Shown here: in pieces, positions 1 to 64,000 of the stretch | How the letters are laid out: each line of letters opens with the position of its first letter | How positions within the stretch are numbered: the first letter of the stretch is position 1 | NCBI GenBank assembly: GCA_949291375.1 | Contig: CASEVI010000001.1 | Coordinates: forward strand, 380,980 to 444,979 | Direction of reading: 5' to 3' | DNA: 64,000 nt | From: an uncultured bacterium | Lineage (GTDB): Bacteria; Bacillota_I; Bacilli_A; RFN20; CAG-826 | The notes under the pieces: model-generated | What the model was told of the DNA's origin: nothing | The model's database searches: none | What the model saw: only the letters and a program-made list of their open reading frames with translations | Program-made: the position numbers and the translations under genes

Positions 1-260
1 GATTTATTTATTAAAAATTCAAAATTATCACCGTGTTCTAAATGTATTTTAAATCCATTTATTATTAAATCTTTTTTCTTTGGAAATTCGGTTGAAAAAT
101 CATTATTTCCTTTAACTGCTAAAAACGGGGAAATTAAATAATCTGGAATACAAAAATCTCCTAAATGAAAATAATAATCAGCATCATATTCTTTTGTTTG
201 GATATCAAGCAGTGGTTGATAAGAACCGTGCGTGTCACTTATAATTACGATTTTTGTCAT
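1..260 (-). CDS. YfcE/MJ0936-type metallophosphoesterase, 3' part cut off by the window edge
   Basis: About 86 N-terminal residues are visible, beginning MTKIVIISDTHGS. The family signs are D-T-H near residues 9-11 (first metal ligands), H-L-G-D near 33-36, K-G-N-N-D near 49-53, and a later H-G-D. This is the order of metal-binding blocks in small calcineurin-like phosphodiesterases of the YfcE/YsnB type, so a metal-dependent cytosolic phosphodiesterase is expected; the substrate cannot be told. The ATG (258-260) has no Shine-Dalgarno. A perfect -10 box on this strand (267-272) ends 6 bases before it, which suggests a leaderless mRNA. The gene is divergent from the decarboxylase at 327. Confidence 0.85.
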   Translation of the reverse strand, partial: MTKIVIISDTHGSYQPLLDIQTKEYDADYYFHLGDFCIPDYLISPFLAVKGNNDFSTEFPKKKDLIINGFKIHLEHGDNFEFLINK

Positions 261-326
261 GAAGATATTATAGTTTTTTAAAAAGTAATTGTCATATTAT
301 TTATAAGTGTTTATTATTTTAATGTT

Positions 327-1811
327 ATGAAAAAATATGACCTCGAAGAACAAAAAAAGACACCATATTTAGATGCCTACAAAAAATATCTTGATAAACA
401 TACGACTGCTTTTGATGTTCCAGGACATCATCAAGGCAAAATAAGAACGGATTTTAATAAGGTCTTTGGACCAAGAATTTATAAAAGTGATGTAAATGCT
501 CCTCGTGGTATGGATAATTTATCTCATCCAACAGGTGTAATTAAAGAAGCTCAAGAACTTTTTGCTAAAGCCTGTGGAGCTACTTATGCAAAATTTTTAA
601 TAAATGGAAGTAGCGAAGGCAATTTAATAATGTTAATGTCGGCTTTAAAAGCTAAAGAAAAAATATTAATGCCTCGAAATGTTCATAAATCAGTAATTAA
701 TGGTCTTGTTTTAAGTGGCGCAATTCCAATTTTTGTGATGCCTGAAATTGATAAAAATACCGAAATTGTTAACCAAATTTCTTATAAAGATTGGAAAAAA
801 GCAATTGATAATAATCCTGATGCAAAAGCTATTTTTATTATTAATCCAACATATTTCGGAGCAACTTGTAATATTAAAAAAGTTGTTGAATACGCTCATT
901 CTAAAAATATGATTGTTTTGGTTGATGAGGCTCATGGGTCACATTTTTATTTTTCTTCACATTCTCCAATGTCTGCAATGGAAGCTGGAGCCGATATGTC
1001 AACGCTTTCAATTCATAAAACTGGCGGAAGTTTAACTCAATCTTCAGTTTTATTAGTTAATGGAAATAGAGTCCCTCGATATGATGTTGTTAAAACTTTT
1101 AACCTTTTAACGACAACTTCTCCTTCATCTTTACTAATCGCTTCTTTAGATTCTGCGAGAAAATATTTAGTATTTCATGGTTCTAGAACTATTAACAGAA
1201 TTATTAAATTAGCTCATGAAGCAAGAGACAGAATTAATGAAATTAAAGGATTTAAAGCTAGAGGGAAAGAATATTTTAAAGAAAATGGCGCTTATAATTA
1301 TGATGAAACAAAAGTTGTTGTTGAATTAGATAATCTTTCTTTGACTGGTTTTGAGTTATACAAAATCTTAAAAGACAAATATAATATTCAAATTGAACTT
1401 GGAGAAACCTACGTTTTTCTTTTACTTTTTACTGTTGGTACAAAAAAAGAAGATGTTGATACTATTGTCAATGCTTTAAAGAAAATATCGCAAAAATATT
1501 ATAAAGAAGATATTGTTTATCCTTCTCATCACTATTTAAAGGATTCATTCCCTCCTTTAGTTTTAAGACCAAGAGAAGCTTACCATGCTTCTTTAAAAAT
1601 TGTAAAACTTGATAAAGCTCTAAATAAAATTTCAAAGGAAATGATTATGACTTATCCACCAGGAATCCCTGTTATTATTCCAGGAGAAAGGTTTACGCAA
1701 AATGTCATTGATGAACTTAAATATTTTAAAAAGATTAAAGCAAATATATTGAGTGATTTTGAAGGAGTTAATGAAGTAAGCGTAGTCGATGAGTTAAAAT
1801 TAGAAAAATAA
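327..1811 (+). CDS. Orn/Lys/Arg decarboxylase family protein (PLP-dependent)
   Basis: 494 residues of the fold-type I decarboxylase family (SpeA/CadA/YaaO-like). Visible signs are the N-terminal F-D-V-P-G-H-H block (29-35), D-E-A-H-G at 200-204 (the Asp that contacts the PLP ring nitrogen), and S-I-H-K-T with K231 as the expected Schiff-base lysine. Family members decarboxylate arginine, lysine or ornithine in the cytosol; the substrate is not resolved here. At about 490 residues it is the short Gram-positive form without the large N-terminal wing domain of E. coli CadA. It appears monocistronic. A TATTAT box (312-317) lies 9 bases before ATG with no Shine-Dalgarno, so it may be leaderless. 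The hairpin at 1831-1880 ends it. Confidence 0.9.
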   Translation: MKKYDLEEQKKTPYLDAYKKYLDKHTTAFDVPGHHQGKIRTDFNKVFGPRIYKSDVNAPRGMDNLSHPTGVIKEAQELFAKACGATYAKFLINGSSEGNLIMLMSALKAKEKILMPRNVHKSVINGLVLSGAIPIFVMPEIDKNTEIVNQISYKDWKKAIDNNPDAKAIFIINPTYFGATCNIKKVVEYAHSKNMIVLVDEAHGSHFYFSSHSPMSAMEAGADMSTLSIHKTGGSLTQSSVLLVNGNRVPRYDVVKTFNLLTTTSPSSLLIASLDSARKYLVFHGSRTINRIIKLAHEARDRINEIKGFKARGKEYFKENGAYNYDETKVVVELDNLSLTGFELYKILKDKYNIQIELGETYVFLLLFTVGTKKEDVDTIVNALKKISQKYYKEDIVYPSHHYLKDSFPPLVLRPREAYHASLKIVKLDKALNKISKEMIMTYPPGIPVIIPGERFTQNVIDELKYFKKIKANILSDFEGVNEVSVVDELKLEK

Positions 1812-1830
1812 AATTTAAAAAATTATATTT

Positions 1831-1880
1831 AAAAACCCCCTTAATCTAAATATTTTATCTAGTAAAGGGGGTAAATTTTT
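1831..1880. terminator. Bidirectional intrinsic terminator
   Basis: A seven-pair stem (CCCCCTT at 1836-1842, AAGGGGG at 1865-1871) with possible further pairing inside is flanked by A5 (1831-1835) and, after a few bases, T5 (1876-1880). It can stop the decarboxylase on the plus strand and tRNA-His on the minus strand. The T-run follows the stem directly only in the minus direction, where it should work better. Confidence 0.75.
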
Positions 1881-1884
1881 CATC

Positions 1885-1961
1885 TGGGGCGAAATACCGG
1901 GATCGAACCGGTGAATGCTTGGTTCACAGCCAAGTGAGTTAACCGCTTCTCCAATTTCGCC
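1885..1961 (-). tRNA. tRNA-His (anticodon GTG)
   Basis: A full cloverleaf is visible on the minus strand. The anticodon stem CTTGG/CCAAG encloses the loop CTGTGAA, giving anticodon GTG. The acceptor stem has eight pairs (GGCGAAAT with ATTTCGCC), the extra G-1:C73 pair diagnostic of tRNA-His. CCA is encoded at 1885-1887. The T-loop reads TTCGATC and the D-loop contains GGTTAA. It has its own promoter (1981-2009) and a terminator (1831-1880). Confidence 0.97.
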
Positions 1962-1980
1962 ATTTATTTTTTGCCTTAAT

Positions 1981-2009
1981 ATATTATCAAAACTAGTAGG
2001 GTAATTCAA
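1981..2009 (-). promoter_or_regulatory. Promoter of tRNA-His
   Basis: On the minus strand, TTGAAT (-35, 2004-2009) and TAATAT (-10, 1981-1986) are separated by exactly 17 bases. The predicted start lies about 12 bases before the mature tRNA 5' end. The spacing and orientation fit a sigma-A-type promoter. Confidence 0.6.
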
Positions 2010-2028
2010 TTAAAATTTTTGGTACATA

Positions 2029-2955
2029 TTATGACTTTCTTTCTTTGATAATGCTCTCTTTTTCTATTTTTCCAATTAATAAAGATGAATCATCATCATG
2101 ATGCTTATAATTAATCAAGACATCATCTTCATTATAATTGGCATAGCAATATTTACACATTGAAAGACATGAATTATAAGCACCGATATCAACCATTTGA
2201 ACACAATTACATGTAAATTTATTATCTTTTCTAAATGTTTGCTTTTTTAGTTTTAAATCTTTTTCGTCCTTTTTTAAAGTATTTATGATGAATTCTTTTG
2301 AGATACAAGCTCCTTTGTCAAAACCATATTTAGTTAAATCTTCTTTTTCTCCACAAGTAAAAATCTTTATATTATATAAATGAGAAAGATAAGAAAAAGA
2401 CTCCCCAATTAATTTATAATCGCTTTCATCAAATTCTTCTAAATTAAGAAATTTATTATTTTTTAAAGTATTTTTATAATAATCTACAAAAGAAATAACT
2501 ATATTTTCTGTTGCATCCTTAATTAATTGGATAAGTTTATTAAAAGCTTTTAAATGGAAAGAAATAGTGTATCTTTTATTTTTTAAAATCGGATCATAAC
2601 GAATAAAGATATTTTCTTTTCCATATTTTTTTGCTAAATAATTTATATCTTCAATAATCATTTTCTTATTTTTAGCAATTATAGGTTCAATATCTTCATT
2701 ATAAGGAGTTAAAGTTAGGTGAAATACAAAAGGTATATCATCTAATAAAGATTTTATTTTCTCTAAATAAGGAAGAAGTGGACGAATGTTTTTAGAACAA
2801 AAAACAATCATATCAATATTTTTAAAATAAATTCTTGATATAAGTTTTGGATTAAATGGATTTCTTGTATCAACGAATCCTTCTTTAACGCGATTATAAA
2901 ACCATTTTGGATAATATGTTGCTATATCGCTTCTCCCACTTACAAATAAAATCAT
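2029..2955 (-). CDS. DUF1848 family protein with a C-terminal CX3CX2C cysteine motif
   Basis: 308 residues matching what I know of DUF1848: a beta/alpha-rich body starting with S-G-R-S-D-I, then a cysteine-rich end. Cysteines sit at 249, 251, 263, 267 and 270; the last three form C-x3-C-x2-C followed by Y-A-N. That spacing is the 4Fe-4S signature of radical SAM enzymes, but here it is near the C-terminus. The tail resembles the S-L-L-I-G-K ending of the family. Function is unknown; a Fe-S protein acting in the cytosol is inferred. The start ATG lies 5 bases after a strong hairpin (2961-2982), and the only Shine-Dalgarno-like bases (AGGA) are in that hairpin's loop. Confidence 0.75.
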   Translation of the reverse strand: MILFVSGRSDIATYYPKWFYNRVKEGFVDTRNPFNPKLISRIYFKNIDMIVFCSKNIRPLLPYLEKIKSLLDDIPFVFHLTLTPYNEDIEPIIAKNKKMIIEDINYLAKKYGKENIFIRYDPILKNKRYTISFHLKAFNKLIQLIKDATENIVISFVDYYKNTLKNNKFLNLEEFDESDYKLIGESFSYLSHLYNIKIFTCGEKEDLTKYGFDKGACISKEFIINTLKKDEKDLKLKKQTFRKDNKFTCNCVQMVDIGAYNSCLSMCKYCYANYNEDDVLINYKHHDDDSSLLIGKIEKESIIKERKS

Positions 2956-2982
2956 AAAAAATAACTTAGTTTCCTAAGTTAT
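2956..2982 (-). terminator. Hairpin terminator of the desulfoferrodoxin gene, abutting the next start codon
   Basis: A perfect nine-pair stem (ATAACTTAG at 2961-2969, CTAAGTTAT at 2974-2982) has a four-base loop. On the minus strand it is followed by T5 and then immediately by the ATG of the DUF1848 gene. It ends the superoxide reductase transcript and occupies the whole would-be leader of the next gene. Confidence 0.7.
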
Positions 2983-3006
2983 TTTATCATTTTTTATTGG
3001 GTTAAA

Positions 3007-3390
3007 TTATAATTCTTTAACCCATAAACCATGGAGGTTACAGAATTCATATACCTTTAATGGTTTTTCATTTTCAATATAGAAATCTGCAACTGGTTTA
3101 CCACTAGGAGATAAATCAACACGATGTGTTGCTTTATCGGTGAGTAAATAAACAAATGCAATATGGTGTTCTTCACTCATTGGATGTTCAACACTGCCTA
3201 CTTGAACATGAACATGATTTCCTTCAACACTAACTACTGGAACGTGTTTTTCATTTGCTGCGTCTGTTGAGTTAGGAACTAATTCGACCATTGGTTCTCC
3301 GCAGCAAACAGTTTGGCAACCATGTGTTCCAGGTAAAAGTTCAACAACTTTTCCGCATTTATTGCATTTAAATAAGTTTAATTCTGGCAT
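3007..3390 (-). CDS. dfx: Desulfoferrodoxin (superoxide reductase), two-iron form
   Basis: 127 residues, the usual length for a two-domain desulfoferrodoxin. The N-terminal desulforedoxin-type centre has C9, C12, C29 and C30. The C-terminal neelaredoxin-type active site has E47-K48-H49, H69, H75, C117 and H120, the ligand set of the Fe(His)4Cys centre. It reduces superoxide to peroxide in the cytosol without making oxygen, usually with electrons from rubredoxin. A clear Shine-Dalgarno (AAAGGAG) precedes ATG. It is divergent from the flavodiiron gene, which carries its own rubredoxin domain, so the two form an oxygen-defence pair. The symbol rbo is also used. Confidence 0.97.
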   Translation of the reverse strand: MPELNLFKCNKCGKVVELLPGTHGCQTVCCGEPMVELVPNSTDAANEKHVPVVSVEGNHVHVQVGSVEHPMSEEHHIAFVYLLTDKATHRVDLSPSGKPVADFYIENEKPLKVYEFCNLHGLWVKEL

Positions 3391-3498
3391 ATATATTTCT
3401 CCTTTATTTGATTTACCTTAATTATAATGAATTGATTAAATAAATAAAGAGATATGCTTCTAAGTAATAAAAACTGTTATAAATTTTCTTGATAATAT

Positions 3499-3530
3499 GA
3501 TTATTAATCAAAGATTATTAATGATATAAT
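3499..3530 (+). promoter_or_regulatory. Promoter with a direct repeat before the flavodiiron gene
   Basis: A perfect -10 box TATAAT lies at 3525-3530. Just upstream, the ten-mer GATTATTAAT occurs twice (3499-3508 and 3513-3522), 14 bases apart. The repeats sit where an activator or repressor would act, between two divergent oxygen-stress genes. The -10 call is direct; the operator role is inferred. The start point implied (about 3537) favours translation from ATG 3564 over ATG 3549. Confidence 0.45.
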
Positions 3531-3563
3531 TTTCTTGTTCGAATAATTATGGAGAAAAAGACA

Positions 3564-5387
3564 ATGTATATTAAAAAATTAGTAACTAAAGATACTTATT
3601 ATGTTGGTGGAAGTGACCGTAGATTAGCACTTTTTGAAAACATTTATCCTTTAACAAACGGAGCAAGTTATAACTCTTATCTTATAATGGATGAAAAAAC
3701 TTGTTTATTAGATACTGTTGATCCATCTGTTGAAAATATTTTCTTTGAAAAAATTGAAGATGTTTTAAACGGAAAATCACTTGATTACCTTATTATTAAT
3801 CATATGGAACCTGACCATTCAAGCGAAATTTGTCGCGTTTTAGATAAATATCCTGAAATAACTGTTGTAACAAGTGATAAAGCTTATACAATGTTTAAAA
3901 ATTTTAATAATGGTCGCGAAATTAAAAATTTAATCTTAGTTAAAGAATTCGATACTCTTTCTTTAGGCAAACATACTTTAACTTTTGTTATGGCTCCAAT
4001 GGTTCACTGGCCTGAAGTTATGGTTACTTATGATGCAACAACGAAAACACTTTTCTCAGCTGATGCTTTTGGTACTTTCGGAGCATTGAGTGGAAATTTA
4101 TTTGCACATGAAATGAATTTTGATCACGATTATTTAGATGAAGCAAGAAGATATTATACAAATATAGTTGGTAAATATGGTAGTCAAGTTCAAGCTATTT
4201 TAAAAAAAGCTGGAACAATTGAAATTGAAACAATTTGTCCTTTACACGGGCCAATTTGGAGAGAAAATTTACCTTATTTAATTAATCTTTATGATAAATG
4301 GTCAAGATATGAACCTGAAATCCAAGGTGTTTTAATTGTTTATGGTTCAATTTATGGAAATAGTGAAAAAGTAGCTAATATGATAGCTGACGGTCTTGCA
4401 AATGAGGGTATTAGAGATATTCATATGTATGATGCATCAAAAACAGATAAATCATATCTCGTTGCCGAAACTTTTAAATATTCTCATTTAGTTGTTGTTT
4501 CTTCAACATATAATATGGGTATTTTCACACCAGTAGAAGAGTTCTTATTAGATTTAAAATATCATAATATGCAAAATAGAACTGTTGCTTTAGTTGAGAA
4601 TGGAAGCTGGGCACCTAATTCCCTTTGTTTAATGAAAGGCATTTTCTCTCAAATGAAGAACATGAATGTCTTAACTGATGTTTGTTTTACAGTTAAATCT
4701 GCTATTAGAGATGAGCAAAAAGAAAATGTTGAGTTACTAGTTCATGAAATTGCTAAAGATTTCCCTAAAGCAAGTTTAGATTCAAATCCATTATTCAATA
4801 TTACTTATGGCCTTTATGTTTTAACTTCTAATGATGGTAAACGTGATGATGGTATGATATTAAATACAATTAATCAAGTTGCTGAAAATCCTAATAAAAT
4901 TATGTTCTGTGTAAATAAAAGAAATTATTCTGCAGAAGTCATTAAAAATAGTAAAAAGGCAACTGTTTCAATTTTATCTACAAATACTCCATTTGCTATT
5001 TTTAAGAATTTTGGTTTCCAATCTGGTAAAGATGTCGATAAATTTGCAAATATTTCTTATATAAAACGTGATAAAAATGGACTTTTATATTTAACTAAAT
5101 ATACTAATGCTTATATTTCTTTAGATGTAAATGAAGTTGTCGATTTAGGTTCTCATTATGGTTTTATTGCTACAATTGCCGAAACTAAACAATTAAGTAA
5201 AGAAAAATCACTTTCTTATTCTTATTACATGGATAATATTAAACCAAGACCAGCAAGAAGCGAAAAGAAAATTAATGGCTGGATTTGTAAAATTTGTGGA
5301 TATATTTATGAAGGCGAAAATCTTCCAGCAGATTTTATTTGCCCATTATGTAAACATGGCGCTGAAGATTTCGAAAGAATTAAATAA
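3564..5387 (+). CDS. Flavodiiron protein with flavin-reductase and rubredoxin domains
   Basis: Multidomain oxygen (or NO) reductase of the FprA/flavorubredoxin type. In order it has a metallo-beta-lactamase-like diiron domain (H-M-E-P-D-H near residues 80-85, later M-V-H-W, S-A-D-A-F and C-P-L-H-G ligands), a flavodoxin domain (V-Y-G-S-I-Y-G-N-S-E near 260-269), a flavin-reductase-like domain (about 405-550), and a C-terminal rubredoxin (C-K-I-C-G and C-P-L-C-K). It can thus pass electrons from a reductase through rubredoxin and FMN to the diiron site and reduce O2 to water in the cytosol. An ATG at 3549 is also in frame, but GGAG at 3551-3554 sits 9 bases before ATG 3564, where homologues begin, so I prefer 3564. 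Confidence 0.93.
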   Translation: MYIKKLVTKDTYYVGGSDRRLALFENIYPLTNGASYNSYLIMDEKTCLLDTVDPSVENIFFEKIEDVLNGKSLDYLIINHMEPDHSSEICRVLDKYPEITVVTSDKAYTMFKNFNNGREIKNLILVKEFDTLSLGKHTLTFVMAPMVHWPEVMVTYDATTKTLFSADAFGTFGALSGNLFAHEMNFDHDYLDEARRYYTNIVGKYGSQVQAILKKAGTIEIETICPLHGPIWRENLPYLINLYDKWSRYEPEIQGVLIVYGSIYGNSEKVANMIADGLANEGIRDIHMYDASKTDKSYLVAETFKYSHLVVVSSTYNMGIFTPVEEFLLDLKYHNMQNRTVALVENGSWAPNSLCLMKGIFSQMKNMNVLTDVCFTVKSAIRDEQKENVELLVHEIAKDFPKASLDSNPLFNITYGLYVLTSNDGKRDDGMILNTINQVAENPNKIMFCVNKRNYSAEVIKNSKKATVSILSTNTPFAIFKNFGFQSGKDVDKFANISYIKRDKNGLLYLTKYTNAYISLDVNEVVDLGSHYGFIATIAETKQLSKEKSLSYSYYMDNIKPRPARSEKKINGWICKICGYIYEGENLPADFICPLCKHGAEDFERIK

Positions 5388-5405
5388 TTTTTTTGGATAA
5401 GTTTT

Positions 5406-5747
5406 ATGGAAAAGAAAGAATTAGGTTTTAATGAGTATCAAAAACATGCTTATAATCTTATTTCTCCTGAAGGAAAAAAAGATATGATTACTAATGGGGT
5501 TTTAGGACTTGCAGGGGAAGCTGGGGAATGTTGTGATATTGTTAAAAAATATAAATATCAAGGACATGATCTTGATAAAGAACATTTAAAAGATGAACTA
5601 GGTGATGTGTTATGGTACATTGCTGAAACAGCTAGCGGATTGGGAATTACTCTTGAAGAAGTAGCTCAATTTAACCTTGATAAACTACATAAAAGATATC
5701 ATGGTGAAACTTTCCATGCTAAAGATTCAATTAATAGGGATGAATAG
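5406..5747 (+). CDS. MazG-like nucleotide pyrophosphohydrolase
   Basis: 113 residues with the helical MazG/all-alpha NTP-PPase pattern: G-E-A-G-E-C-C-D (about 36-43, the first acidic magnesium-binding helix), then K-D-E-L-G-D-V-L-W-Y (about 62-71, the second). Such small proteins hydrolyse nucleoside triphosphates to monophosphates and pyrophosphate and are thought to clean up non-canonical nucleotides in the cytosol. It follows the flavodiiron gene by 18 bases and precedes the GlpA-like gene by 3, so it is probably co-transcribed with either or both. The substrate cannot be told. Confidence 0.85.
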   Translation: MEKKELGFNEYQKHAYNLISPEGKKDMITNGVLGLAGEAGECCDIVKKYKYQGHDLDKEHLKDELGDVLWYIAETASGLGITLEEVAQFNLDKLHKRYHGETFHAKDSINRDE

Positions 5748-5750
5748 TTG

Positions 5751-7202
5751 ATGAGTAAAAGAATCTACGATTGTATTATTATTGGCGGCGGTGTTATTGG
5801 TTGTTCGATTGCACGCTATCTTTCACGTTATAAATTAGATGGTTTATTAATTGAGAAACATTCTGACGTTGGTGAAGAAACTTCATGTGCTAATAGTGCT
5901 ATAGTTCATAGTGGATATGATCCATTACCAAATACAAAAAAGGCCTATTTTAATGTGAAAGGAAATAGAATGATGGAAGAAGTTTGTAAAGAACTTCATG
6001 TTCCGTTTATAAAAAATGGTTCTTTAACCATAGGTTTTAATGAAGAAGATAGAAAAACTTTAAGTGATCTTCTTTTAAGAGCAAAAGTAAATGGTGTTGA
6101 AGCTAGAATTGTTGAAAAAGAAGAGCTTCATAAGATGGAACCTTCTTTAAAAGATGAATGTTTATGTGCCTTATATTGTAAAGATAGTGGTATTGTATCC
6201 CCTTTTGAATTAACTATTGGTTTTATGGAAAATGCTATGGACAATGGTTTTAATCTAAATTTAAATGAAAAGGTTGAAAAAATAACTAAAAATGGAGATT
6301 TATTTATCGTTAACACAAATAGAGGAACTTATTTAACAAGAACTTTAGTTAATGCCGCAGGATTATATTCTGATGAGCTATTATCAAATTTAGAAAAGCC
6401 TAAATTTAAAATTAATTCTAGAAAAGGCGAATACATTCTTTTAGACCATTTTAATAATACTTGGTGTAAACATACGTTATTTATGTGCCCAACAAAGGTT
6501 GGTAAAGGCGTATTAATTTCTCCAACAACTTCTTATAACTATATTATTGGACCATCAAATGATCCATCTTTAAAAGATGATACATCAACTGATTCTTCAA
6601 CTTTAGCTTTATTAAAAGAAACCGCAGCTAAATTAATAAAAAATATACCTTATAGCGAAGTTATTAGAACTTTTGCTGGTGTAAGAGCTAATCCTGATAA
6701 TGACGATTTCATTATTGAAGAAAGTGATATTAATCCTGGCTTATTTAATGTAGCTGGCATTATGTCTCCTGGTTTAGCTTCATCTCCTGCTATTGGGGAA
6801 TATGTTTCTGATTTAATAAAAGATAAATTAAATCTTCAAAAAAATGAAAACTATAAATCTACAAGAAAAGAAATTTTATCTTTAAATTCATTAGGAATTG
6901 AAAAGTATAATGAGTTAATAAAAAAGTGTCCTGCTTATGGACATATGATTTGTCGCTGTGAAAAAGTAAGCGAAGGACAAATTATTGATTCTATACATCG
7001 TAATTGTGGCGCAAAAACCGTTAAAGGAATAAAAAAAAGATTACGTGCAGGTTTTGGAAAATGCCAAGGAAGTTTCTGTGAAGAAGAAGTTTGTAAAATT
7101 TTAGCGCGTGAATTAAATGTTCCTCTTTCTTCTATTTTATATAAAGATGAAGGCAGCGAAGTTTTTAAATATAAGAGCAAAGGTAATAATTATGATGAAT
7201 AA
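5751..7202 (+). CDS. glpA: GlpA-like glycerol-3-phosphate dehydrogenase with C-terminal BFD-type Fe-S domain
   Basis: 483 residues. The N-terminal FAD-binding G-G-G-V-I-G-C fold (about 10-16) and E-T-S-C-A-N-S block are those of DAO-type oxidoreductases of the GlpA/GlpO group. The C-terminus (from about 395) has C-R-C and, about 35 residues on, C-Q-G-S-F-C, the four-cysteine BFD-like [2Fe-2S] domain of anaerobic GlpA. It should oxidise glycerol-3-phosphate to dihydroxyacetone phosphate, passing electrons to the flavoprotein and DUF1667 protein encoded next. A TTG at 5748 is in frame, but the AGGGA motif fits ATG 5751. It overlaps the next gene by 11 bases, and glycerol kinase lies downstream, which supports the role. 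Confidence 0.85.
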   Translation: MSKRIYDCIIIGGGVIGCSIARYLSRYKLDGLLIEKHSDVGEETSCANSAIVHSGYDPLPNTKKAYFNVKGNRMMEEVCKELHVPFIKNGSLTIGFNEEDRKTLSDLLLRAKVNGVEARIVEKEELHKMEPSLKDECLCALYCKDSGIVSPFELTIGFMENAMDNGFNLNLNEKVEKITKNGDLFIVNTNRGTYLTRTLVNAAGLYSDELLSNLEKPKFKINSRKGEYILLDHFNNTWCKHTLFMCPTKVGKGVLISPTTSYNYIIGPSNDPSLKDDTSTDSSTLALLKETAAKLIKNIPYSEVIRTFAGVRANPDNDDFIIEESDINPGLFNVAGIMSPGLASSPAIGEYVSDLIKDKLNLQKNENYKSTRKEILSLNSLGIEKYNELIKKCPAYGHMICRCEKVSEGQIIDSIHRNCGAKTVKGIKKRLRAGFGKCQGSFCEEEVCKILARELNVPLSSILYKDEGSEVFKYKSKGNNYDE

Positions 7203-8457
7203 TAATTTTTATGATATTGTTATAATTGGTGGCGGAAGTGCTGGATTAAGTGCGGCTAAAAAAGCCTTTGAAGAAGGAATTAGTTCTATTTTAATTATCG
7301 AAAGAAATAATGAACTTGGCGGAATATTAAATCAATGCATACACAATGGTTTCGGGCTTCATAAATTTAAAAAAGAATTAACCGGTCCTGAATATGCTTA
7401 TGAATATATAAAATTTGTTAAAGAAAATAATATTCAATATCTTTTAAATACGCTTGTTTTATCAATTAACAAGAATAATAAAACAATTGTTTGTTCTTCT
7501 AGTGAAAAAGGGATTATTAATATCAATTATAAAGCTTTAATATTTTCAGCGGGTTGCAATGAAAGAACAAGCGGTCAAATTATGATTCCAGGAGAAAGAC
7601 CAAATGGAGTTTATACTGCTGGTTTAGCTCAAAAGCTTCTTAATATCGATGGGTACTTAGTTGGTAAGAATGTCTATATTTTAGGGAGTGGCGATATTGG
7701 CTTAATTATGGCTAGGAGAATGAAACTTGAAGGAGCTAATGTAATTGGTGTAAGCGAGTTAATGCCATATTCAAACGGTTTAAATAGGAATATCGTTCAA
7801 TGTTTAAATGATTACAACATTCCTTTAAAATTACATAATACAGTTGTTAAAATTCATGGCAAAAATCAACTTGAAGGTATTACTATATGTGATGTTGATG
7901 ATTCTTTAAATCCAATTAAAGGAAGAGAACAATTTATTAAATGTGATACTCTTTTGCTTTCTATTGGATTATATCCATTTAATTCGATGCTTAAAAATAG
8001 CGGAGCAAAAGTTAACCTTGAAACAAAAGGAGCTTGGGTTGATCAAAATTTAGAAACAACTTTAGATTCTGTTTTTTCTTGTGGAAACGTTCTTCATGTG
8101 CACGATTTAGTAGATTATGTTTCAGATGAGGGCGAAATTGCTGGTAAAAATGCTGCATATTTAGTTAAAAATGGGAGAAGAAGTTGCATTAAGACAATTT
8201 TAACTTTTCATAATCAAAATTTATCTTATTTATTACCAAATGAAATCAAAGTTTATGATGGTTTGGATGAAGTAAATTTTTCATTTAGAGTAAAAAAACC
8301 TATTTCAAAAGGCGAAATTTTATTTAAAGATGGGAAAAATGTTGTTAAAAGAGTTATTAAAAACGATCTTATTCCTTCTGAAATGGTAAGAATTCACTTA
8401 AATAATATTGATTATAAGAATCTTGATGAACTTAAGGTTGAGGTAAATGAAATATAG
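7192..8457 (+). CDS. FAD/NAD(P)-dependent oxidoreductase, glycerol module
   Basis: About 421 residues with two Rossmann signatures: I-I-G-G-G-S-A-G-L-S-A-A near the N-terminus (FAD) and Y-I-L-G-S-G-D-I-G-L near residue 160 (NAD). It resembles pyridine-nucleotide-disulphide oxidoreductases that follow GlpA-like genes in anaerobic Firmicutes. The short start at ATG 7192 (or 7195) is chosen because AAAGG lies 8 bases before it; a longer frame opening at 7117 runs inside the upstream gene and would prefix an unrelated stretch. It probably relays electrons between the GlpA-like protein and NAD(P) or a quinone. It overlaps its neighbours at both ends, which suggests translational coupling. Confidence 0.85.
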   Translation: MMNNNFYDIVIIGGGSAGLSAAKKAFEEGISSILIIERNNELGGILNQCIHNGFGLHKFKKELTGPEYAYEYIKFVKENNIQYLLNTLVLSINKNNKTIVCSSSEKGIININYKALIFSAGCNERTSGQIMIPGERPNGVYTAGLAQKLLNIDGYLVGKNVYILGSGDIGLIMARRMKLEGANVIGVSELMPYSNGLNRNIVQCLNDYNIPLKLHNTVVKIHGKNQLEGITICDVDDSLNPIKGREQFIKCDTLLLSIGLYPFNSMLKNSGAKVNLETKGAWVDQNLETTLDSVFSCGNVLHVHDLVDYVSDEGEIAGKNAAYLVKNGRRSCIKTILTFHNQNLSYLLPNEIKVYDGLDEVNFSFRVKKPISKGEILFKDGKNVVKRVIKNDLIPSEMVRIHLNNIDYKNLDELKVEVNEI

Positions 8458-8800
8458 TATGGTTCAAGAATTAATTTGTATAGTTTGTCCAAAAGGATGT
8501 CATATTAAAGTAGATGGTGAAAACATTAGCGGTTATACATGTTTAAGAGGTCTTTCTTATGCAAAACAAGAAAGCGTTAATCCTTTAAGAAATATTACTT
8601 CAACTGTTAGAATTGAAGGAGTTGATGACCTTGTTTGCCCGGTTAAAACATCTCATGAAATTCCTAAAAAAGAAATTTTTAATGTTATGAAAGAAATTAA
8701 CAAAATAAAGGCAAAAAGACCAATTAAAATGAACCAAGTGCTTTTAAAAAATGTTTTGAATTTAGGAGTTGATATTATTTCAACAAAAGAGATTTTATAA
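8447..8800 (+). CDS. DUF1667 family small Fe-S protein, glycerol module
   Basis: 117 residues with I-C-I-V-C-P-K-G-C near residues 8-16, a further cysteine about 17 residues later (Y-T-C-L-R-G), and a final V-C-P-V-K. The cysteine spacing indicates a Fe-S cluster, as expected for DUF1667. This family is typically found after the GlpA-like and NAD/FAD oxidoreductase genes, so it may serve as the third, electron-carrying subunit. ATG 8447 overlaps the upstream stop by 11 bases and has AAGG 9 bases before it. The biochemical role is inferred from context, not from a known activity. Confidence 0.85.
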   Translation: MKYSMVQELICIVCPKGCHIKVDGENISGYTCLRGLSYAKQESVNPLRNITSTVRIEGVDDLVCPVKTSHEIPKKEIFNVMKEINKIKAKRPIKMNQVLLKNVLNLGVDIISTKEIL

Positions 8801-8801
8801 A

Positions 8802-9929
8802 ATGGCTACTGCAAAGAATTTTTTAAAATTAACTAAAAATGATTCGTTCAAAAAAACACCTTTTTGTGAAGTAGATTTTTTAGTACTTACAGCTCTTTCT
8901 TATGCTGATTTTAAAAATTCTTTATATTATGATGAAAGAAGTATTAATGGATTGGTTAAACTAAATGTTTTTGCAAAAAGCACTGTAATTAATAAGTTAA
9001 AGAAAAATTATTTAACAATTGGTAAAGGTTATAATCAATTTTTAAATTTATTCTTTTCTTCACAAAGATATAAAGATGTAAAGGTTGGCTATTTTTGTGA
9101 CAAATTTTCTTTGGAACATAATATGCAATTTTTTGCACTTACTTTTTATGTTGATGATAAATATTTAGTTGTATTTAGAGGAACCGATAACACAATTACT
9201 GGATGGAAAGAAGATTTTAATATGACTTTAATGGACAAAATTCCAGGTCAAAAAATGGCGAGAGATTATGTTCGTTCTTTATTAAAAAAAGTCAAAGGCA
9301 AAATATATATTTCTGGTCATTCAAAAGGCGGAAATTTAGCTTATTATTGTTATTTAAATTTAAATAAAAGAGAAAAAAATCGAGTCATTTCAGTTTTTAA
9401 TTATGATGGTCCCGGATTTAAAAATGATGATTATGATTATGAAGATTATGGAACAAAAATGTTTAAATTTGTACCTGAAGATGATGTTTTTGGCATGATT
9501 TTTGATACTTCAAATAATTGGGAAATTGTTGCTTCCACTAGAATTAATATGGCAGCTCACGATTTATTAACATGGAAATTAGATAGAAAAAGTAAATATA
9601 CAAAATTACAAAGATTAAAAGCATTAACAATTTATTCAAGTTGTTTTAATCAAACTTTTAATGATTGGTATTATCGAAGCAATCCTAAAGATGCTGAAGC
9701 TTTAATAAAATTTGTTTTTAAATTGGTCGAAACAAATAATATTTCAACTTTAGGAGGTCTTTTTAAAGATATTCTTTTTGCTGGAGATGAATATTATCGA
9801 GAAATTGCAAATTATGATGAAGATAGCAAAAAAAGAATTAAAGCAATGCTTAGAAACCTTCTTAAACTATATTTAAATAACTTATTAAAAGATAAACATT
9901 ATCAAAAAAGTGTCGACAGAAAGGAATAG
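8802..9929 (+). CDS. Mbeg1-like (DUF2974) alpha/beta-hydrolase, lipase-like
   Basis: 375 residues. The nucleophile elbow G-H-S-K-G lies at about 172-176 after Y-I-S, preceded by F-R-G-T-D-N (oxyanion region). Y-D-G-P-G-F and A-A-H-D-L supply the likely acid and histidine. This is the layout of the DUF2974/Mbeg1-like lipase-type proteins of Firmicutes. No signal peptide is seen, so it is probably cytosolic. The substrate is unknown; its place inside the glycerol operon, one base after the DUF1667 stop and 5 before glpK, invites the idea that it releases glycerol or glycerophosphate from lipids (inference). A TTG at 8769 is in frame, but ATG 8802 is preferred. Confidence 0.78.
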   Translation: MATAKNFLKLTKNDSFKKTPFCEVDFLVLTALSYADFKNSLYYDERSINGLVKLNVFAKSTVINKLKKNYLTIGKGYNQFLNLFFSSQRYKDVKVGYFCDKFSLEHNMQFFALTFYVDDKYLVVFRGTDNTITGWKEDFNMTLMDKIPGQKMARDYVRSLLKKVKGKIYISGHSKGGNLAYYCYLNLNKREKNRVISVFNYDGPGFKNDDYDYEDYGTKMFKFVPEDDVFGMIFDTSNNWEIVASTRINMAAHDLLTWKLDRKSKYTKLQRLKALTIYSSCFNQTFNDWYYRSNPKDAEALIKFVFKLVETNNISTLGGLFKDILFAGDEYYREIANYDEDSKKRIKAMLRNLLKLYLNNLLKDKHYQKSVDRKE

Positions 9930-9934
9930 TTTTT

Positions 9935-11410
9935 ATGAAAAAATACATTTTAACAATCGACCAAGGGACGACTTCAACAAGAGCCTCTTTAATCGACAAA
10001 GATGGAAATATTTTTTACAAAGCTCAAGAAGAAATAAAATGTTTCTTTCCACATGATGGATGGGTCGAACAAGACCCAATCGATGTTTGGCTTTCTGTTT
10101 TAAATGTTATTAATGATTTATTAGCAAAAACAAATTTAACATATGCCAATATTGATTCTATTGGATTGACTAATCAAAGAGAAACAACTGTAATTTGGGA
10201 AAAAAAGACAGGCATGCCTGTTTATAATGCTTTAGTTTGGCAATCTCGACAAAGCGCCTATATTTGTGATGATTTGGTTGAAAAAATATCTTTCGTAAGG
10301 GAAAGAACTGGTTTAATAATTAATCCTTATTTTAGTGCTTCAAAAATTAGATTTATATTAGACCATATTGATAATGGTCAAAGACGTGCTGAAAATGGTG
10401 AACTCTTGTTTGGGACAATCGATACTTGGATAATGTATAAATTATCGAATGGAAAGATTTTTAAGACTGATGTCACCAATGCTTCAAGAACAATGCTTTT
10501 TAACATTAATTCATTAAAATGGGATGAAGATTTATTAAAATTATTTAATGTTCCAAAATGTATTTTGCCAGAAGTTTGCCCTTCTTCTTATAATTTTGGT
10601 TATGCTTCTTTTTTAAAAAAGAATTTAAAAATTTGTGGCGTAGCCGGAGATCAACAAGCAGCTTTATTTGGTCAAAACTGTTTTAAGGATGGCGATGTAA
10701 AATCTACATATGGTACAGGATGTTTTGTTTTGATGAATATAGGAAATAAACCTATATTTGATCAAGGTGGGTTAATCACTACAATCGCTTGGCAAATAGG
10801 AAATGAAGTAACCTATGCAATCGAAGGTTCTGTTTTTGTTGGCGGAGCTTCAATTCAATGGCTTAGAGATCAAATGAGAATGTTTAAAAAAGCATCGGAT
10901 AGCGAAACATATGCTAGAAGATGTGATAATTCTTTAGGCGTTTATGTTGTTCCGGCTTTTGTTGGGCTTGGAGCACCTTATTGGGATGATGATTGTCGTG
11001 GAGCTGTTTTTGGTTTAACAAGAGCAACAACAAAGGAACATTTTATTAGAGCCACATTGAATTCAATTGCACTTCAAACAAAAGACGTTATTAAAGAAAT
11101 GGAAAGAATTTCTAATAAAAAAATTGAAAGTTTAAGAGTTGACGGAGGAGCTAGTGAAAATTCTTATTTGATGCAATATCAAGCAGATATTTTGTCTTCT
11201 AAAGTAATTTTGCCAAAAAATTTAGAAACTACATCTTTAGGTGCTGCTTATCTCGCAGGTTTAGCTTCTGGGTATTGGAAAGATATTAATGAAATTTCTA
11301 AGGTTCATAAAATTTCAAAGACATATGAACCTAAAATGAGCGAAGATGAAATTGTTGGGATAGATAATAAATGGAAAAAAGCGGTTGCTGCAACTAGACT
11401 CTTTAAATAA
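9935..11410 (+). CDS. glpK: Glycerol kinase
   Basis: 491 residues, full length for the FGGY kinase GlpK (about 495-500). It has the N-terminal ATPase motif D-Q-G-T-T-S-T-R (7-14), L-T-N-Q-R-E-T-T with the glycerol-contacting R-E pair, W-Q-S-R-Q-S, and the second phosphate loop Y-G-T-G-C-F near 266-271. It phosphorylates glycerol to sn-glycerol-3-phosphate in the cytosol, feeding the GlpA-like oxidase upstream. A strong Shine-Dalgarno (GAAAGGA) precedes ATG. It is the last recognisable gene of the glycerol operon; no glycerol facilitator gene is in the window. Confidence 0.97.
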   Translation: MKKYILTIDQGTTSTRASLIDKDGNIFYKAQEEIKCFFPHDGWVEQDPIDVWLSVLNVINDLLAKTNLTYANIDSIGLTNQRETTVIWEKKTGMPVYNALVWQSRQSAYICDDLVEKISFVRERTGLIINPYFSASKIRFILDHIDNGQRRAENGELLFGTIDTWIMYKLSNGKIFKTDVTNASRTMLFNINSLKWDEDLLKLFNVPKCILPEVCPSSYNFGYASFLKKNLKICGVAGDQQAALFGQNCFKDGDVKSTYGTGCFVLMNIGNKPIFDQGGLITTIAWQIGNEVTYAIEGSVFVGGASIQWLRDQMRMFKKASDSETYARRCDNSLGVYVVPAFVGLGAPYWDDDCRGAVFGLTRATTKEHFIRATLNSIALQTKDVIKEMERISNKKIESLRVDGGASENSYLMQYQADILSSKVILPKNLETTSLGAAYLAGLASGYWKDINEISKVHKISKTYEPKMSEDEIVGIDNKWKKAVAATRLFK

Positions 11411-11431
11411 ATAGATGAAAGATTAATATTT

Positions 11432-12145
11432 ATGCTTTCAAAAATCGAAAATAATTATTTAAATGAAAATAAAAAGATTATTAAAAATAGAATTAAAATT
11501 TCTTTAAATGCATTAACATCTGTTTCTTATTGCGAGTTCTATTATTTTTTAAATACTTTCAGAGAAAAGCATAATTTTATTAAAATCAATAATAATATCG
11601 ATTTTTTGCTTAATCAATTTGATAAGAATTCGGTTTTTGAAAATAAAATATTTAATCTAAGTTATAAGAATTATCATTTTGTTGTGCCGACTAAATATTT
11701 TATTAAAACAAAGGATCTAACATTAGTTATTTTAAATAAACATATTTTATCCGAAAATTATGTTTTTATTTGTTTATGTTTATTTATTTTAAATGATATT
11801 AATCCTGATGGAATTTATTATTTTGATAATAATGAAAAATATCATTCATTAAATGGACTAACAAATTTAGATAAGGATTTTTCAAATGTGGATCCAAACC
11901 TATTATCTACACTTACTTATTGCGTTAATAAATTAAAGAAGAATAAGAAAACAAGTAAAATTAATACAAAATCAAAAGGATTTCATTTTAGTGAAATTGA
12001 AGTGGACAAAATTTTAAATAGTTTAATAAAAATTATTAATAAAGGAGAGTTTCAAAAACATTTAACCCAAAAATGCAATTATTGTCCTATTAATAATAAA
12101 TGTAATACTTTTTTAGAATATGAAACATTTAGCATATATAAATGA
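11432..12145 (+). CDS. Degenerate AddB/Cas4-like Fe-S nuclease-domain protein (putative)
   Basis: 237 residues, not firmly recognised. The cysteine layout is the best clue: one N-terminal cysteine (C34 in S-V-S-Y-C-E-F-Y-Y-F) and a C-terminal C-x2-C-x5-C (C215, C218, C224). This is the four-cysteine pattern around the Fe-S cluster of AddB/RexB and Cas4 PD-(D/E)XK nucleases; a P-D-G-I-Y-Y-F stretch also fits AddB. However, the acidic and lysine residues of the active site are not apparent (I-L-N-K stands where I-D-Y-K is expected), so it is probably inactive or very divergent. It lies 21 bases after glpK and ends at a TGA (rare in this window). Confidence 0.45.
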   Translation: MLSKIENNYLNENKKIIKNRIKISLNALTSVSYCEFYYFLNTFREKHNFIKINNNIDFLLNQFDKNSVFENKIFNLSYKNYHFVVPTKYFIKTKDLTLVILNKHILSENYVFICLCLFILNDINPDGIYYFDNNEKYHSLNGLTNLDKDFSNVDPNLLSTLTYCVNKLKKNKKTSKINTKSKGFHFSEIEVDKILNSLIKIINKGEFQKHLTQKCNYCPINNKCNTFLEYETFSIYK

Positions 12146-12899
12146 AAAGAGTCGATATATTTTAGAAAATTTATCGGAAGTGGATTTATTAAATCCATTT
12201 TATTTTGATGTTTTAATCTCCTCAAAAGAAGATTTGTTAAAATTTTTTAATGAAATTAATATTGATTTATTAAAAGATTTCGAAAATAAAGGTAAGTTTG
12301 AAGCTCCATTATCTATTAGTTTAAATCTATCTCCCTCCTTTTTAAATAAGTATAAAAAGATTTTTGATAAATCAAAAAAAGAAATATTAGATGAAGAAAA
12401 AGAATTCTTGTTTTGGTTAGCTAAAATTATTACGACTAATGGAAAAAATCTTCCACAAATAAAAAATTTTAGAAACATTAATCGATTATTTAAAAATTTT
12501 GATTATAAGGGATTATTGTTAAATTTAGATTTAATTAGTAAAAAATTTTATGATAAAAAAGCTTATTTATTGGTTAAATTATGTTTAAAACGTTTATATA
12601 ATTTAAATCAATTAAAAATAAATTCTCTCCCTAGCTTTAAATATAATTCTGCAAATATAATGAACACAAAAATTCTATCTTTAAAAAACAACGAAACTTA
12701 TTTAGAAAAATTTTTAAAATTAATTGATAATAAAAAGTTTCCTTTTAAATTTTATGAAACTTGTGAAAATTTAAATCTTGAATATAAAGATTATGATGAT
12801 TATTTAAATTTATTAATAGAAGGGAGAAAAAATGGTATCAAATGTTTTATTTTTGATGATGAAAATGATTTTTATGAATTTATTTTAAATATGACATGA
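12120..12899 (+). CDS. Unknown protein, first part of a gene interrupted by an in-frame TGA
   Basis: 259 residues, rich in Lys, Asn, Leu and Ile; predicted mainly helical, with no motif or membrane segment I recognise. It starts 26 bases inside the upstream gene in another frame, with no clear ribosome site. It ends at TGA (12897-12899), and the same frame stays open without another stop through 12900-12977 into the next reading frame (to 13532). The two parts may therefore be one gene of about 470 codons broken by a single nonsense codon, or two genes split recently. No function is proposed. Confidence 0.4.
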   Translation: MKHLAYINEKSRYILENLSEVDLLNPFYFDVLISSKEDLLKFFNEINIDLLKDFENKGKFEAPLSISLNLSPSFLNKYKKIFDKSKKEILDEEKEFLFWLAKIITTNGKNLPQIKNFRNINRLFKNFDYKGLLLNLDLISKKFYDKKAYLLVKLCLKRLYNLNQLKINSLPSFKYNSANIMNTKILSLKNNETYLEKFLKLIDNKKFPFKFYETCENLNLEYKDYDDYLNLLIEGRKNGIKCFIFDDENDFYEFILNMT

Positions 12900-12977
12900 A
12901 TAAATAATAAAATAAAACATTACAAATTTTTTGAAAAAAAGCTATTAAATTATTTATTTAAAGTATTAAAAATTGTA

Positions 12978-13532
12978 TTGAATAAAGACGATAAAGAAGA
13001 TTTAGAATTTTTAAAATTATTATCCAAATCAAAAATATTATTCTTTTTTGCTGAAAATCATTCTTCAAGCGCCTTTGAATTTTTAAGTGAGTTAAATAAA
13101 GAAGTTAATTTATTGACTCTTTATCCTGATGAAGATGAAAAGTATCTATTTGAAAGTTTATTAATTTTCTTAAAGAATAAAGATTTAAATATTGAACAAT
13201 TTTATTTTTTAATCACATTCTTATTAAAAATTAGATTTAAGAAGTTAATTAACCCTATGGCAAGCGTTGAAGCTTTAAAATTAGATGATTTACATTTAAT
13301 TAAAACATCAATTTCGAAAGTGGCTTTTATTGCATCAAAAAAGAAGAAGCTTTATAAAAATGATGTGATGTTTAAAAGTATCTTGCTTAAAAATTACACA
13401 ATTTTTAATGAGATATTAAAGAAATGTAAGGATATTTATTTTTATCGATATGAAAATTATTCTTCGGATGATATGTTTTTAAGCCATCTAGATGAAGTAT
13501 CGTTATTTTTTGATTTAATAAAATTTTTCTAG
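12978..13532 (+). CDS. Unknown protein, second part of the TGA-interrupted gene
   Basis: 184 residues beginning, if translated alone, at TTG 12978 with no Shine-Dalgarno; the next internal ATG is far downstream. It shares the frame of the 12120-12899 reading frame, and nothing but one TGA separates them. The composition (Lys, Phe, Leu, Ile, Asp) and helical character match the upstream part. I recognise no domain. The lack of a credible start argues that it is the 3' portion of a disrupted gene rather than an independent one. Confidence 0.35.
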   Translation: MNKDDKEDLEFLKLLSKSKILFFFAENHSSSAFEFLSELNKEVNLLTLYPDEDEKYLFESLLIFLKNKDLNIEQFYFLITFLLKIRFKKLINPMASVEALKLDDLHLIKTSISKVAFIASKKKKLYKNDVMFKSILLKNYTIFNEILKKCKDIYFYRYENYSSDDMFLSHLDEVSLFFDLIKFF

Positions 13533-13567
13533 TCTTTAAATAATAAAAGATATTAAAATAAATAAGG

Positions 13568-14722
13568 ATGGAATTTAAAAAGTTAAATAAAAATCAATTA
13601 TCAAATATTTTAAAAAGTCTTAATACTTCTAAAGACGTTTTTATTTTTATCGACCAAATTTATGAAATTTATGATGTTGTTTGTGATGGCATCGAAGATG
13701 TAATGAAAATAACTGAGTTTAAAGAATATACTTATGTTAACCCTGTTGTTATAATCTTGTATATTGTTAATGAATTGGGTTTTTATTTTAGAAGTCATAA
13801 TTATGATAATAAAAAAATTTCAGAATTGTTAAATAGCGATAGCTTTATTGAATTCATTTCTTCAATAGTTTGTGATAAATATTTAACAAACGAACAATTA
13901 AATTATAGATCCCCAGCTTTTTTAAATAAATTTAATCCTCAAATTTCTACTTTATCATTATATTTTAATTTTTGCCTAAACATATTAAATAAATCATATA
14001 AATTAAATAAATATGATGAATTAATAAAAGATATGTTAAAAAATTCTTTTTCTTTAGGACAATGCATTGAAAATTTATTAATTAATGCTTTTGATGTGGA
14101 AGCTTTTTCAACTTGGAGAACAATGCACGAAAATGAATGCATTTTATATTGCCTCGTTTTAAATGGAAAAGATACTTTTGATTCTTATTTTAAACATATC
14201 CAATATTCTTTGGCTTATCGCGGTCAAATCAAAGATAAAGATAAAACTGATAAAATCTTTGAAGAAATTAAGTCAAAAATGAAAATTTATAACTTAAAAA
14301 GCAAAGATATGAAAAAATTTATTGAATATGGTTATTTATTTTCAATAAAGAATAAAGAATTTAATGTTGATTTTAAACTTAATTTTAGAGACGGTGTTGA
14401 AACAATGGCTGGGTTAAAGTCATATTCAAAGATATATGAATTATCAAGTGAAATTGCTCATTCTTCACCATTATTAATTTATTCAAATCGTGAATATTAT
14501 TTTAATATAACCCTTTTAAATTTATACGAAACATTTTTTAGATTAGAAAAAGTATTTTATTCTTTTTATAAATCAGTATCAAAAAAAGATGAAGTTGAGC
14601 AATATGAAACTTTACAAAAAATTTATATCAATCAACTCCATCAAATTCATAATGGTTTAGCTGCTTTATTTAAAGATAGATTCTTTAAGATTGAACATCA
14701 CGATAACATGAACCACCAATAA
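13568..14722 (+). CDS. DUF5677-like helical protein
   Basis: 384 residues, almost all helical. A block reading A-F-S-T-W-R-T-M-H-E-N-E near residue 180 and a later Y-E-L-S-S-E-I-A-H-S-S-P near 295 resemble the conserved R...E and helical-H positions of DUF5677 proteins, which occur in accessory and defence-type regions; this match is from memory and moderate. No transmembrane segment is seen. Its 3' end overlaps the nucleoside kinase gene on the other strand by 38 bases, with no terminator between. It forms the end of the poorly known cluster that starts at 11432. Function unknown. Confidence 0.5.
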   Translation: MEFKKLNKNQLSNILKSLNTSKDVFIFIDQIYEIYDVVCDGIEDVMKITEFKEYTYVNPVVIILYIVNELGFYFRSHNYDNKKISELLNSDSFIEFISSIVCDKYLTNEQLNYRSPAFLNKFNPQISTLSLYFNFCLNILNKSYKLNKYDELIKDMLKNSFSLGQCIENLLINAFDVEAFSTWRTMHENECILYCLVLNGKDTFDSYFKHIQYSLAYRGQIKDKDKTDKIFEEIKSKMKIYNLKSKDMKKFIEYGYLFSIKNKEFNVDFKLNFRDGVETMAGLKSYSKIYELSSEIAHSSPLLIYSNREYYFNITLLNLYETFFRLEKVFYSFYKSVSKKDEVEQYETLQKIYINQLHQIHNGLAALFKDRFFKIEHHDNMNHQ

Positions 14723-16331
14723 ATTCTTTTAAAATCGAATTACATGGAATGTATTCTTCACTAATATCGCTAAAATATTTTAATAATTTTAATAATCTTT
14801 CAGCATCAGGGCCATATTTACTATCGCGATCTATTTTTAATAATAGTGGGGTAGCATATTTTTTCATAACACCAATTTCGTAATTTAAAAATGAATCAAA
14901 GACATAGTCAGCGTATTCTTGAGTTTTATAAATCCATTTAAATTCCCCTCTTCTTACCGATGGCCACATTGAAATTGTTTCTTCAGCAGAAGAATTACGA
15001 TATTTTGAGTCTCGAACAATTCTTCTAAGTAATCTAATATCAGTAATAGAGATTGGATTTTCATAATCTAAATTAATTTGGGCTTGAGGTGAAATATAGA
15101 TTTTATATTTAATGTGTTTAGGAATTAAAGGAGTCATTGCTTCATTTAAAGCATGGATTCCTTCGATAATAATTGGATCTTTTTTCCCAATTTTTATTGT
15201 TCGATTAAAAATCCTTGAATTTGTTTTAAAATCAAATGTCGGTAATTTTACTTCTTCGCCACTTAATAATGAAAGTAAATTTTGGTTAAATAAATCGATA
15301 TCAAGAGCATCAATACATTCAAAATCGTAATTTCCATCTTCATCTAAAGGAACATTTTCTCTAGTTTTATAATAATCATCTATAGAAATTCTAATTGGTT
15401 TGATTCCTCGAGAAATAAGTTCAAGTGTTAAACGATCAGCAAAAGTAGTTTTCCCACTACTTGAAGGTCCGGCAATACAAATTAATTTTATATTATTAAT
15501 CTTATCTTGAATTTTTTGCCCAAGTTCTACAAGCATTCGATTGTGCCTATTTTCACATATATTAATTAAATTCGTGCCTTGATTTTCTTTTGCGAGATCA
15601 TTAATTTCGGCAATAGTTGATAGTTTTACTAAAGAAGACCATGCATCGCTTCCTTCAAGAGTATCTTGGAAAATAGGTTCATCTTTAAATGGAGGAATGT
15701 TACCATTAAATTCTGAACGTGGATATTGGATTAAAATTCCAGGTGGATAAAAAATGAGTTTGAAATTTTTTAAATAACCTGTTGAAGGAACCATTTTTCC
15801 ATACATATAGTTAAAATAGTTATCTGCTTTATATAAATGAACAGTTTTTTCTGGTCGATATTTTAAAACGGCTAACTTATCATAAAGTTTAAATTCTTTA
15901 TATAAGTTTGCGGCTTCTTCATTACTTATAATGACTCTTTCGAAAACATAGTCATTATCAGCAATTTTTTTCATTTCTTGATAAATTTCATTAACTACTT
16001 GAGTTGTAATGGCCTTATTTCCAATTTCAACATGGGCAAAAATAGAACGTGATATTGAATAAGAAAAACGAAATTTTATATCTGGATATAATCTTTGAGC
16101 AGCCATTGCAAATAAAAATCTAATTCCACGTTCATAAATTCCTGTTGCTGGTTGGTCTGCAGTCGTTAAAAATTTAACGGTAGCATCATAATGTATGTCA
16201 TAATCTAACTCTCTAACTCTTCCATTAACAAGAGCACAAATTACTGAATAATCAGAATTTGTTAAATCTTTAAGTTTAATCTTTTTATCAAAATATAATT
16301 CTTTAGAGTCTAAAAAAATAGTAAATCCCAT
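14685..16331 (-). CDS. Nucleoside (uridine) kinase with N-terminal TGS/ThrRS-like domains
   Basis: 548 residues. The N-terminal half resembles the TGS and second editing-like domains of threonyl-tRNA synthetase (H-Y-D-A-T, A-D-Q-P-A-T-G-I-Y-E-R-G). The C-terminal half is a uridine-kinase/phosphoribulokinase fold with P-loop G-P-S-S-S-G-K-T at 288-295, I-D-D-Y-Y near 328 and I-I-E-G-I-H. This fused architecture is common in Firmicutes and is usually annotated as nucleoside kinase or uridine kinase, phosphorylating uridine/cytidine in salvage. An AAAGGAA site lies 11 bases before ATG. It ends against the DUF5677-like gene with a 38-base overlap of coding ends. Confidence 0.88.
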   Translation of the reverse strand: MGFTIFLDSKELYFDKKIKLKDLTNSDYSVICALVNGRVRELDYDIHYDATVKFLTTADQPATGIYERGIRFLFAMAAQRLYPDIKFRFSYSISRSIFAHVEIGNKAITTQVVNEIYQEMKKIADNDYVFERVIISNEEAANLYKEFKLYDKLAVLKYRPEKTVHLYKADNYFNYMYGKMVPSTGYLKNFKLIFYPPGILIQYPRSEFNGNIPPFKDEPIFQDTLEGSDAWSSLVKLSTIAEINDLAKENQGTNLINICENRHNRMLVELGQKIQDKINNIKLICIAGPSSSGKTTFADRLTLELISRGIKPIRISIDDYYKTRENVPLDEDGNYDFECIDALDIDLFNQNLLSLLSGEEVKLPTFDFKTNSRIFNRTIKIGKKDPIIIEGIHALNEAMTPLIPKHIKYKIYISPQAQINLDYENPISITDIRLLRRIVRDSKYRNSSAEETISMWPSVRRGEFKWIYKTQEYADYVFDSFLNYEIGVMKKYATPLLLKIDRDSKYGPDAERLLKLLKYFSDISEEYIPCNSILKEFIGGSCYRDVQS

Positions 16332-16446
16332 ATCTATATTATTTCCTTTTTTTATTTTGGCTTAATTATTATATCTAATAATAATTTTTTAATCTAGTTA
16401 TTTAAATTTAGGTTCTTTTTTATAAATTTTAGTATAGAATATTCAC

Positions 16447-16830
16447 ATGGCGAAAACTGATAAGAGAGCACAGACTTTATATGGTTTGATATCTATCGTT
16501 GCTATTTTAATCGCTTTAATAGGCGGAATTATTTTTAAAACATATGAAGCATGTGTTGTTTTGTTTTCTTCATCGCTATTTTGCTATTTTGCCTTACTTA
16601 TAAATCTTTATTCAATGAAAGATAAATCAACAATGAATCTTTTTAATGTATTATCTTTATCTTTCCTAAGATTTATACTTATAGCGATTGGTTTAATTCT
16701 TGGTGGATTATATATTTATTTTGCAAACAAGGATAAAACTGAAAATTTAAGATATTTATATTTATTATTTGGTTTAGTTCCGATATTTTTTTCTAATTTA
16801 GTTTTCTTTTTGAGGAGCAAAGATGATTAA
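16447..16830 (+). CDS. atpI: AtpI-like membrane protein, first gene of the atp operon
   Basis: 127 residues with four hydrophobic segments (about 14-32, 34-54, 68-90 and 102-120), and charged ends. It stands where AtpI, the assembly helper for the c-ring, normally stands: directly before atpB, whose ATG overlaps its stop by 8 bases. Sequence alone is too short and hydrophobic to prove homology, so the name rests on position and size. A TAGAAT box (16435-16440) ends 6 bases before ATG and no Shine-Dalgarno is seen, so the operon probably begins with a leaderless mRNA. It sits in the plasma membrane. Confidence 0.6.
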   Translation: MAKTDKRAQTLYGLISIVAILIALIGGIIFKTYEACVVLFSSSLFCYFALLINLYSMKDKSTMNLFNVLSLSFLRFILIAIGLILGGLYIYFANKDKTENLRYLYLLFGLVPIFFSNLVFFLRSKDD

Positions 16831-17638
16831 TTTTGTTACAATGGCTATTACTCAGGAACAAATTGATAGTATTATAGAGTTTCATATATCAAGTGAAGTT
16901 TTTTATTCTTTGATAGTGATGATTTTTTTAATTATCTTCTCGCTTGTTGTTTGGTTATTATTCAAAAAAGCAATGAAAGATCCTTTAAAGACTCCAAAAG
17001 GATTAACTTTTATAATGTATACCTTTGTTAATAGTTTAGAAAATTTTGTTGTTTCAATAATGGGAGAAAAAGGAAGAAAATTAACAGGATATTTTTTAGG
17101 TTTAGCAATGTATTTATTTTTAAGTTTTGCTTTTGGTTTAACTGGACTTTCTTCTCCATTTACATATATTGTTATGCCTTTATCTATTTCTTTAGTTACA
17201 TTTTTATTAATTCATATTACTGCGGCTAGAGAGAATAAATGGGGATATTTTAAAAGATATATTGATCCAATCCCAATTTTGCTTCCAATAAATTTATTAA
17301 CGATGTGGGCTCCACTTTTATCTTTAACGTTACGTTTATTTGGCAATGCTTTAAGTGGATATTGCATTATGTCTTTAGTTTATGCAGCTTTAGAAGCTTT
17401 ATCTGCAGATGTATTTAGACCTATTTTTGGGTTAGTTGGGGTTAGTGGAATTCAAGGAAGCGATATTATTTTAGCTCCTTTTATAACTCCAATATTACAT
17501 GTTTATTTTGACTTATTCTCTTCATTTATACAAACCTTAGTTTTCTCAATGTTAACAATGATTTTCATTGCTCAAGAGCAAAACAATGATGAAGAGGATA
17601 ATATTTTAGAAAATGTTCAATTAGAGGTCAGTAAGTAG
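16823..17638 (+). CDS. atpB: F-type ATP synthase subunit a
   Basis: 271 residues with several transmembrane helices. The key stator helix reads L-S-L-T-L-R-L-F-G-N, with R171 as the essential arginine facing the c-ring. GAGGAG lies 5 bases before ATG. The protein forms the ion half-channels of the membrane Fo sector. It precedes atpE, giving the canonical order a-c-b-delta-alpha-gamma-beta-epsilon. Together with the c subunit described next, the coupling ion is predicted to be sodium; that prediction rests on the c subunit, not on this protein. Confidence 0.95.
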   Translation: MINFVTMAITQEQIDSIIEFHISSEVFYSLIVMIFLIIFSLVVWLLFKKAMKDPLKTPKGLTFIMYTFVNSLENFVVSIMGEKGRKLTGYFLGLAMYLFLSFAFGLTGLSSPFTYIVMPLSISLVTFLLIHITAARENKWGYFKRYIDPIPILLPINLLTMWAPLLSLTLRLFGNALSGYCIMSLVYAALEALSADVFRPIFGLVGVSGIQGSDIILAPFITPILHVYFDLFSSFIQTLVFSMLTMIFIAQEQNNDEEDNILENVQLEVSK

Positions 17639-17647
17639 GAGGTGTCT

Positions 17648-17923
17648 ATGAACTTTTTAGCTAATTTAATGCCTATGTTAACAGTTTTAGCCGAATTCAC
17701 TGATAAGGGACTTGCATATATTGCAATAGGTATGTGTGGACTTTCAATGATGGCTTCAGGTTTAGGCGAAGGTTATTTATGTTCCCAAGCATTGCTTGCA
17801 ATGGGAAGAAATCCTGAAATGTATTCAAAATTAAGAACCGGAATGATTTTAGGATGTGCTTTAACTGAAACTACCGCAATTTATTGTTTATTACTTTCAA
17901 TTTTCTTATTCTTCTTAGTCTAA
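17648..17923 (+). CDS. atpE: F-type ATP synthase subunit c, two-carboxylate type
   Basis: 91 residues, a two-helix hairpin. Helix 1 carries G-L-G-E-G-Y with E41; helix 2 carries A-L-T-E-T-T with E74 and T75; the loop reads G-R-N-P-E. The two glutamates are 33 residues apart, exactly the spacing of positions 32 and 65 in the Ilyobacter/Fusobacterium c-rings. A hydroxyl residue right after the helix-2 Glu is typical of Na+-binding c subunits. Position 32 is Gln in the classical Na+ ring and Glu in the two-carboxylate ring of Fusobacterium nucleatum. A GTG at 17642 is in frame but lies within the Shine-Dalgarno AGGAGG (17637-17642); ATG 17648, 5 bases on, is the start. Confidence 0.95.
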   Translation: MNFLANLMPMLTVLAEFTDKGLAYIAIGMCGLSMMASGLGEGYLCSQALLAMGRNPEMYSKLRTGMILGCALTETTAIYCLLLSIFLFFLV

Positions 17924-17928
17924 TAAAA

Positions 17929-18519
17929 ATGAAAAAGTTTAAAAAAATAACTAAAATAATTCCTTTATTTTTAATTCTTTTAAGCGTTAGTAGCTGTAAC
18001 ATCAACGATTATTTAAATATTGGTGATGATATTGCTAGTAAAATTTTTCCTAACGTTTGGGATTTTTTAGTTCAATTTTTAGCTTTTGTTATTATGGTAA
18101 TTTTAATTACTATTTTTGCTTATAAACCAATAAAAAAATATATTAAAAAAAGACAAGATTTATTGGATGAAGAAGTTAATGAAACTAAAAAGAAAACTGA
18201 GGAAGCTAAAGCCAATCTTTTAATTTCTCAAAAAGAAATTGCTTTAACCCATGAAAAGGCTTCAAAAATTATCGAAAACGCTACGAAAGAAGGAAATGAA
18301 AGAAGAGAAGAAATTATTTTAAAAGCAAATCAAGAAGCAGAAAATAAGATAAAAGAAGCTGACGAAATAATTAAAAAGAATAAAATTGAAGCTAAAAATG
18401 AAATTAAAAATGAGCTTTCAGATATCGCGCTAGATCTTTCAAGTAAAATTTTAGAAAGAGAAGTGAATCAAACTGATAACAAAAAGTTGATCGACGACTT
18501 TGTCGATAAGATGAAATAA
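17929..18519 (+). CDS. atpF: F-type ATP synthase subunit b with lipoprotein signal
   Basis: 196 residues from ATG 17929. The N-terminus is a lysine-rich region, a hydrophobic stretch and a lipobox V-S-S-C with C23 as the predicted lipidated cysteine. A transmembrane helix follows (about 40-62), then a long charged coiled coil that dimerises as the peripheral stalk. Ordinary b subunits begin directly with the membrane helix; a lipoprotein b subunit is known from mycoplasmas. The gene starts 5 bases after the atpE stop without a visible Shine-Dalgarno, and atpH follows after 5 bases. Confidence 0.92.
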   Translation: MKKFKKITKIIPLFLILLSVSSCNINDYLNIGDDIASKIFPNVWDFLVQFLAFVIMVILITIFAYKPIKKYIKKRQDLLDEEVNETKKKTEEAKANLLISQKEIALTHEKASKIIENATKEGNERREEIILKANQEAENKIKEADEIIKKNKIEAKNEIKNELSDIALDLSSKILEREVNQTDNKKLIDDFVDKMK

Positions 18520-18524
18520 TTTAT

Positions 18525-19058
18525 ATGGATTCAAGCGTTTTTAATGTATATGCTAATGCCCTTTTAGAAATTGCGATTTCAAAAAACGAGACTTTAGAAA
18601 TTCGCAATGAAATAAAAGAGGTTAAAAGAATCATTAAAGAAAATAATGATTTTGTTTTAATTATGCATTCTAAAGCACTTAGGTTAAATGACAAATATAA
18701 AATTATTGATAAAGTGTTTGAATCTTGTAATTTATTATTAAAATCTTATTTAAAAGTCCTTATTAAAAGTAATTTAACATATTATTTTTACGATATTTTA
18801 AAAGAAACATTATATAGATTTGATGATTATTTAAATATCGAGGAAGGAACTTTATTTCTTTCGAGCTCACTAAATGAAGAAGATATTGATTTGATTAAAA
18901 ACATAATATCTAAAAAAATAAATAAGAAATTAGACCTTAAAGTATTAATCGATAAAAATTTAATTGGTGGATTTAAAGTAGTTTTAAGAAATGATGTTTT
19001 TGATTCGTCTATAATCACAAGAATAAATAATTTTAAAAAAGCATTGAAAAAGGAGTAA
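18525..19058 (+). CDS. atpH: F-type ATP synthase subunit delta
   Basis: 177 residues, the usual length of the OSCP/delta subunit. The N-terminus D-S-S-V-F-N-V-Y-A-N-A-L-L-E matches the family's opening helix, and the C-terminal D-K-N-L-I-G-G-F-K-V block is the characteristic conserved segment. Delta joins the b-subunit stalk to the top of the alpha3-beta3 head at the inner membrane face. It lies between atpF and atpA (3 bases before atpA). Identity is firm from position and motif although overall sequence is divergent. Confidence 0.92.
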   Translation: MDSSVFNVYANALLEIAISKNETLEIRNEIKEVKRIIKENNDFVLIMHSKALRLNDKYKIIDKVFESCNLLLKSYLKVLIKSNLTYYFYDILKETLYRFDDYLNIEEGTLFLSSSLNEEDIDLIKNIISKKINKKLDLKVLIDKNLIGGFKVVLRNDVFDSSIITRINNFKKALKKE

Positions 19059-19061
19059 ATT

Positions 19062-20574
19062 ATGGCAATAAATATTGAAGAAATCTCTTCTTTAATTAAA
19101 GAACAAATAAAAAGTTTCGAAAATGAAATCGAAATAGAAAATGATGTCGGTACTGTTGTCACTGCTGGCGATGGAATTGTTTTAATTTACGGACTTGAAA
19201 AAGGAATGCTTGGAGAATTGCTTGTTTTTGATGATGGAAGTTATGGTATGATAATGAATTTGGAAGAAGAATCGGTTTATGCTGTTTTATTAAATAATTC
19301 AACTAATATCAAGGAAGGCGATAAAGTAAAAAGAACCAAAAAAGTTGTTGAAGTACCTGTTGGTGGCGCTCTTTTAGGAAGAGTCATAAATGCTCTTGGT
19401 CAACCATTGGATGGGAAAGGAGAAATTGATTATAAAGAGACTTTACCAATTGAAAGAGTTGCTCCTGGAGTAATTAGTAGAGAAAGTGTAAATGAACCTT
19501 TAGAAACCGGTATTTTAGCAATCGATTCCTTAATTCCAATTGGAAAAGGACAAAGAGAATTAATTATTGGCGATAGACAAACAGGAAAAACAGCAATTGC
19601 AATCGATACTATAATCAATCAAAAAAATAAAAATGTTTATTGTATTTATGTTGCGATTGGCCAAAAAAATTCGACCGTTGCTTCAATTTATGAAAAATTA
19701 AAGAATTCTGGAAGCATGGAATATACTCTTATAGTCAATGCAAGTGCTTCTGAAATTACTCCTTTACAATGGATGGCTCCTTTTAGTGGAGTAACTATGG
19801 CGGAAAAATGGTGTCAAGAAGGCAAAAACGTTTTAATTGTTTTTGATGATCTATCAAAACATGCAATTGCTTATAGAACTTTATCTTTATTATTAAAAAG
19901 GAATCCAGGCAGAGAAGCTTACCCAGGCGATGTTTTCTATTTACATTCACGTTTGCTAGAAAGATGTGTTAAATTGAATAAAAAATTTGGTGGAGGTTCA
20001 ATCACCGCACTTCCTATAGTTGAAACTTTAGCTGGAGATATTTCTGCTTATATTCCAACAAATGTAATTTCTATTACTGATGGTCAGATTTTCTTACAAA
20101 CAAGTTTATTCAATAAAGGTCAAAGACCTGCCATTGATGTCGGATTATCTGTTTCTCGTGTTGGAAGTAATGCTCAATTTAAAGTTATTAAAAAGACATC
20201 TTCATCTTTAAAAATGGAAATTTCCCAATTCCACGAACTTGAAGCTTTTAATCAATTTGGTAGTGATATAGATCAAGAAACTAAAAAAATATTAAAACAT
20301 GGAGAAATTCTTGAAGAGATATTAAAGCAAAATCAATATGTTTCTTTAACAACTAGCGAAGAGACCATTTACCTTTTAAGTGCAAAAACTGGTTTAATCG
20401 ACGATTTAGAAGTTGATAAGGTTAAACAATTTTTATCTTCTTTATATAGATATATTAAAGATTTTCATAAAGAAATTATTGGTGAGATTGAAGAAAAACA
20501 CGATTTAAATAATGAAAAATTAGAAGAATTAAAAAATATTATTTCAGATTTTAAAAAGGAACAACTTTTAAACA

Positions 20575-20585
<11 letters not shown>
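19062..20585 (+). CDS. atpA: F-type ATP synthase subunit alpha
   Basis: 507 residues, normal length. The P-loop G-D-R-Q-T-G-K-T lies at 170-177, preceded by [12 protein letters not shown]. Later blocks such as L-S-V-S-R-V-G-S with the family's arginine finger are present. It forms the non-catalytic nucleotide-binding positions of the F1 hexamer on the cytosolic face. A strong Shine-Dalgarno (AAAAGGAG) lies before ATG. Its last 11 bases overlap the start of atpG, so the two are probably translationally coupled. Confidence 0.98.
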
Positions 20586-23256
<2,671 letters not shown>

Positions 23257-23287
23257 AATATTTTTGTAATATTTATTGAGGTTTATT

Positions 23288-24490
23288 ATGCGCAATTTTA
23301 TCTTTGTCTCACCACACTTTCCAGATTCATATTGGAAATTTTGCATGGCTTTGAAAAACCATGGTTTCAATGTTTTAGGTATTGGGGATGCTCCCTATAA
23401 TGAGATACCAGAGCAATGTAAATATGCTTTGACTGAGTATTATTTATGCTCTTTTATGGACGAATTTGAAAATGAAAAAAGGGCAGTTCAATATTTTAGA
23501 GATAAATATGGACCTATTGAATATATCGAATCAAATAACGAATATTGGCTTAGAAAAGATGCTCGTTTAAGAGATATTTTCAAAGTTACGACTTCATTTA
23601 GCGAAGAAGAAGTTGCATATCGTATGAAAAAATCTAACCAAAAAGAATTTTATGAGAGAGCTGGTGTTAGATGCGCAAGATTTATCGTTAGTAAAGATTT
23701 AAATGAACTTAAAAATTTTGCTCAAGAAGTTAATTACCCAATCTTTGCAAAACCAAATGTTGGTGTTGGCGCACAAGGAACTAAAAAAATAGATAATGAA
23801 ATTGAATTAGAGGATTTTGTTTTATCAATTCCTAAAGATAGTGAATATATTTTCGAAGAATATGTTAATGGTGATTTATGTTCGTTTGATGGAATCACTA
23901 ATTCAAATGGTGATGTTGTCTTTGAAACCTCACATATGTTTTATGTAAATACAGCTGATGTCGTCAATAAAAATTTAGATGATATGTATTGTTGTTTACC
24001 TGCTGTACCTGAAGATTTAAAAGAAATTGCTGAAAAATGTGTCAAATCTTTTGGCCTAAGAAGAAGATTCTTCCATTTTGAATTCTTTAGACTTAAAGAA
24101 GATCATCCTTATTTAGGAAAAAAAGGAACAATCGTTCCTCTTGAAGCTAACTTAAGAGTAGCTGGAGGATATACTCCCGATTTGATCAACTTTGCTAATT
24201 CAATCGATGTTTATAATTTATATGCTGATATTATGGCGTATGATGAAAATAGACAAAAAATGGATTATGAAAAGTTTTATGCTGTTTCGTGTTCTAGAAG
24301 ATATGAATATAATTATGTTCATTCAAAAGATGAAATATTGAATAAATATCATAATAATATTTGTTATTTTGGCGATTTCCCAAGAGCTTTAAGAGATGAT
24401 ATGGGAGACAGCTTCTTTGTTGGTAAATTTAAATCAATGGATGAAGTATTAGAATTTGATAGATTTGTTAGAGAAAAAGTTGAGCAATAA
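23288..24490 (+). CDS. ATP-grasp domain protein (carboxylate-amine ligase-like)
   Basis: 400 residues. The central segment has P-I-F-A-K-P-N-V-G-V-G-A-Q-G-T (about 153-167, the ATP-grasp glycine-rich loop) and Y-I-F-E-E-Y-V-N-G (about 194-202). A C-terminal V-P-L-E-A-N-L-R-V-A-G-G-Y near 291 supplies magnesium-binding Glu and Asn. It resembles the biotin-carboxylase/CarB-like group; the acceptor substrate is unknown. A TTG at 23276 is in frame but overlaps the ribosome site GAGG (23278-23281), so ATG 23288, 6 bases on, is preferred. It sits between atpC and ppa, with which it may be co-transcribed. Confidence 0.8.
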   Translation: MRNFIFVSPHFPDSYWKFCMALKNHGFNVLGIGDAPYNEIPEQCKYALTEYYLCSFMDEFENEKRAVQYFRDKYGPIEYIESNNEYWLRKDARLRDIFKVTTSFSEEEVAYRMKKSNQKEFYERAGVRCARFIVSKDLNELKNFAQEVNYPIFAKPNVGVGAQGTKKIDNEIELEDFVLSIPKDSEYIFEEYVNGDLCSFDGITNSNGDVVFETSHMFYVNTADVVNKNLDDMYCCLPAVPEDLKEIAEKCVKSFGLRRRFFHFEFFRLKEDHPYLGKKGTIVPLEANLRVAGGYTPDLINFANSIDVYNLYADIMAYDENRQKMDYEKFYAVSCSRRYEYNYVHSKDEILNKYHNNICYFGDFPRALRDDMGDSFFVGKFKSMDEVLEFDRFVREKVEQ

Positions 24491-24491
24491 T

Positions 24492-25028
24492 ATGAACCCT
24501 ACCGATAAAAGATTTTTAAAACTTAAATTTGATGAAGAAAAATTCCCTGTAATAATTGAAATATCAAAAGGGATGAAAAATAAATATGAAATCGATAAAA
24601 AAACGGGCTTATTAGTTTTAGATCGAATTTTATATACTTCAACTCACTATCCTCAAAATTATGGTTATATTCCTTTAACACTTTGTGATGATGGAGACGC
24701 TTTAGATTGTTTAGTTATTTCTAGTGAAGAAATTATTCCTTTTTCTTTTGTAATGTGTAAAGCAATAGGAATTATAAATATGATCGATAGCGGGAAAGAA
24801 GATTACAAAATTTTAGCCGTCCCAATTAATGATCCTTTTTATAATAAAGTTGAAGATTTAAACGATCTTCCTGAACATTTAGTTGATGAAATTAAACATT
24901 TCTTCTCTGTTTATAAATATTTAGAAAATAAAGAAACTGAAGTAAAAGATATTGGAGATAAAAAAATGGCGAAGGATATTATTCGCCAATCATTTGCTGA
25001 ATTTAAAAAGAAGGAAGAACTTATTTAA
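24492..25028 (+). CDS. ppa: Inorganic pyrophosphatase, family I
   Basis: 178 residues, the bacterial family I length. The blocks Y-P-Q-N-Y-G-Y-I-P, D-D-G-D-A-L-D and the K-x(n)-D-Y-K-I-L-A-V-P series carry the acidic magnesium ligands. Alanine stands where the usual signature has Pro or Glu (D-G-D-A-L-D), a minor deviation. It hydrolyses pyrophosphate in the cytosol, pulling biosynthetic reactions such as ADP-glucose formation forward. ATG 24492 begins one base after the previous stop; the frame is open further upstream but inside that gene. Its stop overlaps the stop of the convergent kinase gene by 8 bases. Confidence 0.95.
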   Translation: MNPTDKRFLKLKFDEEKFPVIIEISKGMKNKYEIDKKTGLLVLDRILYTSTHYPQNYGYIPLTLCDDGDALDCLVISSEEIIPFSFVMCKAIGIINMIDSGKEDYKILAVPINDPFYNKVEDLNDLPEHLVDEIKHFFSVYKYLENKETEVKDIGDKKMAKDIIRQSFAEFKKKEELI

Positions 25029-25848
25029 AATTTGCTTTGATTCTTTCAAGTTTTAATTTAGCGATATCTAAAAATACTTCTTCCTTTAATGTAAGAAAAT
25101 AGGACATTGCCCAATAATAGAAGAGTAGATCTAAAAATGCGATGAATGTATCTACTCTTTTTTTCTTTAAGGAATTGTATTTATAACCAAAATATTTCTT
25201 TAAAAAATATTCTTCTTGAGATGCGGTTAAATTATTTTCGCTAATAAAAGAAGCTAAATCAAAAAGTGGATTATTCATTCCTCCAGTTTCCCAATCGATG
25301 ATAAAAGAAGTATTAAATCTAAATAGAAGATTCCCTTTAACTAAATCATTATGGCAAAAGGTTAATTTCTCTTTTGGAAAAATTTTTTGAACATTTTTAA
25401 TTACACTATCTTCATAAACATCACTAATATAATACTTTTTATCAATAGTTTCTTTATAATTTTCTAATCTTTTAAACATTTGATAGCCATAAGGAACTTT
25501 TATGTCACTTGTGTGTAATTTTTTTAACATTTTAGCAACGCTATTCATTACTTCTTCGTTAATTTGGCTATATGTATGAGCATTATGAATATATTTTGTA
25601 ATTTTAAAGCCGTTGACTTCATCCATATAAAGAAGTTTTTCACTTATTTTTAAAGAAGAAATAACTTCGTAATTATTTTTTTCATGGTTATAGTTAGTGG
25701 CTTTTTCTTTATAATCTTTTGGCACTCTTAAAACGTATGCATCATTTATTAAATAGTTGGAATTAGAAATTCCTCCTTCTAAAAAAGAAAAACTACGAAC
25801 GTCTTTTTTGGTTATTTCTTTAAACAAATTTTTTAAATCAATTGCCAT
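25021..25848 (-). CDS. Choline/ethanolamine kinase-like phosphotransferase (APH family)
   Basis: 275 residues. F-L-E-G-G-I-S-N-S-N-Y-L is the nucleotide-binding opening of the choline-kinase/LicA group; L-T-F-C-H-N-D-L-V-K-G-N-L-L is the catalytic loop (Asp in H-N-D); I-I-D-W-E-T-G-G supplies the metal-binding Asp. It probably phosphorylates choline, ethanolamine or another small amino alcohol in the cytosol, possibly for lipid or cell-surface decoration; the substrate is inferred. ATG 25848 is preferred to an in-frame start further upstream because a TATAAT box (25856-25861 on this strand) ends 7 bases before it, leaving a leaderless mRNA. It diverges from trmL, 46 bases apart. Confidence 0.85.
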   Translation of the reverse strand: MAIDLKNLFKEITKKDVRSFSFLEGGISNSNYLINDAYVLRVPKDYKEKATNYNHEKNNYEVISSLKISEKLLYMDEVNGFKITKYIHNAHTYSQINEEVMNSVAKMLKKLHTSDIKVPYGYQMFKRLENYKETIDKKYYISDVYEDSVIKNVQKIFPKEKLTFCHNDLVKGNLLFRFNTSFIIDWETGGMNNPLFDLASFISENNLTASQEEYFLKKYFGYKYNSLKKKRVDTFIAFLDLLFYYWAMSYFLTLKEEVFLDIAKLKLERIKANFK

Positions 25849-25855
25849 AAAAAAT

Positions 25856-25885
25856 ATTATACTAAAAAAGAGCGTTTGTGATAAT
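25856..25885. promoter_or_regulatory. Back-to-back leaderless promoters between the kinase-like gene and trmL
   Basis: On the minus strand TATAAT occupies 25856-25861, 7 bases before ATG 25848. On the plus strand TGTGATAAT (extended -10, box 25880-25885) ends 9 bases before ATG 25895. Neither gene has a Shine-Dalgarno. With start points normally 6-8 bases after the -10 box, both mRNAs should begin at or next to the ATG. Confidence 0.55.
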
Positions 25886-25894
25886 ATCTTAATT

Positions 25895-26404
25895 ATGATC
25901 AAAATTGTTTTATATCAACCAGAAAAACCCGGAAATATAGGTAATATTTTAAGAACAGCTAATGCTACGGAAATAAAAGTAATTATCATTGGCCCATTAA
26001 CTTTTACTCTTGATGATAAAGCGTTAAAAAGAGCTGGGATGGATTATATTCAACTTTCAAGTTTTCAAATATATGATAATTATGAGGAATTTTTAAAAGA
26101 TTATAAGGATGAAAAAATATATTATGTTACTAGATATTCTTCAAAACCTTACTCATCTTTTGACTTTAGCGATGTAACTCAAGAATATATTTTTATGTTT
26201 GGAAAAGAATCAAGTGGCATTCCATATGAAATTTTAAAAGGAAATTTAAGTAATTGTATGAGAATACCAATGGCTCCTCAAGCTAGAAGTTTAAATTTAT
26301 CAAATTCAGTTGCGATTATTATTTATGAGGCTTTAAGACAAGTAAATTTTTATAATTTATCGACAAAAGAAGTTATAAAAGGCGAAGATTTTTTAACTAA
26401 ATAA
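25895..26404 (+). CDS. trmL: tRNA (cytidine(34)-2'-O)-methyltransferase
   Basis: 169 residues from ATG 25895, the normal TrmL/YibK length of about 155-170; the frame is open further upstream but those residues lie over the divergent gene. The SPOUT signs are Y-Q-P-E-K-P-G-N-I-G-N-I-L-R-T near the N-terminus, F-G-K-E-S-S-G-I-P in the knot, and R-S-L-N-L-S-N-S-V-A near the end. It methylates the wobble 2'-O of tRNA-Leu species. Its stop overlaps that of rqcH on the other strand by 8 bases. Confidence 0.93.
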   Translation: MIKIVLYQPEKPGNIGNILRTANATEIKVIIIGPLTFTLDDKALKRAGMDYIQLSSFQIYDNYEEFLKDYKDEKIYYVTRYSSKPYSSFDFSDVTQEYIFMFGKESSGIPYEILKGNLSNCMRIPMAPQARSLNLSNSVAIIIYEALRQVNFYNLSTKEVIKGEDFLTK

Positions 26405-27785
26405 ATCTTTTTGCATTTTTAATTTCATCATTTAAATCTTTATTTTTCTTAAAAAAGTAACTTTCATATTTTAAAAGATTGGCTTCTCCTTGATAGGAGC
26501 CTTTTTTTACATCTTTTATGTTGGATAAATAAATTGCAGCGTCATCTTTTTTAGTTAAATTTAATAATAAATTCATCGCTTCTTTTAAAATATCATCGTT
26601 TAATTCTTTATTGTTTAAAAATATAACTACATGAGGGCTGTGTTCATTTGCTAAATGAAGATAATAATCATTCTTTTTAGCGAGTTTAAATGTTAATTCA
26701 TTATTTTGTATATTATTTTTTCCAAAACCAATTTTTATTCCTTTATATTCAATATAATAAGGAGAAACAGCCTTAATTTTTATATCTTTAATATTTTTAT
26801 TTTTTATTTTAACGATATTTTTCTTTTTTAATTCATCGATTAATTCATAATAATCGTTTTCGTTATAAATTTCTTTTAAATTTAAAATATTATCGATATA
26901 TTTAATTTCATCATCGGTTTCATCTAAAAATTTTTGGGTTAACGCAATAGTTTGCTTTGCTTTTTTATAAATTTTATATAAATAATTTAAGTTTCCGGTT
27001 GAATTATATTCGACTTTTAAAGGAATAATTTTATCTTCATATTTAAAAGAAGAAGCCCCTTTAGGAATTTCATTCATTATTGTCAAATAATAATCAGCAT
27101 AATCTTTATATTCTAAATTTTTATTAGCTTTATAAATATCATTTTCTAAATCTTCTTTTTTTGAAAGTAAACTCTTTCTTTTTCTTTTTAATTGAGCGAT
27201 TAAAGAATTGTATTTTTCTTTTAAATACTTATTTTCTAAATTATTGATATATTCATCTTCTTTTTTTAATTCATTTTCAACATCAAAATCCTTAGTTAAT
27301 TCAATCTTTTTTGGTGGAATATATGTAGTTTTAATAATTAAAGGGTGTGAAGTTTCTAAACTATGATACCTAAAAGCTAATTCAATTTCGCTTTTATTCA
27401 ATAAAATTAAATTAGTATTGCCTTTAAACATTTCAAATAAAAGGTGATATTCGATTTTATCGTAAGTATCAGTTGTTTTTATAAATTTTAAGTCAATAAT
27501 TGAATCATCATTATAAATAGATGCTTCAATAAAGCAAGAATTTAATAATTTTGTTTTTAAAATTTGCAAAAAAAGAGAAGCTAAAGATTCTTTATATTTT
27601 TTACCTATTAATTTCACAAAAGGTAATGGCGAAGATAAAGATATAAATAGACTTTTTGCGCTTGATCTAGAAAAAGAAAATAAATAATCAAGCGAAGAAA
27701 TCTCGTTTATTTTATTTAAATAAGCCCCTTTTAAATTTTCATTTATTTCATTAACTCTTTCTTTTAAAAATTCGATTTTATTCAT
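26397..27785 (-). CDS. rqcH: Rqc2/FbpA-family (NFACT) protein RqcH
   Basis: 462 residues from ATG 27785. The N-terminal NFACT-N region, a central coiled coil (about 170-300) and the C-terminal NFACT-R block G-F-G-K-N-N-I-Q-N-N-E-L-T-F-K with later S-P-H-V-V-I match RqcH/YloA/FbpA. RqcH binds stalled 50S subunits and adds alanine tails in ribosome rescue. It is about 100 residues shorter than the Bacillus protein. It sits just before gmk but on the opposite strand; in Bacillus yloA is also near gmk. A TATAAT box on this strand (27795-27800) lies 9 bases before ATG, with no Shine-Dalgarno. An in-frame TTG at 27803 overlaps that box and is rejected. Confidence 0.88.
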   Translation of the reverse strand: MNKIEFLKERVNEINENLKGAYLNKINEISSLDYLFSFSRSSAKSLFISLSSPLPFVKLIGKKYKESLASLFLQILKTKLLNSCFIEASIYNDDSIIDLKFIKTTDTYDKIEYHLLFEMFKGNTNLILLNKSEIELAFRYHSLETSHPLIIKTTYIPPKKIELTKDFDVENELKKEDEYINNLENKYLKEKYNSLIAQLKRKRKSLLSKKEDLENDIYKANKNLEYKDYADYYLTIMNEIPKGASSFKYEDKIIPLKVEYNSTGNLNYLYKIYKKAKQTIALTQKFLDETDDEIKYIDNILNLKEIYNENDYYELIDELKKKNIVKIKNKNIKDIKIKAVSPYYIEYKGIKIGFGKNNIQNNELTFKLAKKNDYYLHLANEHSPHVVIFLNNKELNDDILKEAMNLLLNLTKKDDAAIYLSNIKDVKKGSYQGEANLLKYESYFFKKNKDLNDEIKNAKRFI

Positions 27786-27862
27786 ATATTTTCTATTATA
27801 CAACGTTTCTTATTGATATTCTTTTTTTAATTGTAGTAATATTTTAGAAATTAAGAGGGCAT

Positions 27863-28432
27863 ATGAGAAAAGGTTTATTGATTATTATTAGTGGCCCAAG
27901 CGGGGTTGGTAAAGGAACGGTTCGTCAATTCATCATGAATGACCCTTCTTTGAATTTAGCTTTTAGTGTTTCTTGTACAACAAGAGCTCCTCGTATTGGG
28001 GAAGTTAATGGAAGAGAATATTTCTTCATTACAAAAAAAGAGTTTGAAAAAAATATAAAAGAAGAAAAATTTTTAGAATATGCTTATTTTTGTGGAAACT
28101 ATTATGGAACATTAATAGATTTTGTTGATAAATTAAGAAATGAAGGAAAAAATGTCATTGTTGAAATTGAAACTAATGGCGCGAAACAAATTATTTCAAA
28201 ACTTAATGGTAATGATGAAATTTCTATTTTTATTATCCCTCCATCTTTAGAAGAGCTTGAAAAAAGAATACGTGGGCGTAAAACTGAAACGGAAGATGTT
28301 ATAAAACAAAGAATGGAAAAAGCTAAAGAAGAATTAAAACTTCAAAAATTGTATGATTTTGTTGTTCAAAACATTACACCAGAACAGTGTGGCGAAGAAA
28401 TTAAACAAATTATCAAAAATAAATTAAAATAA
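27863..28432 (+). CDS. gmk: Guanylate kinase
   Basis: 189 residues, normal length. The P-loop G-P-S-G-V-G-K-G-T lies at about 11-19; S-C-T-T-R-A-P-R and E-V-N-G-R-E-Y-F-F form the GMP-binding region. It phosphorylates GMP to GDP. A GAGGG motif lies before ATG. It starts the run gmk-priA-(unknown)-rsmB-like-rlmN-prpC-prkC-rpe that parallels the Bacillus order, although rpoZ, def, fmt and rsgA, expected in that series, are absent here. Confidence 0.97.
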   Translation: MRKGLLIIISGPSGVGKGTVRQFIMNDPSLNLAFSVSCTTRAPRIGEVNGREYFFITKKEFEKNIKEEKFLEYAYFCGNYYGTLIDFVDKLRNEGKNVIVEIETNGAKQIISKLNGNDEISIFIIPPSLEELEKRIRGRKTETEDVIKQRMEKAKEELKLQKLYDFVVQNITPEQCGEEIKQIIKNKLK

Positions 28433-28437
28433 AACAA

Positions 28438-30618
28438 ATGAAATATTTGTTATCGATTGTAACTCAACATAAAGTTTTAAAACTAGACAGAAATTTCGTC
28501 TATTTTTCGTCAACACCAGTTTTAAAAGGTTCAAGAGTAAATATTAATTTTAATGGACAAAATATTGTTGGTTTCGTTTTAAAATCAGAAGTAATTGAGT
28601 CTGTTGAAGAAAAAGAGAAAGAATTAGGTTTTAAAATAAAAGAAATTAGTTTAATAATTGATGAAGAACCAATTATTGATGAATATTTATTAAAATTAGC
28701 TTTTATCTTAAAAGATCGATATGTTTATCCTCTTATTGGAGTATTAAATACAATGCTTCCTCCTTCATTAAAAAGTTCTTCTGCCTATCTTTCTAAACCT
28801 AAAATTTCTTACATTACTTATTATGAACTTTTAGATGGTACGTATGCTCCGAAAAATAAATATGAAGAAAATATTTTAAATCGTTTCAAAAATAGTGGAT
28901 TAGTTTTAAAATCTGAAATAAGCGATTCAAAAACATTAAATAATTTAATTTCTCTAAATATAATTCGTGAAAAAATAGAAGAGAAATATCGTTTTAATGC
29001 AAAACAAATTTTTAAATATGAAAATGAGTTCACATTGAGTGATGAGCAAAACGATGCTTTTATAAAAATCGTTTATTCTCCAGATAAAGTTTATTTACTT
29101 AAAGGTGTTACTGGTAGCGGGAAAACCTTAATTTATATTAAATTAATTGAGGACACTTTAAAAAAAGATGGCTCTACTTTAATTTTAGTTCCTGAAGTTG
29201 GTTTAACACCATTAATAATCTCTCATATTTTATCTTATTTTAATGAACCAATTGCGGTGTTGCATTCTTCTTTAACTCCCGCTGAAAGATACGATGAATA
29301 TCGTAAAATTTCAACAAAGAAAGTAAGAATTGTTGTTGGAACTAGAAGTGCAATTTTTGCTCCTTTAAAAAACTTAAAATATATAATTATTGATGAAGAA
29401 CATGATGAAAGTTATAAACAAGAAAATGATTTAACTTATAATGCTAAAGATGTTGCAATTTTAAGAAGTAGTATCGAGAATACAAAAATTATTTTAGGAA
29501 GCGCAACTCCTTCAATTGATACAATGGCTAAAGCAAAAAGTGGAAGGTTTAAACTTTTGGAACTTAATCATATGTATAATAAAACTGAACCTCCTGAAGT
29601 AAGTTTAGTTGATTTTAAAAATAGGTTGGTTTTTAAAAAAGGTTCAGAAATTTTTTCTGATGTTTTAATCGAGAAAATAAAAAAAAGAATTGAAAATAAC
29701 GAGCAAGTTATTTTAATGATTAACAAAAGAGGTTTTTCATCCTCATTAATTTGTGATAATTGTGGCTATGTTTATAAATGTCCTAATTGTAATTTGCCTT
29801 TAATTTATCATAAAGATAGTGGATATTTAATGTGTCATCATTGCGAATATAAAATAAAATTCAATCATAAGTGCCCTATTTGTGGGTCAATTAACATTCG
29901 TTTTAATGGATTTGGGATCGAAAGAGTAAAAGAAGAATTCGAAAAAATTTTCCCTCTTACTCCTTATTTAACACTTGATTCAGACACTTCCCCAACATTA
30001 AATCAAATTGAAGATGTATTAAATCAATTTAATTTAAAAAAAGTAAATGTCTTAATCGGCACACAAATTGTAGCTAAGGGACATGATTTTAAAGATGTTT
30101 CCTTGGTAGGTATTTTAAATGCTGATACATTATTAAATATTCAATCTTATAAAGCTAATGAATATACTTATTCCTTAATTGTTCAAACGATTGGTCGAAG
30201 TGGTCGTTTTAAAAAAGGAGAAGCAGTAATTCAAACTTTTAAAAAAGATAATAAAGTTATAAATTATGCCATTAGAAATGATTATGACTCTTTTTATAAT
30301 TATGAGATTGCTAATAGAAGAAAATATAATTATCCACCTTTTTCAAATATTATTTCTTTAAAAGTTGCTGGAGCGATTCCTTATGATACAAAATTAAAAG
30401 CAATGCAAATTAAAAAAGAATTAGAGAAAAAATTACCAGATGACGTTATTTTAATCTCGAATGCATTAGAAAGATATAAATCACATTATGCTGTTTCAAT
30501 ATTTATAAAAACAAAAAACTTTGCTTTTACAAGAAAATTTCTTTCAGCTTTATTATTTAAATATCAAACGATTAAAAACCTTCATTTATATTTAAATATT
30601 TCTCCATATGATTTATAA
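28438..30618 (+). CDS. priA: Primosomal replication helicase PriA
   Basis: 726 residues. The helicase signs are G-V-T-G-S-G-K-T (about 222-229), I-I-D-E-E-H-D (about 317-323), L-G-S-A-T-P-S, and Q-T-I-G-R-S-G-R near 580. The zinc region between the helicase lobes has eight cysteines in C-x2-C pairs (C-D-N-C-G, C-P-N-C, C-H-H-C, C-P-I-C-G). PriA reloads the replisome at stalled forks. It follows gmk by 5 bases. Length and motif set are normal. Confidence 0.97.
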   Translation: MKYLLSIVTQHKVLKLDRNFVYFSSTPVLKGSRVNINFNGQNIVGFVLKSEVIESVEEKEKELGFKIKEISLIIDEEPIIDEYLLKLAFILKDRYVYPLIGVLNTMLPPSLKSSSAYLSKPKISYITYYELLDGTYAPKNKYEENILNRFKNSGLVLKSEISDSKTLNNLISLNIIREKIEEKYRFNAKQIFKYENEFTLSDEQNDAFIKIVYSPDKVYLLKGVTGSGKTLIYIKLIEDTLKKDGSTLILVPEVGLTPLIISHILSYFNEPIAVLHSSLTPAERYDEYRKISTKKVRIVVGTRSAIFAPLKNLKYIIIDEEHDESYKQENDLTYNAKDVAILRSSIENTKIILGSATPSIDTMAKAKSGRFKLLELNHMYNKTEPPEVSLVDFKNRLVFKKGSEIFSDVLIEKIKKRIENNEQVILMINKRGFSSSLICDNCGYVYKCPNCNLPLIYHKDSGYLMCHHCEYKIKFNHKCPICGSINIRFNGFGIERVKEEFEKIFPLTPYLTLDSDTSPTLNQIEDVLNQFNLKKVNVLIGTQIVAKGHDFKDVSLVGILNADTLLNIQSYKANEYTYSLIVQTIGRSGRFKKGEAVIQTFKKDNKVINYAIRNDYDSFYNYEIANRRKYNYPPFSNIISLKVAGAIPYDTKLKAMQIKKELEKKLPDDVILISNALERYKSHYAVSIFIKTKNFAFTRKFLSALLFKYQTIKNLHLYLNISPYDL

Positions 30619-30633
30619 TTTTTTGATTTTAGA

Positions 30634-30657
30634 TTTATTATCATATATGATAATAAA
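30634..30657. promoter_or_regulatory. Perfect 24-bp palindrome between priA and the DUF1904-like gene
   Basis: The half-site TTTATTATCATA (30634-30645) is followed directly by its exact reverse complement (30646-30657). There is no T-run after it in either direction, so it is a poor terminator and better seen as an operator, or as an mRNA hairpin, before the gene at 30682. The palindrome is certain; the role is inferred. Confidence 0.5.
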
Positions 30658-30681
30658 GTCAGTTATTACGAGGTAAACGAA

Positions 30682-31176
30682 ATGATTACAATAAAAATTT
30701 ATGGAATTGACCCATATTTATTAAGAAATATTTCTAAAGACGCAACAAAAAAGATAGCTGATCTTTATGAAACAAGCGTCGATAATATAAATTTTTTAGC
30801 TCCTGAATGTTTATACGTTCATAATGGAGTTGAACAGAATACTTGGAATGTTTTAATTGAAGTACACGCTCCAAAAAAAGTTGAAGTTTTGGAAAACGAT
30901 GCTTTTAAAATTATTGCTCAATATGTAAAAGATGTTGCAATAAATATTGAATGTGTTTTTTATTATTTTTCTAGTGATAATTATCATCAATTATTAAATA
31001 ATGATTATCCTCGTTTTATGAAAGAAGAAAATACTGTAAATATCGATACTTCTTATGAAGAATATGATGAAGAAGATGAAAATGAAGATGAAAATCATGA
31101 GCATGAAATAAATGATGATTTATATTTAGGTAATGCATTTGAAGGATTTGAAGAAGAAATCAAAAAAATGAAATAA
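30682..31176 (+). CDS. DUF1904-like small protein with acidic C-terminal tail
   Basis: 164 residues. The first 110 resemble DUF1904 proteins in outline: a short beta strand (I-T-I-K-I-Y-G-I), a helix, a strand ending in V-L-I-E-V, a helix and F-Y-Y-F-S. The last third is strongly acidic (runs of Asp/Glu) and probably disordered. The similarity is moderate and from memory. It occupies the place of def/fmt between priA and rsmB in Bacillus-type clusters. GAGG lies about 8 bases before ATG, downstream of the 24-bp palindrome. Function unknown. Confidence 0.55.
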   Translation: MITIKIYGIDPYLLRNISKDATKKIADLYETSVDNINFLAPECLYVHNGVEQNTWNVLIEVHAPKKVEVLENDAFKIIAQYVKDVAINIECVFYYFSSDNYHQLLNNDYPRFMKEENTVNIDTSYEEYDEEDENEDENHEHEINDDLYLGNAFEGFEEEIKKMK

Positions 31177-31189
31177 AATTTAATTAGTT

Positions 31190-32431
31190 ATGGATACTTA
31201 TAGTGTTGCGTTTAAAGTTATTAAACATGTTATTGACAACGAATTTGACTTAAAAGATTCAATTCGTAAAGAAACAAAAGAAGCAACTAGAGGAGAAACA
31301 ATCGAAGTTTCTCAAATCTCTGGCATCTTTTTTCGTAATTACTATTTGATATCCCATCTTTCAGAAATATTAAATTTTAAGAAAAATAGCGATGAGATGA
31401 TTGAATTAGGTCTATTATACGTAAATAACGCTTTTAGGAAGAAAATCGATCAAAATAAGATGTTTAATGATTTTTTAATGTTTATTATTCAAAAGAAACA
31501 TCAATTAAAAAAAGAAGAGATTTTTTATATAAAAGACGTTATTTCTAAAAAAAGAACCTTTGATTTTTTTGACGTTAGAAAAGGAACTTTAAGATATTAT
31601 TCTTTAAGATTTAATAAACCAGAATGGCTAATAAAGATGCTTTCTAAACAATATGGAAAAAAAGATGGTTTAGCAATTATTTATGAGATTTCGGCTATGC
31701 CTCAACAATTTGTTAGCGTCAATTATCAAAAATCTTTTTCTCCAACAATGGCTTTTAAAAAGATTAGCGATGATTTATATGAATATACAAATCCGACTTC
31801 GATTAGAAAAGAAGATTCGTTCCATGATGGCAAAATTTATTTGACTCAGCTCGCCAATTTAGAAGTTTTAAAAAATTTAAGTTATGAAAATTCTAATTTG
31901 ACTTGCTTTATCAGTGAATTTAATAATATTGCCTTAGATTTCTTTAAAAAGTTTGTTAATAAAGGGAATATTTTGAATTTTGTTAGCAACAATAGAAAAC
32001 AAGTTTATAAAATTTTTGATGAAATTAAATCAAATAATTTAAACGAAACTCATTTTTATGAAGCCAATGAAGATGGACTAGAAGCTAGTTTATCAACTAA
32101 GCAAGATTTAATTCTTTATTCTCCAAAATCTTCTAATTTTGAGTTATTTAGAAGAAATCCAGAATATGGTGTTTATTTTAAAATTGATTCTCTTGATGAA
32201 ATTATAAGTTCGATTAAAAACGGATTAATTAATATTACTAAATTTCTTGAAGTTAATGGATTACTTCTTTATGTTGTTCCAACTATTAATTTAAAAGAAA
32301 CTCGAAATTTGATTGCTGAATTTGTCGAAAAAAATAAAGATGAATTCTTATTAGAAGAAGAAAAGATGTTTTTACCAAATAAAGAAGGAAATTCTCTTTT
32401 ATATTTTGCAAGGATTAGGAAAATTAAATAA
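31190..32431 (+). CDS. RsmB-like protein that has lost its catalytic and SAM-binding residues
   Basis: 413 residues, the size and domain outline of 16S rRNA m5C967 methyltransferase RsmB/Sun: N-terminal NusB-like helices, the L-R-Y-Y-S-L-R-F-N-K-P-E-W-L block, and a C-terminal methyltransferase fold. It also lies exactly where rsmB lies in Bacillus (priA...rsmB-rlmN-prpC-prkC). But the SAM loop (normally C-A-A-P-G-G-K) is replaced by S-E-F-N-N-I-A, the D-A-P-C-S motif reads Y-S-P-K-S (about 309), and the T-C-S motif reads V-P-T (about 365). Both catalytic cysteines are thus gone. The frame is intact, so this is probably a conserved pseudoenzyme, for example an rRNA-binding assembly factor (inference). 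Confidence 0.75.
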   Translation: MDTYSVAFKVIKHVIDNEFDLKDSIRKETKEATRGETIEVSQISGIFFRNYYLISHLSEILNFKKNSDEMIELGLLYVNNAFRKKIDQNKMFNDFLMFIIQKKHQLKKEEIFYIKDVISKKRTFDFFDVRKGTLRYYSLRFNKPEWLIKMLSKQYGKKDGLAIIYEISAMPQQFVSVNYQKSFSPTMAFKKISDDLYEYTNPTSIRKEDSFHDGKIYLTQLANLEVLKNLSYENSNLTCFISEFNNIALDFFKKFVNKGNILNFVSNNRKQVYKIFDEIKSNNLNETHFYEANEDGLEASLSTKQDLILYSPKSSNFELFRRNPEYGVYFKIDSLDEIISSIKNGLINITKFLEVNGLLLYVVPTINLKETRNLIAEFVEKNKDEFLLEEEKMFLPNKEGNSLLYFARIRKIK

Positions 32432-32433
32432 AA

Positions 32434-33483
32434 ATGTATAATTTATATGATTTTAAAATAGAAAAACTCGAAGAATTATTGGTTAGCAAGTATTTTCAAA
32501 AGAAATATCGTGCTACTCAACTTTTTAAATGGATTTATGAAAAAAGAGTTGATGATTTTGATAAAATGAGCGATATTTCTTTATCTTTTAAGGAAGTTTT
32601 AAAGAAAGATTTTTCGCTAGATAAGCCTAAAATTTATAAAAAGCAAGTTAGTAAGGACGGAACAATTAAGTTACTTCTTGAAATGAAAGATGGCGATTTA
32701 GTTGAAACTGTTTTGATGAGATACAATTATGGAAATGTCGCCTGCGTTTCTTCTGAAGTAGGTTGCAACATGGGATGCGCTTTTTGTGCCTCAGGATTTT
32801 TAAAGAAAAAAAGAGATTTAACTTGTGGAGAAATGGTTGGAGAAGTCTTAATTTTAGATGAACTTTTAAAAGAAGAAGATCCAAATAAAAGAGTTACTCA
32901 TGTCGTTGTTATGGGGACGGGCGAACCATTTGATAACTATGATAACGTTTTAGATTTTATAAGAATTTTAAATCATCCATATGGATTTGCTATTGGGGCT
33001 AGACATTTAACTGTATCAACCTGTGGACTTGTTGAAGGAATTAAAAGATACGCAAATGAACATCTACAAATAAATTTAGCTATTTCTTTACACGCTCCAA
33101 ATGATGAAATTAGAAATAAATTAATGCCAATTTCAAGAAAATATCCATTAAATGAACTAATGGGTGCTGTTAAATATTATGAAAAAGAAGCTGGAAGAAG
33201 AGTAACTTTTGAATATATTTTATTAAAAGGAGTTAATGATTCTAAAGAAAATGCGAAAGAATTAGCTTCCTTAATTAAGGGAACTTTAGCTTATGTTAAT
33301 CTCATCCCTTATAATCCTATAAAAGAATTAATTTTTCAAAGAAGTGATGAGAGTAATGTACATGACTTTTTAGATACATTAACCAAATTAGGCGTTACTG
33401 CAACAATTAGAAAAGAATTTGGTACCGATATTGATGCCGCATGTGGACAATTAAGAGCAAAAAATGAAAATAAAAAATTATAA
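32434..33483 (+). CDS. rlmN: 23S rRNA (adenine(2503)-C2)-methyltransferase RlmN
   Basis: 349 residues, normal length. The radical SAM signature C-N-M-G-C-A-F-C lies at 111-118. The methyl-carrying C-terminal cysteine is in D-A-A-C-G-Q-L (about 335-341). M-G-T-G-E-P binds SAM. It methylates A2503 of 23S rRNA, and A37 in some tRNAs. It begins 2 bases after the rsmB-like gene and overlaps prpC by 20 bases, a conserved arrangement. Confidence 0.97.
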   Translation: MYNLYDFKIEKLEELLVSKYFQKKYRATQLFKWIYEKRVDDFDKMSDISLSFKEVLKKDFSLDKPKIYKKQVSKDGTIKLLLEMKDGDLVETVLMRYNYGNVACVSSEVGCNMGCAFCASGFLKKKRDLTCGEMVGEVLILDELLKEEDPNKRVTHVVVMGTGEPFDNYDNVLDFIRILNHPYGFAIGARHLTVSTCGLVEGIKRYANEHLQINLAISLHAPNDEIRNKLMPISRKYPLNELMGAVKYYEKEAGRRVTFEYILLKGVNDSKENAKELASLIKGTLAYVNLIPYNPIKELIFQRSDESNVHDFLDTLTKLGVTATIRKEFGTDIDAACGQLRAKNENKKL

Positions 33484-34228
33484 AGGAACATATGCTTACC
33501 AATGTGATATTGGAAGAGTTAGGAAAAGCAATGAAGACCGCGTCAAAGGAATGGTAAATTCGTTTAATAATGTTTTACTTGTTGTTGCTGATGGAATGGG
33601 TGGTCATAAAAAAGGAGAATACGCTTCAAATGAGGTTGTGTCTTTTTTAAGCAAAGAATTCAATAGAAAAGGGCGTTTTACATCATTTTTTGATGCACAT
33701 TTTTGGTTATGCTCAACTGTTAAAAAGATTAATAAAAATATATTTAATTTACAAGATAATGATGAAAATTATCGTGGAATGGGCTCGACAATTTGTGTTG
33801 CTTTAATCTATAAAAGAAGATTAATGGTTTTAAATGCAGGCGATTCTAGATGCTATATTTTAAAAAATAATAAATTAGAACAGATTACAGAAGATCAAAC
33901 TTATGTTCGCTATTTAATAAATTCTGGTCAAATTAATGAAAAAGAAGCTTTGACTCATCCAAAAAGACATTATTTAACAAATGCAATCGGTCTTTTTCCA
34001 ACTTTTTCTTATGATTTAAATATTTATGATTATCATGGTGAAAGCTTATTTTTATGTAGTGACGGTCTTTATAATAATGTTTCTTTTTCGGATATTGAGG
34101 CTAATTTAAGATCTAATAATAGTGTAGACGATAAAATTAATTCACTTGTAAATTTAGCAAATTATAATGGTGGAAGCGATAATATTTCTTGTATTTTATG
34201 GGAGAGTCTAGATGATCAAAATCAATGA
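33464..34228 (+). CDS. prpC: PP2C-family serine/threonine phosphatase
   Basis: 254 residues, the typical length of bacterial Stp/PrpC. Motifs in order are D-I-G-R-V-R-K-S-N-E-D (first metal-binding Asp), V-A-D-G-M-G-G-H, G-S-T, A-G-D-S-R, L-C-S-D-G-L-Y and G-G-S-D-N-I-S. It dephosphorylates targets of the neighbouring kinase in the cytosol. It overlaps rlmN (20 bases) and the kinase (17 bases). It ends with TGA, one of very few in this window. Confidence 0.95.
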   Translation: MKIKNYKGTYAYQCDIGRVRKSNEDRVKGMVNSFNNVLLVVADGMGGHKKGEYASNEVVSFLSKEFNRKGRFTSFFDAHFWLCSTVKKINKNIFNLQDNDENYRGMGSTICVALIYKRRLMVLNAGDSRCYILKNNKLEQITEDQTYVRYLINSGQINEKEALTHPKRHYLTNAIGLFPTFSYDLNIYDYHGESLFLCSDGLYNNVSFSDIEANLRSNNSVDDKINSLVNLANYNGGSDNISCILWESLDDQNQ

Positions 34229-35108
34229 TTTAATAGATGATAGATATAAAATAAAAGCTAGTATTGGGCATGGCGGGATGAGTGATGTTTTTGAAGGCTA
34301 TGATATAGTAATGAAAAGGGCAGTTGCTTTTAAAATTTTAAATGAAGAAAGTGTTTTAAACCCTCAAAATTTAACCCGTTTTGAAAATGAAGCACGTATT
34401 GCAGCAAGTTTGTTTCATCCAAATATTGTAAGAATTTATGATTATGGATATTATGAAGGCGCTCCTTATATAGTTAACGAACTTCAAAAAGGACAAACTT
34501 TAAAAGATGCTTTAACTTTTAAAAGATTTTTTTCTTTACCTGAAGCTTGTCAAATTATGATTCAAGTTTTAGAAGGATTAGCTTATATTCATTCAAAAGG
34601 TATAATTCATCGAGATATAAAACCACAAAATATCTTTTATGGAAGCGATGGGATTGCAAAAATTGCTGATTTTGGTATTTCTATAATAAAATATTACAAT
34701 CTAAATTTGGATGAGCCAAAAAAAGTTGTTGGAACTGCTCAATATTTAGCACCTGAAGTTTTAAGAGGTTCTAAACCTAATGAACAATCAGATATTTATG
34801 CTGCAGGAGTTCTTTTTTTCGAACTTTTAACTGGTTATATTCCTTTTGATGATCAAAATGTCAATGTAGTCGCAAGAGCTCATGTTAATAATGATATTCC
34901 TTCTCCTCTTGAATATATGCCAATGTTGCCTCAAAAATGTGAGGATATTGTTAAAAAAGCAACTTCAAGAAATTTAAATTATCGTTATTTAAAAGCTGAA
35001 GATATGTTAAACGATATTAAGGAACTTTATAGCGATAAAAAAACTATAAAAAAATCTACACCTTTAATTACTCGTTTATTTGGATTAATGAAGAAAAATA
35101 AAATATAA
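34212..35108 (+). CDS. prkC: Hanks-type serine/threonine kinase without PASTA domains
   Basis: 298 residues, kinase domain only. The glycine loop I-G-H-G-G-M-S-D-V-F (about 17-26), V-A-F-K-I with the ATP lysine, H-R-D-I-K-P-Q-N (catalytic loop, about 137-144), D-F-G-I-S and G-T-A-Q-Y-L-A-P-E are all intact, so activity is expected. Ordinary PrkC continues into a transmembrane helix and extracellular PASTA repeats that bind peptidoglycan fragments; here the protein ends about 30 residues after the kinase fold with no membrane helix. It is probably cytosolic and blind to the wall. GGAGAG lies 5 bases before ATG. Confidence 0.92.
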   Translation: MIKINDLIDDRYKIKASIGHGGMSDVFEGYDIVMKRAVAFKILNEESVLNPQNLTRFENEARIAASLFHPNIVRIYDYGYYEGAPYIVNELQKGQTLKDALTFKRFFSLPEACQIMIQVLEGLAYIHSKGIIHRDIKPQNIFYGSDGIAKIADFGISIIKYYNLNLDEPKKVVGTAQYLAPEVLRGSKPNEQSDIYAAGVLFFELLTGYIPFDDQNVNVVARAHVNNDIPSPLEYMPMLPQKCEDIVKKATSRNLNYRYLKAEDMLNDIKELYSDKKTIKKSTPLITRLFGLMKKNKI

Positions 35109-35115
35109 TTTTATT

Positions 35116-35775
35116 ATGAAAGAAATTTTTATCGCTCCTTCAATTTTATCTGCAGATTTTTCATCTCTTTATGATGAGATTAAATTTTTAAAAGAAGAAG
35201 GAGCAACATATCTTCATTTTGATGTTATGGATGGACACTTTGTAAATAATATTTCTTTTGGAAGTTACATTTTAAGTTGCATTTCAAAAAAAGTTGATTT
35301 AGTTAAAGATGTTCATTTAATGATAACCGATCCAAAAAAATATTATTTAGATTTTGTTAAAGCCGGAGCTGATTTAATTACTTTTCATTATGAAGCAATA
35401 AATGAAGGCGAAATAGAAGAATTAATTAATAAAATAAAAGAAAGTAATGTAAAGGTCGGCATTTCGATAAAACCAAATACCGATGTAAAAAAGTTAGACC
35501 CTTATTTGTCAATGTTAGATTTAATATTAATAATGAGTGTTGAACCTGGGTTTGGTGGTCAAAAATTTATGAATAATTCATTATCAAAAATCGAATATTT
35601 AGAGAAAAAAAGAAAAGAAAATAATTTTTTATATAAAATAGAAGTTGATGGTGGTATAAATAACTTAACTGCGCCACTTGTTATTAAAAGTGGGGCTGAT
35701 ATATTAGTTTCGGGATCTTATATTTTTAAAAGTAAGGATAGAAAAAACGCTATTAAATTATTGAAAGGTGAATAA
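35116..35775 (+). CDS. rpe: Ribulose-phosphate 3-epimerase
   Basis: 219 residues, normal length. A-P-S-I-L-S-A-D at the N-terminus, H-F-D-V-M-D-G-H-F-V-N (metal His and Asp), S-V-E-P-G-F-G-G-Q-K-F and V-D-G-G-I-N are the family blocks. It interconverts ribulose-5-phosphate and xylulose-5-phosphate in the pentose phosphate pathway. In Bacillus rsgA lies between prkC and rpe; here it is missing from this position. It follows the kinase gene by 7 bases. Confidence 0.97.
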   Translation: MKEIFIAPSILSADFSSLYDEIKFLKEEGATYLHFDVMDGHFVNNISFGSYILSCISKKVDLVKDVHLMITDPKKYYLDFVKAGADLITFHYEAINEGEIEELINKIKESNVKVGISIKPNTDVKKLDPYLSMLDLILIMSVEPGFGGQKFMNNSLSKIEYLEKKRKENNFLYKIEVDGGINNLTAPLVIKSGADILVSGSYIFKSKDRKNAIKLLKGE

Positions 35776-35778
35776 AAT

Positions 35779-36453
35779 ATGCATGCGTTTCAAAGTATTG
35801 TTTTAGTTTTAATTATTGCTGGTGCGATTGTCTTTGTTTTTTCCTTTTTAGCAATGACTCTAAGTTTTAATAAAACTGGAAGTGGAAAATATAACTTCCT
35901 TTCATATTTTCCTTATGAACTTAATCAATTTAAAAGAAATTCTAAAAAAAGTTGGATTTATGAGACTTTAATTATATTTTCTTCATTACTTTTATGTTTT
36001 TCTTTAATATTTTATTTGCTTTATATCCATTTTGAATTTAGAGATATTTATCAACTTTATATTTTAATGGTTGTAATGTTTATCGCGCTTTTCTCTTTTA
36101 ATTTATTATTCTTTATTAAATTAAGTGCTTATCGATTACATTTAGTTTTTGCGATTATTTTCGCTTTTTCAACTCTTTTGAGTGTTGTTTTAGAACTTTT
36201 GCTTTTAGGAAGAAATGATGTTTTAGGGCTTAATATGTCAACTCCGTTAATAAATATTATCATCAGCGTTGCAGCAATTATATTTATGATTGTTTTAATT
36301 TGTAACCCATCTTATAAATCTTGGGCAAAATTAGTAAAGGTTGATGCGCAAACTTATAATCGACCAAAATATAATTATTTAGCAATTTTAGAATGGGGAA
36401 CATTTATTGTTCATTTAGTTTCGTATATTCCACTAATTGTCTCTTTCTTTTAA
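35779..36453 (+). CDS. Unknown multi-pass membrane protein
   Basis: 224 residues with about six hydrophobic helices (near 5-27, 62-84, 93-113, 120-143, 158-177 and 202-222). I recognise no family. A basic loop lies between helices 1 and 2 and a longer charged stretch near 180-200. It follows rpe by 3 bases with an AAAGGTG ribosome site, so it belongs to the same operon, at the position where thiN occurs in Bacillus. The bidirectional terminator at 36471-36510 closes the operon. Function unknown. Confidence 0.7.
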   Translation: MHAFQSIVLVLIIAGAIVFVFSFLAMTLSFNKTGSGKYNFLSYFPYELNQFKRNSKKSWIYETLIIFSSLLLCFSLIFYLLYIHFEFRDIYQLYILMVVMFIALFSFNLLFFIKLSAYRLHLVFAIIFAFSTLLSVVLELLLLGRNDVLGLNMSTPLINIIISVAAIIFMIVLICNPSYKSWAKLVKVDAQTYNRPKYNYLAILEWGTFIVHLVSYIPLIVSFF

Positions 36454-36470
36454 ATAAATACAAATACTTA

Positions 36471-36510
36471 AAAATAAAAATCTCCTTCATAACGAGGGAG
36501 ATTTATTTTT
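36471..36510. terminator. Bidirectional terminator between the operon end and rpmB
   Basis: An eight-pair stem (AAATCTCC at 36478-36485, GGAGATTT at 36497-36504) with an 11-base loop is flanked by A-rich DNA on the left and T-rich DNA on the right. It serves the membrane-protein gene ending at 36453 on the plus strand and rpmB ending at 36529 on the minus strand. Confidence 0.75.
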
Positions 36511-36528
36511 ACTTTTTTAATTTACAAA

Positions 36529-36720
36529 TTATTTTGCATTAGATTTATTGAGGCTTCTATAAGCTCTTGCACTCATTCTAACTTTAACAATTTGACCATT
36601 AATTTCTACTTTATATGTGTGGAGATTAACATCCCATCTTCTACGAGTAGCGATAAGAGAGTGTGAGCGTTTATTACCACTAATTGGGTGCTTACCTGTA
36701 ATAGGACATACTCTTGACAT
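36529..36720 (-). CDS. rpmB: 50S ribosomal protein L28
   Basis: 63 residues, the Gram-positive L28 length. S-R-V-C-P-I-T-G-K near the N-terminus, N-K-R-S-H-S, T-R-R-R-W-D-V-N-L-H and V-S/R-M-S-A-R-A-Y-R-S-L are typical. Only one cysteine pair half (C5) of the zinc-binding form remains, so it is probably zinc-independent. A strong GGAGG lies 8 bases before ATG. It is convergent with the operon ending at 36453, whereas in Bacillus rpmB also lies after thiN and rpe, on the opposite strand. Confidence 0.97.
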   Translation of the reverse strand: MSRVCPITGKHPISGNKRSHSLIATRRRWDVNLHTYKVEINGQIVKVRMSARAYRSLNKSNAK

Positions 36721-36857
36721 TACTTTTACCTCCTTAACTTCAATGCTTTAAGATAATATCATATAAAAATTTTTTAATCAAATGAATTTTTTTAAATAAT
36801 ATAGCATAGTTATGAAGATTTTTTGATCTTATTCTTAAATAAAAAAATAAATGAATA

Positions 36858-36926
36858 AAAAAGTTTTCACGTATAAACTTTTTAACAAGATAAAATTTAT
36901 CTTCTTTAAAATAAGATTTTAAAGAA
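36858..36926. repeat. Three consecutive perfect inverted repeats upstream of the jet operon
   Basis: Arms are AAAAAGTTT (36858-36866) with AAACTTTTT (36875-36883); AGATAAA (36888-36894) with TTTATCT (36896-36902); and TTCTTTAAA (36902-36910) with TTTAAAGAA (36918-36926). They lie in the 278-base gap between rpmB and jetA, 50-120 bases upstream of the jetA -10 box. They could be regulator sites or weak hairpins. AT-rich DNA makes such repeats easier by chance, but three in 70 bases is notable. Confidence 0.5.
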
Positions 36927-36976
36927 ATTATCAGTTAATTTTAGCGCTTTTTCTTTTTTAAGAATTCAATTAATGA

Positions 36977-36982
36977 TATAAT
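36977..36982 (+). promoter_or_regulatory. -10 box of the jetABC operon
   Basis: A perfect TATAAT lies 16 bases before the jetA ATG, followed by AAGG (36987-36990) 8 bases before ATG. The implied leader is short, about 9 bases. No convincing -35 is seen. Confidence 0.5.
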
Positions 36983-36998
36983 TTTTAAGGTTAAAGTT

Positions 36999-38432
36999 AT
37001 GAATTTATTTGATATTGTACCTAATAATTATTTTTCGATATTTACTGGGAAAAATAAAGAAATTTACATAGAAAGTTTAAATATATTGTATTCTCTTTTG
37101 CAAAATGATGAAGCCGTCATTAAAAAAAGTGATTTTTTAAGCGCTTTAAAAGAAAGAGAAAAAAATTTAAATAATTTTAGTTTAGATGAAGAAGATTTAA
37201 CGAGTGAAGAAAAAAATGATTTAAGTATTGATACTCCTGCCTCAAAGGCATCTTTTGTTATTCGTCGATTAGAAGAAACGGGTTGGATTGATATATCAAT
37301 GGATATTGATAATTATGAAGAAGTTATCGTTTTACCGGCTTATACAATTTCTTTACTTAAAACTTTTAGTGATATTATTAGTGATGAAGAAGCTCCTTAT
37401 TTATCACTTGTCCATTCAACATATTCAGAATTAAAACTTGAAGATGAAGATATGGATGAACTTTTATATACAACTTTACTTAGATGTTATGAAAACACTA
37501 AAAAATTAAAGGTCGAATTAATTACTCTTATTCATTCAATTAGAATTTTCCAAAATAAATTGACTAAACTTTTTGACACAAATGAAGTTTTACATTCTTA
37601 TTTTGATATTTATAAAAAGAAAATTTCTGATAGATATTATCATCCTTTAAAAACGTTTGATAGTGTTGCAAAATTCAAAAGACCAATTATTAAAATTTTA
37701 GATCGTTGGCTAAAAGATAAAAATATTCGTGAAAAGCTTATAGTTCAAGCATCTATAAGCGCAAAAAATAATAATAAAAAAGAGATTGAAAACGATATCA
37801 TTACTAAAATCAATTATATAAGTGATACATATGAAACATTAAATTCATTAATTTCCTCAATTGATAAAGAAAATAATTCCTATACAAAGTCTTCAACTCA
37901 AAAGATTTTATATCTTAATAATAGTGATAGAACTATTAAAGGACACCTTGAAAATATCTTTAAACATTATGCTTCTTCAGTTAATGATGGAAGAGCTTTA
38001 GCTGATATTTTATCTAAAATGCAAGACTCAACTTCATTTTTTGAGCAAGGTTTTATTGATTCGGATTCTGTAACTTTACCAATTTTAAAGAAATATCGTG
38101 AAAATGGTGTTCCGCTTGAAATTGTTTCGTTTGATGAAGCTGATGATTTATTAATGGATAATTTCTTAGAAGAAACAAAAAATATTTACACTGATGAAAG
38201 AGTTTATTCCTTTATGGAACAATCATTTAGAGATAAAAAAGAAATTGATTCAAAAGAATTGAAAATTAAAAACTATGATTCACTTATTTGTTTAATATTA
38301 GCAACTGTTAAAAGCGAAGATGAATCATCTTTCTATAGAATTGAAGAATTAATGCCAAAGCAAATTCAAAATAATGACTTTATTATTCCAAACTTTGCTT
38401 TCATTAAAAAAGAAGAAAAGGAGGATAAATAA
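36999..38432 (+). CDS. jetA: Wadjet/MksBEF-type condensin subunit JetA (kleisin-like)
   Basis: 477 residues matching the JetA/MksF family (DUF5716). It has an N-terminal winged-helix-like part with the S-F-V-I-R-R-L-E-E-T-G-W-I-D block near 85-98, a long helical middle, and an acidic C-terminus. JetA is the kleisin that bridges the JetC ATPase heads and binds JetB. It is the first of three genes in the canonical order jetA-jetB-jetC, 3 bases before jetB. In Wadjet the complex recognises and extrudes circular plasmid DNA that JetD then cuts; the JetD gene is absent here. Confidence 0.85.
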   Translation: MNLFDIVPNNYFSIFTGKNKEIYIESLNILYSLLQNDEAVIKKSDFLSALKEREKNLNNFSLDEEDLTSEEKNDLSIDTPASKASFVIRRLEETGWIDISMDIDNYEEVIVLPAYTISLLKTFSDIISDEEAPYLSLVHSTYSELKLEDEDMDELLYTTLLRCYENTKKLKVELITLIHSIRIFQNKLTKLFDTNEVLHSYFDIYKKKISDRYYHPLKTFDSVAKFKRPIIKILDRWLKDKNIREKLIVQASISAKNNNKKEIENDIITKINYISDTYETLNSLISSIDKENNSYTKSSTQKILYLNNSDRTIKGHLENIFKHYASSVNDGRALADILSKMQDSTSFFEQGFIDSDSVTLPILKKYRENGVPLEIVSFDEADDLLMDNFLEETKNIYTDERVYSFMEQSFRDKKEIDSKELKIKNYDSLICLILATVKSEDESSFYRIEELMPKQIQNNDFIIPNFAFIKKEEKEDK

Positions 38433-38435
38433 AAC

Positions 38436-39086
38436 ATGTTTGAAGAAAAATTTAACGAATTATCTTATTCAGAAAAAAATCAATTTGGAAGTATTTTAAA
38501 TAGATTACTTTTAAAAGGTTTTATTGTTAGAGATATTTTTGATAATAAGGAAAAAATTGTAAAAATTTCACCAGATTATCGTTTTATCGAAAAAAGATAT
38601 GATTTAATTAACGATTATTTATCTTTTTCTAATTGGCGTATTGAAATTGATAAGATTTTAGGTGTTGTTACATTATTTAACGATAGTGACGAAAATAGAA
38701 TAAAATTAGATAGAGAAACTTCTTTAGTTTTATTTGTTTTAAGACAAATTTATGAAAACGAAAGAAATCAAACATCAATTAGTGGAGAAAGCATTTATAT
38801 CACTACGCCTATTTTAATTAGAACAATGCTTGAACATGGTATTTTAATGCCAGGAAAGAAATTAACCGGAAGAAATATTGCTAAAATTTTAAGATTTTTA
38901 GCAAATCATAATATTATCAATAAAGTTAGTGGAAATTATGATGAAGGAAATGTCGCTTTTTATATTATGCCTTCAATTGTTTATGCTTTAGATAATGAAA
39001 AAATTGCAGCAATGTCACAAGCTTTAGATAATATTAATAAAAAAGATGAGGGGGTTTTAAACGATGAAACTATTAACCAAGATTAA
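38436..39086 (+). CDS. jetB: Wadjet/MksBEF-type condensin subunit JetB (kite-like)
   Basis: 216 residues of the DUF4194/MksE kind: helical winged-helix segments with L-N-R-L-L-L-K-G-F-I-V-R near 22-33 and D-R-E-T-S-L-V-L-F-V-L-R near 90-101, the typical block of the family. It would bind the JetA kleisin as a dimer. AAAGGAGG precedes ATG by about 11 bases. Its 3' end overlaps jetC by 23 bases, so the subunits are probably translationally coupled. Identification rests on similarity to the family plus operon order. Confidence 0.82.
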   Translation: MFEEKFNELSYSEKNQFGSILNRLLLKGFIVRDIFDNKEKIVKISPDYRFIEKRYDLINDYLSFSNWRIEIDKILGVVTLFNDSDENRIKLDRETSLVLFVLRQIYENERNQTSISGESIYITTPILIRTMLEHGILMPGKKLTGRNIAKILRFLANHNIINKVSGNYDEGNVAFYIMPSIVYALDNEKIAAMSQALDNINKKDEGVLNDETINQD

Positions 39087-42000
39087 ATTAATTAATTGGC
39101 ATTATTTTTGGAATGAAACCATCGATATTAAACCTATTGTCTTTTTAACTGGTTTAAATGGAAGCGGTAAATCAACTTTAGTCGATGCTTTTGAAGTTGT
39201 TTTATTAGGTGATACAACAGGAAGAAGTTTTAATAAAGCTGCTTTAGAAAAAAGTTCTCGTACATTAAAGGGATATTTAAGAGGAGAACTTGGTGATGAT
39301 TTAGACGGTGGATTTAAATATTTAAGGAACGGCCGATTCACTTCCTACATCGCATTAGAGTTTCATGATGATATTGCTTCTAACGATTTTACTTTAGGTA
39401 TTGTTTTTGATTCGTTTGAAGATGGTAGTGAAGAGCATCATTTCTTTTGCTTAGAATCTAAAATTCCAGAAAATGAATTTATTGAAAACAATACTCCTTT
39501 AGATTACAAATCTTTAAATGGATTTTTCTCTTTAAACTATAAAGATAAATATCGTTTTTTTGATTCAAATAAACAATATCAAGAATTTTTAAAGAAAAAA
39601 TTAGGTGGTTTAAAGGATAAATATTTCTCTCTTTTAAAGAAAGCTACATCTTTTACACCTATCACCGATATTACAACATTTATTACTGAATATGTTTGTG
39701 ATCCTCAACAAAATTTAGATTTATCTGTTTTACAAGATAACATTTCACAATATCAAAAATTACAAATTGAGAGTGAAAATTTAAAGAAAAGAATAGAAAA
39801 ACTTAATGAAATTAAGACAAGTTATGATTTATATAAAAATCAAGAGAAGGATTTCACAGTCACTCGTTATTTAATTGAAAAATGCGAACTTTTTAATGAT
39901 GAAGAAAAATTAAAAGCCTTTAAAAATGAAGTTGTTGAAAGTGAAAAAAGAATTAATGAAATCGATGGAGAACTTGAAGAATTTAAATTAACTCTAGAAG
40001 AACTTGAAAGAAGAAAAGTTCATATAATTCAAGATAAAATGAACAATGATGTTGCAAAAATTACTGAAGATTTATATGAGCAAAAGAAAAATGTTACTGA
40101 AGAAGTTAATGAAATCAATTCTGAAATTAATGATGTAAAAAATTCTTTAAACGATTATATTGATAAATTTACCTCTGAAGCTAATAAATTATTAATTGAT
40201 TTAAATGAAGTTGATAAAGATATTATTGATGATGATAAAGAAGAAGATATTGTTAAAATTTTACTTTCTTCTAATAAAGTTATCGAAGTTTCAACCGCTT
40301 TAAAATCAAAAGTTGAAGAAAATGTTTTATTAGTTAATAAAGATAATTTAAATATATTTAAAGAAACATTGAAACAATTCAAGAACAACGTTTCAACTTT
40401 AGCAATTTCTTTAGCTAGAACAGTCCTTACTTTAGAAAAAAGAATTGCTTCTATTAAAGAAGAGGAAGCATCAATTAAAAAAGGTACAAAACCATTTAAT
40501 TCGCGTTTAGTTTATATCAAAGATAGATTAAAGGATGAATTAAAGATTAAGTTTAATAAAGATATAGATGTAGAACTTTATTGTGACTTAATTGATATTA
40601 AAGATAAATCTTGGTCAAATGCTATTGAAGGCTATTTAGCAAGTCAAAAATTCAATATTTTTGTTGCTCCAAAATATTATCTTGAAGCTTATCGTATTTT
40701 AAGAAGAATTTTAGAAGAATATGGTTATTATGGAACTGCTTTAGTTGACCAAGAAAAGATCATTGAAAGAAATTATCAAATGGAAGAAGACTCTTTAGCT
40801 AGCGAAATTGAAACCGATCACGAGGGGGCAAGAGCTTATACTAATTTCTTAATTGGTAGATTACATAAAAGTGAAGACGAAGAAGAAGCTAGAGAAAGTG
40901 GGAATGGTATAACTAGAAACTGCGATTTATATCGTAATTTTACATTCTCAAAGATTAATCCTCGTTTATATCAAGATGCTTATATTGGTAGAAATTTAGA
41001 TGAAAGATTTTTAGAAGATAAAGCTCGTCAACTTAAATCTCATATGATGAATTTAGCTTCTTATAAGAAACTTTCTGCTTTAATTACTGAAGCCAATAAT
41101 CTTGAACTTATTTCAAATGGTGAAATTGATCATTTAATTTCTTCTCTTGCAAGAGGCTCTGAATTAAAAGGATATCAAAATACATTAGAATATATCGAAA
41201 ATGAGTTAAAAGAACATGATACTGCTTTATTAGCTTCACTCGATAAACGTTTAGATGATGTTAATGATGATATTGAGGATGTTACAAAACAAAGAGAAAG
41301 TTTAATTTTAGAAAAAGGTAATTTAATTAAACAAGTCGAATCTTTAAAAAATGAAAAAATTAAAGATGTTGAAGCCATTATTACAACAAGAAAAGAAAAT
41401 TTATCATCAAATTATGATAAAGAAACTGTTGATAAATATGGACTCCCTTTATTTAATGAGAAATTAGATGAAGGAAAAACATATTATGAAATCCTTTCAG
41501 ATGCAAATGCATCTTTAACAAGATTCCAATATTTATATAACAATTCTTTCTCATCTTTATGTAAATTAAGAAGAGATTATATCCATGATTATCATCTTTC
41601 TTATGATCCAGACAGTAAGGATAATAAGACATTTGATGATGAACTTATTGAATTTAGAGATGTAAAACTTCCTGAATATAATGATCAAATTCATGACGCA
41701 TATTTAAAAGCTACTCAACAATTTAAAGATGATTTTATCTTTAAATTAAGAGGTGCTATTGAAGATGTCGAAGATCAAATTGAGAATTTAAACGAAGCTT
41801 TAGCTCAATCTTCCTTCGGAAGAGACTCCTATAAATTTACTGTAAAACCATCTCAAGTATTTAAAAGATACTATGATATGCTTAAAGATGATATAATATT
41901 AGAAGGTGGCGAGGATGAAAGTTTATTCCTCGAAAAATATAAGGATGTAATGGAAGATTTATTTAGACAAATTGTTGATGTAAATGATCCTAATAATTCA

Positions 42001-42435
42001 TCCGAAGAATTATTAAATAATATTGTTAGATTTACTGATTATCGTTCTTATTTAGATTTTGATCTTATTGTTTATAATAAAGATACAGGTAAAGAAGAAA
42101 GATTATCTATCATGATTAAAAAGAAGAGTGGTGGCGAAACTCAAACCCCGTTCTATATCGCAGTATTAGCTTCATTCGCTCAACTTTATCATGTTCATGA
42201 AGAAGGTGAAATTGCTAATACTTCAAGACTTATTATATTTGATGAAGCATTCTCAAAGATGGATAGAGGTAGAATTAAAGAAGCCGTTAAGTTATTAAGA
42301 AAATTCAATTTACAAGTTATTATCTCTTGTCCAACAGATAAAGTTGCTGATATTACCGAACTCGTTGATGAAACATTAGTCGTATTACATAATAAAAATA
42401 GCAGTTGTGTACGTGTGTTTTCAAAAATTTCCTAA
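39064..42435 (+). CDS. jetC: Wadjet/MksBEF-type condensin ATPase JetC (SMC-like)
   Basis: 1123 residues, the usual JetC/MksB length. Walker A T-G-L-N-G-S-G-K-S-T lies at 29-38. Long coiled coils (about 230-450 and 700-860) surround a hinge-like centre with D-L-I-D-I-K-D-K-S-W near 515. The ABC signature S-G-G-E-T-Q-T-P-F-Y lies near 1022 and Walker B L-I-I-F-D-E-A-F-S near 1057. All ATPase parts look intact. It would form the DNA-extruding SMC dimer with JetA and JetB. GAGGGGG lies before ATG. glgC follows after 48 bases, leaving no room for jetD. Confidence 0.92.
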   Translation: MKLLTKIKLINWHYFWNETIDIKPIVFLTGLNGSGKSTLVDAFEVVLLGDTTGRSFNKAALEKSSRTLKGYLRGELGDDLDGGFKYLRNGRFTSYIALEFHDDIASNDFTLGIVFDSFEDGSEEHHFFCLESKIPENEFIENNTPLDYKSLNGFFSLNYKDKYRFFDSNKQYQEFLKKKLGGLKDKYFSLLKKATSFTPITDITTFITEYVCDPQQNLDLSVLQDNISQYQKLQIESENLKKRIEKLNEIKTSYDLYKNQEKDFTVTRYLIEKCELFNDEEKLKAFKNEVVESEKRINEIDGELEEFKLTLEELERRKVHIIQDKMNNDVAKITEDLYEQKKNVTEEVNEINSEINDVKNSLNDYIDKFTSEANKLLIDLNEVDKDIIDDDKEEDIVKILLSSNKVIEVSTALKSKVEENVLLVNKDNLNIFKETLKQFKNNVSTLAISLARTVLTLEKRIASIKEEEASIKKGTKPFNSRLVYIKDRLKDELKIKFNKDIDVELYCDLIDIKDKSWSNAIEGYLASQKFNIFVAPKYYLEAYRILRRILEEYGYYGTALVDQEKIIERNYQMEEDSLASEIETDHEGARAYTNFLIGRLHKSEDEEEARESGNGITRNCDLYRNFTFSKINPRLYQDAYIGRNLDERFLEDKARQLKSHMMNLASYKKLSALITEANNLELISNGEIDHLISSLARGSELKGYQNTLEYIENELKEHDTALLASLDKRLDDVNDDIEDVTKQRESLILEKGNLIKQVESLKNEKIKDVEAIITTRKENLSSNYDKETVDKYGLPLFNEKLDEGKTYYEILSDANASLTRFQYLYNNSFSSLCKLRRDYIHDYHLSYDPDSKDNKTFDDELIEFRDVKLPEYNDQIHDAYLKATQQFKDDFIFKLRGAIEDVEDQIENLNEALAQSSFGRDSYKFTVKPSQVFKRYYDMLKDDIILEGGEDESLFLEKYKDVMEDLFRQIVDVNDPNNSSEELLNNIVRFTDYRSYLDFDLIVYNKDTGKEERLSIMIKKKSGGETQTPFYIAVLASFAQLYHVHEEGEIANTSRLIIFDEAFSKMDRGRIKEAVKLLRKFNLQVIISCPTDKVADITELVDETLVVLHNKNSSCVRVFSKIS

Positions 42436-42483
42436 GACAAAAATAAAATTTAAATATTTTTACTTAAAATAAAGGAGGAAATT

Positions 42484-43617
42484 ATGGGTAGAAATGTTGT
42501 AGCGATGATTTTAGCGGGAGGTAAAGGCACCAGACTCCATGCCCTTACAAAGAAAATCGCTAAACCTGCAGTCTATTTCGGTGGTAAATATCGTATTATC
42601 GATTTTTCCCTTTCAAATGTTGCAAATTCATCGATTGATTCGGTTGGTGTTTTAACTCAATATGAGTCTGTAGTTTTAAACAACTATATCGGTAATGGAT
42701 CAAAATGGGGTTTTGATGGAGTCGAATCAACCTGTGTTGCGCTTGCCCCTCGTCAAACCGAAAGTGGCGCAAACTGGTATAAAGGAACAGCGGATGCTAT
42801 ATATCAAAATATTGATTTTTTAGATAGTGAAGCTCCTCAATATGTTCTTATTCTTTCAGGAGATCATATCTATAAAACAAGTTATGATCAAATGATTGCC
42901 TTACATATTAAATCTAAGGCAGATTGTACAATTTCTGTTCTAGAAGTTGATATAAAAGAAGCTTCAAGATTTGGTATTTTAGAGGTTGATAGCACTGACA
43001 CAATTACAAAATTTGTTGAAAAACCAAAAGAACCTAAATCTAATTTAGCATCAATGGGTGTTTATGTTTTTACATATAAAGTATTAAGACAAGCACTTGT
43101 TGAAGATGCTAAAGATGAAAAGAGTGAACATGATTTTGGTAAAAATATTATTCCAAAGATGCTCGCTCAAAAGAAAAAATTAGTTGCTTATAGGTTTAAA
43201 GGTTATTGGAGAGATGTCGGAACACTTGATTCCTTACATCAAGCTAATATGGAACTTTTACCTTCTCAAAGAAGTGCAGACACAATTAACTTTGACGAAT
43301 CTCCAAAAATTTATAGCGAAGATACAAATTCATATCCACAATATATTGACTCAAAAGCTACTGTAAAAGATTGCCTTATTAATCAAGGGGCTAGTATTTA
43401 TGGTACTTGTATAAAATCTGTTATTTCAAATGAAGTAGTTATTGAAGAAGGCGCTACAGTTACTAATTCCGTTTTAATGCCTGGAGTTATTATTAAAAAA
43501 GGTGCTTATGTTGAAAATTCAATTTTAGGACCTGACACAGTCATTAAAGAGAACGAAGTTATTAATAAAGATAGTGGAAAAATAGTCTTACTTGACTATG
43601 AAAGGAATTTACAATAA
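42484..43617 (+). CDS. glgC: Glucose-1-phosphate adenylyltransferase
   Basis: 377 residues. L-A-G-G-K-G-T-R-L near residues 10-18 is the nucleotidyltransferase signature; K-P-A-V-Y-F-G-G-K-Y-R-I-I-D-F, W-Y-K-G-T-A-D-A, and a left-handed beta-helix C-terminus follow. It makes ADP-glucose from ATP and glucose-1-phosphate, the committed step of glycogen synthesis; the pyrophosphate formed is removed by Ppa. A strong AAAGGAGG precedes ATG. Its stop overlaps the start of glgD by one base. Confidence 0.97.
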   Translation: MGRNVVAMILAGGKGTRLHALTKKIAKPAVYFGGKYRIIDFSLSNVANSSIDSVGVLTQYESVVLNNYIGNGSKWGFDGVESTCVALAPRQTESGANWYKGTADAIYQNIDFLDSEAPQYVLILSGDHIYKTSYDQMIALHIKSKADCTISVLEVDIKEASRFGILEVDSTDTITKFVEKPKEPKSNLASMGVYVFTYKVLRQALVEDAKDEKSEHDFGKNIIPKMLAQKKKLVAYRFKGYWRDVGTLDSLHQANMELLPSQRSADTINFDESPKIYSEDTNSYPQYIDSKATVKDCLINQGASIYGTCIKSVISNEVVIEEGATVTNSVLMPGVIIKKGAYVENSILGPDTVIKENEVINKDSGKIVLLDYERNLQ

Positions 43618-44744
43618 TGAAAAATGTAGTCGCATTAGTTAATCTTCATAATTCTCCAGATTGTGGGCTTTTAACTGAAAAAAGGCCATTAGCTTCAACA
43701 ACAGTTTTAGGAAGATATGCTTTTATAGATTTTGCTTTATCAAATTTAACAAATAGTGGTATTGATGATATTGGGATTATGATTAAAAATCATTCAAGAA
43801 GTATTATTAAACACATGAGAAGTGATAATACTTATCTTAAAAATTCCAAAACTGGTTATTTAAATTACATGATTAATGAAGAAGGTATTCATAATCCTTT
43901 CTATAATACTGATTTAAATAATATTGCTCAAAATGATTATTTCTTATATGAACCTGACTGCAAATACGTATTAATTGTTCCGGTTGGCATCGTTTATAAA
44001 GTTAATTATGCTGAAATAATTCACGAACATATTAAATCTGGTAAATTATTTTCGGTTGTTTATTCAAAAGTAGAAAACGCTGGAAAAGATTTCTTTGGTT
44101 TAAATAAAATCACTGTTAATGCTTTAGGAAATGTACAAAAGATTGATCAGGTTGATCCTAAAGACAAAGAAGCTTTAATTGGATTAAAAACTTATGTTTG
44201 TAATTCTTCAGCTTTAAAGGGTGCATTCCCTAAATTAAAAAATATTTCTAATGTCTTTTCTTTAGATGATTTAATGCTTTATATTCAAAAATATGGAGAT
44301 ATTGATATTCACGCAATTGAATATACAGGATCAGTTCATTATGTTAATACATTAAATAAATATTATGATATCTCAATGAAGTTTAAAGATAATTTAAAAA
44401 ACAAAGAAAGCGCAAAAATATTTACAGAAAATTGGAAAATTTTTACCCGCACTCATGATACAAGACCCGTTTATTATGGGGAAAAGAGCAGTGTTAAAGA
44501 TAGTGTAATTGCTAATGGTTGTACAATTAATGGTACTGTTAAAAATTCTATCTTAGCTCGTAATGTAACTATTGAAGAAGGAGCTGTTGTTGAAGATTCG
44601 ATTATTTTCTCAGACAGCGTTGTAAAAGCTGGTGTTCATTTAAAAGGAGTAATCGCAGATAAATTAACTAAATTTGTCTCTAAAAAAGAAGTTGTGTCCG
44701 AAAAAGGTGAACATATTTATATTCCACAAGGAGAAACTATTTAA
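43617..44744 (+). CDS. glgD: GlgD-type subunit of ADP-glucose pyrophosphorylase
   Basis: 375 residues, homologous to GlgC along its length (T-V-L-G-R-Y-A-F-I-D-F near 30-40 and a C-terminal beta-helix with I-N-G-T-V-K-N-S-I-L), but the G-G-x-G-T-R-L catalytic loop is missing at the N-terminus, where it reads V-N-L-H-N-S-P-D-C. This is normal for GlgD, the regulatory partner of GlgC in Firmicutes. It is translated directly after glgC (one-base overlap) and before glgA. Confidence 0.93.
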   Translation: MKNVVALVNLHNSPDCGLLTEKRPLASTTVLGRYAFIDFALSNLTNSGIDDIGIMIKNHSRSIIKHMRSDNTYLKNSKTGYLNYMINEEGIHNPFYNTDLNNIAQNDYFLYEPDCKYVLIVPVGIVYKVNYAEIIHEHIKSGKLFSVVYSKVENAGKDFFGLNKITVNALGNVQKIDQVDPKDKEALIGLKTYVCNSSALKGAFPKLKNISNVFSLDDLMLYIQKYGDIDIHAIEYTGSVHYVNTLNKYYDISMKFKDNLKNKESAKIFTENWKIFTRTHDTRPVYYGEKSSVKDSVIANGCTINGTVKNSILARNVTIEEGAVVEDSIIFSDSVVKAGVHLKGVIADKLTKFVSKKEVVSEKGEHIYIPQGETI

Positions 44745-44747
44745 TTT

Positions 44748-46193
44748 ATGAATATAGTGATGGTATCTAGCGAATGTCTACCATTTTCTAAAACTGGTGG
44801 TTTAGGCGATGTCGCATATTCTTTATCAAAAGAATTTGTTAAAAAAGGCCATAACGTTTCAATCGTTTGCCCTTATTATAAAAAGATAAATTTTGAAAAA
44901 TTTAAAACTGAACCAAAAAAATTATATGAATTTGAGGTTCAAATGAATTGGAGAAAACCAACTTGCGAAGTTTATCATCTTTTATATGAAGGAATGGATT
45001 ATTTCTTTATTAAAAACGATTATTATTTTGGAAGAGATGGCGGACTTTATGGTTTTTATGATGATGGCGAAAGATTTGCCTATTTTGCTAATGCCTCCAC
45101 TTTATTGTTAAAAGAATTACCATTTAAAGTTGATATTGTCCATGTCCACGATTGGCAAGGTGGGATGATTCCATGTATTTTAAAAGTAAAATATTGGAAT
45201 GATAAAATTTTAAATAAAATTAAAACTGTTTTAACAATCCATAATCCTCTTTTTAAAGGATATTTAAATAGAGATAGTTTATATGACTTGTATAATCTTC
45301 CAACTTCGCTTTTTGATGATGGGTCAGTTAGATTAGAAAATCAAGTTTCTACTTTAAAAGCCGGCATTAAATTTGCTGATAAAATCACTACCGTTTCACC
45401 AACTCATGCTTTTGAACTTACAACTGTCGAAGGTAGCAAAGGACTTTGGTACGATCTTGTTTTAAGGCAAAATGATTTTTCGGGTATTTTAAATGGTATG
45501 GATCAAGTTGAGTTTAATCCTTCTAAAGATAAGAGTATTTATAAAACTTATAGTGTAAAAGATTATAAGGAGAATAAAAAGAAAAATAAGATTGAGTTTT
45601 GTAAACAAAATAATCTTGATCCAGAACTTCCTTTATTTGCAGTAGTTTCGCGTCTTACTGATCAAAAAGGTCTTGATTTAATTTATGGAATGGCTGATTT
45701 TTTAACTCATGAAGGCGGTAATTTTGCTGTTTTAGGAAGTGGAGAAAGATATGCTGAAGATATGTTTAATGGTTTACACGCTAGAAATAGTAAACATACC
45801 TTTGTTTATATAGGATATAGCGATGATATTGCTCATAAACTTTATGCTTCGAGTGATTTCTTTATTATGCCAAGTGCTTTTGAACCTTGTGGACTTGGCC
45901 AAATGATCGCTCAAAGATATGGTTCTTTACCTCTTGTTAGAAGAACGGGCGGATTAAAAGATAGCGTCATTTGTTATGATAATGAAAGAAATAATGATGA
46001 TATTGCTAATGGCTTTGGATTTGATGAATATTCTATTGTTGAAGCAATTAAATGTACCGCTCAAGCAATGAACGTTTATAATCTTAAAAAAGATGTTTTT
46101 GATAGATTAGTTAAAAATGCTTTATTAACAGATCACTCTTGGAATGATAGTGCTGATAAATACTTAGCTCTTTATAGTTCTATTGTTAAATAA
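44748..46193 (+). CDS. glgA: Glycogen synthase (ADP-glucose type)
   Basis: 481 residues, normal GT5 length. K-T-G-G-L-G-D-V at 15-22 is the ADP-glucose binding motif; H-V-H-D-W-Q, S-P-T-H-A-F-E and the C-terminal P-S-A-F-E-P-C-G-L-G-Q (catalytic Glu region) are intact. It elongates alpha-1,4-glucan with ADP-glucose. It completes glgC-glgD-glgA; no branching enzyme, phosphorylase or debranching gene is in the window. The hairpin at 46214-46250 terminates the operon. Confidence 0.97.
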   Translation: MNIVMVSSECLPFSKTGGLGDVAYSLSKEFVKKGHNVSIVCPYYKKINFEKFKTEPKKLYEFEVQMNWRKPTCEVYHLLYEGMDYFFIKNDYYFGRDGGLYGFYDDGERFAYFANASTLLLKELPFKVDIVHVHDWQGGMIPCILKVKYWNDKILNKIKTVLTIHNPLFKGYLNRDSLYDLYNLPTSLFDDGSVRLENQVSTLKAGIKFADKITTVSPTHAFELTTVEGSKGLWYDLVLRQNDFSGILNGMDQVEFNPSKDKSIYKTYSVKDYKENKKKNKIEFCKQNNLDPELPLFAVVSRLTDQKGLDLIYGMADFLTHEGGNFAVLGSGERYAEDMFNGLHARNSKHTFVYIGYSDDIAHKLYASSDFFIMPSAFEPCGLGQMIAQRYGSLPLVRRTGGLKDSVICYDNERNNDDIANGFGFDEYSIVEAIKCTAQAMNVYNLKKDVFDRLVKNALLTDHSWNDSADKYLALYSSIVK

Positions 46194-46213
46194 AATAAGT
46201 TAAACAATATAAT

Positions 46214-46250
46214 AAAAGGTCGATAAATAATCAAAATCGACCTTTTATTT
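46214..46250 (+). terminator. Intrinsic terminator of the glg operon
   Basis: An eleven-pair perfect stem (AAAAGGTCGAT at 46214-46224, ATCGACCTTTT at 46236-46246) with an 11-base loop is followed by ATTT. It is 21 bases after the glgA stop. Confidence 0.8.
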
Positions 46251-46273
46251 ATAAGACAAATAGATATTTTTTA

Positions 46274-46302
46274 TTCAATTATAAAGAAAAATATGCTATA
46301 TT
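46274..46302 (+). promoter_or_regulatory. Promoter of the leuS T-box transcript
   Basis: TTCAAT (46274-46279) and TATATT (46297-46302) are 17 bases apart. The predicted start near 46309 fits the 5' end of the T-box leader. Confidence 0.5.
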
Positions 46303-46308
46303 CATAAA

Positions 46309-46495
46309 GTACGATTAATTTATTAAATTTATTTTTAGAGAGTTGCTATTTTTGGTGAAAAGCAATAATAAATTGATAAAGTCTCACGTATTTATTTAAC
46401 TATTTTTAAATTAAGCGCATTATTTTAAATAAAAAAATAATGAAATAAGGTGGTACCGCGTAAATTTACGTCCTTATATTATTAAGGGCGTTTTT
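46309..46495 (+). promoter_or_regulatory. T-box leader (tRNA-Leu-sensing) controlling leuS
   Basis: The highly conserved T-box sequence AAGGTGGTACCGCG is at 46447-46460, followed by a terminator hairpin CGTCCTTA/TAAGGGCG (46469-46490) and T5. Upstream, stem I elements (AGAGAGTTGC, GGTGAAAAGC) and a likely specifier codon CTC followed by A (46382-46385) are visible. An uncharged tRNA-Leu would pair with specifier and T-box and prevent termination. This matches the gene controlled, leuS. Exact stem I boundaries are estimated. Confidence 0.93.
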
Positions 46496-46518
46496 ATATA
46501 TAAAAAAGGAGAAAAATT

Positions 46519-48918
46519 ATGGGTTATGATCATATTAACATTGAAAATAAATGGAAAGAATATTGGTTAAAAAATAAAGAATATAAAACCGATGTTTATG
46601 ATTTTTCTAAACCAAAATATTATGTGTTAGATATGTTTCCATTTCCTTCTGGTCAAGGGTTACATGTTGGCCATCCAGAAGGTTATACTGCAACAGATAT
46701 CATTGCAAGAATGAAAAGAATGCAAGGATTTAACGTTTTACATCCAATAGGTTGGGATGCTTTTGGTTTACCTGCAGAACAATATGCAATGAAAATGAAT
46801 CGCCCGCCACTTGAATTTACTTTAAAAAATATTGCAAATTTTAGAAGACAAATTCAAATGTTAGGTTTTTCTTATGATTATGATAGAGAAGTCACAACTT
46901 GTGATCCATCTTATTATAAATGGACTCAATATATCTTCTCTTTAATGTATGAAGATAAACTCGCTTTTGTTGATTATAAACCTGTTAATTTTTGTCCTGA
47001 ACTTGGAACGGTTTTAGCAAATGAAGAAGTTATAGATGGAAAAAGTGAAAGAGGTGGCTATCCTGTAATTAGAAAACCAATGAGACAATGGAATTTAAAA
47101 ATTACCGCTTACGCCGATAGATTAAATGATGATTTATCAATGTTAGATTGGCCTCAATCTACCATTGAAATGCAAAGAAATTGGATAGGAAAATCAGAAG
47201 GAACAGAAATTATTTTTAAAATTAAAGGATTTAATGAAACATTTAAAGTTTATACAACTAGAGCCGATACTCTTTTTGGCGCAACATTTGTTTCTTTAGC
47301 TCCTGAACATCCTTTTGTTAAAAAAATTACTACCAAAGAATGTGAAGAAACAGTTGAAAAATATATTAAAGAATGTGAATCAAAATCTGATCTTGAAAGA
47401 ACTGGATTAAATAAAGAAAAAACCGGTGTATTTATTGGAGCTTATGCAGTTAATCCAATTAATAATAAAGAAATTCCTATTTATATCGCTGATTATGTCT
47501 TGGCTTCTTATGGAAGCGGAGCAGTTATGGGTTGTCCAGCACATGATGCTAGAGATTATGTTTTTGCTAAAAAACATAATATTGAAATTATTCCTGTACT
47601 TGAAGGAGATATTTCAAAAGAAGCTTTTGAAGGTGACGCAAAACATATTAATAGTGATTTTATTAATGGAATGTATATAAAAGAAGCAAAAAAGGCCATC
47701 ACTGATAAACTTATTTCTATTAATGCTGGTAATTATAAAGTTAACTATAAATTAAGAGATTGGCTTTTCTCAAGACAAAGATATCGGGGTGAACCAATTC
47801 CAATTATTAATTTTGAAGATGGAACTCAAACATTAGAAAGAAATTTGCCATTAGTTTTACCTGAATTAAAAGAATATAAACCTTCAGGAACTGGTGAATC
47901 TCCTCTTGTGCATGCAGCTGAATGGCTTCATGTCGTTACTGATGGTAAAAAAGGAACAAGAGAAACAAATACAATGCCTCAATGGGCAGGAAGTTGTTGG
48001 TATTATATTCGTTATATTGATCCGCATAATGATAAAGAAATTGGCGATAAGAAATTACTTGATCATTGGCTTCCTGTTGATCTTTATGTTGGTGGTCAAG
48101 AACATGCTGTTTTACATTTACTTTATGCTCGTTTTTGGCATAAATTCTTATATGATAAAGGAATTGTTTCATGTAAAGAACCATTTAAAAAATTATTCCA
48201 TCAAGGAATGATTTTAGGAGAAAATGGCGAAAAAATGTCTAAAAGTAGAGGAAATGTTGTAAATCCTGACGATGTTGTTAATAAATATGGTGCTGATACT
48301 TTAAGACTTTATGAAATGTTTATGGGGCCACTTGAAGCTTCCTTACCTTGGTCATCTTCGGGCTTAGAAGGCGCAAGAAAATTCATTGATAGAGTCTATC
48401 GACTTTATACCGAAAAAGAATATTTAGATAAATTTAGTAATAAAAATAGTGGAGAACTTGATTATTCATATAATTTCTTAGTAAAAAAAGTCACTTCAGA
48501 CTTTGAAAATTTACAATTTAATACCGCAATTTCGCAAATGATGATTTTTATTAATGATGTTTATAAAGCTAAATCAATTTATAAACCTTATATGGAAGGA
48601 TTTATTAAGATGTTTGATTGTATTTGCCCATTTATCGGTGAAGAAATTTATCATTTATTAGGACACAACGAGACAATTACTTATGCTTTATGGCCAACTT
48701 GCGATGAATCTAAATTAGTAAAAAATACTATAAAAATCGCAGTTCAAGTTAATGGAAAATTAAGAGATACAATAGATATTAACCTTAATGAAGATGACGA
48801 AGTAGTTAAAAATATGGCTTTAAATAGTGAAAATGTTAAACGTTTTACTGAAGGTAAAGAAATTAAAAAGGTTATTGTTGTTAAAAATAAAATTGTTAAT
48901 ATTGTTGTTGTCGGTTAA
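46519..48918 (+). CDS. leuS: Leucyl-tRNA synthetase
   Basis: 799 residues, the usual bacterial length. The class I HIGH variant reads H-V-G-H-P (about 50-54) in [16 protein letters not shown] lies near 573-577; the CP1 editing domain has T-T-R-A-D-T-L and [11 protein letters not shown]. It charges tRNA-Leu in the cytosol and is regulated by the T-box just upstream. GGAG lies 8 bases before ATG. The terminator at 48933-48963 ends it. Confidence 0.98.
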
Positions 48919-48932
48919 TTCTATAAAATATC

Positions 48933-48963
48933 AAGGGTGATTTTAAAAAAATCGCCCTTTTTT
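48933..48963 (+). terminator. Intrinsic terminator of leuS
   Basis: A stem AAGGGTGATTTT (48933-48944) pairs with AAAATCGCCCTT (48948-48959), one G-T pair, three-base loop, then a run of six T. Confidence 0.85.
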
Positions 48964-49045
48964 CTTGCTTTTTTAACAAAAAAGATTATTATAAAGAAGT
49001 TAAATTTCACGGCACTATTTTTATAGGCTGTAGAAAGGAGATATT

Positions 49046-49816
49046 ATGATTTTATGTGTTGATTGTGGCAACACCGAAATTAAATTTGCTTTTTTTGATG
49101 ACGAAAAGATGATTTATAGATTTTCAATCAATACTTTAGAAAGTTTAAGTAGCGATGATTATTCAATAAGAATTAAATTTTTATCGGAAAATAAGGCTAA
49201 AGATGTTAAAGGAGCGATTATTTCTTCAGTTGTTCCTTCTTTAACTAATGTTTTAGTTTCGGCAATCAAAAAAGTTTTTGAGTGCGATGTAAAAATTTTA
49301 AACAGTTCTTTAAAAACTAAATTGCCTATTAAAATTGATAATCCGAAAGAACTCGGTTCAGATTTTTTATGTACAGCGGTTGGCGCTTTAGAAAAATATG
49401 AGGCGCCATTTGTTATTGCTGATTTAGGTACAGCAACAAAAATGTCGGTTGTTGATAAAAAGGGGAATTTTATCGGCGGGATGATTACAACAGGAATGAA
49501 AGTTTCTTTAGAAGGTTTAGTAAAAAGTGCGGCCCAATTGTATTCTGTTGAAATAGCTGCCCCTAAAAAAATTATTGGAAGAAACTCTATTGAATCAATC
49601 CAATCAGGGATAGTTTTTGGTCAAGCATTTATGGTTAGCGAATTTGCTAGAAGAATGGAAAATGAACTTGGATATAAACTGACTAGAATTTTAACAGGTG
49701 GATTTTCTTCAATTATTAAAGATCAAATTACTTGTTTTCATTATGAAAAAGATCTTTCTTTATATGGTTTAAATATTATTTATGGTATCAATCAAGGAGT
49801 AAAAAAATATGAATAG
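49046..49816 (+). CDS. coaX: Type III pantothenate kinase
   Basis: 256 residues, normal length. V-D-C-G-N-T-E-I-K-F near the N-terminus is the ASKHA phosphate-1 loop; A-D-L-G-T-A-T-K (about 127-134) is the second, and S-D-F-L-C and G-G-M-I-T-T-G follow. It phosphorylates pantothenate, the first step of coenzyme A synthesis. GAAAGGAG precedes ATG. Its end overlaps the next gene (a predicted vitamin transporter component) by 8 bases, which points to pantothenate as the transported vitamin. Confidence 0.95.
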   Translation: MILCVDCGNTEIKFAFFDDEKMIYRFSINTLESLSSDDYSIRIKFLSENKAKDVKGAIISSVVPSLTNVLVSAIKKVFECDVKILNSSLKTKLPIKIDNPKELGSDFLCTAVGALEKYEAPFVIADLGTATKMSVVDKKGNFIGGMITTGMKVSLEGLVKSAAQLYSVEIAAPKKIIGRNSIESIQSGIVFGQAFMVSEFARRMENELGYKLTRILTGGFSSIIKDQITCFHYEKDLSLYGLNIIYGINQGVKKYE

Positions 49817-50456
49817 ATTAAAAATTTTTCGTTCAATTGCAATTGATGCTTTGTTTTTAGCTTTGTTTATCCTTTTTACATTTGTTCCATGGCTTGGATA
49901 TTATCAAGTAGGACCAATTTCTTTCCAAGTTATCCATGTTTTTGTATTAATTGGTGCGGCTATTTTTGGATGGAAAAAAGGACTACTCTATGGATTTATC
50001 TTTGGTTTATTATCTTTATTAAAAGCAATTTCTTATCCAGGAACACTCGATTTTGCTTTTGTTAATCCATTTATTTCTATTTTACCAAGAGCTTTATTTG
50101 GTTTTTTAACTGGTCTTATCTTTGATATTGTTAAAAAACATTCAACTGTTAAACAATTTATGATTTCTTTACCATTTTTATGTTTTGTTTTAACATGTTT
50201 CCATACTTTTGCTACATTATCTTGTTTATATTTATTTGGAGTTTTAGACCCATTTTCAATTTCTAGTGCCCTTGGTTTAAGTGAAATTATGTCTAGCCTT
50301 ACTTTTGTTGCTTTATTTACTACAATCGGTTTACTTGGAATGTGTGTTGAAGGAGCTATTGCTGCAGTTATAGTTTTACCTTTATACGCTGCTTTAAGAA
50401 GAATTAACTTCGTAAAGGAAGAAGACGATTTAAAATTTAAGACAATTAAGGCGTAA
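49809..50456 (+). CDS. panT: ECF transporter S component, probably for pantothenate
   Basis: 215 residues, about six transmembrane helices, with V-G-P-I-S-F-Q-V-I-H-V near 41-51 and an A-x-x-x-G-W-K-K-G block near 57. The S components of energy-coupling-factor transporters have this length and start with a charged residue followed by a long hydrophobic stretch. Substrate specificity is inferred from the overlap with coaX (8 bases); folate or riboflavin types are less likely here. The shared energising module (EcfA/A'/T) is not in the window. CAAGGAG lies before ATG. Confidence 0.82.
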   Translation: MNRLKIFRSIAIDALFLALFILFTFVPWLGYYQVGPISFQVIHVFVLIGAAIFGWKKGLLYGFIFGLLSLLKAISYPGTLDFAFVNPFISILPRALFGFLTGLIFDIVKKHSTVKQFMISLPFLCFVLTCFHTFATLSCLYLFGVLDPFSISSALGLSEIMSSLTFVALFTTIGLLGMCVEGAIAAVIVLPLYAALRRINFVKEEDDLKFKTIKA

Positions 50457-50494
50457 ATTTGTATAATATAATGTTCAAAGGAGTGCTATTTAAA

Positions 50495-51859
50495 ATGAAA
50501 GAATTGAATTTTAAAGAATTAGTTAAACCTTATTATGATATTGCCTTAGAAACACTTAAAAAAGATGTCTCAATTAATAGTATTTATGATGAAAAGACTA
50601 TTTCAAAAGAAGCTCCATATGGGGCTGGAGTTAAAGCTTGTTTTGATTTTTTAAAGGAATTAGCATTAAAAGACGGCTTTAAAGTTGATACGTGCGATGG
50701 CCATGCTTTAGAAATTTCTTTTGGCGAAGGTAAAAACTTGATTTATGTTTTAGCTCATCAAGATGTTGTCCCGGTTTCTGGAAAGTGGAAATATGGACCA
50801 TTTAATCCAACAATTGAAGATGGAAGATTATATGGAAGAGGAACAAGCGATGATAAAGGCCCTGGAATTAGTGCTTATTATGCTTTAAAAGCATTAAAAG
50901 ATAATGGATTAATTAATAATTTTAGAGTTAGACTTGTTTTTGGTGGGGATGAAGAAAGAGGTTCTTCTTGCTTAACTTATTATTTTGAAACATTAAAAAA
51001 AGAACAACCTACTTATGGATTTACTCCTGATGGAGATTTCCCTTTAATTTATGGAGAAAAAGGTATTACCAACTATACTTATGTTGGAGATGTTGAGTTA
51101 AAAAATATCATCTATATTAAAGCTGGAATAGTTAGTAATAGTGTTATTGATAGAGCAGAAGTTAAAGTTAAAAATCCTCAAATTTTAGATGAATATTTAA
51201 AAAAACACGATTTAATAAAGTTTGAAAAATTAAACGAAGATACTTTCGTTTTCTTAGGAAAAGCTGCTCATGGCTCAACTCCTGAACTTGGAATAAATGC
51301 CGGAATTATTGCTCTTTCTACTTTAGGAGATTGCTATAATGAAGCTCTACTTTCTTTACTTGCAAACGAATATTCAGATCCAAATGGTAAAAATTTATAT
51401 TGTTTCTATGAAACTAAAAATATGGGAAAAACAACATATAATGTTGGATTAATTAATTATGAAAATGGCCATTTTTCAATGACTGTTAATTTTAGATATC
51501 CTGAAAATGTTAACGTTGTTGAAACTATTGAAAAAATTAAAAAAGCTTCCCCTTTAAATATTGAATATGAAAAAGGAAGTGACGTTTTATATTTCGATCC
51601 AGAAAAAACTAAATTTATTCAAGAACTTGCTAAAGTTTATGAAGAAGAAACTGGTGATAAAGTAAATAAAATGAAGACAATTGGTGGAGGAACTTATGCT
51701 AAAGAAGCAAAAAATACTGTTGCTTTTGGTAGTAATTTCCCTGGAAAAATAGACCATATTCATGAAGAGAACGAAAAAATTGATTTAGAGGATTTCTTTA
51801 ATTCAATGTCTATATATGCTCATGCAATTTATGTTTTAGGTAATTTAAATGAGAACTAA
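50495..51859 (+). CDS. pepV: M20 family dipeptidase PepV
   Basis: 454 residues from ATG 50495, the normal PepV length. Zinc-ligand blocks are L-A-H-Q-D-V-V-P (about 80-87), G-R-G-T-S-D-D-K-G-P (about 110-119) and G-G-D-E-E-R-G-S-S (about 143-151); the lid domain follows and I-D-H-I-H-E-E-N near the end closes the site. It cleaves dipeptides in the cytosol. Starts at 50459 or 50471 are in frame but overlap a TATAAT box (50462-50467); AAAGGAG at 50477-50483 serves ATG 50495. Its 3' end overlaps the next gene by 11 bases. Confidence 0.93.
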   Translation: MKELNFKELVKPYYDIALETLKKDVSINSIYDEKTISKEAPYGAGVKACFDFLKELALKDGFKVDTCDGHALEISFGEGKNLIYVLAHQDVVPVSGKWKYGPFNPTIEDGRLYGRGTSDDKGPGISAYYALKALKDNGLINNFRVRLVFGGDEERGSSCLTYYFETLKKEQPTYGFTPDGDFPLIYGEKGITNYTYVGDVELKNIIYIKAGIVSNSVIDRAEVKVKNPQILDEYLKKHDLIKFEKLNEDTFVFLGKAAHGSTPELGINAGIIALSTLGDCYNEALLSLLANEYSDPNGKNLYCFYETKNMGKTTYNVGLINYENGHFSMTVNFRYPENVNVVETIEKIKKASPLNIEYEKGSDVLYFDPEKTKFIQELAKVYEEETGDKVNKMKTIGGGTYAKEAKNTVAFGSNFPGKIDHIHEENEKIDLEDFFNSMSIYAHAIYVLGNLNEN

Positions 51860-53555
51860 ATTTAAAAAGCGGGCAGTTGATTATTTAAATGAAGGAAATA
51901 ATATCCTTCATTTAAATAATAAAGAAGAAATTAAAGAATTTGTTGATAGTAAAGATTGTTTTTTAGAAATTGGGCCAGGAAAAGGGCAATTTATTTTAAG
52001 TATTGCTAAAAAATATCCAGAATATAATTTTTTAGTCGTTGAAATAAATAAAACTGTTGCTGGAATTGCTTTAAAAAAGATTGATGAAGAAAATTTAACA
52101 AATGTTAAATTAGTTGCTGAAGATTTTTATAAATTAGTAGATGTAATAAAAGAAAATTCAATTTCAGGAATATTTTTAAACTTTTCTGATCCACGGCCTA
52201 AAAAAAGACATGAAAAACGTAGATTAACTTCCTCTCCATTTATAGAAAGTTATATAAAAATATTAAAAGATAATCATAATATTTATTTTAAAAGCGATAA
52301 TTATGATTTTTATGTTTATAGTTTAAATAAATTTAAAGAATATGGATTTGATATTTTAAAAAATGATACTAATTATAATGATGATGAAGAATTTGATGCA
52401 TTAACTGAATTTGAATCGCGTTATAAAAATGAAGGAATCAAAATTAATCGACTTATTTTAAGGAAAGGAAGTAACATAAAAATGAATAAACTTAATGATT
52501 TAGAGAAAAAATATTTTGAAGAATTAACTCAAAAAGACGCAATTAGCGGAAATGAAAAAGAAGTTGCTCATTATTTAGCTATAGAATATAAAAAATTAGG
52601 ATTAGAGCTTTATAAAGATTATGCCGGAAATATTTTTGGTATTAAAAAAGGATCTGATTCAAGCATTAAAGTAATGATTGATGCTCATATGGATGAAGTT
52701 GGTTTTATTGTTAAAGATATCAAAGATAACGGCTTAATTATTCCTTATCCACTTGGTGGATTTAATTTTCAAACTCTCTTATCTAATAGAGTTAAATTAA
52801 CTACAAAAAATGGTGAAAAATTTATTGGAGCGATTGATTCTACTCCTCCACATTTATTAAAAGGTCAAACTCAAGAAGTAAATGCTTCTAATCTTTTATT
52901 TGATTTTGGGTTTACTTCAAAAGAAGATGCTATTGCTAATAACGTAGAAATTGGTGATATGATTACATTAATTGGAGAATTTAAATATTTAAATCACGAA
53001 ACTAGAATTTTATCGAAAGCTTTAGATGATAGATATGGACTTATTTTAGGTTTGAGTATTTTAAACGAATTAAAAGATGTTACATTACCATTTGATCTTT
53101 ATGTTGGAGGTTCAACACAAGAAGAAGTTGGATTAAGAGGTTTACCAAGTGCAATTAAAAATATTAATCCAGATTTCTGCTTTGTTTTAGATTGTTCAAC
53201 TGCAAAAGATTCAATTTCTTCAAATGAATATGGAAGAATTGGGAATGGTGTTTTACTTAGATTTATCGACCGCACAATGATTGCAAATCCTGCATTATTA
53301 TCATTCCAAAAAGAAGCAGTTATTAATACAAATGGAAAATATCAATATTTTGAAACATTAGGTGGAACGAATGCTTCAGTTGCTTTTTCTTCAAATTGTT
53401 TAACATTAACTCATTGTATTGTTGCTCGCAGCATTCATACTGCATCTTCAATTATGGATATTAATGATTTTATTTATGCTAAAAATTCTTTATTATATAT
53501 GTTGAAAAATTTATCGAAAGAGAAAATTTTAGAATTAAAGGAAAGCAAATATTAA
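51849..53555 (+). CDS. trmB: Fusion: tRNA m7G46 methyltransferase TrmB + M42 family aminopeptidase
   Basis: 568 residues in one uninterrupted frame. Residues 1-210 are TrmB: F-L-E-I-G-P-G-K-G-Q-F (SAM loop, about 38-48) and F-S-D-P-R-P-K-K-R-H-E-K-R-R-L (about 111-125). Residues 212-568 are a complete M42 glutamyl/leucyl-type metalloaminopeptidase: D-A-H-M-D-E-V-G-F, D-D-R-Y-G, T-Q-E-E-V-G-L-R-G, and a final A-R-S-I-H-T-A-S. The junction is M212 (ATG 52482), preceded by AAAGGAAG about 11 bases earlier, so the peptidase may also be made alone. Fusion or lost stop codon cannot be told apart here. Confidence 0.85.
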   Translation: MRTKFKKRAVDYLNEGNNILHLNNKEEIKEFVDSKDCFLEIGPGKGQFILSIAKKYPEYNFLVVEINKTVAGIALKKIDEENLTNVKLVAEDFYKLVDVIKENSISGIFLNFSDPRPKKRHEKRRLTSSPFIESYIKILKDNHNIYFKSDNYDFYVYSLNKFKEYGFDILKNDTNYNDDEEFDALTEFESRYKNEGIKINRLILRKGSNIKMNKLNDLEKKYFEELTQKDAISGNEKEVAHYLAIEYKKLGLELYKDYAGNIFGIKKGSDSSIKVMIDAHMDEVGFIVKDIKDNGLIIPYPLGGFNFQTLLSNRVKLTTKNGEKFIGAIDSTPPHLLKGQTQEVNASNLLFDFGFTSKEDAIANNVEIGDMITLIGEFKYLNHETRILSKALDDRYGLILGLSILNELKDVTLPFDLYVGGSTQEEVGLRGLPSAIKNINPDFCFVLDCSTAKDSISSNEYGRIGNGVLLRFIDRTMIANPALLSFQKEAVINTNGKYQYFETLGGTNASVAFSSNCLTLTHCIVARSIHTASSIMDINDFIYAKNSLLYMLKNLSKEKILELKESKY

Positions 53556-53556
53556 T

Positions 53557-54165
53557 ATGAAATACGGATGTTATTATAACCATAAAACTATTGGAGATAT
53601 TTTACTTATTGAAATTAAACCATCTATTTTTCCTTCTAGATATGTTAAAAAAGATGATGTTGTCGCTTTATATAAAGATGATGAATTAGTTGGTATTAAT
53701 ATTTTTAATATCTCAGATATTGTAAAAATTAAAGCTGAAGGATTTATTCATCATTTAAATAAAGAAGTTTTAGATGTGATTAATACAAAATTAAAAAATG
53801 CTGGATTAAATGAATTGCCTTATCAAGAAGGAAGCGGCTTTAAAGTTGCTCAAATTATTGATATTGAAGAACATCCAGATAGTGATCATCTTCATATTTG
53901 TAAGGTCGATGTAGGAGAAAAAGAACCACTTCAAATTGTTTGCGGAGCATATAATGCTAAATTAAATTTAAAATGTGTATGCGCTCTTCCTTTTACCTTT
54001 ATGCCTGATGGAAAACAAATTGTGCCTGGAAAATTATTAAAAATAGATAGTTATGGAATGCTTTGTTCGGGAAGAGAATTAGGTTTAGCTGGTTATGAAA
54101 AAATACACGGTTTATTAGAATTAGATGATTCTTATAAAGTCGGAAATGATTTTTTCTTAGATTAA
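53557..54165 (+). CDS. ytpR: YtpR-like tRNA-binding domain protein
   Basis: 202 residues. The N-terminal 95 residues resemble DUF4479 and the remainder is a tRNA-binding OB fold like that of PheT/Trbp111: V-A-Q-I-I-D-I-E-E-H-P-D-S-D-H-L-H near 103-119, Q-I-V-C-G-A-Y-N, and S-Y-G-M-L-C-S-G-R-E-L near 168-178. Cytosolic, tRNA or RNA binding; precise role unknown even in Bacillus. It begins one base after the previous stop. Its stop overlaps the convergent kinase-like gene by 4 bases. Confidence 0.9.
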   Translation: MKYGCYYNHKTIGDILLIEIKPSIFPSRYVKKDDVVALYKDDELVGINIFNISDIVKIKAEGFIHHLNKEVLDVINTKLKNAGLNELPYQEGSGFKVAQIIDIEEHPDSDHLHICKVDVGEKEPLQIVCGAYNAKLNLKCVCALPFTFMPDGKQIVPGKLLKIDSYGMLCSGRELGLAGYEKIHGLLELDDSYKVGNDFFLD

Positions 54166-55784
54166 TTATTATTAAAAAATTCAATTAATGCTTTAGCAGC
54201 TTCTTTAGGTCCTTCGTTTTTATTAAAAGAAAGCGAAGTTAAAATTTTTCCTAAAGGAATATTATTATCTTTAAAAAGTTTAAAGTAGGAACTTATAAAG
54301 GTTTCTACTTTTTCTTTTTCTTGTAAAGGACCAAAAGGATTAGCAAAATAGGTTGAAACTTTTCCTTTTTCATTAGTCGTATTTAAAGCAACTCTTTCTC
54401 CCTTTTTAAAATCATTTAAAGCAATATCAATATCTTTATAAAAATGGATTTTTTCTTTATCTTCACTAAAATTATCTGCTAAAAAGAAAGCATCAACTTT
54501 ATATAATTTTATACTATCTAAATAAGATAAAAGTGGGATAACTACCCTAGAATTAGGTTTTTCAATATTAAAAAATATTGCTCTATCCATACTATTTAAT
54601 GAATAAGACTCTTCTAAATCATCAAGTCTTACAAAAGCACCAATTTCTGTTCCGCTTGTATAAACAATGTTATCTTTAATAAAAAATGTCCCCATATCAT
54701 CAAAAATAGGAGAAATATGATATTTTCCATGATATTCAACTTTTATTGCTTCTAATGTTTCACTTTTTCCAGCACCACTATCACCTAAAATTACGATATT
54801 TTTTTCTTTTTTTCCATCAGAAATAGTAAATCCTGCTCCATGGATTGGTAAATTATTTTCATTAATCATTAAAAGGTTATAAAGAGTAAGAATCATCTTT
54901 TTCATATAACCAAAATAATCGATTTTATATTCTTTACCTAATACTCCGATTAAAAGTTTATTATCATAGTAATAATAGCAATCAGCTATATTTTCTATTC
55001 CATAAAAAACAATAAAATCAATATTATTTATTTTTTTATCAAAAGAAGTAACTTCAAATAAATTACCAATTGATGCTAAAAAAGATAAATATTCTTTGTT
55101 AACAACTATTAATCCACATTTATTATTTATTTTTATTAAACATGAATAAAAATCATTAATATTTAAGTTATTTTTATTGATTTTTTCATTTTTAAAATGA
55201 AAAAATCCTACCCTTTTATTTTCTTTTGTTGAAACAATAAAAGGAGGTTGATTAACAATACTTTCTAATAGTGGAATATTATTTAAATAAGAATAAGAAA
55301 TAGGAAGAGGTAAATTTTCTTTAGAAAAGATGATTCCGACATTTCCTCCTGAAGGTAAGATACGATAAACCGTTTGTTCTTTAGATAATATTCCTTCATA
55401 AATATCACGATAAAAAGAAACAACTTTATCTGAAAATTTCATAAATTCTTTAACGAATTCACGATGAGTTAATTTAATATTTGTTTCATCTTTAACATAA
55501 ATTAAATATCTTTCTTTTGTACGATAAAAATCATAAATATTATTAATTAAAAGAAGTAGTTTTTCTTTTTTTTCATTATCTAAAGATGATAAAATTGATT
55601 TTAAATCTTTATTTTCATGTATATTTATTGCAATTTTTAATAAAAATTCTTTTAAAATTTCATCCTTTATTTTATTTTCTTTAAAATAAGATTCAATGAT
55701 TCTTTTTAATAAAGACGAATTTAAAATATCACTTTTAGTGATGTTATAAAATTCATTAAAATTTAAAACAATTTTTTCACTCAT
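54162..55784 (-). CDS. HPr kinase/PEP carboxykinase-superfamily P-loop protein, unknown role
   Basis: 540 residues. The C-terminal half carries L-P-I-H-G-A-G-F (H315), a P-loop V-I-L-G-D-S-G-A-G-K-S-E (331-342) and F-D-D-M-G (361-365). That order (His, kinase-type P-loop, Asp pair) is shared by HPr kinases and ATP-dependent PEP carboxykinases. The P-loop looks HPrK-like, but the length (540) and the C-terminal F-A-N-P-F-G-P-L segment look like PEPCK. The N-terminal 280 residues are unrecognised. It lies one base after an aminotransferase gene and near a LacI-type regulator. A kinase acting on a protein or small acid is inferred; I cannot assign the substrate. Confidence 0.6.
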   Translation of the reverse strand: MSEKIVLNFNEFYNITKSDILNSSLLKRIIESYFKENKIKDEILKEFLLKIAINIHENKDLKSILSSLDNEKKEKLLLLINNIYDFYRTKERYLIYVKDETNIKLTHREFVKEFMKFSDKVVSFYRDIYEGILSKEQTVYRILPSGGNVGIIFSKENLPLPISYSYLNNIPLLESIVNQPPFIVSTKENKRVGFFHFKNEKINKNNLNINDFYSCLIKINNKCGLIVVNKEYLSFLASIGNLFEVTSFDKKINNIDFIVFYGIENIADCYYYYDNKLLIGVLGKEYKIDYFGYMKKMILTLYNLLMINENNLPIHGAGFTISDGKKEKNIVILGDSGAGKSETLEAIKVEYHGKYHISPIFDDMGTFFIKDNIVYTSGTEIGAFVRLDDLEESYSLNSMDRAIFFNIEKPNSRVVIPLLSYLDSIKLYKVDAFFLADNFSEDKEKIHFYKDIDIALNDFKKGERVALNTTNEKGKVSTYFANPFGPLQEKEKVETFISSYFKLFKDNNIPLGKILTSLSFNKNEGPKEAAKALIEFFNNN

Positions 55785-55785
55785 T

Positions 55786-56949
55786 TTATAAATTTTCCTT
55801 TAAATAAGCTAAATCACTTTCTTTTAATGATGAGATTGCAATACGGATAGTAGTTTCATCTATTAAAGTAAAGAAAATATTTTTGCTTTCTAAATATGAC
55901 AAATATAAAGGAGCATTTTCTTTAATAAATGTAATATAAAAACCCGAAGAATATGGATAAAATTTAATATTTTTTTCCTTTAAAATTTCTTTTATTCCTT
56001 CCCCTAATTTTAATAATCTTTCAGTTTGCGAAAAGATTTCTACTTTTACTTTTTCTACTGCCTTTAAATCTTTAAAAAATAAACCTAATCCTCCATTAGC
56101 TAAATGATTAGATGAAGAGATTGTTCCTCTTATTATTTTTTTAAAGTTTTCTGAATAAATATCTTTTTCATTTTTAGAAAACAAAACGATTAAAGCCCCC
56201 ATTCTTAAGCCATAATATCCGAATGATTTAGAAGCAGAAATAGCTAAATATAAAGGAGTTTTAATAGGAGCATCAACTATTTTTTTAATAATCATTTTTC
56301 TAGAAGAAGAATAATCTAAATAAGCTAAATCAAGTAAAAGAGTAATTTTATCGTTATATTTATTAATTAAAGAAAATAATCTATCATAATCTTCGCTAGT
56401 AAAATTAAATCCAGTAGGGTTTTGACATGGATCATTAATTATTAAAAGTATTTTTTTATTATTTATCTTATTAATCTTATCTTCTAAATCTATAAAATCA
56501 AATTTGAAATCTTTAGTGAAAAAATTAAAGATTTCAAATTTTATATTTGCTTCTTCACAAATAGTATCATAATTAGGCCATCTTATAGAAGAAAGTAAAA
56601 TAGTATGTGTTTTAGCTAAACTTTTAAAAGCTATAAATAAAGCTTCGGTTCCTCCGCTAGAAGAAGTAAAAGCAATATTTTTATTTTGTTTTAATCTTAA
56701 TAAGTCTTCTTCAAATATCCATGATAAAAAACCATCTTTATATTCTTTAGGACCAAGTTGAGGACCATAAGATAAAAATTTATTAAAATTAGAAATTAAA
56801 TAATTATCAGCTTCTTTATATGAAACAATTTCCCCATTTTCATAATATAATGTTCCACTAGAGCCATTAACTACATATTTTCCTTCCTTTTTTCTTTTTA
56901 ACGCCCTTTCACTAACTGAAAGAATATCGAATTTTTCAAACTCATTCAT
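55786..56949 (-). CDS. PLP-dependent aminotransferase, class I/II
   Basis: 387 residues, fold-type I. S-S-G-G-T-E-A binds PLP phosphate, N-D-P-C-Q-N-P-T-G (about 178-186) and L-L-L-D-L-A-Y follow, and S-A-S-K-S-F-G-Y-Y-G-L-R holds the Schiff-base Lys (about 241). The pattern is that of aspartate/aromatic-type aminotransferases (AAT-I). Substrates are not resolved. A TATAAT box (56960-56965 on this strand) ends 10 bases before ATG. It heads a two-gene unit with the HPrK/PEPCK-like gene, one base apart, so the two products probably act in one pathway. Confidence 0.88.
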   Translation of the reverse strand: MNEFEKFDILSVSERALKRKKEGKYVVNGSSGTLYYENGEIVSYKEADNYLISNFNKFLSYGPQLGPKEYKDGFLSWIFEEDLLRLKQNKNIAFTSSSGGTEALFIAFKSLAKTHTILLSSIRWPNYDTICEEANIKFEIFNFFTKDFKFDFIDLEDKINKINNKKILLIINDPCQNPTGFNFTSEDYDRLFSLINKYNDKITLLLDLAYLDYSSSRKMIIKKIVDAPIKTPLYLAISASKSFGYYGLRMGALIVLFSKNEKDIYSENFKKIIRGTISSSNHLANGGLGLFFKDLKAVEKVKVEIFSQTERLLKLGEGIKEILKEKNIKFYPYSSGFYITFIKENAPLYLSYLESKNIFFTLIDETTIRIAISSLKESDLAYLKENL

Positions 56950-57119
56950 ACCATAAATAATTATATCAATAAATGAAATTAATTTCTTTTGTTGTTTTAT
57001 TCTTGCTTAAAAAACAATAATTAAAAACTTATTCGTAACATAAAAATTTTTAATGTTAATAAATAAAGAAAATTAAGTATTGTTAAAGCGTTGTTTTCAT
57101 AGATTAAATAATTAAAAAT

Positions 57120-57165
57120 GCCATAATTATGGTTTTTTAAATATGTTAATGAAAATTTTTCATTA
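57120..57165. promoter_or_regulatory. Palindromes upstream of the LacI-family gene (candidate operators)
   Basis: CCATAATTATGG (57120-57131) is a perfect 12-bp palindrome. Further on, TTAATGAAAA (57145-57154), one base, then TTTTCATTAA (57156-57165) makes a near-perfect 21-bp palindrome that should overlap the -35 region of the regulator's promoter (-10 TAGAAT at 57182-57187). LacI-type proteins bind such dyads. The core TGAAAA-T-TTTTCA is cre-like in outline but lacks the central CG. Confidence 0.5.
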
Positions 57166-57195
57166 ATTTAAATTTTTATGATAGAATAATTTTGT

Positions 57196-58197
57196 ATGAG
57201 CAATGATTTTAAAGATAGAGTTACTATTTATGAAGTTGCTAAAGCTGCTGGAGTTTCTCTTGCTACTGTTTCAAGGGTCATAAACAATACTTCGACGGTT
57301 AAAGATGAAACAAAAAATAAAGTTTTAGCAATAATTAAAAAGTTAGGTTATAAACCTTCAGGTTTAGCTCAAGCTTTAGCAACCAATAAAACAACAACTA
57401 TTGGTGTTATTATACCTTCGGCAAATTATGTTTATATTGCTAATATGCTAAATGGTATTATTGAAATTTGTAAAAGTAAAAATTTTACAGTTTCTTTATA
57501 TACGACATCACATTCTAGAAGCGATGCAATTGAATCAATTGAAAAAATTATTAAATCACATGTTGATGGCGTAATTGTTTTCGATGATGAGTTAAATGAA
57601 GAAGATATTGAATTATTTAATAACTATGCCGTTCCTGTTGTAGCTGTAAATAATAGAATTATCGCCTCAAAAATTGCATGTATTCCTTTTGGATATGAAC
57701 ATTTAATTAAAAAAGTTATTACTGATTATTTTACAAAAGGCGATAAAAAAATGAACTTTCTTCATGTTCATAATGCTGGTCGTCTTTTATCACGTGTTGA
57801 AAATGCATTTATTCAAACTCATTTAGAAAATGATAGAGAATACGATATTACAAATTGTGATGATTCTTATCAAAGAACTTATCAAGATTTTAAAGAAAGA
57901 TTCAAACGAGTAAAAAAAGAATATGTTATTGCATATCGTGATTCGATCGCAGCGGCAGTTATGAATGCAGCTCAAGATATGGGACTTTCTATTCCTGAAG
58001 ATATCGAAGTTTTATCGATTATTGGAACAAAATATTCATCAATTATTCGTCCAACTATTACAAATCTTTATATTGATATGCAAGAAGTTGGTAAAAGATC
58101 AATGTATATGCTCATTGATTTGATAAACGGGCAATTACAAGATAAAGAGTATAAATTTGAATCAATTTATGTCAAAAAAGATTCTACAAAGTTTTAA
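57196..58197 (+). CDS. LacI/CcpA-family transcriptional regulator
   Basis: 333 residues, normal LacI-family length. The N-terminal helix-turn-helix and hinge are clear: T-I-Y-E-V-A-K-A-A-G-V-S-L-A-T-V-S-R-V (about 9-27) and G-Y-K-P-S-G-L-A-Q-A-L-A. The rest is a periplasmic-binding-protein-like sensor. It may be the CcpA-type carbon regulator; a HPrK-like gene lies nearby, but CcpA identity is not proven. TAGAAT (57182-57187) lies 8 bases before ATG with no Shine-Dalgarno, so it may be leaderless. It diverges from the aminotransferase gene. Confidence 0.88.
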   Translation: MSNDFKDRVTIYEVAKAAGVSLATVSRVINNTSTVKDETKNKVLAIIKKLGYKPSGLAQALATNKTTTIGVIIPSANYVYIANMLNGIIEICKSKNFTVSLYTTSHSRSDAIESIEKIIKSHVDGVIVFDDELNEEDIELFNNYAVPVVAVNNRIIASKIACIPFGYEHLIKKVITDYFTKGDKKMNFLHVHNAGRLLSRVENAFIQTHLENDREYDITNCDDSYQRTYQDFKERFKRVKKEYVIAYRDSIAAAVMNAAQDMGLSIPEDIEVLSIIGTKYSSIIRPTITNLYIDMQEVGKRSMYMLIDLINGQLQDKEYKFESIYVKKDSTKF

Positions 58198-58214
58198 ATT
58201 TTTATATTTTTTAT

Positions 58215-58220
58215 TATAAT
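58215..58220 (+). promoter_or_regulatory. -10 box before apt
   Basis: A perfect TATAAT lies 18 bases after the lacI-family stop and 33 before the apt ATG; an AAAGGAGAG ribosome site follows. It suggests that apt-tyrS has its own promoter. Confidence 0.45.
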
Positions 58221-58252
58221 AACAAAGTTGTCTTTAAAGGAGAGTAAATATT

Positions 58253-58963
58253 ATGGATATTTATGAAGAATATATAAGAACAATTAATGATTTTCCTATT
58301 GAAGGAATTAAATTTAGAGATATCACCCCTCTTTTAGCAAACGGCGATGCTTTTCATCAAGTTATCATGGATTTAAATAAAGAATTACCTTCTTATGATA
58401 ACTGGGATAAGATTATTGCTGCTGAAAGTAGAGGTTTTATTTTTGCTGCTCCTTTATGTTCGATGAATAACAAAGGATTAATCTTAGCAAGAAAAGCTGG
58501 AAAATTACCTTTAGTTGGTTATCGTAAATCTTATGATTTAGAGTATGGCCAAAATACAATTGAAATTCCTAAAGATGCTATTAAACCTGGCGATAAAGTT
58601 ATTATTATGGATGATTTAATTGCTACAGGTGGAAGTGCTAAAGCTATGGTTGATTTAGTTTTAGATGCTGGAGGAATTCCAATCATGGGATTATTCTTAA
58701 TCGAACTTCGTTCATTAGAAGGATATAAAAAACTTGGTATTCCTGTAGTTTCTATTGTTAACTATGGATTACATGCTAATGATTTATTAATGATTAATAA
58801 TAGAAAACACAAAATGTGTAAGTTTAAAGAAAAAGTTAATGAAAACGAAATTAGAGTATTCTTTGAAGATGGAAGCGAAGAAGTTATCCATAAAAATGAA
58901 ATTATTTCTATTGTTCAAGTCGAAAAGAGTGGAAGACAAACTTATATTAAATATCGTGATTAA
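58253..58963 (+). CDS. apt: Adenine phosphoribosyltransferase with a C-terminal extension
   Basis: 236 residues. The first 170 are a standard Apt: F-R-D-I-T-P-L (about 22-28), A-E-S-R-G-F-I-F and the PRPP loop V-I-I-M-D-D-L-I-A-T-G-G-S-A (about 115-128). It salvages adenine to AMP. Ordinary Apt has about 170-180 residues; here about 60 more residues follow, rich in charged residues with beta-strand pattern (I-R-V-F-F-E-D-G-S near 203-211). The role of the extension is unknown. AAAGGAG lies before ATG; tyrS follows 18 bases later. Confidence 0.93.
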   Translation: MDIYEEYIRTINDFPIEGIKFRDITPLLANGDAFHQVIMDLNKELPSYDNWDKIIAAESRGFIFAAPLCSMNNKGLILARKAGKLPLVGYRKSYDLEYGQNTIEIPKDAIKPGDKVIIMDDLIATGGSAKAMVDLVLDAGGIPIMGLFLIELRSLEGYKKLGIPVVSIVNYGLHANDLLMINNRKHKMCKFKEKVNENEIRVFFEDGSEEVIHKNEIISIVQVEKSGRQTYIKYRD

Positions 58964-58981
58964 TTTATTGAAAGGAAATTT

Positions 58982-60235
58982 ATGGCAAATATTATTGATG
59001 AATTAAACTGGAGAGGATTAATTAAGGATTATTCAAATGAAGAACATTTAAAAGAAATGTTTAATAATAAAAAACAAACAATTTATTGTGGATTTGATCC
59101 TTCTGCATCCTCAATGCATATTGGTAATTTCGTTATGATTTCTATTTTAATGAGATTACAAAAAGCTGGTCATAGAATCATCGCAATTGCCGGAGGAGCA
59201 ACCGGAATGATTGGTGATCCATCTGGAAAAAGTAAAGAAAGAAGTTTTTTAACTCCTGAGAAAGTAAAAGAAAATACTGAAGGAATTAAAGCACAATTAT
59301 CTCGTTTTTTAGATTTAGATGATCCTGAAAAAGGAGTTATGCTTAATAACTATGATTGGATTTCTAAAATTTCACTTTTAGAATATTTAAGAGATTATGC
59401 AAAATTCTTTAATATTAACTATATGTTATCTAAAGATATTATTTCTTCTAGATTAGATGCAGGAATTTCTTTAACAGAATTTTCTTATATGACCCTTCAA
59501 TCTATTGATTTTTATAAATTATGGAAAGAATATAATTGCCACATTCAAATTGGCGGAAGTGATCAATGGGGAAATTTAACCGCTGGATTAGAATTAATTA
59601 GAAAACTTGAAGGCGTTGATGCTGAAGCTGAATGTATGACAGCTCATTTAATCACAAGAAGTGATGGTAAAAAATTCGGTAAGAGCGAAGATGGCGCACT
59701 TTTCTTAGATAGAAAACTAACCTCCCCATATAAGCTTTATCAATTCTTCATCAACCAAAGTGATGAAGATGCAATTCGCTATTTAAAAGTTTTCACTTTT
59801 TTAAGTAAAGAAGAAATTGAAAATATTGAAAGAGAACATTTAGCAAATCTTGGTCAAAGAATTGGCCAAAAAGCATTAGCTTATGAAGTTGTTAAGACTG
59901 TTCATTCAAAAGAAGATGCTGACGAAGCTAAAAAAATGAGCGAAGTTTTATTTTCAGGAAACGTTAAAGAATTAAGTGAAAATGCTATTGAAGAATTATT
60001 TGGTGCAATGAAAGTTCAAGTTGAACCAATGGCTTTAGAAGATTTACTCATTAAATTAAAAGCTGCATCTTCAAAAAGAGAAGCACGTGAATTTATTAAA
60101 AATAATGCAGTTTCACTTAATGGAGAAAAGATAAATGATGCAACAAAAGTCATCGATTCTTCACTTGCACTGCATGGAAAATATTTAATTCTTAGAAGAG
60201 GTAAAAAGAACTATTATCTTGGTGAATTAAAATAA
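58982..60235 (+). CDS. tyrS: Tyrosyl-tRNA synthetase
   Basis: 417 residues, TyrS-I length. The HIGH motif reads H-I-G-N (about 41-44) after D-P-S-A-S-S-M; G-G-S-D-Q-W-G-N binds tyrosine; K-F-G-K-S (about 229-233) is the KMSKS equivalent; an S4 RNA-binding domain ends the protein (about 350-415). It charges tRNA-Tyr. GAAAGGAA precedes ATG by 6 bases. It has no T-box leader, unlike leuS. Confidence 0.98.
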   Translation: MANIIDELNWRGLIKDYSNEEHLKEMFNNKKQTIYCGFDPSASSMHIGNFVMISILMRLQKAGHRIIAIAGGATGMIGDPSGKSKERSFLTPEKVKENTEGIKAQLSRFLDLDDPEKGVMLNNYDWISKISLLEYLRDYAKFFNINYMLSKDIISSRLDAGISLTEFSYMTLQSIDFYKLWKEYNCHIQIGGSDQWGNLTAGLELIRKLEGVDAEAECMTAHLITRSDGKKFGKSEDGALFLDRKLTSPYKLYQFFINQSDEDAIRYLKVFTFLSKEEIENIEREHLANLGQRIGQKALAYEVVKTVHSKEDADEAKKMSEVLFSGNVKELSENAIEELFGAMKVQVEPMALEDLLIKLKAASSKREAREFIKNNAVSLNGEKINDATKVIDSSLALHGKYLILRRGKKNYYLGELK

Positions 60236-60255
60236 CGTTTTCTTTAAAAAAGTTG

Positions 60256-60284
60256 TTGTTTTAAATACTGTTCTATGATATATT
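60256..60284 (+). promoter_or_regulatory. Promoter of the tRNA-Asp/tRNA-Phe unit
   Basis: TTGTTT (60256-60261), a 17-base spacer and an extended -10 TGATATATT (box 60279-60284) make a good sigma-A-type promoter. A hairpin AAAGCAC/GTGCTTT (60288-60306) follows directly and ends 4 bases before tRNA-Asp. Confidence 0.6.
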
Positions 60285-60310
60285 ATTAAAGCACGTTAAG
60301 TGCTTTATGC

Positions 60311-60386
60311 GGATCAGTGGTGTAGCGGTTAACATGCCACTCTGTCACAGTGGAGATCGCGAGTTCGATTCTCGTCTGATCCGCCA
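60311..60386 (+). tRNA. tRNA-Asp (anticodon GTC)
   Basis: Cloverleaf: acceptor GGATCAG with CTGATCC, anticodon stem CCACT/AGTGG with loop CTGTCAC (anticodon GTC), T-loop TTCGATT, discriminator G and encoded CCA (60384-60386). D-loop contains AGCGGTTA, as in Bacillus tRNA-Asp. Confidence 0.96.
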
Positions 60387-60411
60387 TTTTTTAAAGAAAA
60401 ATGCATATTTT

Positions 60412-60487
<76 letters not shown>

Positions 60488-60581
60488 TTAAATAACAAAC
60501 CAAACTTAAGTGTACATAAAGGTTTTATCGTTATTACTATAAATATTTATGATTACTTAAGTTGTAACGATATAAATTTTT
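60488..60581. other. Gap after tRNA-Phe with paired short palindromes
   Basis: No gene is seen. The 8-bp palindrome ACTTAAGT occurs twice (60504-60511, 60555-60562), and TATCGTTA (60526-60533) has its reverse complement TAACGATA at 60565-60572. No CDS, tRNA or T-run lies here. Part of it may be read as 3' trailer of the tRNA unit. Confidence 0.35.
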
Positions 60582-60612
60582 AAAGATTTACTAAATGTGT
60601 AAATCTTTTTTT
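60582..60612 (+). terminator. Intrinsic terminator of the tRNA unit
   Basis: Stem AAAGATTTAC (60582-60591) pairs perfectly with GTAAATCTTT (60599-60608) over a 7-base loop, followed by a T-run through 60612. Confidence 0.8.
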
Positions 60613-60618
60613 ATTATT

Positions 60619-60864
60619 TCATCTTATTTTGTTTTTAAAAATTTCCCAAAATTTTGCTAAGGCAAATTCAACATATTCATATGAAGGAGAAAATAAGTAA
60701 GCCTAAAATTCGAACCGTTCAAATTGAATTGAACTAATTCGTAACATCATTAAATTTCCAAGGGAATAATTCTTCAAAATTTTAATTACACTATTTAGTT
60801 CTTGAATTCTATCAATAAAATTTGCCGGTTCTATACTAAATGTTATGGAAAATGGATTTGTCAT
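60619..60864 (-). pseudogene. Decayed AAA-ATPase gene (N- and C-terminal remnants)
   Basis: From ATG 60864 (with AAAGG 8 bases upstream) the frame reads MTNPFSITFSIEPANFIDR and 34 more residues, then TAG (60703-60705), and continues in the same frame for 27 residues ending F-A-L-A-K-F-W-E before TGA. The start is that of the large family of AAA ATPases opening M-x-N-P-F-x-x-x-F-G-x-x-P and then R-x-x-E; the tail resembles their final L-P-x-F-x-E-F helix. The P-loop and entire core are missing, so an internal deletion is inferred. Family assignment is from memory and moderate. Confidence 0.5.
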
Positions 60865-60954
60865 AATTTAAACCTTTAATACTTTTATTAATTTTTATAT
60901 CTTATTATATATTTTCTAATATTTTTGATTCTTTCTTTAAAACTACTTATAAAG

Positions 60955-60979
60955 TTATTATATCTTTTTGATATAATAA
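60955..60979. promoter_or_regulatory. Divergent promoter inside a perfect inverted repeat
   Basis: TTATTATATC (60955-60964), five T, then GATATAATAA (60970-60979) form a perfect ten-pair dyad. Its right arm holds TATAAT (60972-60977) for the plus-strand gene at 61000; its left arm holds the same box on the minus strand (60957-60962), directed toward the relic at 60864. Confidence 0.45.
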
Positions 60980-60999
60980 GGTTTAGGAATTTTAAAACA

Positions 61000-62460
61000 A
61001 TGATATTAGATATTGCAATTACTCTTTTTATAATTATCGGATTAATTATTGGGATATTTAGAAATCCGTTAATGAGTATTATACATACTATTTTATTTAT
61101 CTGTTTTTCTTTTTTATTTTTTCCAATTTTAGGCACTTTAATGCCTAAAATTTTAGAAGTTAATAATATTAATTTATCTGATTTTGCTTCTACAATTGCT
61201 AATGCAATATCAATGGTAAATAATGAACTTATTGATTTTGGGAATAATATAGGAATTAATCTTTCAACTATTCCTTTACTTTATACTTCTCCTTCATTTA
61301 TCGAAGGTGCTTTAAAAGGAATATCTAATTCTTTTTCTTTTTTATTTTCTTCATTACTTTCATTAATTATTTCTTATATTGTTTCATGGATAATTTATTT
61401 ACTTATTAAAAGATATTCTATTGAATTTGATAAAATAAAACATATTAAATTTTATAAAAGATCATTAGTTTCATCCCTCTTTACATTTATTTTTATCTTT
61501 TTTTCACTCTCTTTTATTTTTTCTCCCTATCAAAATATAAAAAATTCTTATGATAATTTAATTTATACTTTTAATAATATTAATTTAATGGAAAATATTG
61601 AAACAGAATATAATGACGTTAATAATTTAATTAATAATATTAAAAAAACTGATAATGAATTATCTATTTTAGATGAATCTATTATAAAAATGGATAAAAA
61701 AATTGAAAATTATTATGATTTAAATATCTCTTATTTTTTAAAATTAGATTCATTAAATAAATCAAAAGAAGAATTAATAGTTATTATTGATGAAAAAATG
61801 AACGAATCTTCTTTATCTAGTATTAATAAAACAAAATTAAGTGAATATAAAAATACTTTATTATCATTAGATAATGAATTAGTTAAAATTAATGAACTTA
61901 TTTTTAAAGATGATGGTTCTTTATATAATTTTGAAGATGAGTTATTAGCTTTAAAAGAAGAAATTAATGATGAAAAAGATAATTTTATCAACGCTTTAAA
62001 TATTTTTTCTTCTAGCGTTGATAAAATTAATTCTTTAGATAATGATTTAACTAAATATTTAAATGAAATTGAAAATGTTGGTAATAAGTTTATTAAAAGT
62101 AGCCGGTATAATTTTCTTTTTAGTATTGATTATGGATATATGAATTATTTATATAATGGAAAAATATATTCTTTAAAAGAAGAAGTTAATAATTTTATTA
62201 TTAACTTCAATAATACATTAAAAGAAGATATTTCTTTGCTTAAATCTTATTTTAATAATGAAGTAACAATAGGAAACGATAAATTATATGAAATGGAAGA
62301 AAAAATAGATTTATATAATAAAGAAATAGTAAACAAAGAATCTTTATTTAATGATTTTATTATTTCTAAAGAAGAAACTAACAAAAATATTGATGAATTA
62401 ATAATAAATATTGAAAATACTTTAACAAAAGTAAAAGAAGACTTAAGTAATCTAACTTAG
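61000..62460 (+). CDS. Unknown membrane protein with long C-terminal coiled coil
   Basis: 486 residues from ATG 61000, preceded by AGGA 11 bases upstream. The N-terminal 200 residues hold four to five hydrophobic helices (about 3-19, 25-45, 113-142 and 163-185) and faintly resemble CvpA-type membrane proteins (I-I-G-L-I-I-G-I-F-R-N). The remaining 280 residues are charged, Lys/Asn/Glu-rich and heptad-like, so a large coiled-coil domain on one side of the membrane is expected. An in-frame start at 60925 would add hydrophobic residues over the promoter and is rejected. It is convergent with the CNNM gene, sharing 4 bases at the stops. Function unknown. Confidence 0.65.
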   Translation: MILDIAITLFIIIGLIIGIFRNPLMSIIHTILFICFSFLFFPILGTLMPKILEVNNINLSDFASTIANAISMVNNELIDFGNNIGINLSTIPLLYTSPSFIEGALKGISNSFSFLFSSLLSLIISYIVSWIIYLLIKRYSIEFDKIKHIKFYKRSLVSSLFTFIFIFFSLSFIFSPYQNIKNSYDNLIYTFNNINLMENIETEYNDVNNLINNIKKTDNELSILDESIIKMDKKIENYYDLNISYFLKLDSLNKSKEELIVIIDEKMNESSLSSINKTKLSEYKNTLLSLDNELVKINELIFKDDGSLYNFEDELLALKEEINDEKDNFINALNIFSSSVDKINSLDNDLTKYLNEIENVGNKFIKSSRYNFLFSIDYGYMNYLYNGKIYSLKEEVNNFIINFNNTLKEDISLLKSYFNNEVTIGNDKLYEMEEKIDLYNKEIVNKESLFNDFIISKEETNKNIDELIINIENTLTKVKEDLSNLT

Positions 62461-63860
62461 TCTTCTTTTATTTTGTTAGTAGTATTTTCTTTTTCATCCT
62501 CATTTTCTTTAGGATTAAATATTTTCATTAATGGATAAGTTGTATTTTCTTCTTTATTAATCTTTTCAACTAATAACTTTTCAATTGCATGATTTTTATC
62601 AACCGCAATTACTTTCATTTTTAAGTCTTTATATTCTATTATATCGTTTACTTTAGCAAATTTATCATCTAAAAGTTCAATACAGAACCCACCGATCGTA
62701 ACGTATTCAGTATCAAGTTCATCATAATTTAAAGAGAATAAATTACAAAAATCTTCTAAGTTTAATCCACCATCAATAATATATTTTCCATCTTTTCTTA
62801 AAGTATATGCGGCATTAGGGTCATCTTTTTCATCCCAAATATCACCAACTAATTCTTCTAAAATATCTTCCATGGTGATTAAACCTTCAATTCCACCATA
62901 TTCATCAATAATTAAGCCAAAATGTTGTTTTTCTTTTCTGAAGATATTTAATATTTCATTAATTTCAATTGAACGAGGAAAGCGAAGTGGTGTGATAAGT
63001 AAATTTTTTAAATCGATATCTTTCTTTTGGAAAGAAAGAAGCATTAAAGTTTTAGTATTTACATAACCAATAATATTATCGATAGTATTTTGATAAACCG
63101 GAACTCTTGTAAAACGATACATTTTTGGATCCTTAATTACTTCATTAATATCATCATCAATATCGATTGCGTAAATATCAACGCGAGGAGTCATAATTTC
63201 ATAAGCTTCAGTAGTTGTATAATAAATTGCATCATGAAGTAAATCAGCTTGTTTTTCATCAACTCCACCTTGAGCTTCAATATCATCAACCATTTCATGA
63301 AGATCGTCTTCACTAATTCTTACATCTTCGACATTATGGGTAATTGGATAAGTGACAATTTTACCAAATGAGGAGACAATAAATGTGATAGGAATGCAAA
63401 TATAATCTAAAACACGAATAACTTTTGAATAAAGAATTGAGAATTTAAAGTTATAAATTTTACCAATTGATTTAGCGATGATTTCACCAAATATAATTTT
63501 TGTAACAAGACAAATCATTGAAGCAATTAAGCCCCAATTTTCAGCAACAACATCAATATTTGGATACGCACTTCCTAAAATTATAAAGGCTAAATTAACT
63601 CCTAAAAGAGTGGAAATAGAATCTAGCCCTGCATTAACTGTATCGTTTAAAAGTAAAATTGTTGAAATAGTATTATCGTAATTTTTTGCTAATTTATAAG
63701 CATATTTTACGCTTTTTTTAGGATTATCTTTTTCTCTTTCAAAACGTAAAATATCAACACTTCCATAAGCCATATCACTAGAAGAGAAAAAGAAAGAGAG
63801 GAAAAGTAAAAGAATTAATGATATTGAATAAACAATGATTAATATTTCACGACTATTCAT
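62457..63860 (-). CDS. CNNM/CorC-HlyC family transporter (magnesium or efflux type)
   Basis: 467 residues. An N-terminal CNNM membrane domain of three to four helices (about 7-27, 83-100, 107-127 and 148-170), a CBS pair (E-I-M-T-P-R-V-D-I near 226-234 and L-I-I-D-E-Y-G-G-I-E-G near 311-321), and a CorC_HlyC C-terminal domain (about 350-440). Such proteins move or regulate Mg2+/Co2+ across the plasma membrane. GGAGG lies 7 bases before ATG. It overlaps the similar gene upstream by 8 bases, so two paralogues are co-transcribed. Confidence 0.93.
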   Translation of the reverse strand: MNSREILIIVYSISLILLLFLSFFFSSSDMAYGSVDILRFEREKDNPKKSVKYAYKLAKNYDNTISTILLLNDTVNAGLDSISTLLGVNLAFIILGSAYPNIDVVAENWGLIASMICLVTKIIFGEIIAKSIGKIYNFKFSILYSKVIRVLDYICIPITFIVSSFGKIVTYPITHNVEDVRISEDDLHEMVDDIEAQGGVDEKQADLLHDAIYYTTTEAYEIMTPRVDIYAIDIDDDINEVIKDPKMYRFTRVPVYQNTIDNIIGYVNTKTLMLLSFQKKDIDLKNLLITPLRFPRSIEINEILNIFRKEKQHFGLIIDEYGGIEGLITMEDILEELVGDIWDEKDDPNAAYTLRKDGKYIIDGGLNLEDFCNLFSLNYDELDTEYVTIGGFCIELLDDKFAKVNDIIEYKDLKMKVIAVDKNHAIEKLLVEKINKEENTTYPLMKIFNPKENEDEKENTTNKIKED

Positions 63861-64000
63861 GTTTTTTCCTCCATTTCAAAGAATTTGAAGGAGTTTCATC
63901 AATATCATTAATTAAAACTTCCAAAATATCTTCCATTGAGATAATTCCAACCATTTTATTGTTATCATAAACAATGGCTAAATGAACTTTTTCTCTATTT
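63853..64000 (-). CDS. Second CNNM/CorC-type protein, 5' part beyond the window edge
   Basis: Only the last 48 codons are visible: V-H-L-A-I-V-Y-D-N-N-K-M-V-G-I-I-S-M-E-D-I-L-E-V-L is the end of a CBS domain of the CNNM/CorC type, followed by a short basic tail and TAG (63853-63855). It aligns with residues 309-335 of the downstream paralogue and appears to lack that protein's C-terminal CorC_HlyC domain, so it is a short variant. It overlaps the next gene's ATG by 8 bases, suggesting translational coupling. Confidence 0.8.
   Translation of the reverse strand, partial: NREKVHLAIVYDNNKMVGIISMEDILEVLINDIDETPSNSLKWRKKHE

What the first reader, a model, noticed from the sequence alone, without database searches (positions are those of the whole stretch)
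36999..42435. Wadjet-type jetABC operon without the JetD nuclease
JetA, JetB and an intact JetC (Walker A, signature and Walker B all present) occur in canonical order, but the next gene starts 48 bases later and is glgC. Wadjet defence (JetABCD) needs JetD to cleave the DNA that the condensin extrudes. A three-subunit set resembles MksBEF condensins without MksG. Either this host uses it for chromosome organisation, it recruits another nuclease, or JetD lies elsewhere. Its location between ribosomal protein and glycogen housekeeping genes hints at a stable resident role rather than a defence island.
Basis: partly seen in the sequence, partly recalled or inferred. Interest (0 to 1): 0.75.

Follow-up and report, generated by a model that had tools for sequence, protein, structure and literature searches.

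The report
Nuclease-less Wadjet core replacing Smc condensin
A three-gene DNA-looping machine that normally serves as the core of a plasmid-destroying defence system has, in a whole order of gut and environmental Bacilli, lost its DNA-cutting partner and sits among housekeeping genes in genomes that lack the usual chromosome-organising Smc complex, so it has probably taken over chromosome organisation.

Summary
jetA, jetB and jetC of type I Wadjet are intact at 36999-42435, in canonical order, with glgC 48 bp downstream and no jetD.

JetD is absent from the whole genome. Canonical Smc and ScpB are absent too: 0 of 196 genomes of the family pass the cut-off for either, and 0 of 147 of the order for Smc.

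The JetD-less JetABC occurs in at least ten genera of the family and in 53 of 55 sampled genomes of the order's other families. It keeps a conserved place (rpmB / jetABC / glgCDA), is under purifying selection equal to its housekeeping neighbours, and is distinct (about 25% identical) from the patchy, canonical JetABCD copies in the same family.

Other Smc-less families of the class (f10, f16, f26, f27, f28; f16 probably Acholeplasmataceae) also carry JetABC without JetD (18 of 18 loci).

Best explanation: a Wadjet-derived, MksBEF/MukBEF-like condensin substituting for Smc-ScpAB. Function is inferred, not shown. Caveats: over half the family has neither complex, some Smc-containing relatives also have JetD-less copies, and the tree implies more than one JetD change. 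I found no earlier report in the papers held.

The parts
36999..38432 (+). jetA (kleisin), 477 aa
   Evidence: PF18982 298 bits; PADLOC JetA1 400 bits; JetA model matches Wadjet-II JetA and MukF
38436..39086 (+). jetB (KITE), 216 aa
   Evidence: DUF4194 63.6 bits; PADLOC JetB1 212 bits
39064..42435 (+). jetC (SMC-like ATPase), 1123 aa
   Evidence: PADLOC JetC1 1092 bits over the full length; motifs conserved in 16 sequences
39151..39177 (+). JetC Walker A, GLNGSGKST
   Evidence: alignment
42121..42144 (+). JetC signature, KKSGGETQ
   Evidence: alignment
42232..42252 (+). JetC Walker B, IIFDEAF
   Evidence: alignment
42484..43617 (+). glgC, next gene, 48 bp after jetC; context, not part of the complex
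   Evidence: NTP_transferase 245 bits; no terminator-like site between
36529..36720 (-). rpmB (ribosomal protein L28); context, conserved upstream neighbour
   Evidence: read from sequence; conserved in relatives

Best explanation
jetABC encodes a type I Wadjet-derived SMC complex (JetC ATPase, JetA kleisin, JetB KITE) that has permanently lost the JetD nuclease. It works as a resident chromosome condensin, substituting for the missing Smc-ScpAB, in the way that MukBEF does in enterobacteria and MksBEF in part in Pseudomonas. Inferred mechanism: JetC dimers joined by JetA load on chromosomal DNA and use ATP to extrude loops; without JetD, extrusion to completion has no cleavage outcome, and the motor compacts and helps to resolve sister chromosomes. 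Shown: intact genes and ATPase motifs, absence of JetD, Smc and ScpB, conservation, synteny and purifying selection. Inferred: loop extrusion, the chromosomal substrate, and the functional replacement of Smc.
For: (1) Intact three-subunit operon. (2) No JetD in the genome; 0 of 19 syntenic family loci with downstream sequence and 0 of 19 loci of the order's other families have JetD beside JetC. (3) Smc over the cut-off in 0 of 196 family genomes and 0 of 147 order genomes; ScpB in 0 of 196. The same Smc search finds it in 79 of 159 genomes of the class, mostly at 900-1100 bits. (4) JetC is present in 53 of 55 genomes of the other families of the order, 33-43% identical, in most over the full length, and JetA in 23 of 23 genomes of the window's genus. 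(5) Conserved place between rpmB and glgCDA across ten genera, with jetABC-glgCDA also in families f3 and f5. (6) dN/dS of 0.04-0.06 against near relatives, as for glgA, glgC and leuS. (7) The same family also holds canonical JetABCD copies that are patchy and only about 25% identical, so a defence Wadjet and the resident complex coexist and differ. (8) Other Smc-less families of the class carry JetABC without JetD in 18 of 18 loci, next to ordinary genes such as ptsI, rsmE and mtaB. (9) Precedent: PMC10586767 states that P. [quoted passage not shown]
Against: Over half of the sampled genomes of the family have neither Smc nor JetA (135 of 196 lack JetA), so a condensin is dispensable in some relatives. 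JetD-less copies also occur beside Smc in family f14, so JetD loss does not require Smc loss. JetD-bearing Clostridial JetABC falls inside the order's group, and AU tests reject a purely JetD-less order clade (p 0.008 and 0.0003), so JetD was lost more than once or regained. Phylogenetically independent pairs are too few to prove a JetD-Smc link. No experiment.
Confidence: 0.74

Rival explanations
1. It is still an anti-plasmid defence complex that recruits an unrelated nuclease encoded elsewhere in the genome.
For: The core is closest to complete JetABCD operons of Clostridia. In genus g25 another JetD-less JetABC lies 54 bp from a helicase-nuclease gene, so substitution of the nuclease is conceivable.
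Against: No conserved nuclease neighbour in the resident lineage; the copy is fixed in a genus and an order in a housekeeping place, whereas the canonical copies are patchy.
Confidence: 0.12
2. It is a DNA-bridging or silencing complex that acts on plasmids or other foreign DNA without cutting (for example copy-number control), with no major role on the chromosome.
For: In C. glutamicum the Mks complex affects plasmid copy number and not chromosome folding (PMC10123090). More than half of the family lacks both complexes, so an essential chromosomal role is not required in the group.
Against: In C. glutamicum that effect also needs the nuclease MksG (PMC10123090), and Smc is there to organise the chromosome; here Smc is missing from the entire order and JetABC is nearly universal in its other families.
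Confidence: 0.1
3. It is a decaying remnant of a Wadjet operon.
For: One of four genes is missing.
Against: All three genes are intact, with dN/dS 0.04-0.06 like housekeeping genes, and are conserved over an order.
Confidence: 0.02

Closest known systems
Type I Wadjet (JetABCD / MksBEFG)
   Same: JetA, JetB and JetC fall in the PADLOC JetA1/B1/C1 families in the same gene order; the nearest relatives outside the order, in Clostridia, are complete JetABCD operons.
   Different: No jetD in the operon or genome; fixed in housekeeping synteny; the host lacks Smc.
MksBEF of Pseudomonas aeruginosa
   Same: A nuclease-less Mks/Jet core with a reported role in chromosome organisation, thought to have arisen by loss of JetD (PMC10586767).
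   Different: P. aeruginosa also has Smc-ScpAB; here the complex appears to be the only SMC condensin. A different lineage of JetABC.
MukBEF of Enterobacteria
   Same: SMC, kleisin and KITE complex that apparently replaced Smc-ScpAB (PMC10586767); the JetA model matches MukF.
   Different: JetC matches Pfam MukB only at 24 bits over about 54 residues. The replacement here is in Bacilli and looks independent.
Smc-ScpAB
   Same: The presumed role.
   Different: JetC does not belong to SMC_prok_B: the best hits in the family score at most 51 bits against a cut-off of 567.

Membership tests
Type I Wadjet JetABC core | JetA, JetB and JetC of type I, in that order, in one operon | tested here: met
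Wadjet defence system (JetABCD) | JetD nuclease (DUF3322 + DUF2220/JetD_C) in the operon or genome | tested here: not met
   PF09983 absent from the genome and JetD absent from all syntenic loci. The N-terminal DUF3322 model was not searched separately.
Wadjet defence system (JetABCD) | Restriction of circular plasmids | not testable with these tools
   needs an experiment
SMC complexes | ABC ATPase with Walker A, signature and Walker B in JetC | tested here: met
   alignment; positions
MksBEF/MukBEF-type condensin | SMC + kleisin + KITE without a nuclease | tested here: met
   JetA model matches MukF and Wadjet-II JetA (moderate model, pLDDT 68.5)
MksBEF/MukBEF-type condensin | Loop extrusion on, and organisation of, the chromosome | not testable with these tools
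   inferred only
MukBEF proper | MukB family membership | tested here: not met
   Pfam MukB N-terminal hit of 24.1 bits, barely over its cut-off of 23 and over 54 residues only; PADLOC JetC1 scores 1092 bits
Smc-ScpAB | SMC_prok_B (TIGR02168) over its cut-off | tested here: not met
JetD-docking JetB (type I Wadjet) | IFDR motif at the JetB N-terminus, reported to contact JetD | tested here: inconclusive
   the motif is missing even from JetD-bearing relatives (0 of 23 for the pattern used), so its absence says nothing

The most novel reading that the evidence does not exclude
Wadjet cores have been domesticated more than once within Bacilli into the sole chromosomal condensin, each time by dropping JetD and accompanied by loss of Smc-ScpAB. 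This covers the window's whole order and separately the families f10, f16 (probably Acholeplasmataceae, including A. laidlawii) and f26-f28.
Probability: 0.5. Interest if true: 0.85.

Novelty: new variant of a known kind. Interest (0 to 1): 0.72.

Why it matters
The idea that MukBEF and MksBEF arose from a defence complex has been offered as a tempting speculation (PMC10586767). Here is a set of lineages in which complete JetABCD, JetD-less JetABC beside Smc, and JetD-less JetABC without Smc can be compared within one bacterial class, so the step from defence machine to housekeeping condensin becomes testable. It also means that JetABC hits without JetD in these Bacilli should not be counted as anti-plasmid defence, and that a large group of gut and environmental bacteria may organise chromosomes without Smc-ScpAB.

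Tried and rejected
JetD elsewhere in the genome: none. Replacement nuclease next to jetABC: none in the resident clade; downstream genes in other Smc-less families are ptsI, peptidase C1, rsmE, mtaB, MatE and an ABC ATPase. IFDR motif in JetB as a marker of JetD docking: uninformative. Single JetD-less clade for the order: rejected by AU tests with and without the long f8 branch, although forks there have low support. Independent-pairs test of JetD against Smc: too few pairs. The plain Fisher tests are not corrected for kinship and are not relied on. PDB sequence search: weak hit to JetC 8dk1 for the ATPase, nothing useful for JetA and JetB. Literature search for an earlier report of JetD-less Wadjet in Smc-less Bacilli or Acholeplasma found none in the library held.

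Full report
OBSERVATION. The window carries three intact, tightly packed genes on the + strand: jetA 36999-38432, jetB 38436-39086 and jetC 39064-42435. They match Pfam JetA at 298 bits, DUF4194 at 63.6 bits and the SbcC Walker B model at 83 bits, and the PADLOC type I models JetA1, JetB1 and JetC1 at 400, 212 and 1092 bits over their full length. Walker A, signature and Walker B are conserved in a 16-sequence alignment. glgC begins 48 bp after jetC with no terminator-like site between.

NO JETD IN THE GENOME. JetD_C (PF09983) has no match in the 1.29-Mb assembly, which is 96.7% complete, while the control C. glutamicum rings. The N-terminal DUF3322 model was not searched separately.

NO SMC-SCPAB EITHER. 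SMC_prok_B is over its cut-off in 0 of 196 genomes of the family and in 0 of 147 of the order (one partial 391-bit fragment in an 82%-complete MAG, G237, may be a contaminant). ScpB is over the cut-off in 0 of 196. The same Smc search finds full-strength Smc in 79 of 159 genomes across the class, so the absence is not a failure of the method.

CONSERVATION OF THE RESIDENT COPY. All 23 sampled genomes of the window's genus have JetA (in one it is split at contig ends). Twenty loci from ten genera of the family (L051-L070) show much the same neighbourhood: rlmN, PP2C, PknB, rpe, a membrane protein, rpmB on the other strand, jetABC, then glgCDA and leuS. glgC follows jetC directly or after one ORF in 15 of 20, and JetD follows in none of the 19 with sequence beyond jetC. 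The named collection shows the same in uncultured Bacilli MAGs including Candidatus Onthovivens merdipullorum. In the order's other families JetC is found in 53 of 55 genomes at 33-43% identity, in most over the full length. None of 19 loci inspected has JetD, and jetABC-glgCDA synteny recurs in families f3 and f5. dN/dS against four relatives is similar to that of the housekeeping neighbours (JetABC 0.04-0.06 at 95-97% identity).

CONTRAST WITH REAL WADJET IN THE SAME FAMILY. JetD is over its cut-off in 17 of 196 family genomes. In the loci inspected it lies directly after a second, patchy type of JetABC that is only about 25% identical to the window's (L071, L078-L081, L090; L204 and L205). 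So canonical JetABCD and the resident JetABC coexist in some genomes and are clearly different things.

ORIGIN. The nearest JetABC outside the order, 36-39% identical in JetC (Clostridium thermobutyricum, Caldicoprobacter, Thermoclostridium, Geosporobacter and others), is followed by JetD in 11 operons; the few others are cut off near a contig end or unclear. A tree of concatenated JetA, B and C gives each family of the order as its own group, apart from the weakly supported f4, as vertical inheritance predicts. The JetD-bearing Clostridial group falls among them with weak fork support, and AU tests reject holding the JetD-less order sequences together without it (p 0.008; 0.0003 without f8). 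JetD was therefore lost more than once, or regained or transferred with the Clostridial line. The Clostridial and order JetB share a 7-residue segment missing from the other lineages, which supports their kinship.

WIDER PATTERN. In the class sample 36 genomes have JetA but no Smc; 33 of these have no JetD at all, and two of the other three (G026, G385) have it only with a second copy. In the Smc-less families f10, f16, f26, f27 and f28, 18 of 18 loci first inspected lack JetD, and the neighbours are ordinary genes. In Smc-containing genomes (f14, f20) complete JetABCD is found, but f14 also has a second, JetD-less JetABC close to smc. This coexistence could be the intermediate step: JetD lost first, Smc later. 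f21 (G367) is a counter-example without Smc whose only JetABC has JetD. These counts are not corrected for kinship, and the paired test has too little power. Family f16 is probably Acholeplasmataceae: one member is a single contig of 1,496,992 bases, which I recall as the size of the Acholeplasma laidlawii PG-8A chromosome. That is memory, not a test.

MECHANISM. JetABC without JetD has every part needed for an ATP-driven loop-extruding SMC complex and no cutting module. The JetA model, although only moderate (pLDDT 68.5), finds Wadjet-II JetA and MukF as its best structural matches. With Smc-ScpAB missing, and the complex fixed and constrained like a housekeeping gene, the most likely role is chromosome compaction and segregation. 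The review PMC10586767 proposes the same history for P. aeruginosa MksBEF and for MukBEF.

WHAT WEAKENS IT. Most genomes of the family (135 of 196) lack JetA and also Smc, so losing every known condensin is possible in this group; whether those genera descend from one loss was not tested. No function has been measured.

VERDICT. Observation confirmed. Interpretation as a resident, nuclease-less condensin supported. New variant of a known kind: a Wadjet-derived condensin that appears to be the only SMC complex of most of an order of Bacilli. I found no earlier description in the papers available.

Noticed in passing
L084:13087-19065 (-); similar large genes upstream of jetABC in L085-L089: In genus g25 of the same family a JetD-less JetABC is preceded, 54 bp upstream of jetA on the same strand, by a ~1990-aa gene with DUF4011, SF1 helicase and MTES_1575 nuclease domains (PADLOC PDC-S37): a possible replacement for JetD in another JetABC lineage.
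   Followed up: partly
L060:12432-13349 (+), L056:6520-7440 (-), L158:11465-12382 (+): A ~300-aa protein with two N-terminal membrane helices (weak DUF3137 in L051) lies between jetC and glgC in many other genera and in families f3 and f5, but is missing in the window's genus. It could be a membrane partner or merely a neighbour.
   Followed up: partly
L060:6120-6563 (-), L051:13114-13569 (+): A ~150-aa membrane protein on the opposite strand sits between rpmB and jetA in most relatives but is absent in the window and its closest relatives.
   Followed up: no
L193-L197 (family f14): Smc-containing genomes of f14 carry JetABC copies with and without JetD. The JetD-less copy lies about 15-26 kb from smc in G256, G286 and G294, a possible evolutionary intermediate.
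   Followed up: partly
family of the window's genome: Well over half of the family's genomes have neither canonical Smc nor a JetA: bacteria apparently without any known SMC condensin.
   Followed up: no
G026:C32:2965-5026: In a close relative the second, canonical Wadjet copy has jetA split into two ORFs, while the JetD-less resident copy in the same genome is intact.
   Followed up: no
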